33,675 nucleotides of DNA from Desulfobacteraceae bacterium (GTDB lineage: Bacteria > Desulfobacterota > Desulfobacteria > Desulfobacterales > ETH-SRB1): NCBI GenBank assembly GCA_014237365.1, contig JABZFQ010000023.1, positions 1-33,675 on the forward strand, read 5' to 3'. The notes beneath the pieces were generated by a model. It was not told the origin of the DNA. It ran no database searches and saw only the letters and a list, made by a program, of their open reading frames with translations. Positions 1 to 33,675 of the stretch are shown one piece after another. A program made the translations under genes and the position numbers. Position 1 is the first letter of the stretch; every line of letters begins with the position of its first letter.

Positions 1-165
1 ACTTCCACAACTATGCATCACAGCTTCAGGCCGCCTTTGTTCGATCTCAAATCCCAAAAATATTGAAATAGGTAAGCTATTCCATCAACTTTTGTGATCT
101 GAGATCAAACAAATTCGACTCAAATCTGTGCGCCTACTTGGGGAAGTTATTTCGTCCACGTTCCT
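1..165 (-). repeat. Palindromic MITE-like repeat, copy 1 (cut by window edge)
   Basis: Right part of a ~183-bp repeat found eight times in the window. The left terminus, about 20 bases, lies outside the window. The right terminus reads GAAGTTATTTCGTCCACGTT and ends CCT. I define orientation '+' as the copies that begin with the arm containing AAGTAGGCGCATAG; this copy runs the other way. It lies upstream of the glnE promoter. Confidence 0.9.
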
Positions 166-285
166 TAGGGCATCTTAGGGGGCATCGCTGACAAGCGTAG
201 TATTTCGGCATTTATCAGTTTTTTGCATGGTAGCTTGGGTAACTTGTCGAAACAAAAGGTTTTCGGACGGCCACGAATTAACACT

Positions 286-313
286 TTGAACTCTGATGGT
301 TTCCTGTTATACT
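286..313 (+). promoter_or_regulatory. Candidate sigma-70 promoter of glnE
   Basis: A -35-like TTGAAC (286-291) and a -10-like TATACT (308-313) are separated by 16 bp, about 64 bp before the glnE start. Bases 166-285, between the repeat and this promoter, show nothing else I can name. Prediction from consensus only. Confidence 0.45.
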
Positions 314-376
314 TTACAAGGCTATAAACTGCGCTTTTTGAAACAATCAGGATTATAAGAAAAAATTAAACCACGA

Positions 377-3262
377 ATGAAACCGGCAAATGATTTACCA
401 GTAGAACTGGCAGAAGAAGCAAAGAATAGACTGGTTGCTTTTATAGATGCAGCGGAGAATGCAAAAGTCAAAATCAGGCATTATCCTGAAATATTTGCTG
501 TTATAAAGCAGGTTTTTGCTTTCAGTGATTTTGTTGCCAAAAGCTGCATACGCAATCCTCAGATGCTGGCTGATCTTATTATAAGCGGTGATATTAAAAA
601 ACGGTACGCAAAGGGTGAATATAATAATAAGCTTAAAATCTTTTTTTCTGAGGCAAAAGAAAATAATAATATTTCCAGTAAGCTGCGTCGTTTCAGACTT
701 CGTGAGAAAGTAAGAATCGCGTGGCGGGATCTTGCGGGCTGGGCGGATCTTTTGGAAACCATGGCGGATCTTTCAAATTTTGCAGATACATGTTTAGAAG
801 AGGCGCTTTCAGTTCTTTATAGATCGCTCTGCTCTGAATACGGCAATCCTACTGGAGCTGACGGAGCTCAAGAATATCTTGTGCTTTTTGGTATGGGTAA
901 ACTTGGAGCACGTGAACTTAACTTTTCTTCTGACATTGATTTGATTTTTGCATATACTGAAGTCGGGAGAACAAAAGGTAAATCAAAGTCGATCAGCAAT
1001 GAAGAATTTTTTGTGCTCCTTTGCAGACGTCTTTTAAATGTAATTGGCACAACCACTCCGGGTGGACTTGTTTTTCGTATTGATATGCGGCTTCGGCCTT
1101 TTGGCGAAAGCGGGCCTTTGGTTATGAGTTTTGACAACATGGAAGCTTATTACCAGAGACATGGCCGGGAATGGGAACGGTATGCCTGGATCAAGGCAAG
1201 GGTTGTGGCCGGCAACAAAGAAGCCGGCAGAAAACTTTTGGACAGACTTAAGCCTTTTGTTTTTCGTAGATACCTTGATTTTGGAGTTTATGAATCTTTA
1301 AGGGATATGAAGCACAAAATATCTCTTGAAGTAAGTCATAAGGTAATGGAGGGAAATGTTAAAGTTGGTCATGGAGGTATAAGGGAAATAGAATTTTTCG
1401 GACAGATATTTCAGCTTATACGTGGAGGAGTAGTACCAGTCCTTCAGGATCGTAGTATTCTGAATATTTTAAAGATCCTTGCTAATAGAAGCTACATTCC
1501 CCAGGAGGTTTGCAATGATCTTACAGAGGCATATGAGTTTTTACGAAATACAGAGCACCGGCTTCAGGAATTTTCTGATCAGCAGACCCATAAAATTCCG
1601 TCAGATCCTGCCGGGAAAGCACGTCTTGCCGCATCAATGGGCTTTGATAAATGGGAGTTTTTTGCTTTAGAGCTTAAACGGCACATGAAAAGTGTCCACT
1701 ATCATTTTAATAAATTGCTTGCCACTGAAGATTTTGAGACAAAAGGCGAAAAAATTGATGGTGAATTGAGAAATGTATGGCTTGATCTTATAGAAAATGA
1801 CCATAGCAGTAAAGTGCTTTTTAATGCCGGCTTTGACGGGCCGGATGAGATATTGCGTTTATTGGGACATCTTCGTAATAATCCGGAAACACGCTTACTG
1901 AGCAATGAAGGGCGAAAACGGCTTGATAAGCTTATCCCGCTCGTGTTGAAGGAAGTCGGAAAATCCGAACAACCATATCTTGCTTTAAACCGTATAATTG
2001 ATTTGATCAAAGTAATAGAAAGGCGAACCTGTTACATAGCTCTTCTTTTAGAAAATCCTGATGCTCTTGTTCATCTGGTTAAACTTTCAAATGCAAGTCC
2101 ATGGATAGTTTCTTTGCTGGCTCGTCATCCGGTACTTCTGGATGAATTGCTTGATGCCCGCACTCTATATGTACCACCGAATAAATCTGATATTATAGAT
2201 GAGATAAGAAAAAAACTTCACCATATACCTGCCCAGGATCTTGAATATCAGATTGAAGAATTGTGTATTTTCAAACAGATCGATATATTGCGTGTCGCAG
2301 CAGCGGATGTTACAAATGCCCTTCCCCTTATGAGGGTGAGCGACCATCTTACCGAGATTGCCGAGACAATAATTAATGAGGTTCTTGAACTTTCCTGGAA
2401 TCATTTAATTGAAAAACATGGAAAGCCGACCTGCCTTTTTGACGGAAAAACAAGCGAAAGGGGTTTTGTTATTATAGCCTATGGCAAGCTGGGTGGTCTT
2501 GAACTCGGTTATGGCGGCGATCTTGACCTGGTTTTTCTTCATGCAGGGACTAAAGGACAAACAAAAAGCGGAATACGTCCAATAGATAACGCTCAATTTT
2601 TTGCCCGCCTGGGGCAAAGAGTCATTCATATTCTGACTGCGCATACTTCTGCAGGAAGCCTGTATGAAACAGATATGAGGTTGCGCCCAAGCGGAAGTTC
2701 CGGGCCCCTGGTTTGCCACATTGAAGCATTTAAAGAATATCAGGTTGAAAAAGCCTGGACCTGGGAACATCAGGCCCTCGTTAAGGCAAGAGCTGTAAGC
2801 GGAGATATTAACCTGGCGAAGTATTTTGAACAGATACGCAAGGAGGTGCTTACTCTTTCACGCAGCAAAACCAAGCTTCAGCAGGAGGTCGGGGAGATGC
2901 GGGAACGTATGCGCAAGGAGCTTTTAAACACAGAGCCAGGATTTTTTGATCTCAAGCAGGACCAAGGAGGTATGGTTGATATTGAATTTATAGTTCAGTA
3001 TCTTGTACTTTTGAAATCCAGCGAATATAATGAACTTGCCGGATGGACAGACATTGTGCGTCTTCTGGAAACATTGATTGAAACAAAGATAGTGGACGAT
3101 TCTACGGCGCGTTTCCTTAAGAAGGCCTATCTGGAATATAGAGCATCTGCTCACAGGCTCAGCCTTCAGGAAAAACCCGCTAAAGTACCTGATAGTGAAT
3201 TTATTGATCTGCGTGAGAACGTAAAAAAAATCTGGGAGACTTTTGTTGAGAATGGCCATTGA
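377..3262 (+). CDS. glnE: Bifunctional glutamine synthetase adenylyltransferase/deadenylase GlnE
   Basis: GlnE adds AMP to, and removes it from, a tyrosine of glutamine synthetase, switching nitrogen assimilation off and on under control of PII. The 961 residues match the usual length (E. coli about 946). Two nucleotidyltransferase halves are visible. The N-terminal (deadenylylating) one has GMGKLGARELNFSSDIDLIF near residues 172-191. The C-terminal (adenylylating) one has YGKLGGLELGYGGDLDLVF near 702-721. Both keep the G-G/S-D-x-D-L core, and both are followed by MRLRP-type motifs, so both activities look intact. The start is the ATG at 377, with no clear Shine-Dalgarno sequence. glnD and glnB lie downstream, but an unrelated ATPase gene and two repeats interrupt the set. 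The stop is 43 bp before repeat copy 2. Confidence 0.95.
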   Translation: MKPANDLPVELAEEAKNRLVAFIDAAENAKVKIRHYPEIFAVIKQVFAFSDFVAKSCIRNPQMLADLIISGDIKKRYAKGEYNNKLKIFFSEAKENNNISSKLRRFRLREKVRIAWRDLAGWADLLETMADLSNFADTCLEEALSVLYRSLCSEYGNPTGADGAQEYLVLFGMGKLGARELNFSSDIDLIFAYTEVGRTKGKSKSISNEEFFVLLCRRLLNVIGTTTPGGLVFRIDMRLRPFGESGPLVMSFDNMEAYYQRHGREWERYAWIKARVVAGNKEAGRKLLDRLKPFVFRRYLDFGVYESLRDMKHKISLEVSHKVMEGNVKVGHGGIREIEFFGQIFQLIRGGVVPVLQDRSILNILKILANRSYIPQEVCNDLTEAYEFLRNTEHRLQEFSDQQTHKIPSDPAGKARLAASMGFDKWEFFALELKRHMKSVHYHFNKLLATEDFETKGEKIDGELRNVWLDLIENDHSSKVLFNAGFDGPDEILRLLGHLRNNPETRLLSNEGRKRLDKLIPLVLKEVGKSEQPYLALNRIIDLIKVIERRTCYIALLLENPDALVHLVKLSNASPWIVSLLARHPVLLDELLDARTLYVPPNKSDIIDEIRKKLHHIPAQDLEYQIEELCIFKQIDILRVAAADVTNALPLMRVSDHLTEIAETIINEVLELSWNHLIEKHGKPTCLFDGKTSERGFVIIAYGKLGGLELGYGGDLDLVFLHAGTKGQTKSGIRPIDNAQFFARLGQRVIHILTAHTSAGSLYETDMRLRPSGSSGPLVCHIEAFKEYQVEKAWTWEHQALVKARAVSGDINLAKYFEQIRKEVLTLSRSKTKLQQEVGEMRERMRKELLNTEPGFFDLKQDQGGMVDIEFIVQYLVLLKSSEYNELAGWTDIVRLLETLIETKIVDDSTARFLKKAYLEYRASAHRLSLQEKPAKVPDSEFIDLRENVKKIWETFVENGH

Positions 3263-3305
3263 TGACCAAAGCAATTTAAAGTGTCCCGCCTTGTGTTCGT
3301 AGCTA

Positions 3306-3488
3306 AGGAACGGGGACGAAATAACTTCCCCAACTATGCATCACAGCTTCAGGCCGCCTTTGTCCGATCTCAAATCCCAAAAATATTGAAATAGGTAAGC
3401 TATTCCTTCAACTTTTGTGATCTGAGATCGAACAAATTCGACCCAAATCTGTGCGCCTACTTGTGGAAGTTATTTCATCCCCGTTCCT
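3306..3488 (-). repeat. Palindromic MITE-like repeat, copy 2
   Basis: 183 bp, complete, in the same orientation as copy 1. Its termini are AGGAACGGGGACGAAATAAC and the near-complement ending CATCCCCGTTCCT. Both arms carry the GGGG/CCCC variant where most copies have GTGG/CCAC. TA lies directly on both sides (cTA|AGGAAC, GTTCC|TA). It lies between glnE and the ATPase gene. Confidence 0.93.
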
Positions 3489-3525
3489 AATCAGAAAGAA
3501 TTGCAAGGGCGTTTTCTGGAAGGAT

Positions 3526-3585
3526 TTGACAATTACATCGTTTAACATTACTTAGTGCCTGAACTAAAACCTCGTTCAGGCACTA
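3526..3585 (+). promoter_or_regulatory. Candidate promoter with perfect 12-bp inverted repeat before the ATPase gene
   Basis: A consensus -35 TTGACA (3526-3531) is followed after 17 bp by a weak -10 TACTTA (3549-3554). A perfect inverted repeat follows: TAGTGCCTGAAC (3553-3564), 9-base loop, GTTCAGGCACTA (3574-3585). It ends 16 bp before the ATPase start codon and has no T-tract. It could be an operator overlapping the promoter, or an RNA hairpin near the ribosome-binding site. The sequence alone cannot separate these. Confidence 0.45.
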
Positions 3586-3601
3586 CTTAGAGGCATAATG
3601 A

Positions 3602-5422
3602 ATGGCTATTAACGAACAACTTGTTGCAGAAAAGAAAAACAGTAACTGGGCTATTCGTCCCTTGGTTTCTGAAGAAGTCTATACTGACCGCGAGGAACAT
3701 CTGGAATATCTTTACAATGCAGCTCTTGATGCCATAGGCCGCAGGACTACGTCCACCGTGCTTTTAGGCCAGCGCCGCATGGGAAAAACCGAGATATTCA
3801 AGCGGGTTGTGAACCGTCTCTTTTTTGAGCAGGATCATCTGGATCCAAATGCGGTTGTGCCGGTCTATTACAGTTTTAAAGATGAGCCGCTTGACCGGTG
3901 GGAGTTTGCTATTGGATATGTGGAGAATTTTCTTCGGTGGTATGCGGCATTTCGATTGAGAGAACCTTCTATTCTGTCCCCTGACTCAGTAAGCAGGGAT
4001 GGCCTTTCGGAATTGATCAAAGCCCGTCTTGAAGTTCCTGAAGGGCTCGCGGGTGCTCTCAATTTTATGCGGTTTCTTCAAAAAAAGGACGTTACTACGC
4101 CTGAAGACAAGGCTGTGACTCTTCCCCGGAGGATTTCTGACTGGGATGAGAGCACTATTGTCATGTTTTTGGACGAATTTCAAAACACCCGTCTTCCACA
4201 ATACAACTTCAGTATAGTCGGTTTTATGCAGGAAGCAGTTGAATCTCCCACATGTCCCCATTTTGTCACAGGCTCTGCCATGAGTATCCTGGCAAAAGAG
4301 ATACTTGGTCGGGGTTCGCTTTTTGGGCGGTTCCGCAGCCATCCGATTGAACCGATGACCAACTATTGGGGCGCGCAGTTAGCGTTCAATGCTTCCAGTT
4401 ATCACAGAGTGAGAATAGAGGAAAAGATGCTGCCGGTACTGGCAGATCGCTGTGGAAGAAATCCATTTTATATTACTGCGGTAATCCAGCAGGCGGCAGA
4501 ACAGGATAAGCCGATTGTAAGCGAAGAAACACTAAACGAGATCCTGGCGGTTGATCTTTCTTCCGGTTTTATCTGGGCTGAACTGAATGACCAGGTAACA
4601 AAGTGGATAGAGCGGATCAATGAATACGGGATTACCAAGTGGGTGCTTTATCTTTCTGCCATAGAAGAAGGAGACAGGCTTGATCTTGATAGAATCCAGA
4701 AAAAACTTGCCGAGCGTGAAGGAAAAGTTGTGCCAATGGATACTATCAGAGATGTGCTGATAAAGCTGTCCAGAGGCGATCTTCTCCAGTACATGGAACT
4801 TGGCGGCTGGTTCAAAAAGATAGATGATCCGATCCTGCTTGAGTTCTTGAAGGTATGGGGCAGGATAGAGGTAGAGGGTCAAGATAGAGCAACGGTGCAA
4901 AATGATTTAAGAACTCAGTATCAGACCATAAAGCGTCGCATTTATGACCATCGGGGCTATCTTGCAGAGGTATATATAGCTCAAATCCTCTGGACAGGAC
5001 AAAACAAGACCCTTCCCGGCACATTCTTTCATAGCAAAGAAGATATCACTTTGCCGTGGCATTTCAGTTATGTTAAGCTGCGAAGCAGATTTGGTAGTGG
5101 CAAAGGTATGGAAATAGACGTGGAAGGCGGAGCAGGCAAAGAGCGCTGGATATGTGAAAGCAAGTGGTGGGTAGGCCGAAAGGTGGGCATAGCTGAGGTA
5201 GAATCTTTGATGCGGAAGGGAAACATTCTAAAAGACGAAGTGGGTGAAGGACTTCGGATTTTAAGATTGTGGTTCTTTGCTCACGACGGTTTTACTGAGG
5301 AAGCAGAGGCGTTGATGCTGAAAAATAGTGTGCTTTGGTCGGTAAGAGAAGATTTGAATGGGTTGCTTGAGTGTTTGGGGTTGAGAGGCTTGCCGGAGTT
5401 GGTAGATGAGCAGGTGAATTGA
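3602..5422 (+). CDS. AAA/STAND-like ATPase with C-terminal PD-(D/E)XK nuclease-like domain
   Basis: 606 residues. The P-loop LLGQRRMGKTEI lies near residues 54-65 and a Walker B, IVMFLDEFQ, near 184-192. This fits the 'archaeal ATPase'/STAND NTPase family. A helical, winged-helix-like middle follows. The C-terminal part has EIDVEGG near 503 and WICESKWW near 515-522. That D...E-x-K arrangement is typical of PD-(D/E)XK nuclease folds and of the DUF234-type tail in this ATPase family. The start is the ATG at 3602, with AGAGG about 10 bp upstream. The role is unknown; such proteins are often linked to mobile DNA or defence. It interrupts the glnE-glnD-glnB set and is bracketed by repeat copies 2 and 3 in opposite orientations, which suggests insertion. 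The nuclease call rests on motif spacing and is tentative. Confidence 0.75.
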   Translation: MAINEQLVAEKKNSNWAIRPLVSEEVYTDREEHLEYLYNAALDAIGRRTTSTVLLGQRRMGKTEIFKRVVNRLFFEQDHLDPNAVVPVYYSFKDEPLDRWEFAIGYVENFLRWYAAFRLREPSILSPDSVSRDGLSELIKARLEVPEGLAGALNFMRFLQKKDVTTPEDKAVTLPRRISDWDESTIVMFLDEFQNTRLPQYNFSIVGFMQEAVESPTCPHFVTGSAMSILAKEILGRGSLFGRFRSHPIEPMTNYWGAQLAFNASSYHRVRIEEKMLPVLADRCGRNPFYITAVIQQAAEQDKPIVSEETLNEILAVDLSSGFIWAELNDQVTKWIERINEYGITKWVLYLSAIEEGDRLDLDRIQKKLAEREGKVVPMDTIRDVLIKLSRGDLLQYMELGGWFKKIDDPILLEFLKVWGRIEVEGQDRATVQNDLRTQYQTIKRRIYDHRGYLAEVYIAQILWTGQNKTLPGTFFHSKEDITLPWHFSYVKLRSRFGSGKGMEIDVEGGAGKERWICESKWWVGRKVGIAEVESLMRKGNILKDEVGEGLRILRLWFFAHDGFTEEAEALMLKNSVLWSVREDLNGLLECLGLRGLPELVDEQVN

Positions 5423-5461
5423 TCTTAAACCTTAGGACTCGCCCAAAATTAAATTTACATT

Positions 5462-5598
5462 TTTGGGTCGAATTTGTTTGATCTCAGATCACAAAAGTTG
5501 ATGGAATAGCTTACCTATTTCAATATTTTTGGGATTTGAGCCTGGATTTGAGATTTGGCAAAGGCGGCCTGAAGCTGTGATGCATAGTTGTGGAAGTT
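5462..5598 (+). repeat. Palindromic MITE-like repeat, copy 3 (degenerate, ends missing)
   Basis: The core of the repeat is clear (TTGGGTCGAATTTGTTTGAT near the left, GTGATGCATAGTTGTGGAAG at the right), but both outer termini are gone. A small internal duplication (TGAGCCTGGATTTGAGATTTGG) has been gained near 5537. Orientation is opposite to copy 2. The right end runs into the glnD reading frame and contains its first available start codon. Confidence 0.88.
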
Positions 5599-8218
5599 CA
5601 TAAAAGTCCGGCCTGAAACTGCTTCGGAGAAGTTGCAAAAAAAGAAAAAGCATCTGATTTTGGATTTCATTAGTGGGAAAGAACACAGCATTATGAAACC
5701 CCATAGCCGGATTTTAGACGATTATTTTATAGAAAAATTCGAAAGCAGCATTGTTGATCCTCAAACAGATATCTCTAAGCATCCTTATGCCATAATCGCT
5801 TTGGGTGGCTATGGCAGGAAAGAACAGTGCATTCACTCGGATGTTGATCTTCTTTTTCTTTTTGAAAAAAATGTTCCGGATGAAGCCGATGATATTATAC
5901 AGGAAACAGTGTATCCGATCTGGGATATAGGTTTAGATGTGGGGCATTCAACCAGGTCGATAAAAGAATGTGTAAGCCTTTCAGAACAAGATTTTGTGAT
6001 TTTGACTTCAGTTCTGGATGCGCGTTTTATATGTGGGATGTCTGTTTTGTATTCAGAGCTAATGAAACAAATTCGGGAAAAGGTAATAAGGGACAAATCC
6101 GACAAAATTATAAAATGGCTTGTTCAAAGCGGTATTAAGCGACATGGTCGTTTTGGAGACTCTGCATATTTGCTTGAACCAAATATTAAGGAAGGACAGG
6201 GGGGATTGAGAGATTACCACACAATGCTGTGGATTGCCCGGATTAAATATAACATTAAACAGCCAAGAGATCTTGAGTATTATGGTCTCCTTTCTCATAG
6301 TGAGTTCCGGATTTTAAAAGAGACGCTTTCGTTTATATGGAACGTAAGAAACCGATTGCATTATATAGCCGGGAGAAAATGTGATCAATTGTATTTCGAG
6401 TACCAGACAGAACTGGCTGATACCCTTAATCTCAGAGAACAAAACGGGCTGCAGCCAGTAGAAAGATTTTTAGCAAAATTGCACAGCCGGATGGAGCTTT
6501 TAAAGCAGCAATACTTGATGTTTATCGGTGAACAAGCGTACACAGAAAAGTCAAAGTCGGCAAAAAAACTCAATACACAGTCTCAAATAAATGGTCTCGA
6601 AGTTAAGAGGGGTATGCTTAATTTTGTTTCTTCCGAGGCTATACTGGATTCTCCGGATTTATTGATAACAATATTTGAAGAAAGCGCTCGCCTGCAAGTT
6701 CCATTAAGTTCTGAAGCAAAACGGCAGTTAAAAGAATTTATATATTTGATTGATGATGATTTCAGAAACTCTTCATTTGCTTTAAAATCTTTTGAAAGGA
6801 TTTTATTTGCTCCTCCCACAACAATTGATGTTTTGAACTATATGTTAACTACAGGATTTTTAGTGCAGTTTATACCTGAATTTAAGAGTATTGTTAATCG
6901 GATTCAGTTCGACGAATACCATCTATATCCTGTTGCCAGGCATTCATTGCTTACAGTGCAGACAATAAAAAAATTCGGCACATCTGCAGATAAAACAGAA
7001 GACCAATTATGTGGAAATCTGTATAAAGAGCTTTCCAATAAGAGATTACTGCTTTGGGCAGCTTTTTTCCATGATATCGGGAAAGGGGAACCGGCTGGGG
7101 GGCATTCACAGAGAGGAGCAAAAATCGTTAATGATATACTTAAAAAAAGAGGTTTCAAAAAAAGCGATATAGAAACCATAATATTTTTAATAAATGAACA
7201 TTTACTTCTTATAAAGACTGCGTCCAGAAGAGATATAAATGATGAGGAAACAGCTATCTCCTGTGCCAGAAAAATAAAGGATATAGAACGATTAATAATG
7301 CTTTACCTCCTGACTGTTTCAGATTCAATTTCTACCGGTCCAAAGGCTTGGAATGAATGGACATCAGCACTTTTAAGAAACTTTTTCCTTACAGTGCTGA
7401 ACATTTTGAAAAAAGGTGAGCTGGCAACAGGAGAAGCCGTTGAGACAGTTAATAAGAAAAAAAAAGAAATTTTATTATCTGCATCTTCGCTGCAGGAAAA
7501 GCAGAAATTAGAGCAGTTTTTTGAGGTAATGTCGCCGAGATATCTTCTGTATACTTTGGCACAAGATATATTGGAACATATCAGGCTTTATAAAAAACTT
7601 GGGAATACCGATTTTGTCTGGAAAGTAACCCGAACTTCGGATTCTAACACAAGGGTTGTAACGATTTGTGCAATAGATCGTCCCGGGCTTTTTTCAAAGA
7701 TTGCAGGAGTATTTACATTAAACAGCATTGATATTCTGGATACTCAGGCATATACTTGGCGAAATAATATAGCCCTTGATATTTTTAAAGTTAAGCCGCC
7801 TATTGATCAAATTTTTGAAACTGAACGATGGGATAAAGCAGAAGCAAATCTTAAATCTGCTCTTGCGGATGAGTTGAATCTTACTGAAGCGCTAAAGGAA
7901 AAGATGTCGGCTTATCAATCCTTTAGACCACGCGCATCAAAAAGGCCCACCCGGATCGTTGTTGATAATGGAAGCTCCAGTTTTTTTACAATCATTGAAG
8001 TTTTTGCGTATGACTTTCCGGGGCTGCTTTTCAGCATTACTGACGCTCTTTTAAGATGCGGGCTGGATGTATGGATCTCAAAAATTTCTACTAAAGTTGA
8101 TCAGGTTGTAGATGTTTTTTACGTCAGAGATTTTGATGGCCAAAAGGTTGATGCACCGGATCGGGTGCATGCAATCAAAAAGGCGCTATCGGATGTTCTG
8201 CCGGGAACAGGGGTTTAG
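5588..8218 (+). CDS. glnD: PII uridylyltransferase/uridylyl-removing enzyme GlnD
   Basis: GlnD senses glutamine and uridylylates or deuridylylates PII (GlnB). The 876 residues compare with about 890 in E. coli, and all domains are present. The nucleotidyltransferase has LGGYGRKEQCIHSDVDLLF near residues 71-90. The HD hydrolase has AAFFHDIGKG near 490-500. Two ACT glutamine-sensing domains begin near 692 (AIDRPGLFSKIAG) and 801 (AYDFPGLLFSITDA). The longest frame starts at a TTG (5588) that lies inside repeat copy 3, giving an N-terminus MWKFIKVRP. An ATG at residue 36 (5693) is an alternative, but the 35 residues before it include a basic helix expected of the family. The true start is therefore uncertain. 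The target PII gene follows 151 bp downstream. Confidence 0.94.
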   Translation: MWKFIKVRPETASEKLQKKKKHLILDFISGKEHSIMKPHSRILDDYFIEKFESSIVDPQTDISKHPYAIIALGGYGRKEQCIHSDVDLLFLFEKNVPDEADDIIQETVYPIWDIGLDVGHSTRSIKECVSLSEQDFVILTSVLDARFICGMSVLYSELMKQIREKVIRDKSDKIIKWLVQSGIKRHGRFGDSAYLLEPNIKEGQGGLRDYHTMLWIARIKYNIKQPRDLEYYGLLSHSEFRILKETLSFIWNVRNRLHYIAGRKCDQLYFEYQTELADTLNLREQNGLQPVERFLAKLHSRMELLKQQYLMFIGEQAYTEKSKSAKKLNTQSQINGLEVKRGMLNFVSSEAILDSPDLLITIFEESARLQVPLSSEAKRQLKEFIYLIDDDFRNSSFALKSFERILFAPPTTIDVLNYMLTTGFLVQFIPEFKSIVNRIQFDEYHLYPVARHSLLTVQTIKKFGTSADKTEDQLCGNLYKELSNKRLLLWAAFFHDIGKGEPAGGHSQRGAKIVNDILKKRGFKKSDIETIIFLINEHLLLIKTASRRDINDEETAISCARKIKDIERLIMLYLLTVSDSISTGPKAWNEWTSALLRNFFLTVLNILKKGELATGEAVETVNKKKKEILLSASSLQEKQKLEQFFEVMSPRYLLYTLAQDILEHIRLYKKLGNTDFVWKVTRTSDSNTRVVTICAIDRPGLFSKIAGVFTLNSIDILDTQAYTWRNNIALDIFKVKPPIDQIFETERWDKAEANLKSALADELNLTEALKEKMSAYQSFRPRASKRPTRIVVDNGSSSFFTIIEVFAYDFPGLLFSITDALLRCGLDVWISKISTKVDQVVDVFYVRDFDGQKVDAPDRVHAIKKALSDVLPGTGV

Positions 8219-8317
8219 GGAGCTGGGCAGGAATTTTTTAATGAATTATGCGACGGCTGAAGCATTTTAACCGTGAACGGCTATATGAACCGAACTTTTT
8301 GCTTTTATGTTTTGATC

Positions 8318-8352
8318 AACCGTTAACTGTTAACCGTGAACTGTAAACCGTT
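8318..8352 (+). repeat. 14-bp tandem direct repeats upstream of glnB
   Basis: AACCGTTAACTGTT (8318-8331), AACCGTGAACTGTA (8332-8345) and a half unit AACCGTT (8346-8352) stand in direct tandem, ending 17 bp before the glnB start. A related AACCGTGAACGG occurs at 8269-8280. Regulator binding site or simple-sequence repeat; undecided. Confidence 0.6.
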
Positions 8353-8357
8353 ACTAA

Positions 8358-8714
<357 letters not shown>

Positions 8715-8716
8715 TA

Positions 8717-8900
8717 AGGAACGTGGACGAATTAACTTCCCCAAGTAGACGCATAGAGTTGGGTCGAATTTATTTGATCTCAGATCACAAAAGTTGATGG
8801 AATAGCTTACCTAATTTCAATATTTTTGGGATTTGAGATCAAATAAAGGCGGCCTGAAGCTGTGATGCATAGTTGGGGAAGTTAATTCGTCCACGTTCCT
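8717..8900 (+). repeat. Palindromic MITE-like repeat, copy 4
   Basis: 184 bp, complete. The left arm has GGACGAATTAACTTCCCC and the right arm GGGGAAGTTAATTCGTCC. The AATTAA variant is thus matched by TTAATT in the other arm. Flanked by TA on both sides (aaTA|AGGAAC, GTTCC|TAacc). It begins 2 bp after the glnB stop. Confidence 0.93.
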
Positions 8901-8936
8901 AACCTACTCCGGTAATCCCGGATAGCCATCCTTGAA

Positions 8937-8972
8937 CCGGCAAACATTTATCATCTTTGGCAAAATCTTGCC
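8937..8972 (+). promoter_or_regulatory. Upstream activator site A (GGCAA-N4-TTGCC palindrome)
   Basis: CCGGCAAAC begins at 8937 and the palindrome GGCAAAATCTTGCC occupies 8959-8972. The half-sites GGCAA at 8939 and 8959 are 20 bp apart, about two helical turns. An almost identical arrangement occurs at 12417-12451 before the next operon. The likely binder is the activator encoded at 11325-12332. Confidence 0.7.
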
Positions 8973-9070
8973 GTAATTTCATTCCAAGAATTATCAGCAC
9001 GCAGAAAGTCCATAATTTTAAATCCTTATATATCAACTGATTATATTGAATTAATATGATTTTTAGTCAT

Positions 9071-9087
9071 TTGGCATGAACCTTGCT
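9071..9087 (+). promoter_or_regulatory. Sigma-54 (-24/-12) promoter of the CBS-DASS transporter operon
   Basis: TTGGCATGAACCTTGCT matches the RpoN consensus (TGGCAC-N5-TTGCW) with correct GG-GC spacing. The GG is 114 bp downstream of the start of the activator palindrome at 8959. A near-copy is at 12549-12565. A 104-bp leader follows before the CBS gene. Confidence 0.75.
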
Positions 9088-9190
9088 TTTGCCTATATAT
9101 AAGGCATAATAAGGCAGGAATTCTTGATTTATATTAAGTTTAGCAACTTGAAATTTTTTCAAAAATATCAACAGGTTAAAGGAGGTATCT

Positions 9191-9715
9191 ATGTCAAACG
9201 CAAAAAAGGTCAAAGAAATCATGGTTAAATTGACCGATTATCCCCACATTCCGTATTGGATGAATATTAGGGATGCTATTGCCATGATTCATAGTGTCTA
9301 TGATGAAAAATCAGGTCTTGGCGAGAACCGGATGGTTCTGGTGTTCGATGAAAGTTACCAGCTTCTTGGCATCTTAAGGCTCAAAAACCTGCTCGCAGGC
9401 ATTGAACCAAAATTTCTCAGAAAGGACGATAAATCAAAATATCAGGGGCTGGCCCATGATGATTATGCAAGTCTTTCAGCCCTTGTTGAAGGGACATTTT
9501 CCGAGAATTGCAAAAAAGAAGCAAAAAAGCCTGTAAGTGAGGTAATGACACCCATTAAGGCTACGGTTGATGTAAATGATTCTGTTGTAAAGGCCGCTTT
9601 TATAATGCTCCAGACAAACTATAACCTTATTCCCGTGATGGACGGTAAAAAGGTAACAGGGGTTTTACGCATGAGCGATGTTTTTAATGAACTTACTAAA
9701 ATTGTAATAGAATAG
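9191..9715 (+). CDS. CBS-pair (Bateman) protein, partner of the DASS transporter
   Basis: 174 residues, soluble. Two CBS units are visible. The first spans about residues 15-75 (ending ESYQLLGILRLKNLL). The second spans about 115-170 (PVSEVMTPIKATVDVNDS, then VTGVLRMSDVF). CBS pairs usually bind AMP, ADP, ATP or S-adenosylmethionine and control a partner protein. AAAGGAGG lies at good spacing before the ATG. It is 11 bp upstream of the transporter gene, so it is probably the transporter's nucleotide-sensing regulator (inference). It is paralogous to the proteins at 12578 and 13137; it shares LTDYPHIPYW with the latter (LTDYPHMPYW). Confidence 0.85.
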   Translation: MSNAKKVKEIMVKLTDYPHIPYWMNIRDAIAMIHSVYDEKSGLGENRMVLVFDESYQLLGILRLKNLLAGIEPKFLRKDDKSKYQGLAHDDYASLSALVEGTFSENCKKEAKKPVSEVMTPIKATVDVNDSVVKAAFIMLQTNYNLIPVMDGKKVTGVLRMSDVFNELTKIVIE

Positions 9716-9726
9716 GGAGGTGAACT

Positions 9727-11256
9727 ATGGCTGAGAAAGAAAAACCAATTGCAAAAGGTGAAGGCCTCCCGGAGATGCCGGATGAGATTATGCTTTCTCC
9801 CGAGAAGCCTCCATTAGACTGGAAGCGTCTGCTTTTTATGGGAATAGGAATTGTTCTGTTTCTAATTATATATTATTCTTCGCAATGGCCGGATGCTGTT
9901 GATCCAGAGGGAAAGCATTTTATCTTATCAAACGCGGGCAAGGGAGCTTTGGCTGTTTTTGCGCTGGCAGGCACCTGGTGGGTATTTGAAGTCGTGCCGA
10001 TCGGTGTAACCAGTATTATGATAGGGGTGTTGCAGGCCCTGTTTCAGGTCAGATCCGCTAAAGTGGCTTTTAAGGATTTCATGGATCCATCGGTTATGTT
10101 TATTTTTGGCTCAATAGTTATCGGCATGGTCTTTACCAAGACGGGGCTGACCAAGCGTCTGGCATACAAGATGCTGGCTATTGTAGGAGAAAAGACCAGC
10201 ATGATCTATCTCGGCTGTTTTGTGACAACAGCGGCCCTGACCCACATCATGGCCCACACCGCAGTAGCTGCTACCATATTTCCTTTGCTTATGGCTATCT
10301 ATGCCCTGTATGGAGAAGGCGACAAGCAGACCAAGTTCGGCAAGGGCCTTTTTATTGGTATGGCCTATATAGCAGGTGCGGGCAGTATCGTAACCCTTTT
10401 GGGCGCTGCACGCGGGGCCGTGGCAATCGGGTTTTTCAATGATATAATGAATCAGGATATAAGTTTTTTTCAGCTCACGTATTACATGTTTATCCCGGGC
10501 TGGATAATGGTCTTTGCCTTGTGGGGATTTTTCATGATCTTTTTTAAACCAGAGAAAAAAACCATTCCCGGACTTCGTGAAAAGGCAAAACAACTCAATG
10601 CCCAATTGGGTAAAATCACTAAAGATGAGATTATTGCCATACTCATTGTTCTTGCGGTGATAATTTTTCTGGCTCTGCGGTCCTTTATACCTGAGTTAAA
10701 AATATTTCATAAGACCGCGATTGTTTTGCTTTCGACTGTAGTATTCTTCCTTGTAAAAATTCTGGATGTCAAGGATCTCGAAGAAATACCCTGGAATATT
10801 ATACTGCTTTTTGCCGGAGCCATGAGCATTGGTTTTTGCCTCTGGGAAACAGGCGCTGCCGAATGGATGGCAGTAAACTGGCTGGTGATGTTTCAGGAGT
10901 CATCCGGGTTTGTATTTATCATGAGTATAGCCTTTTTTGTCATGATTATGACTAACTTTATCATGAACGTAGCTGCCATTGCCATCTCGCTGCCGGTGGC
11001 TCTGGTTATTGCCCCATATCTTGGCGTGGCCGGAGAGGTGATACTTTTTGCATCACTGATCGTGGCCGGAATGCCTTTCCTCTTGCTGGTGGGTGCGGCT
11101 CCTAATGCAATAGCTTATGAGTCAAAGCAGTTTACCACAGGTGAGTTCTTCCTGTATGGCATTCCAGCCAGCATTATGCTGATGGCAATTGTGGCTCTGT
11201 GCGTGGGAGTGATCTGGCCGATTCTGGGGATGCCGATTAGTATACCGACACCATAG
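9727..11256 (+). CDS. DASS/SLC13-family anion:sodium symporter
   Basis: 509 residues. A soluble N-terminus of about 32 residues is followed by many hydrophobic segments starting near 33. Family marks include the late NFIMNVAAIAISLPVALV and GAAPNAIAYESKQFTTGEFF, close to the usual 'PNA...(Y/S)' signature of divalent anion:Na+ symporters. The first helical-hairpin SNT motif is replaced by MAHTAVAATIFP near 176-187. Likely substrates are sulfate or a dicarboxylate; in sulfate reducers DASS proteins are candidate sulfate importers. Specificity cannot be read from sequence. It is cotranscribed with the CBS protein from a sigma-54 promoter and ends at a hairpin terminator. Confidence 0.87.
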   Translation: MAEKEKPIAKGEGLPEMPDEIMLSPEKPPLDWKRLLFMGIGIVLFLIIYYSSQWPDAVDPEGKHFILSNAGKGALAVFALAGTWWVFEVVPIGVTSIMIGVLQALFQVRSAKVAFKDFMDPSVMFIFGSIVIGMVFTKTGLTKRLAYKMLAIVGEKTSMIYLGCFVTTAALTHIMAHTAVAATIFPLLMAIYALYGEGDKQTKFGKGLFIGMAYIAGAGSIVTLLGAARGAVAIGFFNDIMNQDISFFQLTYYMFIPGWIMVFALWGFFMIFFKPEKKTIPGLREKAKQLNAQLGKITKDEIIAILIVLAVIIFLALRSFIPELKIFHKTAIVLLSTVVFFLVKILDVKDLEEIPWNIILLFAGAMSIGFCLWETGAAEWMAVNWLVMFQESSGFVFIMSIAFFVMIMTNFIMNVAAIAISLPVALVIAPYLGVAGEVILFASLIVAGMPFLLLVGAAPNAIAYESKQFTTGEFFLYGIPASIMLMAIVALCVGVIWPILGMPISIPTP

Positions 11257-11300
11257 AGTAAGTAAGATATGATAACCGGATGGTTGTATGATTAGTTTAT

Positions 11301-11336
11301 CTAGGGGAGAGTCATGCTCTCCCCTTAGACTTTTTT
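11301..11336. terminator. Bidirectional hairpin terminator between transporter and activator genes
   Basis: GGGGAGAG (11304-11311), 5-base loop, CTCTCCCC (11317-11324), then a T-run at 11331-11336 on the plus strand. It serves the transporter operon and also lies directly beyond the minus-strand activator stop (11325-11327). Confidence 0.8.
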
Positions 11337-12332
11337 AAGAGGCTTTCGACGTCGTTCAAATTTTATGTTATATTTTTGAATTTTGTGCCTTAAAGTTCTG
11401 GGGCTTATATTCAGTATTTTTGCTGTTTTTTCTCTGTCGCCAGCCAGGCGGTGCAATGCATCCAAAATGGCCTTTTTTTCAGCCTCACTTCTGATTTCCT
11501 CAAGGTTTTTTATACGAAGGGGATCTTTAAAATGCCATAAAAAGTCAGAGGGAAGATGTTCTAAACTTATCGTATCGTCATCATTAATAATAAATACTCT
11601 TTCAATGAGATTTTTCAATTCCCTTACATTACCTGGCCAGTCATAACGGCATAAGAGTTCAATAACTTCCGGTTCAACCGCTGGCTTTGGTTTTTTAAAA
11701 TTAACTACCGATTGATTCAGAAAGTGGTTCACCATTTTGGGGATAACGTTTTTCCTTTTTCTTAATGGGGGTATAAATATTGGAACTACATGGAGCCTAT
11801 AAAATAAGTCTTCTCGAAATAATTTCTTTTTGACTTCATTTTGCAGGTCTTTATTAGTTGCCGATATGATACGGATATTCACTTTAATTAGCTCATTTCC
11901 CCCAATTCGGAGGAATTGAGAATCTTCTAAAACACGTAAAAAATCAACCTGATTTTCAAGTGGAAGTTCAGAGACCTCGTCAAGAAAAAGAGTCCCTTTG
12001 TCAGCCATCTCAAAGCAGCCTTTTTCTTGACGAATAGCGCCGGTAAAGGCTCCTTTTTCATGGCCAAATAGTTTGTCTTCAAACATAAGGCCTGAGAGGA
12101 TTCCGGAGTTTACAGGGACAAATGGATTTTCAGATCTAGGGCTTTGCAAATGAATAATCTTGGCAAGCAGTTCCTTGCCCGTACCGCTTTCTCCTGTAAT
12201 CATGACACTTACATCGTGTTTGGCTACTTTATTTACGATCTTCAATATGGAGTGCATTGCTTCAGAGCCAAGTATGAACTCCTGCATGATTGATTTCCGG
12301 ATGTGCTTTATAAAGGGAGATTGCAGTTTCAT
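11325..12332 (-). CDS. Sigma-54-dependent activator (AAA+ and Fis-type HTH, no sensor domain)
   Basis: Enhancer-binding protein that remodels RNA polymerase-sigma-54. Numbered from the ATG at 12332 (335 residues), it shows Walker A GESGTGKE (47-54), the sigma-54 contact loop GAFTGA (94-99), Walker B GTLFLDE (113-119), and a C-terminal Fis-like helix-turn-helix (DREKTAKILNISPRTLRHKI). Only about 20 residues precede the AAA+ domain, so there is no receiver, GAF or PAS domain; the layout is like PspF. The frame could extend to a TTG at 12398, adding 22 residues that resemble no domain, and an ATG at 12287 is also possible. It lies between the two operons it probably controls and is divergent from the second. 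Control is probably by a partner protein or by its own level (inference). Confidence 0.92.
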   Translation of the reverse strand: MKLQSPFIKHIRKSIMQEFILGSEAMHSILKIVNKVAKHDVSVMITGESGTGKELLAKIIHLQSPRSENPFVPVNSGILSGLMFEDKLFGHEKGAFTGAIRQEKGCFEMADKGTLFLDEVSELPLENQVDFLRVLEDSQFLRIGGNELIKVNIRIISATNKDLQNEVKKKLFREDLFYRLHVVPIFIPPLRKRKNVIPKMVNHFLNQSVVNFKKPKPAVEPEVIELLCRYDWPGNVRELKNLIERVFIINDDDTISLEHLPSDFLWHFKDPLRIKNLEEIRSEAEKKAILDALHRLAGDREKTAKILNISPRTLRHKIQKYNIKFERRRKPLKKV

Positions 12333-12416
12333 AAGCCTATGTTGCTTTTCATATTCTATACAACCGAATATTTTAACCTGAATTACTATGGATGTCAAAC
12401 AGATTCAGAGTTGAAA

Positions 12417-12455
12417 CCGGCAAACTTTTTCCATTTTGGCAGAAACTTGCCAAAA
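12417..12455 (+). promoter_or_regulatory. Upstream activator site B (palindrome between activator and second operon)
   Basis: CCGGCAAAC at 12417 is followed by the palindrome TTTTGGCA (12434-12441), 6 bp, TGCCAAAA (12448-12455). Aligned with site A, the shared form is TTTGGCARAAWCTTGCC. The offset from CCGGCAAAC to the palindrome is 21 bp here and 22 bp in site A. It could also autoregulate the divergent activator gene. Confidence 0.7.
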
Positions 12456-12548
12456 TTTATGCATAAAAATGCCGTTTATAAGTGGTTACTATAAAATAAA
12501 TTCAAAGATATCGTATGGTTATAACGAGATGAGTTGAATCTTTGACAG

Positions 12549-12565
12549 TTGGTATAAACCTTGCT
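12549..12565 (+). promoter_or_regulatory. Sigma-54 promoter of the CBS/PEP-synthase-like/kinase operon
   Basis: TTGGTATAAACCTTGCT differs from the promoter at 9071 at only two of 17 positions. Its GG lies 113 bp after the activator palindrome, against 114 bp for the first operon. It lies within the open frame that extends upstream of the CBS gene, which argues that this upstream extension is not translated. Confidence 0.7.
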
Positions 12566-12577
12566 CTAAGTTATTGT

Positions 12578-13066
12578 ATGTATTCGGAAAAAACAGTTAA
12601 AAACTATATGCGTTCTTTGGATCAATATTGTTATATTGATGAGGACGAAAATATACAAAAAGCCCTTGTTGCCATGAATAATATAAGGAAAGAGGGCAAA
12701 GACCAATGTCTTGTTGTGTTGGGGGCAGGTCCCCTTGAAATGGAGATAATAAAAGGCTTTGTGACTCCTTCTGAACTTGTCTTTGGATTATTATCTCACT
12801 TTTTAAAAGGGGTGCAAAGAAGTGGCCCCATCTTTTGGGAAGGACAGCTTGAAACAGAATGCCTTGAAGGTGTGAATAAGCGTGTAGGGGAAATAATGCT
12901 TTCGATTAAGGCTTATGTCAGAGAAAACGAAATGCTTATGGAGGCTGTTTTTTTGCTAAACAAATACAAGATGGATTTCCTGCCGGTAGTGAGAAATGAT
13001 GAAGTGGTTGGCATAATTCATCTTGATGATATTTTAAAAGAGATTTGTGGTATTATATTGAAATAA
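12578..13066 (+). CDS. CBS-pair protein 2
   Basis: 162 residues from the ATG at 12578. From there the N-terminus aligns without a gap to the paralogue at 9191 (M-x5-VK-x2-M in both). The second CBS unit is clear (KMDFLPVVRNDEVVGIIHLD); the first is more divergent (DENIQKALVAM...QCLVVLGAG). The sigma-54 promoter predicts transcription starting near 12576, which would make this ATG almost leaderless. The ATG at 12608 is then the alternative start. First gene of the second operon, 70 bp before the next CBS gene. Probable role: nucleotide-dependent regulation of a partner protein (inference). Confidence 0.8.
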   Translation: MYSEKTVKNYMRSLDQYCYIDEDENIQKALVAMNNIRKEGKDQCLVVLGAGPLEMEIIKGFVTPSELVFGLLSHFLKGVQRSGPIFWEGQLETECLEGVNKRVGEIMLSIKAYVRENEMLMEAVFLLNKYKMDFLPVVRNDEVVGIIHLDDILKEICGIILK

Positions 13067-13136
13067 ATGTTAAAAACATATTGATAATAATGTTAATATG
13101 GCATATCCTTCCCAAAACTTTTGCAAAAAAGGTTTA

Positions 13137-13613
13137 ATGATGACAATAATAAAGAAATTATTAATTCCTCTTACAGATTATCCTCATATGCCTTACTGGG
13201 CAACCCTGGAAGAGGCGATTGTCCTGTTAAATTTTGCCCATGAATCGGGCTATCATACTGTTTTAGTATTTGATGAGTTTTATAAATTACTTGGAATGCT
13301 GGACGGCCGGGAAATACTCAGGGTGATCAATCCAAAATTCAAAAAACTTTCTCCTGATAAAGTTTCTTCAAAATGGAATGATATTATAAATTCTGCAAAC
13401 GATAATCAATTTAAAAAGCCCATAAAAGATTTTATTTCCCCTTTTAACATGATGGTTGAGTCCACTGATCATATCCTGAAAGTAGCCTATCTATTACTTC
13501 AGCATAATCTTGATATAATACCGGTTAAAGAAGCAGGAAAAGTGTTAGGAGTCGTGCGAATGCATGATATATTCCATAAGATAACCGGGTCTATTCTTCA
13601 GTCTGAAAAGTAG
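13137..13613 (+). CDS. CBS-pair protein 3
   Basis: 158 residues from the ATG at 13137 (the ATG at 13140 is equally possible; AAAAAAGG lies just upstream). The frame extends to an ATG at 13098, but that start has no ribosome-binding site and adds residues not shared with paralogues. It is close to the 9191 protein: LTDYPHMPYW near the start, VFDEFYKLLGMLDGREIL in CBS 1, NLDIIPVKEAGKVLGVVRMHDIF in CBS 2. It lies 22 bp before the PEP-synthase-like gene. Confidence 0.83.
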   Translation: MMTIIKKLLIPLTDYPHMPYWATLEEAIVLLNFAHESGYHTVLVFDEFYKLLGMLDGREILRVINPKFKKLSPDKVSSKWNDIINSANDNQFKKPIKDFISPFNMMVESTDHILKVAYLLLQHNLDIIPVKEAGKVLGVVRMHDIFHKITGSILQSEK

Positions 13614-13635
13614 TTGGGATTCAAAGAGGTTTGAA

Positions 13636-16182
13636 ATGCGTCGTTTATTAAACATATTCAGAAGAAAGGTCGCTGCTCCCCAGCCTGTCTCGGATGATGG
13701 ACAGATGTTCAAAGAAAGGTATTCTTACTTTAAAAAACTTCTCTCTGAAAACAACGCTGTTTTAGAGATCATGGCAGATATGGAGGAAAAGCTTTCAGGT
13801 GAATATATATTTGATATGAATTATGTCAGGACCAGTTGCAATAAACTGGTAGACAGTGTTCAGAATATTATTGTGAATCTTGATAAGCTCTCAAAAGGCA
13901 AATATCCTGTACTTTATTTTGCATTTGCAAGGATTAATTCAAAAATTGAGGCAACCCTTATTAACAAGATAGAGATTCCGGTAACAGATTTTGCCATACC
14001 CTTTGAATCAGTGACAAAGGAGATGGTTAACAGTGTTGGTGGTAAAAATGCAAATTTAGGTGAGATCAAAAACAGAGTTGGTTTGCCTGTTCCTGATGGC
14101 TTTTGCATAAGCGCTTATGCTTTTAAAAAATTTATTGAATATAATAAGTTAAAAAACAAAATTATTTTAAATTCAACTGATATGGGTGATATAGAGGGAT
14201 TAAATAAAATCAGCAAAGAAGCTCATAACCTGATTATGGAATCTCAAATTCCTCCTGATATTGAGACCGGTATATTAAATGCTTTCTCAGAACTCTTCAG
14301 GAAAGCATCATCCAAAGTCAGCGAACCAACAGCCTCGGTTAGAAGTTCCGCTATATATGAAGATGCCGAGTTTACCTTTGCGGGTCAGTATAAAACCGCA
14401 CTCAATGTTACCTCAGATAAACTTATAGAACAGTATAAAAAAGTTATTGCAAGTCTGTTTACCTCCAGAGCTATGTTTTACTACAAGACTAAAGGCTTTG
14501 AAGAAGATGATATGGTTATGGCAGTCGGTGTGGTTGAAATGATTGATGCCAGGGCAAGCGGGATTATGTATTCTCGTGATCCAAACAATGCTGAAAATGA
14601 CAGCATTATCATTAATGCTGTCTGGGGTCTGGGCAAGTATGCGGTTGACGGGACGGTAAGTCCAAATATATATGTAGTTTCCAGAGATAAACCAGGGACA
14701 ATTTTGGAAAAAACTACGCCCGCACAGGAGGTTATGCTCAAATGTGATTCCAGGGATGGTGCGGTTGAAGTTGAGGTTCCGGAAGAAAAAAGAGCAACTT
14801 CGTGTTTAACCGATGATCAAATAAAGTTTCTTGCCGATTATGCCCTGGTGCTTGAAAAACATTATGATAGACCTCAGGATATAGAGTGGGCTCTTGATGA
14901 GAATAATAATTTTTTTATTTTACAGACCAGGCCCCTCAACATTTTAAAAGAACAACCTGCCAAAAATATTCAGACAATTACAAAAGGTCATAAAATCCTG
15001 ATAAATAAGGGACAGGTTGCATGCAAAGGCGTTGGTGCGGGAAAGGTTTTTTTTGTTAATAGAGAAGAAGATCTTGAAAAGTTTCCTGAAGGGGCTGTTC
15101 TTGTGGCCAAACACACTTCGACCGGGTTTGTCACTGTCATGAACAAAACCAGCGCAATTATTGCTGATGTCGGAAGCCCTACCGGTCATATGGCAACACT
15201 GGCCAGAGAGTATAAAATTCCTACTTTGCTTAATACTGTCATAGCCATGAAGACACTGGAAGCTGATAAGGAGATAACTGTTGATGCTATTAACGGGAAC
15301 ATTTATGAAGGACGCATAGATGAACTTGTTGAAGCGGGAAAAATGGATAACCCTTTCAAGGATACTGCGGTTTTCAGGGTCCTGCGCGAGCTGTTAAATA
15401 ATATAGCTCCTTTAAACTTAATTCATCCTGAAAGTGAAAAGTTTAGCCAGGAGTATTGTGAAACTTTTCATGATATAACACGATTCGCCCATGAAGTATC
15501 AATGAAGGAGATGTTTAAAATAGTTGACAGCCCTGATATAAGTAAGCGGGAGGCTGTAAAACTTGAGGTTAAAATTCCACTTGAAATCTATATTATAGAC
15601 TTGGGTGGCGGCATCAAAAGTGATTCAAAAAAAATAACGCCGGAACATATTCTTTCCATACCAATGAATGCCCTGCTAAAAGGTATGATGGCCATAGAAT
15701 GGCCCGGCCCGCCACCGATAAATGTAAAGGGGTTTATGAGCGTTATTGCCAGTACTGCCATGCAGCCTCACTCTGAAAAGTTATTATGGGAACCCAGTTT
15801 TGCTATAATTTCCGGGGAATACATGAACTTTAACATCAGGCTTGGCTATCATATCCAGACTATTGAGGCATATGCCGGCGATAATATAAATGATAACTAT
15901 GCCCGATTTTTATTTAGAGGCGGCGGCGCTTCTGTTGACAGACGAACCAGAAGAACCAGGCTTATTAAACAAATTTTAGAAATGATGGATTTCAATGTAA
16001 AAAGGACCGGAGACGTCCTTGATGCAAGTATTACCAAGTATGATAAATCAACTGTTTTGAAAAAACTTGGTATACTGGCTCATATGACAGCATACACAAA
16101 ACAATTAGACATGACTCTTTTTAATGATGCCATGGTTGACTGGTATTTTAAAGAGTTTATCAAGAAACATTATGTTAAGTAA
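13636..16182 (+). CDS. PEP-synthase-like phosphotransferase lacking the PEP/pyruvate barrel
   Basis: 848 residues. An N-terminal helical region (1-130) is followed by the ATP-grasp nucleotide-binding domain of PEP synthase/PPDK: VNSVGGKNANLGEI near 132-145, ASVRSSAIYEDAEFTFAGQY near 235-254, and QDIEWALDENNNFFILQTRP near 415-434. The swivelling phosphohistidine domain has SPTGHMATLAREYKIPT with the likely acceptor His518. After about residue 580 the TIM barrel with its catalytic cysteine, which binds PEP or pyruvate in true PEP synthase, is absent. About 270 residues of unrecognised sequence replace it (RFLFRGGGASVDRRTRRTRL near 755-775). It can plausibly autophosphorylate on histidine from ATP, but the acceptor is unknown, so the name ppsA should not be used. 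It is cotranscribed with two CBS genes and two kinases. AGAGG precedes the ATG. Confidence 0.85.
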   Translation: MRRLLNIFRRKVAAPQPVSDDGQMFKERYSYFKKLLSENNAVLEIMADMEEKLSGEYIFDMNYVRTSCNKLVDSVQNIIVNLDKLSKGKYPVLYFAFARINSKIEATLINKIEIPVTDFAIPFESVTKEMVNSVGGKNANLGEIKNRVGLPVPDGFCISAYAFKKFIEYNKLKNKIILNSTDMGDIEGLNKISKEAHNLIMESQIPPDIETGILNAFSELFRKASSKVSEPTASVRSSAIYEDAEFTFAGQYKTALNVTSDKLIEQYKKVIASLFTSRAMFYYKTKGFEEDDMVMAVGVVEMIDARASGIMYSRDPNNAENDSIIINAVWGLGKYAVDGTVSPNIYVVSRDKPGTILEKTTPAQEVMLKCDSRDGAVEVEVPEEKRATSCLTDDQIKFLADYALVLEKHYDRPQDIEWALDENNNFFILQTRPLNILKEQPAKNIQTITKGHKILINKGQVACKGVGAGKVFFVNREEDLEKFPEGAVLVAKHTSTGFVTVMNKTSAIIADVGSPTGHMATLAREYKIPTLLNTVIAMKTLEADKEITVDAINGNIYEGRIDELVEAGKMDNPFKDTAVFRVLRELLNNIAPLNLIHPESEKFSQEYCETFHDITRFAHEVSMKEMFKIVDSPDISKREAVKLEVKIPLEIYIIDLGGGIKSDSKKITPEHILSIPMNALLKGMMAIEWPGPPPINVKGFMSVIASTAMQPHSEKLLWEPSFAIISGEYMNFNIRLGYHIQTIEAYAGDNINDNYARFLFRGGGASVDRRTRRTRLIKQILEMMDFNVKRTGDVLDASITKYDKSTVLKKLGILAHMTAYTKQLDMTLFNDAMVDWYFKEFIKKHYVK

Positions 16183-16264
16183 ACCAAACTTGAAGCGTGT
16201 TAGGAACCTATGGGATGAACCTGTAGATCTTCACATATTTGATTTCAAAAGAATCCCCATCTAT

Positions 16265-16281
16265 CCCCTTTACAAAAGGGG
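16265..16281. other. Short hairpin in the gap before the kinase genes
   Basis: CCCCTTT, 3-base loop, AAAGGGG, with no T-tract. It lies in the 218-bp gap between the PEP-synthase-like gene and the first kinase. It could be an mRNA processing or attenuation hairpin, or a small dispersed repeat. I see no sigma-54 promoter in this gap. Confidence 0.45.
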
Positions 16282-16400
16282 AGGGGAAATTTCATGATGA
16301 ACTGGTTCTATGGATCACTTGTTTGGATTTTGAATTATTTTTCTGAAAAACTATAGACATTGGACAAATACGGCCATGAAGGCCAGGAGGTGGACCAAAA

Positions 16401-17528
16401 ATGGCACCTAAGCTCACCACAAAGGAGGAGTTGTTAGAAGACAACAGGTTTCTTAACAGTGTTTTGAATGGGATCAGAGACCAGATTATGGTTGTTGATA
16501 AGCATTACAGGATAGAAGAAGTAAATAAGGCGTTTTTAGATAGAGTTGGTAAGCAAAAAAAGGAAATTATTGGCAGGCATTGTTATCATGTTCTTCATGA
16601 TGAGGATAAACCTTGTAAAATTTCAAAACATTTCTGTCCGGTGCAGGAAGCATTCAATAGCGGCGAACCATACGAAGCGCTTCATACCCGTTATAAGTGT
16701 CGTAAGGTTTCATATTTTAGAATTATAGCCTATCCAATGCTGGATGAAAATGGATCTGTTACAAGGGTTATTGATATGGCCAGGGATATCACCCAGTGGA
16801 AAAAGAGCGGAGACCATCTGTATCATGTACAGAAATTAATATTTTTAGGTAAACTCGCGGCTGATCTGGCCCATGAATTCAATAATCCAATGGGAGTAAT
16901 ACTGGGCTTTGCAGATCTTCTTTTAGAAAAGATGGAGCCAGGGAGCAAAAATTACGATATGCTCAAAACCATAGAAAGACAAGGGCTAAATTGTAAAAAA
17001 ATTGTTGAGAATCTGTTAAGCTTTGCGAGACATCCTGAAGAAAGTGACTATTCTGCTGACGTGAATGCAAGCATTGAAAAAGTGCTTTTAGTTGTTGAAA
17101 ATATTTTGCTTAATGTGAATATTACCATAGTGAAGAACTATACAAAAGATCTTCCGAATGTAAGAGGAGATTCAAAACATCTTCAGCAGGTATTTATCAA
17201 TTTGATTACAAATGCTGTTTCAGCCATGCAGGGAGGGGGGACTCTTACCATTTGCAGCAGGCTCGATACCTCCGGCAGTAAAGTAGAAATACTTTTCAAA
17301 GATACGGGATACGGTATTAAAAAAGAATACAGAGACAGGATATTTGATCCCTTTTTCACAACAAGAGATGTTGGAGAAGGGACAGGATTGGGACTTTCTG
17401 CCAGTTACGGTATAGTGTCAAAGTATGACGGGAACATAACCTTTGAGACTGCGACTGAAGAAGAAGATAAAGATAGAAAAGGCACAACTTTTAGTGTTGT
17501 TTTGCCTGTTGTTTTATTTGATGCCTGA
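16401..17528 (+). CDS. Soluble PAS histidine kinase with Cys-rich PAS
   Basis: 375 residues, no membrane segment. The PAS domain spans about residues 15-130. It contains the cysteine set C61, C72 and C79 with H66 (CYHVLHDEDKPCKISKHFC), a pattern seen in a class of PAS domains that may bind a metal or sense redox state. HisKA follows with ADLAHEFNNP and phospho-acceptor His158. The HATPase_c domain has NLITNAVSAM, DTGYGI and EGTGLGL. AGGAGGTGG lies upstream of the ATG. It is paralogous to the next gene over the whole kinase core. The likely phosphate acceptor is the receiver protein at 19877. Confidence 0.92.
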   Translation: MAPKLTTKEELLEDNRFLNSVLNGIRDQIMVVDKHYRIEEVNKAFLDRVGKQKKEIIGRHCYHVLHDEDKPCKISKHFCPVQEAFNSGEPYEALHTRYKCRKVSYFRIIAYPMLDENGSVTRVIDMARDITQWKKSGDHLYHVQKLIFLGKLAADLAHEFNNPMGVILGFADLLLEKMEPGSKNYDMLKTIERQGLNCKKIVENLLSFARHPEESDYSADVNASIEKVLLVVENILLNVNITIVKNYTKDLPNVRGDSKHLQQVFINLITNAVSAMQGGGTLTICSRLDTSGSKVEILFKDTGYGIKKEYRDRIFDPFFTTRDVGEGTGLGLSASYGIVSKYDGNITFETATEEEDKDRKGTTFSVVLPVVLFDA

Positions 17529-17567
17529 TGATTTTTTTCATATAAGCAGTATTTTCTTGAGGATAAA

Positions 17568-19802
17568 GTGTTGAAAACAAAAAGATATTATAAAGTAAAA
17601 TACTTTAATACAAGAAGAGCTATAGGCATTTTAGGCGCTCTCATCATTGTGCTTCTTATGGTAGCTGTATATTATGGACTGACCAGCGCCAGGCATATGA
17701 AAGAGATTATTTGTGAGGATTTTAATCAGCAGCAACTGGTATTAGCCAGGTATGCTGCCGCCAGCATGGAACATAGCCTGGATTATATTCAGCGTGAGCT
17801 GTCACTTTTAAACCTTTCTCCTTCAATTCAATATCTTGAAAATGTTTCATGGGCACGGCGGACCAATATAACTTTATCTGCTGTTAAGCATGAAGGAGTA
17901 TTTGAAATAAAACTCATACCTCAAAGTGGAAAGACAGCGCATATTGTCGATAATAGAGGGGCATCCCTTGTTATTCAAGGTGATTTTACAAATACGGATT
18001 ATTTTAAATGGGCACTCAGGAAAGAAAATAAAAATAGAATTTATTGGTCTGAAATCAAGAGAACGAGTCCCCAGCATCCTGACAAACTTGTCATGTATTT
18101 GGCTACTCCTACTTATGAAGAATCAGTTGACGAGGCGCATCCAGTAGCTACAGGATGTCTTGCCGGAGTACTTATATTTAGTCTTGACATAACTTATTTG
18201 GTTAAAAAGGCTACTCAAGACATAATAATGGGTAAAACAGGATATGCATGGGTTATAGATAAAAACGGCAAGTTCATCCATCATCCACAAAGAGACTTTA
18301 TCGGAGAGGATGCATTTAAAATTCGTGGGATGAAAAAGCCCAAAATATCTTTTGCCAAAATTAATATGATTCAAAAAGAAAGAATGCTTAAAGGCAAGGA
18401 AGGCACAGGTCAGTATAGCTCCGGATGGCACCGTGGAATAGAAATTGAAATGGAAAAATTAATTGCATACGCGCCTGTTTATCATCACGGTGAGTGGTCC
18501 TGGTCTGTAGCTGTAGTATCACCAATGAGCGATGTTGAGGGTGTTATTCATTCAGTATATATACGCCAGTTTTATATCCAGGGAACTATAGTCCTGGCCA
18601 TTATTCTGGGCTGCATGTTTGTGATCGGCTTTGAGAGACGTTGGACCTATGCCCTGGAAGAAGAGGTAAGGGAAAAAACAAAAAGCCTGGCGAAGTTTTT
18701 AGAAAAGCTTAAAAAATCGGAAGAGAAATACAAGACTCTTGTCGAAAGCGCGCAGGACTTGATATTTACGGTTGATGAAAACGGAAAGCTTCTATCTATG
18801 AATAAGTGCTCGGCAATTTTTTTTAAGGACACCCCGGATAATTTAACAGGAAAAAATATATATGATCTTTTTACTGAAGAGAGTGCAAAATTAGAGATGG
18901 GTTTTATTGAACAGGTGTTCAAAACCGGAAAAAATATAAATGTTAAACATCCTGTTAAAGTTGATAATCTCGATTATTGGTTTTCCAGCAACTTTGTTCC
19001 CCTTATGGATGAATCCGGGAGAGTTTATGCCTCTCTGGGTATTTCAAGGGATATTACAGAACGTAAAAAACTGGAGGAAGAACAGATATATAATACAGAG
19101 AAATTGGCTTCACTTGGAAAACAGACTGCCGGTGTTGTCCATGAACTCAATCAGCCCATAGCGATAATTTTAGGTTTTGCAGATATTCTTTTGGAAAAAA
19201 TAGAGCCCGGCAAGAATCATGAGATTCTTGAAACAATAGAAAGACAGGCTCAAAATTGCAAAAAAATTGTAGAGAACGTTCTAGGCTTTGCCAGACATCC
19301 GGATAAAATCGAATATTCATCAAATGTAAACGAAAGCCTTGCAAGAGTGCTTTCCGTGGTTGAGAATATTCTGGTTACAGAAAAGATAACTTTAGAAAAG
19401 AATATCGCTAAAGATCTGCCTGCTGTTAGAGGAGATTCAGGCCATCTGCAACAGGTTTTCATGAATTTGATCACCAATGCTGCTGCTGCTATGAGAGGGG
19501 GAGGTGTTTTAACTGTTTCTACCAGATTAAATTCCTCCGGCAATAAGGTGGAAATTATTTTTAAAGATACAGGACACGGTATTAAAAAAGAATACAGAGA
19601 CAAAATACTTGATGCCTTTTTTACAACAAAAAAGAGAGGGGATGGCACCGGCCTGGGGCTTTCGGTCAGTTATGGCATTGTAACCAGGTATGGTGGAGAC
19701 ATAAAGTTTGAAACAGTGTCTGAAGAAGAGGACAGGGAGAAAAAGGGCACGGCTTTTATAGTAACCTTTCCGGTTGTCTCCTCAAAGGAACAGGCTATTT
19801 AA
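17568..19802 (+). CDS. Membrane histidine kinase with periplasmic Cache-type sensor and PAS
   Basis: 744 residues from a GTG with TGAGGA 5 bp upstream. TM1 lies near residues 16-36 and TM2 near 336-355. The ~300-residue periplasmic region between them has a dCache character (ARYAAASMEHSLDYIQ; later GKTGYAWVIDKNGKFIHHP). A cytoplasmic PAS domain spans about 385-495 (DLIFTVDENGKLLSMN). HisKA has VVHELNQP with His525, and the HATPase_c domain has NLITNAAAAM, DTGHGI and DGTGLGL. dCache domains bind small ligands such as carboxylates or amino acids. From residue ~505 to the end the protein is closely similar to the preceding kinase, which implies duplication. It lies 39 bp after that gene. Confidence 0.92.
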   Translation: MLKTKRYYKVKYFNTRRAIGILGALIIVLLMVAVYYGLTSARHMKEIICEDFNQQQLVLARYAAASMEHSLDYIQRELSLLNLSPSIQYLENVSWARRTNITLSAVKHEGVFEIKLIPQSGKTAHIVDNRGASLVIQGDFTNTDYFKWALRKENKNRIYWSEIKRTSPQHPDKLVMYLATPTYEESVDEAHPVATGCLAGVLIFSLDITYLVKKATQDIIMGKTGYAWVIDKNGKFIHHPQRDFIGEDAFKIRGMKKPKISFAKINMIQKERMLKGKEGTGQYSSGWHRGIEIEMEKLIAYAPVYHHGEWSWSVAVVSPMSDVEGVIHSVYIRQFYIQGTIVLAIILGCMFVIGFERRWTYALEEEVREKTKSLAKFLEKLKKSEEKYKTLVESAQDLIFTVDENGKLLSMNKCSAIFFKDTPDNLTGKNIYDLFTEESAKLEMGFIEQVFKTGKNINVKHPVKVDNLDYWFSSNFVPLMDESGRVYASLGISRDITERKKLEEEQIYNTEKLASLGKQTAGVVHELNQPIAIILGFADILLEKIEPGKNHEILETIERQAQNCKKIVENVLGFARHPDKIEYSSNVNESLARVLSVVENILVTEKITLEKNIAKDLPAVRGDSGHLQQVFMNLITNAAAAMRGGGVLTVSTRLNSSGNKVEIIFKDTGHGIKKEYRDKILDAFFTTKKRGDGTGLGLSVSYGIVTRYGGDIKFETVSEEEDREKKGTAFIVTFPVVSSKEQAI

Positions 19803-19876
19803 TAGTATAGGAATTTCCATTAATCTGATAAGCTTAACAGCTCGCCCGAAGGGTGCTAATTCAAAAAGGAGGTATG

Positions 19877-20284
19877 ATGGGTGCAAATATTTTAGTTGTG
19901 GATGATGAGCTGGATATGCTTGCTCTTCTTGCCATGATTATTTCAGAAAAGACAGAACACAAAGTAACGACTACCAATAATCCTTTGGAGGTAGTTCAAT
20001 TTGTAAAAGAAAGAGAATATGATCTAATTATAAGTGACTTAAAAATGCCAGGTATGGATGGCTTAGAACTTATTGTTGAGATAAGAAAGATAGATCAATA
20101 TATCCCTATATTAGTTATTACGGCTTATGGTTCTAATGAGTCCGCGGAAAATGCAATAAACAAAGGAGCCTATGATTATATTACAAAACCATTTCGTAAA
20201 GAACAGATATTAATTGCAATTGATAGAGCCCTGGAATGGAAGAATATGAGAAAGGAAATTAGAGAGCTAAAGGAGAAGAAGTAA
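19877..20284 (+). CDS. Receiver-only response regulator (CheY-like)
   Basis: 135 residues, consisting of one REC domain with VVDDE at the start, the phospho-acceptor aspartate in IISDLKMPGMDG, the T/S switch in ITAYGS and the conserved lysine in YITKPF. There is no DNA-binding output domain. AAAGGAGG lies directly upstream; spacing favours the ATG at 19877 over 19874, and the open frame back to 19853 is not needed. It is the last gene of the operon, after two kinases, so it is probably their shared phospho-acceptor. It could signal by protein contact, for example to the transporter, the PEP-synthase-like protein or the activator (inference). Confidence 0.9.
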   Translation: MGANILVVDDELDMLALLAMIISEKTEHKVTTTNNPLEVVQFVKEREYDLIISDLKMPGMDGLELIVEIRKIDQYIPILVITAYGSNESAENAINKGAYDYITKPFRKEQILIAIDRALEWKNMRKEIRELKEKK

Positions 20285-20438
20285 TACTACTCAGGTGGAT
20301 AGGCTGAAGGCTGTTAGGAAAAAACACATTAAAAGCCATGTTTGATGCAAGAATCAGATATTTCGCCAAAGTACGGCAATCGTGCTCTTCTGACCCCTTC
20401 AGTCTTCAGCCTGAACTACGTGAGTATTTTCAATTCCC

Positions 20439-20474
20439 TAATTGCAGGGTCAACTAGATATGACCCTGCAATTA
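20439..20474. terminator. Bidirectional terminator between response regulator and convergent membrane gene
   Basis: Perfect 14-bp stem TAATTGCAGGGTCA (20439-20452) / TGACCCTGCAATTA (20461-20474) with an 8-base loop. A/T-rich runs lie outside the stem on both sides. An imperfect outer pair (AGGCTGAAGGCTG near 20300, CAGTCTTCAGCCT near 20400) lies between this hairpin and the response regulator. Confidence 0.75.
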
Positions 20475-20499
20475 AAAATTTATATGATGTTAATTGGGC

Positions 20500-21186
20500 T
20501 TAATGCTCCAGCCTCAGTCCCCATCCTTCAAACATGAAAAGAATGGAAAAACCATACCACAGCGTGTAACCCACATAGAAGACCAGAGAAAATATAACAA
20601 TCCCTATCTTATCACCAATGTTTTGGGGCTCGATTTTATAGTAGTTATAGGAAGTTTCAACAACCTTCTTTATAACCGATGCAACTACTTTGGCTTCTTT
20701 GAACAACTTCTGCTTTTTTAGATCCTTATCTGCTGCCTTTAAAGCCTTGTGCCAGTTATAAAGAACCTGCCTCTCATTATAACCATATTTGTTTGAGACC
20801 GTTGTTCCGTCATTATTATACATGTTGTCTGAATCTTTCAGACAATTTGCAAGCATATTGCCAAGATCGCCGGATACATTAAGCTGAGCACCTGATACTT
20901 CTGCTGTTGCTTCGGCCTCCGTAAACAGAGCTGCTGTCTGTTGTGCCTGGTTTTCGTCCGCCATTTTTAGAGTCATGTTTACATTATTTCCTACAAACGT
21001 GTCTGTTTCTTCCTTTACCTTGGGGATATAATAGGCCGAGCCTTTTGATATGGAGTTATACAGATCATCCAGATATTCCATGCCGTTCTGGCCATTAAAA
21101 ACAGGTGAAAATATTATAAAAAGAACAACAAAAAACCCTACAAATAATGCAAAACCACCGTAAAATTCCTTTTTATTGGCAATCAT
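20500..21186 (-). CDS. Two-TM protein of unknown function, downstream of TauE/SafE
   Basis: 228 residues; family not recognised. A hydrophobic segment near residues 9-29 and another near 193-218 enclose about 160 polar residues, probably extracytoplasmic. GAGGAGG lies 9 bp before the ATG. The gene starts 2 bp after the permease stop, so translation is probably coupled. The central part has a run of small residues (ATAEVSGAQLNVSGDLGNML) and no cysteine pair or catalytic motif that I can name. The tight coupling suggests an accessory subunit of the TauE-type permease (inference). Confidence 0.8.
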   Translation of the reverse strand: MIANKKEFYGGFALFVGFFVVLFIIFSPVFNGQNGMEYLDDLYNSISKGSAYYIPKVKEETDTFVGNNVNMTLKMADENQAQQTAALFTEAEATAEVSGAQLNVSGDLGNMLANCLKDSDNMYNNDGTTVSNKYGYNERQVLYNWHKALKAADKDLKKQKLFKEAKVVASVIKKVVETSYNYYKIEPQNIGDKIGIVIFSLVFYVGYTLWYGFSILFMFEGWGLRLEH

Positions 21187-21188
21187 GA

Positions 21189-22475
21189 TTACACCTCCTC
21201 TCCCTTAAGTTTTGGAATGTTGGTCAGAAACGTTCCAATTACCCAGACAGAAAACGCTCCTATGACAATGAAAAATGCCCACACACCTATGCTTTCAAGA
21301 AAGCCGGCGGTTCCCGGATCAATTTTAATGACATCCATTGCTCCCAGCTTAGCCGGCAAAGCAAAGATACGATTAACAAAACCAGCCAAAACTGCCATTG
21401 CATAAAAGCCGCGGATTGTGATGCCCGGAACAACTTTGGTAACCAATGCACCGATCTGAATACCCAGCAGTGATCCAAGGAGCATGCCCATGGCAAGCGT
21501 ATAGAAGATAAAGCCGTAAATAGCATACTGGCTTATTGAGGCATAACCTGCTGTAAAAACAATCTGGAAAATATCGGTTCCAACCGTTGTCATAGAGGAA
21601 ACACCTAAGACATAAACAAATATGGGGAAAGTCAGAAAGCCGCCGCCAACGCCCATAATTCCTGCTGCAAGTCCGACAAGCGCACCGCTAGCTACTAAAA
21701 ATACCCATGAGATACTCCGCCCCCCCGGCACAAGGTCAAAATCAAATTTAACCAAAGGAGGTATTTTAAGAGCCTGGAGTTTTTGAGGAAGACCGCCCAT
21801 GTCGGCTCCTTCGCTTTTTCCGCCATGTGCACCCTCATCTGCTGCACTAGGGGCCTTTCTGGCCTTAAGAAAGTCTAACAAAGAATAAATACCCAGAAAA
21901 CCCAGCATAAGTGAATAAACAGTTGTGATAAAGGCATCGCTCAAAACCGGGTTGATCTCGTAAAGCACGCGGTTAAGTACTCCGCCGGCAGTTGCGCCTA
22001 CGATAGCGCCTATCAGAAAGACTATGGCTAAAGGTACTGAAACATTTCCTAATTTTCTGTGAATTACGCTTCCCATTATTGCTTTGGCAAAGATGTGAAA
22101 GAGGTCGGTACCAACGGCCAGGATACCCTTGATTCCTGCGCTCATCAGGGCTGGAGCGATGATAAAACCGCCACCAGCACCAATACAGCCGGTAATCAGG
22201 CCGGCGCCCATACCGATAAGAATTGATACTATAAAAATACCTGTACTGTAAAAGGCAGGGCTGTATGCTTTTTTGCCTCCAAGCAGTTCGGGAAGAGCGC
22301 TGCCCACCTGATCAGCAAATGCAATAGTTCCCAATATAACAGGGATGGTAAGCAAACCCAGTATAATAAGCCGCTTTCTGTCGCCAAGTATTGTATTGGA
22401 AACATTAAGCTCCCATTTTGCATGGGCTCTAGCGCCCATCATCATAAAACTGCCCAAATGTTTAAAGAAACTCAT
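21189..22475 (-). CDS. TauE/SafE-family permease
   Basis: 428 residues with about eight or nine membrane segments. The duplicated family motif is visible: GCIGAGGGFIIAPALMSAGI near 100-120 and GIMGVGGGFLTFPIFVYVLG near 270-290, each followed by VGTDLFHI or VGTDIFQI. The N-terminus has an added cytoplasmic stretch (about 35 residues) before TM1. A central soluble loop is rich in Gly/Ala/Lys. AAAGGAG lies 9 bp before the ATG. The family moves sulfite, sulfonates or other organosulfur or organic anions; direction and substrate are not readable here. In a sulfate reducer a role with sulfur anions is plausible. Confidence 0.9.
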   Translation of the reverse strand: MSFFKHLGSFMMMGARAHAKWELNVSNTILGDRKRLIILGLLTIPVILGTIAFADQVGSALPELLGGKKAYSPAFYSTGIFIVSILIGMGAGLITGCIGAGGGFIIAPALMSAGIKGILAVGTDLFHIFAKAIMGSVIHRKLGNVSVPLAIVFLIGAIVGATAGGVLNRVLYEINPVLSDAFITTVYSLMLGFLGIYSLLDFLKARKAPSAADEGAHGGKSEGADMGGLPQKLQALKIPPLVKFDFDLVPGGRSISWVFLVASGALVGLAAGIMGVGGGFLTFPIFVYVLGVSSMTTVGTDIFQIVFTAGYASISQYAIYGFIFYTLAMGMLLGSLLGIQIGALVTKVVPGITIRGFYAMAVLAGFVNRIFALPAKLGAMDVIKIDPGTAGFLESIGVWAFFIVIGAFSVWVIGTFLTNIPKLKGEEV

Positions 22476-22510
22476 AATAATATTTCTCCTTTTCCTCTGG
22501 TTTTATTTTA

Positions 22511-22531
22511 TGTACATTTTTTTTATGTACA
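22511..22531 (-). promoter_or_regulatory. Paired TGTACA sites upstream of the permease gene
   Basis: Two TGTACA palindromes (22511-22516 and 22526-22531), each preceded by TTTA, are 15 bp apart, 36-56 bp before the permease start. They could be an operator; no clear -35/-10 pair was found. Weak call in T-rich DNA. Confidence 0.3.
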
Positions 22532-22598
22532 GAATGACTATCCACAGTATAGCTGTCTTATTTTATCCCCTCCCTTCTTTATTGCACCCTTATTGCTC

Positions 22599-22704
22599 TA
22601 TAAACTTTCAGATAAATAATTTCACTGCGTTATCAGTCGTCGACGTATAACTAGTACGCCTTCCTCCTTCTAGCCTTGTGAAATTAATTATCTGAAAGTC
22701 TATA
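22599..22704. repeat. 106-bp palindromic element with 27-bp terminal inverted repeats
   Basis: The left arm TATAAACTTTCAGATAAATA... (22599-22625) and right arm ...TTATCTGAAAGTCTATA (22678-22704) match at 25 of 27 positions. The core contains GTCGTCGACGTATAACTAGT. It overlaps the stop codon of the CBS gene at 22700 and could act as its terminator. It is unrelated in sequence to the 183-bp family. Confidence 0.8.
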
Positions 22705-22969
22705 TAATAATTTTACGTCCCTGTCTGATAATAATTTTTGCTGCTTTTTTTTTCAAATCGCCTTCTAATCCAATTACTTTAAGAGCGTCATCCAATTTTA
22801 TCATACCAACAATTTTATCTTTACTCGCCACAGCAATACGGTTGAGATCATTTTTAAGCATGACTTCAATCGCATCTGTAATCTTATCATCTACAGAAAC
22901 AGATGATTTTTTAGAAAGATTCGGATCCATAAGAAGAGTAATTTCTTTAACTGTTAGTTTTTCCATCAT
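22700..22969 (-). CDS. Small single-CBS-domain protein
   Basis: 89 residues: one CBS unit (SSVSVDDKITDAIEVMLKNDLNRIAVASKD..., then KIVGMIKLDDALKVI) and a basic tail ending GRKIII. Its form resembles the C-terminal half of the CBS-pair proteins at 9191, 12578 and 13137. A single CBS unit normally dimerises to form one nucleotide site. AGGA lies before two adjacent ATGs (22969 and 22966); the second has better spacing. It precedes the TauE/SafE gene on the same strand with a 224-bp gap holding a palindromic element, so it may be a regulator of that permease (inference). Confidence 0.75.
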   Translation of the reverse strand: MMEKLTVKEITLLMDPNLSKKSSVSVDDKITDAIEVMLKNDLNRIAVASKDKIVGMIKLDDALKVIGLEGDLKKKAAKIIIRQGRKIII

Positions 22970-22987
22970 ATTCCTGTTTTGAATTTA

Positions 22988-23146
22988 TACCTCGGAAGGT
23001 TATAAATTGCGATTTTTGCGGTGAGCAATGAGCATCAAGAGCAAGGCGCGAAGGTGCCCAATAGCAAGAGCTATTTCAAGCCTGAGCAACACAGCTATTG
23101 ATGTTCATGGCCAGCGAAAAATCGCAATTTATGGCCTTTCGAGGTA
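22988..23146. repeat. 159-bp palindromic element with ~32-bp terminal inverted repeats
   Basis: The left arm begins TACCTCGGAAGGTTATAAAT (22988) and the right arm ends TTTATGGCCTTTCGAGGTA (23146). Apart from a few mismatches they are complementary over about 32 bp, including the shared AAATTGCGATTTTT. The core is GC-richer than its surroundings. It ends 19 bp from the CBS gene start, where that gene's promoter would be expected. A third repeat family, seen once here. Confidence 0.8.
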
Positions 23147-23408
23147 AAATTACACATAGTGAGATATGAGAAGATATTAAAGCAATACAGATGCCAAAAA
23201 AACAGCTAAGATGAATAAATTTTAATTGCTTGTAATAATTGTTAATTACTTATTAATTTCAAAAATTGTGTTCGGATTTTAATTTTTTTGTAAACTATTA
23301 GATTACAGTAATTGGTGTACAGGGATGAAGATTTGACAGATAGATTATGAAATATCAATAAGTTAGGATGGTGAAATAATTAGTTTACATCTGGATAATA
23401 GCAGAGCT
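23147..23408. other. AT-rich gene-free stretch between lysC and the CBS gene
   Basis: No open frame or RNA gene recognised. A degenerate 20-bp direct repeat stands at 23222-23261 (TTAATTGCTTGTAATAATTG, then TTAATTACTTATTAATTTC). It could hold the minus-strand promoter of the CBS/TauE operon, but I cannot pick one with confidence. Confidence 0.5.
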
Positions 23409-24626
23409 TCACTCTTTATCCAATCCAAAAGCTGAGTGAAGGACACGAACCGCCAGTTCCGCGTACTTTTCTTCAACTACACAAGATATCCTGATTTCTG
23501 AAGTGCTTATCAGTCTGATATTAATATTTTCATGGGAAAGAGTAGAAAACATTTTTGCGGCAACTCCAGAGTGACTCTTCATACCAACACCGGTAACAGA
23601 TATCTTTGCGATATTTTCGGCTGACAACACCTCTTCTGCTTTAATTTCTTCAGCTACTTTTTCCGATATTTCAAGTGCTCTATTGTAATCAGTTTTTGCA
23701 ACCGTGAAGGTAAGGTCGGTCAGACCTCCTGCACGAGTATTTTGAATTATCATGTCAACAAGAATGCCTGACTCTGCAAGGGGAGAAAAAATTTTTGCTG
23801 CGATACCCGGCTGATCGGGAACTTTTTTCAGGGTTATACGTGCTTCATTTTTATTACAGGTTATGCCTGATACTACAAGATGTTCCATCTCAGAATTTTC
23901 ATTAACAACCATAGTTCCCTCCTCCTCACTGAAAGATGATCTAACATGCACTGGGACGTTATATTTTTTTGCAAATTCAACCGAACGAATCTGCAAGACT
24001 TTGGCTCCAAGGCTCGACATCTCCAGCATTTCATCATAGGATATTTTGTCGAGCTTTCTTGCTTTTTTGCAAATATTTGGATCAGCAGTATAAATTCCGT
24101 CAACATCAGTATAAATTTCACATATATCAGCTTTTATTGCTGTGGCTATTGCTACAGCAGATGTATCTGAGCCTCCGCGTCCAAGAGTCGTGATGTTTCC
24201 ATCAGGGTCGCAACCCTGGAATCCAGCAACAACCACTATGTTATTTTTTTTAATAAGTTTTTTTATACGGCCGGCTCCTATGTCAACAATACGCGCACTA
24301 CCAAAATTGCGGTTAGTTAAAACTTCTGCCTGATATCCCAGCAATGATTCTGCAGGGTAGTTCATTGATTTTAATGTTATGGATAGAAGGGCTGCGGTTG
24401 TCTGCTCTCCTGTGGCCAGCAGAACATCAAGCTCACGCCTTTCGGGAGAGCCGGTAATCCGGCCGGCCATATTGAGAAGACCGTCTGTGACACCAGCCAT
24501 TGCCGAAAGGACTACAACTACATTATTTCCCTTATCAAAGGTTTTTGCAACTCGTTTTGCAACATCGCGTATTCGCTCAAGATCAGCTACAGAAGTGCCG
24601 CCGTATTTTTGAACAATTAATCCCAT
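23409..24626 (-). CDS. lysC: Aspartate kinase
   Basis: Phosphorylates aspartate in the first step of lysine, threonine and methionine (and diaminopimelate) synthesis. The 405 residues match the LysC alpha type. The kinase domain has VQKYGGTSVADLERI at the start, GRGGSDTSAVAIA near 150-162 and TDVDGIYTADPNI near 173-185. Two C-terminal ACT domains (VPDQPGIAAKIFSPLAESGI near 269-288; VTGVGMKSHSGVAAKMF near 345-361) indicate feedback control by lysine or threonine. The ATG overlaps the end of tsaE by 10 bp, so it is the last gene of the nnr-tsaE-lysC unit. Confidence 0.96.
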   Translation of the reverse strand: MGLIVQKYGGTSVADLERIRDVAKRVAKTFDKGNNVVVVLSAMAGVTDGLLNMAGRITGSPERRELDVLLATGEQTTAALLSITLKSMNYPAESLLGYQAEVLTNRNFGSARIVDIGAGRIKKLIKKNNIVVVAGFQGCDPDGNITTLGRGGSDTSAVAIATAIKADICEIYTDVDGIYTADPNICKKARKLDKISYDEMLEMSSLGAKVLQIRSVEFAKKYNVPVHVRSSFSEEEGTMVVNENSEMEHLVVSGITCNKNEARITLKKVPDQPGIAAKIFSPLAESGILVDMIIQNTRAGGLTDLTFTVAKTDYNRALEISEKVAEEIKAEEVLSAENIAKISVTGVGMKSHSGVAAKMFSTLSHENINIRLISTSEIRISCVVEEKYAELAVRVLHSAFGLDKE

Positions 24627-25075
24627 GTTTTCTCCCTCAGCCCATGCGCAGCTATACTGATTTTTCGTGATTCATTATTCAATATATCTATATGAATTGC
24701 CAAATATTCCAGAAGAAGATTTTTCGGAAGTTTATCTGCCCATTCGATAGCTATAATTCCGTCACTGCGGAGTATTTCGTAAAGCCCGATATCATCAAAA
24801 TCAGCATAATTTTCTATGCGATAAAGGTCAACATGAAATAAATGATATCGACCGGGATATTCGTTTATCAAAGTGTAGGTTGGGCTTGTTATATAATAAT
24901 TATCCGGGACATCAAGACCTTTAGCTAAACCTTGAACAAATGTAGTTTTTCCGCTTCCAAGGTCGCCGGTTAAGGCCAAAACAGTTCCCGGATCAAGGTG
25001 TTTTCCTGTTTTTTCCCCAAGAGCCCGAGTTTCATCAAGAAAATTGGTTATTATTTGGACTTGTTTGTTAATCAT
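24617..25075 (-). CDS. tsaE: tRNA threonylcarbamoyladenosine biosynthesis ATPase TsaE
   Basis: ATPase partner of TsaB/TsaD in making t6A37 of ANN-decoding tRNAs. The 152 residues are of normal size. Walker A is LTGDLGSGKTTFVQGLAKGL near 34-53. The family marks TSPTYTLINEY and LFHVDLYRI follow, and GIIAIEWADKLP is the canonical C-terminal motif. It overlaps nnr by 8 bp and lysC by 10 bp, consistent with a tightly coupled operon. Confidence 0.95.
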   Translation of the reverse strand: MINKQVQIITNFLDETRALGEKTGKHLDPGTVLALTGDLGSGKTTFVQGLAKGLDVPDNYYITSPTYTLINEYPGRYHLFHVDLYRIENYADFDDIGLYEILRSDGIIAIEWADKLPKNLLLEYLAIHIDILNNESRKISIAAHGLREKTWD

Positions 25076-26621
25076 TAATAAAATGCTGTATCTGCCCTGG
25101 TATGGCGGTCATAACTTCCGTTGCCAGAAAACCAAAGGGAGCCATATTTTTTTGCAGCGTATCAGCGGCAGCTCCGTGTAAATAAACGCCCGCATGAGTG
25201 GCTGATTCAGGAGAATATCCCTGTGCAATAAAGCCTGCAATAATTCCGGTTAGCACATCCCCCATGCCTCCGGAAGCCATCCCTGGATTGCCGGTGGGAT
25301 TGATGAAGACTTTTCCATCAGGGTGAGCAATTACAGTTCTAGCCCCTTTAAGAACAACATGAACTTTAAATTTTTTTGCAAAATTCCTGGCGCAATTTAT
25401 CCGATCCTTCTGAATAAAGCTAACAGGCCTGCCTATTAATCTTGACATTTCTCCAGGATGTGGGGTCAATATTACCGGATTTTTCAAGTTTTTTAGTATA
25501 TGGATGTTATCAATAAGATTATTTAAACCGTCTGCGTCAATTACAACCGGCATACTGCATTCCTGAATAATACGAATAACAAGATTTTTAGTACAGGAAG
25601 CAGTTCCAAGTCCAGGCCCAACAACAAGGCACTTTTTACCGGCAATCAGATCCATAATTTCGTCGAATGCCGATTCATCAAGCATGCCGCCTTCGGCTTC
25701 TGGAAGAGGGCTCGTCATTACCTCAAGAACCTGGCTTTCTAAAACAGGGTTTAAACTTTTTGGTATTCCGAGAGATACAAGTCCTGCGCCTGAACGCATT
25801 GCCGATATTGCCGTCATGGCTGCTGCGCCGGTTTTGCCGGTCGAACCTGCGATAATCAAGAGATGGCCAGTATTGCCTTTATGGGCGTCAGGTAATCTTT
25901 TTTGCAGCGCAGCCCTGACCATCTCAGATGTAAGAAGGACTTGTTTGGGCTTTACATTATCAACAATATAGTTAGGTATTCCAATATCTACTATTTCGAG
26001 ATTTCCGGTATAAGTTGCTCCTGGAAAGATTAAATGACCTGTTTTGGCAAATGCAAAGGTCACTGTTGTATGTGCTTGGATACAGGTGCCGCAAGGCTGC
26101 CCTGTGTCTGCATTAAGCCCGGAGGGTATATCTACTGCAAAAATAGGTTTCTCTAAACTGTTAATAAACTCGATAATTTTTCGGAAATATCCTTTGACAT
26201 CCGATTTTAGTCCGGTTCCAAGTATGGCATCAATCCATATATCTTGACAAAGCATAGAAATTTTGTGCTTAGAAAATGATTTTTGATCCGGCATTTCTAT
26301 TACGTGAATATCAAGAGGGGCTAAAATGTTTAAGTTTTCAGCAGCATCGCCTTTAACCATAGATTTTTCGGCAAGAAGATATACGGTCACGCTTGCGCCT
26401 TTTTGAGAAAGATATCTGGCCATTACAAAACCGTCTCCGCCGTTATTCCCGCGTCCCGCTACAATGCCGATCTTTTTGTTAATAAGACCTTTAAATTGTT
26501 TTAATAGTATTTGTGTTGCACCCAGGCCGGCATTTTCCATAAGGACTCTACCGGGAAGACCATATGATTCAATGGTCTGTTTATCCATTTCCTGCATTTC
26601 ACCAGCAGTTACAAGATACAT
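25068..26621 (-). CDS. nnr: Bifunctional NAD(P)H-hydrate epimerase / ADP-dependent dehydratase
   Basis: Repairs hydrated NAD(P)H. The N-terminal YjeF_N epimerase half has MQEMDKQTIESYGLPGRVLM near the start and GIVAGRGNNGGDGFVMARYL near 50-70. The C-terminal ribokinase-like dehydratase half has TPHPGEMSRLIGR, VLKGARTVI and GNPGMASGGMGDVLTGIIAG. It has 517 residues from the ATG at 26621. The frame continues to a TTG at 26687 inside repeat copy 5, but these 22 extra residues (MWKLIRPRSLGD...) come partly from the repeat, so the ATG is preferred. The permease-sized gap to pdxJ is filled by the repeat alone. Confidence 0.94.
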   Translation of the reverse strand: MYLVTAGEMQEMDKQTIESYGLPGRVLMENAGLGATQILLKQFKGLINKKIGIVAGRGNNGGDGFVMARYLSQKGASVTVYLLAEKSMVKGDAAENLNILAPLDIHVIEMPDQKSFSKHKISMLCQDIWIDAILGTGLKSDVKGYFRKIIEFINSLEKPIFAVDIPSGLNADTGQPCGTCIQAHTTVTFAFAKTGHLIFPGATYTGNLEIVDIGIPNYIVDNVKPKQVLLTSEMVRAALQKRLPDAHKGNTGHLLIIAGSTGKTGAAAMTAISAMRSGAGLVSLGIPKSLNPVLESQVLEVMTSPLPEAEGGMLDESAFDEIMDLIAGKKCLVVGPGLGTASCTKNLVIRIIQECSMPVVIDADGLNNLIDNIHILKNLKNPVILTPHPGEMSRLIGRPVSFIQKDRINCARNFAKKFKVHVVLKGARTVIAHPDGKVFINPTGNPGMASGGMGDVLTGIIAGFIAQGYSPESATHAGVYLHGAAADTLQKNMAPFGFLATEVMTAIPGQIQHFIND

Positions 26622-26659
26622 GTTGTGCTCCAAACCATGCCCTATTTCCAAATCCCCTA

Positions 26660-26841
26660 AGGAACGTGGCCGAATTAACTTCCACAAGTAGGCGCATAGA
26701 TTTGGGCCAAATTTGTTCGATCTCAGATCACAAAAGTTGATGTAATAGCGAGCTATTTCAATATTTTTGGGATTTGAGATTGGGCAAAGGTGGCCTGAAT
26801 CTGTGATGCATAGTTGTGGAAGTTATTTCGTCCACGTTCCT
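26660..26841 (+). repeat. Palindromic MITE-like repeat, copy 5 (inside the pdxJ-nnr operon)
   Basis: 182 bp, complete. The arms carry the TTCCAC / GTGGAA variant on both sides. TA on both flanks. The right end contains the last two bases of the pdxJ stop codon region (TAG at 26840-26842, minus strand), and the left end lies 39 bp before the nnr ATG. It is placed within what should be one transcript. Confidence 0.93.
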
Positions 26842-27559
26842 AAAGCTCTTTAATAAGCGTCGACATTTCTTTGACAGCTCTTTCCATTCCAACAAGCACA
26901 GCTCTTGAGATTATGCTGTGGCCTATGCTGAATTCATCAATTTCATGCAGGCCATTGAAAGCCTTTATGCTATTGTAACATATCCCATGACCAGCATTTA
27001 TCTTTAGCTTCAGTTTGTGGGATAGTTTGACAGCATCAACAATTTTGTCAAAAGCTTGGCCCCTTTTTTTGGGTGTTGTTGCGTCACAAAAAGTTCCTGT
27101 ATGAATTTCAACAGTTGAGGCATTTATCTTATGTGCGAGTTTGATTTGTTCGGGTTCCGGATCTATGAAAATACTTACAGGAATACCATTGTCTTGGAGT
27201 GAGCCAACGGTTTCAGCAACTGAGTTTTTGTGGACAAAAAGATCCAGTCCACCTTCGGTTGTAATCTCTTCCTTATGTTCAGGTACAAGCGTTACAAGAT
27301 CAGGCTTTATATCAAGAGCTATACCAACCATTTCAGAAGTTGAAGCCATTTCCAGGATGAGTTTGGTCTGAACAACTTTTCGCAAAATCCTGACATCCCG
27401 ATCCTGTATGTGGCGCCTGTCTTTTCTCAAATGAACAACAATTCCATCAGCTCCGGCCAGTTCAGCCAACACAGCCGCTGCCACAGGTTCCGGGTAGCTG
27501 ACTTTTCTGGCTTCTCTTAAAGTAGCAACGTGATCAACATTTACAGCTAGTCCTGCCAT
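26840..27559 (-). CDS. pdxJ: Pyridoxine 5'-phosphate synthase PdxJ
   Basis: Condenses 1-deoxyxylulose 5-phosphate with 3-amino-2-oxopropyl phosphate to form pyridoxine 5'-phosphate. It has 239 residues from the ATG at 27559, which has GGAGGG 7 bp upstream; the TTG at 27574 overlaps that site and is not the start. Family motifs: LAVNVDHVATLREARKVSYP at the N-terminus, GADGIVVHLRKDRRHIQDRD near 35-54, TLVPEHKEE near 95-103, EIHTG near 151-155 and INAGHGICYNSI near 186-197. The TAG stop lies at the edge of repeat copy 5. Confidence 0.96.
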   Translation of the reverse strand: MAGLAVNVDHVATLREARKVSYPEPVAAAVLAELAGADGIVVHLRKDRRHIQDRDVRILRKVVQTKLILEMASTSEMVGIALDIKPDLVTLVPEHKEEITTEGGLDLFVHKNSVAETVGSLQDNGIPVSIFIDPEPEQIKLAHKINASTVEIHTGTFCDATTPKKRGQAFDKIVDAVKLSHKLKLKINAGHGICYNSIKAFNGLHEIDEFSIGHSIISRAVLVGMERAVKEMSTLIKEL

Positions 27560-27608
27560 TATTGAACCCTCCAATAGAAGGGGCGATCACAAGAATCGTC
27601 CCTACCGG

Positions 27609-28049
27609 TTATATTTTTTCTATCAATTTCATAAGTTCTTCACTCTTTTTTTCCATTTTAAGAGCTTCTTGCTCCGTTGTTTCATGATCATAGCCAAACA
27701 AGTGAAGAATTCCGTGAATCAAAAGCTGTATAAAACGTTCTTCCATACTGATCCCCGCATTTACTCCTTCTTGATAAGCGGTTTCAACAGATATAACCAC
27801 ATCGCCCAACAATTGAGGCGAGATGTTTGCAAATTTGCCATCACGCATGGGGAAGGTTATAACATTGGTAGGGCCATATCGATTGAAATATTGTTTGTTT
27901 AGAGCCTCTATCAGGGGATCATTAACGATCAGGATGGAAAGTTCTCCATCAGGACAATCCAAGGCGTTTAAGACGGCCTGAGCCTTCTTCTGTATCATTC
28001 CTGGAGAAATTTTGTGTTTTTTTTGCCTGTTGTCTATCAGGATTTTCAT
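27609..28049 (-). CDS. ybeY: Endoribonuclease YbeY (16S rRNA maturation)
   Basis: Metal-dependent RNase needed for 16S rRNA 3'-end maturation and ribosome quality control. It has 146 residues from the ATG at 28049 (GGAAAGG upstream); an ATG at 28064 would add five residues. The zinc motif H-x3-H-x5-H is present as HGILHLFGYDH, and TNVITFPM matches the family's TDVLSFP element. Its first ~100 bases overlap the end of the upstream pgpH frame in another phase. Neighbours phoH and pgpH are the usual ones. Confidence 0.95.
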   Translation of the reverse strand: MKILIDNRQKKHKISPGMIQKKAQAVLNALDCPDGELSILIVNDPLIEALNKQYFNRYGPTNVITFPMRDGKFANISPQLLGDVVISVETAYQEGVNAGISMEERFIQLLIHGILHLFGYDHETTEQEALKMEKKSEELMKLIEKI

Positions 28050-30363
28050 CTTTAACCTTTCCATTGATAGAAGAGAATTTTTCAGGATAATCTATGCGGT
28101 GGTGATGTATGCCGCTTAATATTCTATTAAAAGATTTCGCTATCTTATGCAAATCTTTTAATGTTAATTCGCAATCGTCAATCTGTCCATCAGAAAAAAT
28201 TTTGTTTATAAGGTTTTGTACAAGGCCCTGAATCCTTGATGGCGTGGGATTATCTAGAGCTCTTGAGGCAGCTTCAACAACATCTGCAAGCATGACAAGC
28301 CCTGCTTCCTTGGTCTGAGGTTTTGGACCGGGGTATCTGAAATTGTCTATTTCTACAGCATCCTCTCCTTTTTGTTTTTTGGCTTTTTCGTAAAAGTAGG
28401 TGATCAGGCTTGTACCATGGTGTTGTCTTATAGTGTCGATTATGGCTTGGCCAAGTTTATTTTGTCTCGCCATCTCAACACCTTCTTTTACATGAGCAAC
28501 TAATATATGTTTTGACATGGAAGGAGCAAGTTTGTTGTGTTTGTTTTTGCCATTTTTCTGGTTTTCGATAAAATACAAAGGCTTTTTTATTTTGCCAATA
28601 TCGTGATAATAGCCGCAAGCTTTAGCAAGTAATGGATTTGCATCAATTTCAGTCGCTGCTGCTTCAACCATGTTGCCTACAATAACAGAATGGTGATAGG
28701 TGCCGGGAGCCTCTATCATTAGCCGGCGAAGAATCGGTCTTTCGAGATTTGCAAGTTCAAGAAGCGTGATATCTGTTGTATAGCCAAATGCTATTTCTAC
28801 AAGAGGGGCAATACCAGTTGTAACGATTCCGGCTACGATACCACCCATAAAGGCAAAAGCCCATACCTCTATCATTTTAAAACCTGAAAAGCCTGAAATA
28901 TAAACAGCAATTGCAGTTGAAAGTACCACATTTAGTAATCCTATCTTTAATCCAGCCTTAATAAATACTTTACGTTCCCTGCAATTCTGTAACCAGTAAG
29001 CTGCCATTGTGCTGTTAAGCAGGAAATAGATAAAAATTTCAAATCTGTTTTGAAAAATTACTGCTGTACATGCAGCAGCCAGCAAGGCAAAGGGTATTGC
29101 AATATCAAGACCCAGAAATAAGCATATAATCATAGCGCCAGATGCAATAGGAATACCGAAAATAATTGATGAAGGAGAAATTGCAAAAGTTGAGTTTTGG
29201 GTCAGTGCTTCAGATATTGGTGCAGATACTCTGGCAAGCAATAAAATGATTATAAGTATACAGGCCATAGCCATTAGATTTTTATTATGATTACGTGCAA
29301 ACCGGCTGTTATGATTAATATAAAGAGTGTAAGTTAAGACAAGCAGGCACAGCATTATCATAGCTGCACCAATACTTATTGCCAGAATACGTTCTTTTTT
29401 TATTTGCAGCAGCAGGTTTTTGAGTTTTAAGAGCTGAATTTTGGTTATTATTTCACCTTCGCGAAGAAGCATTTCTCCTGTTTTTATTTTGTAAAAAACC
29501 GGCTTGATTTCTGCAGCAGCTTTTTTTTTTCGTTCTTCGGTTTCATTTGTGTTTAGAGTTATATTGGGCTGTATTAGTTTTTGGACAAAATCTACAATAA
29601 GATTGACCGAATTGTAGTTCAGGTCTTTGAGCATGGGCTGACCAATAACTCTTACCATTGTTTTTGCCTGGTCAGAACCATAGAATGATTTAAGATTATA
29701 AATAATTTTTTCGGTTTTTGTTTCAACATCCCATAACATTATCCCTTTATCTGATTCTTTAAGAAAAATATCTTTGTTAATGATAACTCCATTATTTATT
29801 ATCTCTGTTAGAATCCTGGAAATAAGATTGGCGATATTACTTGAAAACTTTTCTTTAATAAGAATTTTATATGCATCATCGCTCACCGTTATGCCGATTT
29901 TCCCCTCAAAGTTTTCTTTGAGGTGCCAGAGTTGTTCATTTAGCGATTTTATCTCTTTATCTGTTTCAACTGAATTAAGTTTTGATTCTTCATTTGGAGA
30001 AGCTTTTTCCCGGTTTTTTTTATATGCTTCGAAAGCATTGCTGAGCTCAGAGAAAGCTTGTTTTATATTCTGGCTAAGTTTTAGGCTAAGAGACGCATCG
30101 ATATCGTAAACATTTAAAATTTCTTCGACAGCCTTTTTACGGTTTCTCTCTGTAGCTTCTTCATCTTCAATAAGAAAATTTTTTGGTGCTTTAATATTTC
30201 TTTCAGCAACATCTCCTAACTTATAGGAATGTTTTGTTGTTATAAGAGTCGGATAAAGGATAATGGTAAATATTATGGTAAAACCTATTAGAATGAACCA
30301 TCTAATAGATTTGCTTGAGGCAAAAAAATTTCTAATTGCTTTATTCTTTTTTTCTATATTCAT
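27949..30363 (-). CDS. pgpH: 7TM-HD family cyclic-di-AMP phosphodiesterase (PgpH-like)
   Basis: Membrane HD-domain hydrolase; PgpH of Gram-positive bacteria degrades c-di-AMP. 804 residues: TM1 near 20-40, a large extracytoplasmic 7TMR-HDED domain (about 45-330), a block of six or seven membrane segments (about 335-530), and a cytoplasmic HD domain with TYHHSVIVGNMVEAA near 552, GYYHDIGKIKKP near 581 and IRQHHGTSLITYFYEKA. The family normally ends soon after GIHHHRIDYPE. Here about 45 more residues follow, most of them read from the DNA that also encodes the ybeY N-terminus. The start is 7 bp after phoH. Confidence 0.92.
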   Translation of the reverse strand: MNIEKKNKAIRNFFASSKSIRWFILIGFTIIFTIILYPTLITTKHSYKLGDVAERNIKAPKNFLIEDEEATERNRKKAVEEILNVYDIDASLSLKLSQNIKQAFSELSNAFEAYKKNREKASPNEESKLNSVETDKEIKSLNEQLWHLKENFEGKIGITVSDDAYKILIKEKFSSNIANLISRILTEIINNGVIINKDIFLKESDKGIMLWDVETKTEKIIYNLKSFYGSDQAKTMVRVIGQPMLKDLNYNSVNLIVDFVQKLIQPNITLNTNETEERKKKAAAEIKPVFYKIKTGEMLLREGEIITKIQLLKLKNLLLQIKKERILAISIGAAMIMLCLLVLTYTLYINHNSRFARNHNKNLMAMACILIIILLLARVSAPISEALTQNSTFAISPSSIIFGIPIASGAMIICLFLGLDIAIPFALLAAACTAVIFQNRFEIFIYFLLNSTMAAYWLQNCRERKVFIKAGLKIGLLNVVLSTAIAVYISGFSGFKMIEVWAFAFMGGIVAGIVTTGIAPLVEIAFGYTTDITLLELANLERPILRRLMIEAPGTYHHSVIVGNMVEAAATEIDANPLLAKACGYYHDIGKIKKPLYFIENQKNGKNKHNKLAPSMSKHILVAHVKEGVEMARQNKLGQAIIDTIRQHHGTSLITYFYEKAKKQKGEDAVEIDNFRYPGPKPQTKEAGLVMLADVVEAASRALDNPTPSRIQGLVQNLINKIFSDGQIDDCELTLKDLHKIAKSFNRILSGIHHHRIDYPEKFSSINGKVKDENPDRQQAKKTQNFSRNDTEEGSGRLKRLGLS

Positions 30364-30370
30364 ATGGGAT

Positions 30371-31357
30371 TTATTGTGTTATTTTTTTACTTGCTTCCAG
30401 CACTTCATACGCATTGATAATTTTCTGAACTAATTTATGCCTAACCACATCTGTTTTTGAAAAAAAAACAAACTTTATTCCATCTATTCCCTGCAAAATA
30501 TTTTTTGTTTCTATAAGTCCGGAAGATTTATTAACTGGAAGATCTGTTTGGGTGATATCGCCGGTTATTACGGTCTTGGAATTAAATCCTATTCGGGTCA
30601 GGAACATCTTCATTTGTTCAGAAGTTGTATTTTGTGCTTCATCTAAAATAATAAAAGCATCATTTAAGGTTCTTCCACGCATAAAAGCAAGAGGTGCTAC
30701 TTCTATAACTCCTTGATGCATGAGATTGGAAACCTTTTCATAGCGCATCATATCGTGAAGTGCATCATAAAGAGGTCTTAGATACGGATCAATTTTTTCC
30801 GTCAGGTCACCAGGCAAAAAACCCAGAGTCTCACCAGCTTCAACTGCCGGCCTCGTGAGAATTATTCGGTTTATCTGTTTTTTTGAAAGAGCTGAAACAG
30901 CCATAGCCATAGCCAAATATGTTTTGCCTGTTCCCGCGGGCCCTATTCCAAAAACCATATCATAATTGCGGATAGCATCAATGTATTCTTTTTGCGCACG
31001 ATTTTTGGGCGTAATAAAGCGTTTTTTTGATGTAATGAACACTTTATCCAGAAAGATATCTTTAAGCTTGATATTATCATCAGAACAAAGAGCCCTTATC
31101 GCATAATCAATATCGCTGGGATATACAGGAAGCTTTTCCTTTAAAAGACCGTAAAGCTGGTTGAGTATGTTTTTGGCCAGGTTTGTTGCAATGCTGTCGC
31201 CCTGAATAATAACAGTGCTGCCTCTTGCGTGGATCGTAATGCCTATTGCATCTGCAATTTTTTGAAGATTATCGTTATGTTCGCCGAAAAGCTGTTTTGT
31301 CAGATCTATATCTGAAAAAGACAGTTTTATCTGCTTATTACTTGAGTTTTCATCCAT
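30371..31357 (-). CDS. phoH: PhoH-like ATPase
   Basis: 328 residues of the PhoH/YbeZ family, an ATPase that works with YbeY in RNA and ribosome metabolism. A short KH-like N-terminal region (GITIHARGSTVIIQGDS near 39-55) precedes the ATPase domain, which has FGIGPAGTGKTYLAMAMAV near 136-154, FIILDEAQNTT near 232-242 and VITGDITQTDLP near 257-268. It is the first gene of the minus-strand run phoH-pgpH-ybeY-pdxJ-nnr-tsaE-lysC. Repeat copy 6 begins 53 bp upstream of its start codon, so the promoter lies in that narrow gap, in the repeat or beyond it. Confidence 0.94.
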   Translation of the reverse strand: MDENSSNKQIKLSFSDIDLTKQLFGEHNDNLQKIADAIGITIHARGSTVIIQGDSIATNLAKNILNQLYGLLKEKLPVYPSDIDYAIRALCSDDNIKLKDIFLDKVFITSKKRFITPKNRAQKEYIDAIRNYDMVFGIGPAGTGKTYLAMAMAVSALSKKQINRIILTRPAVEAGETLGFLPGDLTEKIDPYLRPLYDALHDMMRYEKVSNLMHQGVIEVAPLAFMRGRTLNDAFIILDEAQNTTSEQMKMFLTRIGFNSKTVITGDITQTDLPVNKSSGLIETKNILQGIDGIKFVFFSKTDVVRHKLVQKIINAYEVLEASKKITQ

Positions 31358-31409
31358 ATTGCGTTTTATAACGTATCATAACTTTTTTAGATAATGCAAA
31401 CTGCATTTT

Positions 31410-31592
31410 AGGAACGGGGACGAAATAACTTCCCCAAGTAGGCGCATAGATTTGGGTCAGATTTGTTTGATCTCAAGTCACAAAAGTTGATGGAATAGCC
31501 TATCTATTTTGATATTTTTGTGATTTGAGATCGGGCAAAGGTGGCCTGAATCTGTGATGCATAGTTGGGGAAGTTATTTCGTCCCCGTTCCT
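31410..31592 (+). repeat. Palindromic MITE-like repeat, copy 6
   Basis: 183 bp, complete. The arms AGGAACGGGGACGAAATAAC and GTTATTTCGTCCCCGTTCCT are perfectly complementary, with the GGGG/CCCC variant in both. It lies between phoH and cvpA, which point away from each other. Confidence 0.93.
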
Positions 31593-31607
31593 TACCGGGA
31601 ATAACTG

Positions 31608-31634
31608 AGGAACAGGTATAACTTCCCCGTTCCT
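31608..31634. repeat. Terminus remnant of the 183-bp repeat family (27 bp)
   Basis: AGGAAC, then a short stretch containing ATAACTTCCCC, then GTTCCT. It looks like two outer ends joined after loss of the interior, with extra decay. It lies 15 bp after copy 6. Confidence 0.6.
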
Positions 31635-31656
31635 AAAGTCTTCAAATAAAAACACC

Positions 31657-31685
31657 TTGACTCATAATATCCGCTTTGTTAATTT
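31657..31685 (+). promoter_or_regulatory. Candidate sigma-70 promoter upstream of cvpA
   Basis: TTGACT (31657-31662), 17 bp, TAATTT (31680-31685), about 175 bp before the cvpA start. A second TTGACA at 31729 has no matching -10 because a repeat remnant follows it. Apart from repeats and this candidate, I see nothing else in 31593-31860. Confidence 0.4.
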
Positions 31686-31743
31686 AATTACAGGTCACGT
31701 TAATAATAGTCAATATGGCGCAATATTTTTGACAAAAAGCCTA

Positions 31744-31775
31744 AGGAACGTGGACGAAATAACTTCCACGTTCCT
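31744..31775. repeat. Minimal remnant of the 183-bp repeat family (32 bp, ends joined)
   Basis: AGGAACGTGG, 12-base loop ACGAAATAACTT, CCACGTTCCT. The left terminus is joined directly to the last ten bases of the right terminus, the interior is missing, and TA lies on both sides. Confidence 0.8.
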
Positions 31776-31860
31776 AATTTCTAGTTTAGGAGTCAGATTA
31801 AATGGAAATGGTTATTTTTTTTTGTTGCTGCCAATTGAGAACTTACTCTAAAAGGACGCG

Positions 31861-32385
31861 ATGAATCAGTTTGATATTTTGATTATAATTATTTTTGGAT
31901 TTTGCCTGATAAGAGGTTTTTTTAGAGGCTTTATCAAGGAAGTATCTTCGGTAATAGGTGTTTTGGGAGGATTTTATGCAGCTTATACCTATTACATGGA
32001 TTTTGCAAAACTATTATCAGGATGGATTCCAGATAAATCGTACCTTTATATAATTAGTTTTTTGATTGTTTTTTGTGGAGTTTTTTTTATTATCAGCATT
32101 ATTGGAGTGGTAATCAAATATATTCTAAATATTGCTTTTTTAGGCTGGATTGATCGTATCTGCGGAGCTGGATTTGGTATAATTAAGGCAACATTAATTA
32201 CTTCTATTTTGCTGATAGCTCTTACCGCCTTCCTTCCAAAGGGGGCACCGATAGTCAAAGACTCTATGCTTTCTCCACATGTTTCAGTTATTTCTGAAAA
32301 GATGGCTAAAGTAATTCCTAAAGATATGAAACATCAATTTGTATCTAAAATTGAGGAATTAAAAAGGGCATGGAAAAAAAGCTAA
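31861..32385 (+). CDS. cvpA: CvpA-family membrane protein
   Basis: 174 residues with four hydrophobic segments: about 3-20, 25-45, 60-88 and 100-125. It carries the family's N-terminal pattern FDILIIIIFGFCLIRGFFRG and G-F-I-K-E-V. CvpA proteins are inner-membrane proteins linked to colicin V production and envelope stress; the molecular role is not settled. The start is an ATG with AGGA 7 bp upstream. The TAA stop (32383-32385) is formed where the gene meets repeat copy 7. Confidence 0.85.
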   Translation: MNQFDILIIIIFGFCLIRGFFRGFIKEVSSVIGVLGGFYAAYTYYMDFAKLLSGWIPDKSYLYIISFLIVFCGVFFIISIIGVVIKYILNIAFLGWIDRICGAGFGIIKATLITSILLIALTAFLPKGAPIVKDSMLSPHVSVISEKMAKVIPKDMKHQFVSKIEELKRAWKKS

Positions 32386-32566
32386 GGAACGTGGACGAAA
32401 TAACTTCCTCAAGTAAGCACACAGATTTGGGTCGAATTTGTTTGATCTCGGATCACAAAAGTTGATGGAATAGCGAGCTATTTCAATATTTTTGGGATTT
32501 GAGATCGAACAAAGGCGGCCTGAATCTGTGATGCATAGTTGTGGAAGTTGTTTCGTCCACGTTTCT
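32385..32566 (+). repeat. Palindromic MITE-like repeat, copy 7
   Basis: 182 bp, complete but more diverged than most (TTCCTCAAGTAAGCACACAG in the left arm; last terminus ends GTTTCT). Its first base is the last base of the cvpA stop codon. Confidence 0.92.
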
Positions 32567-32567
32567 A

Positions 32568-32586
32568 AGGAACGTGGACGAAATAA
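32568..32586. repeat. Solo terminus of the 183-bp repeat family
   Basis: AGGAACGTGGACGAAATAA alone, starting one base after copy 7 ends; no partner arm follows. A remnant of a neighbouring second insertion or of a tandem pair. Confidence 0.75.
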
Positions 32587-32615
32587 AAATATAATGGGAG
32601 TGACTGTCCGTTAAT

Positions 32616-33245
32616 ATGATTGCTATTATTGACTACGATGCAGGTAACCTTGCAAGTGTGGAACGGGCTGTTTCATATTTAGGTTTTAAGTGCATTGTTA
32701 CAAATAACATAAAAACAATAAACAGTTCGGAGCGAATAATATTTCCTGGAGTCGGTGCTGCTGGTGCTGCTATGGACAGTTTGAAACGTCTTGGGCTGGA
32801 TTCACTTATAAAACAAGCAGTTATTGACGGCAAACCAATGCTTGGCATATGTCTCGGCACTCAGATAATTATGGAATATAGCGAAGAAAATGAAACGCCT
32901 TGTCTTAAGATAATAGATGGATTTGTTAAGGCATTTCCGTCGGATATTAAATCCAAAGATGGCAGCCGGTTAAAAATTCCTCACATGGGGTGGAACGGCC
33001 TGGAAAACATTAAAAAACATCCGGTTCTTTCGAATTTACATGAGGAGGATGAATTCTACTTTGTTCATGGATACTATCCAAATCCGAACGATTCAGAACA
33101 TATTCTGAGCACAACAGATTACGGAATTTCTTTTGCATCAATGATCGGATTCAATAACATAATTGCCACCCAGTTTCATCCTGAAAAAAGCGGGAGACCG
33201 GGGCTGTCTTTACTGAAAAATTTCTGTATGTGGAATCCAAGTTAG
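32616..33245 (+). CDS. hisH: Imidazole glycerol phosphate synthase glutaminase subunit HisH
   Basis: Releases ammonia from glutamine and channels it to HisF in histidine synthesis. 209 residues. Class I amidotransferase triad: nucleophile Cys79 in LGICLGTQ, and His and Glu in QFHPEKSG near residues 190-197. The N-terminus IAIIDYDAGNLASVERAV is canonical, and FVHGYYP matches the family's FVHSYY. GGGAG is about 15 bp upstream, farther than ideal. No hisF or hisA lies next to it in this window, so it stands alone between two repeat copies. Some HisH homologues serve surface-sugar amination pathways instead, but nothing here points to that. Confidence 0.92.
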   Translation: MIAIIDYDAGNLASVERAVSYLGFKCIVTNNIKTINSSERIIFPGVGAAGAAMDSLKRLGLDSLIKQAVIDGKPMLGICLGTQIIMEYSEENETPCLKIIDGFVKAFPSDIKSKDGSRLKIPHMGWNGLENIKKHPVLSNLHEEDEFYFVHGYYPNPNDSEHILSTTDYGISFASMIGFNNIIATQFHPEKSGRPGLSLLKNFCMWNPS

Positions 33246-33285
33246 AGCCTTTCGGGCGAGTTTTTAACTGATAGCTGATAAACTA

Positions 33286-33468
33286 AGGAACGTGGACGAA
33301 ACAACTTTCCCAACTATGCATCACAGCTTCAGGCCGCCTTTGTTCGATTTCAAATCCCAAAAATATTGAAATAGATAGGCTATTCCATCAACTTTTGTGA
33401 TTTGAGATCGAACAAATTTGACCCAAATCTGTGCGCCTACTTGGGAAAGTTATTTCGTCCACGTTCCT
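33286..33468 (-). repeat. Palindromic MITE-like repeat, copy 8
   Basis: 183 bp, complete, in the orientation of copies 1 and 2. The arms show AACTTTCCC and GGGAAAGTT, again matched to each other and different from the usual CTTCCCC/GGGGAAG. TA on both flanks. The next gene's AAGGAGG begins right after its last base. Confidence 0.93.
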
Positions 33469-33482
33469 AAGGAGGCCAAGTT

Positions 33483-33675
33483 ATGAGAGAAAATATCTTA
33501 TGGAAAACAGCGGCAGTAATTTCATTAATGATTTTTCCGGCTTTAGTTTTTGCCAATAACCAGCCTGATGATGCTAAAAAGAATGAGATATTAAAGCAGG
33601 CATATAGTATTCAGGTGCCTTTTATTAAAAATATGGGTCAAATAAAAAGTAAAGATGTCAGCTTTTATGCCAAAA
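33483..33675 (+). CDS. Secreted protein, N-terminus only (SBBP/DUF7948-like start)
   Basis: Partial; runs off the window after 64 codons. AAGGAGG lies 7 bp before the ATG. A Sec signal peptide is clear: a basic start (RENILWK), a hydrophobic core (AAVISLMIFPALVF) and a likely cut after ALVFA. The mature start contains IQVPFIKNMGQ and VSFYAK. This resembles the 'PFIENKGQ...VKFYA' opening of large SBBP/beta-propeller exported proteins (DUF7948). The family call is from pattern memory on a short stretch. Confidence 0.65.
   Translation, partial: MRENILWKTAAVISLMIFPALVFANNQPDDAKKNEILKQAYSIQVPFIKNMGQIKSKDVSFYAK

Follow-up and report, generated by a model that had tools for sequence, protein, structure and literature searches.

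PEP-synthase-like dikinases without the PEP/pyruvate barrel: a family with an unrecognised C-terminal domain, often encoded near predicted sulfur-anion transporters and nearly confined to dsrA-bearing genomes

The window, that is, the whole 33,675-nucleotide stretch of a Desulfobacteraceae genome that was analysed, contains an open reading frame with exact coordinates for an 848-residue dikinase-like protein, here called PEPL. The gene lies within a cluster whose features, with positions in the window, are as follows.

9072 to 9086, plus strand: sigma-54-like -24/-12 promoter, TGGCATGAACCTTGC, 5' of the CBS-DASS operon
9191 to 9715, plus strand: CBS-domain protein with a DYPHIPYW motif
9727 to 11256, plus strand: transporter of the DASS / Na+:sulfate symporter family
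11325 to 12398, minus strand: sigma-54 activator without a receiver domain
12550 to 12564, plus strand: sigma-54-like promoter, TGGTATAAACCTTGC, 5' of the CBS-CBS-PEPL genes
12542 to 13066, plus strand: CBS-domain protein, probably starting at 12578 or further downstream
13098 to 13613, plus strand: CBS-domain protein with a DYPHMPYW motif, 22 bp 5' of PEPL
13636 to 16182, plus strand: PEPL, PEP-synthase-like dikinase without the PEP/pyruvate barrel, 848 aa
16401 to 17528, plus strand: PAS histidine kinase
17568 to 19802, plus strand: dCache-PAS histidine kinase
19853 to 20284, plus strand: stand-alone receiver of 143 aa, without an output domain
20500 to 21186, minus strand: 228-aa protein of no recognised family, paired with the TSUP gene
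21189 to 22475, minus strand: anion transporter of the TauE/SafE (TSUP) family, convergent to the PEPL cluster

The substrates of the DASS and TSUP transporters are predicted at the level of the family. The two promoter-like sites, TGGCATGAACCTTGC and TGGTATAAACCTTGC, are nearly identical and flank the divergent sigma-54 activator gene, and similar sites lie upstream of a CBS gene at four related loci (L036, L037, L093 and L099). A loose sigma-54 pattern occurs 21 times in the window against 27 expected, so that there is no excess, and the informative part of these sites is their position and not their number. The CBS proteins of this cluster and of related loci share the motif (D/E)(Y/F)PH(I/M)PYW, which 37 aligned CBS proteins retain together with its His; the motif may possibly be a ligand site or a phospho-acceptor. 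The 228-aa protein has hydrophobic ends, recurs beside TauE/SafE transporters at 13 loci and matched no Pfam or NCBIfam model. At two loci of one genome group (L139, 4632 to 7661; L143, 12047 to 14830), the gene immediately 5' of the dikinase gene encodes a sigma-54 activator of very large size that matches a dCache sensor weakly; these activators look like membrane-bound transcription factors.

PEPL itself is composed of the following parts.

13636 to 13986, plus strand: N-terminal extension, residues 1-117
14029 to 14982, plus strand: ATP-grasp domain PPDK_N (Pfam), residues 132-449
15082 to 15297, plus strand: mobile phosphohistidine domain, PEP-utilizers (Pfam), residues 483-554
15187 to 15189, plus strand: CAT codon of the catalytic His518, placed by alignment
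15352 to 16179, plus strand: C-terminal domain in place of the PEP/pyruvate barrel, residues 573-848, predicted alpha+beta
15469 to 15495, plus strand: motif HDITRFAHE, residues 612-620, found by alignment, on a single predicted helix
15919 to 15954, plus strand: motif GGGASVDRRTRR, residues 762-773, Gly loop and Arg pairs at the predicted start of a helix

The Pfam search identified PPDK_N (E 6e-98) and the phosphohistidine domain (E 9e-17), and no further match was found in PEPL even at E 10. The matches to NCBIfam PEP synthase models, of which NF005057 scores best on the dikinase part with 390 bits, all end at residue 572. With the same library, the PEP synthase encoded elsewhere in the genome (L003, 1529 to 3988) yielded all three domains, including PEP-utilizers_C at E 1.9e-61; given this positive control, the barrel is absent from PEPL. 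Among 117 relatives, the search for PEP-utilizers_C returned nothing above noise. The preliminary description had recognised the ATP-binding and His518 domains, the missing barrel and about 270 unfamiliar residues in its place, and our analyses bear out all three points. It had overlooked the N-terminal extension, which is conserved in the family and gave no match in Pfam.

The machinery for transfer from ATP to the His is conserved across the family. In 78 full-length relatives, K137, R236, E242, E417 and Q430 never vary, and 77 of them keep H518; in the alignment to solved PEP synthases, K137, R236, E417, Q430 and H518 fall on catalytic positions. This conservation argues strongly that the ATP-to-His half-reaction is used by the family, and PEPL probably autophosphorylates on His518. 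One member (L056, 8258 to 10825) has a Tyr at the site of the catalytic His with the other domains intact, and is possibly a pseudoenzyme.

The C-terminal domain is as well conserved as the catalytic ones. The mean identity to PEPL is 45.7% for this domain, 44.4% for the ATP domain and 50.4% for the His domain, and its dN/dS against the closest orthologue (L039) is 0.17, within the range of 0.14-0.25 across all parts of the protein. Residues 573-848 are therefore a real domain under purifying selection. In the alignment of 117 sequences, eleven columns are invariant (L593, H612, D613, G683, G737, H739, F760, G762, G763, R773 and D825), while C608, R616, H619, E620, D655, N731, R735, N754, Y755, R769 and R772 are nearly so. 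The HDITRFAHE motif thus has two invariant residues, H612 and D613, and three near-invariant ones, R616, H619 and E620. The Arg-rich stretch singled out in the preliminary description, GGGASVDRRTRRTR, is real: it spans residues 762-775, and G762, G763, R769, R772 and R773 are conserved in at least 90% of the family. In the structure model, the Gly-rich loop and Arg pairs of GGGASVDRRTRR form a candidate oxyanion or phosphate site. Taken together, H612, D613, R616, H619, H739, N754, the loop and the Arg pairs would suit the binding of an oxyanion or of a phosphorylated partner.

Structure prediction of this region and a fold search, which the preliminary description had proposed, gave neither a (beta-alpha)8 barrel nor a clear match in the PDB. 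The AlphaFold model, built from 117 sequences and numbered from residue 563, has a mean pLDDT of 86.5 and a pTM of 0.74. Helices are predicted at 16-28, 49-69, 205-221, 242-260 and 269-284, and strands at 78-81, 89-93, 159-163, 167-174, 177-184, 193-199, 225-229 and 232-238. The order is thus two helices, six strands, the helix at 205-221, two strands and two helices, and according to this model the domain is alpha+beta and not a (beta-alpha)8 barrel. The profile of the domain found only noise among PDB sequences, and its members match no Pfam family above noise. The best Foldseek hit of the predicted domain in the PDB (E 0.006, TM 0.12) is at noise level, and the best VIA match (1txn, Z 6.4, rmsd 4.2 over 143) lies within noise. 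Coproporphyrinogen oxidase, red chlorophyll catabolite reductase, arginine kinase/McsB and the C-Ala domain of AlaRS recurred as weak fold hits; as these do not rise above noise, we did not draw on them. The domain matches no recognised family, and its absence from family listings is not evidence for a new fold.

The comparison with known systems places PEPL in a group of its own. PEP synthase and PPDK, like PEPL, have an ATP-grasp domain followed by a central phosphohistidine domain with intact catalytic residues; they end in a TIM barrel, whereas PEPL has an unrelated domain of about 270 residues and the additional 117 residues at its N-terminus. Enzyme I of the PTS receives its phosphate from PEP, has a C-terminal barrel and hands the phosphate on to proteins from a phosphohistidine domain. 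PEPL has the phosphohistidine domain in common with it, together with an ATP-grasp domain and no barrel. In rifampin phosphotransferase (RPH), a dikinase with an exchanged acceptor and a small-molecule substrate (PMC4844700), and in the HpeHI / phenylphosphate synthase dikinases, which also combine an exchanged acceptor domain with small-molecule substrates (PMC12167813), the dikinase modules are shared with PEPL, and no match was found between PEPL and their acceptor domains. The analogy with RPH drawn in the preliminary description is apt insofar as RPH is a dikinase with an exchanged acceptor. It fails in the domain order, which is ATP, substrate, His in RPH, while the His domain of PEPL (483-554) is central and precedes the extra domain; the 216 bits of PEPL against the RPH model NF041857, with a cut-off of 999, come from the shared modules.

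VadK (Rv1127c), a mycobacterial PPDK descendant that has lost the barrel, is a regulatory histidine kinase which autophosphorylates on His and modulates enzymes encoded nearby (PMC13400623). It resembles PEPL in its PPDK origin, in the lost barrel with the ATP-grasp and His domains kept, and in the position of its gene next to the target pathway. Unlike PEPL, it stops after the His domain, where PEPL continues with 276 conserved residues, and it lacks the sulfur-anion transporter context of the PEPL family. VadK is a closer functional precedent than RPH. Since PEPL lacks the barrel of PEP synthase, departs from RPH in the order of its domains and carries a C-terminal domain that VadK does not have, the PEPL family is a group of undescribed barrel-less dikinases outside the PEP synthase, RPH and VadK groups; our literature search found no description of it.

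The preliminary description had seen a single odd enzyme; PEPL instead belongs to a large, multi-copy family. When residues 579-848 were used as the query against 395 genomes of the same phylum, the C-terminal domain architecture was found in 146, often in 3-6 copies and up to six or more, and the matches listed have frames of about 850-900 residues in nearly all cases. Across the genome collection, at least 546 relatives were confirmed by a scan, the best 80 of which come chiefly from Desulfobacterota and Nitrospirota (for example, Thermodesulfovibrio); a search for viral relatives returned none. A decayed or misassembled copy is present in the same genome as PEPL (L005, 1212 to 1815, contig C264), in which hardly anything separates the N-terminal extension from the final ~105 residues of the C-terminal domain. 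A 1502-aa frame (L111) was considered as a fusion and rejected, as only PPDK_N and PEP-utilizers matched and the leading ~650 residues seem to be a spurious overrun of high GC content.

Strong dsrA matches (E < 1e-100) occur in about 139 of the 146 PEPL-bearing genomes and in about 51 of the other 249, by counts read by eye from two tables; the odds ratio is 77 and the Fisher p is 4e-53, a significance inflated by shared ancestry. Of the seven PEPL-bearing genomes without a strong match, five have a completeness of 62-80%. The family is thus nearly confined to dsrA-bearing genomes, and almost restricted to bacteria that reduce sulfate.

The gene neighbourhoods point to transport and signalling. 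Among 79 loci ranked by homology, the window included, histidine kinases are found at 47, receivers at 42, CBS proteins at 29, DASS at 25 and TSUP at 18. To lessen the bias of this ranking, we also drew 40 windows from across the phylum search, of which 39 gave a detection with the family profile, and set them against 40 controls taken from the same genomes. Near PEPL, DASS or TSUP genes lie in 21/39 windows and in none of the 40 controls (p 8e-9), and receivers in 22/39 against 4/40 (p 1e-5), p-values that are optimistic as the windows and genomes are mutually related. Sigma-54 activators were found in 16/39 against 3/40 and kinases in 23/39 against 12/40. The link to a transport system suggested in the preliminary description is statistically real. 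CBS proteins were considered as general partners and rejected, since their 29/79 among the homology-ranked loci is not accompanied by enrichment in the broader sample (5/39 against 4/40). Nearly all receivers near PEPL have 122-165 aa, which leaves no space for an output domain and favours non-transcriptional signalling.

When DASS and TSUP labels were placed on a FastTree phylogeny built from 128 family members, 18 changes over three groups were required, compared with a mean of 26.8 after shuffling, and none of 200 shuffles was as low. The labels are clustered and yet change many times, suggesting a recurrent functional association rather than a single inherited arrangement. One clade of 16 members has neither DASS nor TSUP within 6 kb, and thus transport is not the sole context of PEPL; a search for shared neighbours in this clade found none.

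DASS-kinase-CBS clusters for sulfate uptake were described in Desulfobacteraceae in 2025 in connection with uptake control (PMC11887813), and a review deals with the sulfate transporters found in sulfate reducers (PMC5840216). As far as its main text goes, the cluster of the former study resembles that of PEPL in its DASS transporter, cache-type histidine kinases and CBS proteins; that text names two-component and CBS proteins without mentioning a dikinase, and reports WalR-type regulators, while the receivers of the PEPL cluster are stand-alone.

Based on these observations, we propose that PEPL is a dikinase which phosphorylates His518 with ATP and, by way of a new acceptor or sensor domain, regulates sulfur-anion transport, a reading to which we assign a probability of about 0.55. 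The ATP-grasp domain, as its intact residues suggest, would phosphorylate His518 from ATP and, like PEP synthase, release AMP and probably Pi. The swivelling His domain would then carry the phosphoryl group to the C-terminal domain rather than to a pyruvate barrel; in the C-terminal domain, the predicted site comprises H612, D613, R616, H619 and E620 on one helix, plus the Gly-rich loop and Arg pairs. Regulation is the most likely output, either through the state of His518 or through transfer from it to a CBS protein, a stand-alone receiver or the transporter. In this way, DASS (sulfate) or TSUP (sulfite/sulfur-anion) transport may be tuned to cellular ATP/AMP. Autophosphorylation, the identity of the acceptor and the direction of control are what we infer, and a role in transport control seems likelier than a small-molecule product. 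In sulfate reducers, sulfate activation consumes ATP and forms AMP and PPi. Because this step itself converts ATP to AMP and PPi, the reversible reaction of PEPL could, hypothetically, report the flux of sulfate activation.

Another possibility, which we consider unlikely, would be that PEPL is a small-molecule dikinase of the RPH or HpeHI/phenylphosphate synthase type, phosphorylating a metabolite, perhaps a sulfur compound, from His518. The known dikinases with exchanged acceptors do act on small molecules (PMC4844700, PMC12167813), and the invariant His/Asp/Arg set resembles an active site. However, the neighbours are sensors, receivers, activators and transporters and not metabolic enzymes, and the multiplicity of the gene, with as many as six or more copies in a genome, fits signalling better than one reaction.

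Less probable still is that PEPL senses energy or sulfate activation, the equilibrium His + ATP <-> His-P + AMP + Pi reporting ATP/AMP and the C-terminal domain relaying this state by binding only. CBS domains are classic adenine-nucleotide sensors. Their presence next to PEPL in the window cluster, the ATP consumption and AMP and PPi formation in sulfate activation, and the one member without His518 (L056) would fit such a sensor, but invariant residues within a domain of their own point to something beyond passive binding. Sequence cannot tell this reading from the main dikinase proposal.

It is very improbable that PEPL is a genuine PEP synthase whose barrel has diverged. Its dikinase part is indeed nearest to PEP synthase (NF005057), yet PEP-utilizers_C was unmatched at E 10 in PEPL and at noise in the 117 relatives, the predicted order of strands and helices is not that of a (beta-alpha)8 barrel, and a complete PpsA is encoded elsewhere in the genome; the HMM search with its positive control and the structure model rule such a barrel out. 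A decaying PEP synthase relic with a tail of noise, in favour of which stands the one decayed copy in the same genome, is hardly credible in view of the low dN/dS in all parts, the invariant catalytic residues and the hundreds of relatives.

Returning to the regulatory dikinase that we favour, a broader generalisation can be offered tentatively, as a possibility that we hold to be rather doubtful: that sulfate reducers employ a dedicated class of repeatedly duplicated phosphohistidine enzymes, driven by ATP and equipped with a new acceptor fold, for coupling sulfate and sulfite transport post-translationally to the ATP/AMP ratio set by sulfate activation. If true, this would be a relay for transport control analogous to the PTS and to classical two-component systems, yet separate from both. 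PEPL adds an acceptor domain without recognised relatives to the dikinase superfamily, of which RPH, HpeHI and VadK are earlier rewirings, and labelling members of the PEPL family 'PEP synthase' or 'PEP/pyruvate-binding protein' would mislead metabolic models. Sulfate entry is the costly first step of respiration in sulfate reducers, and the PEPL family would offer a direct handle on its control.
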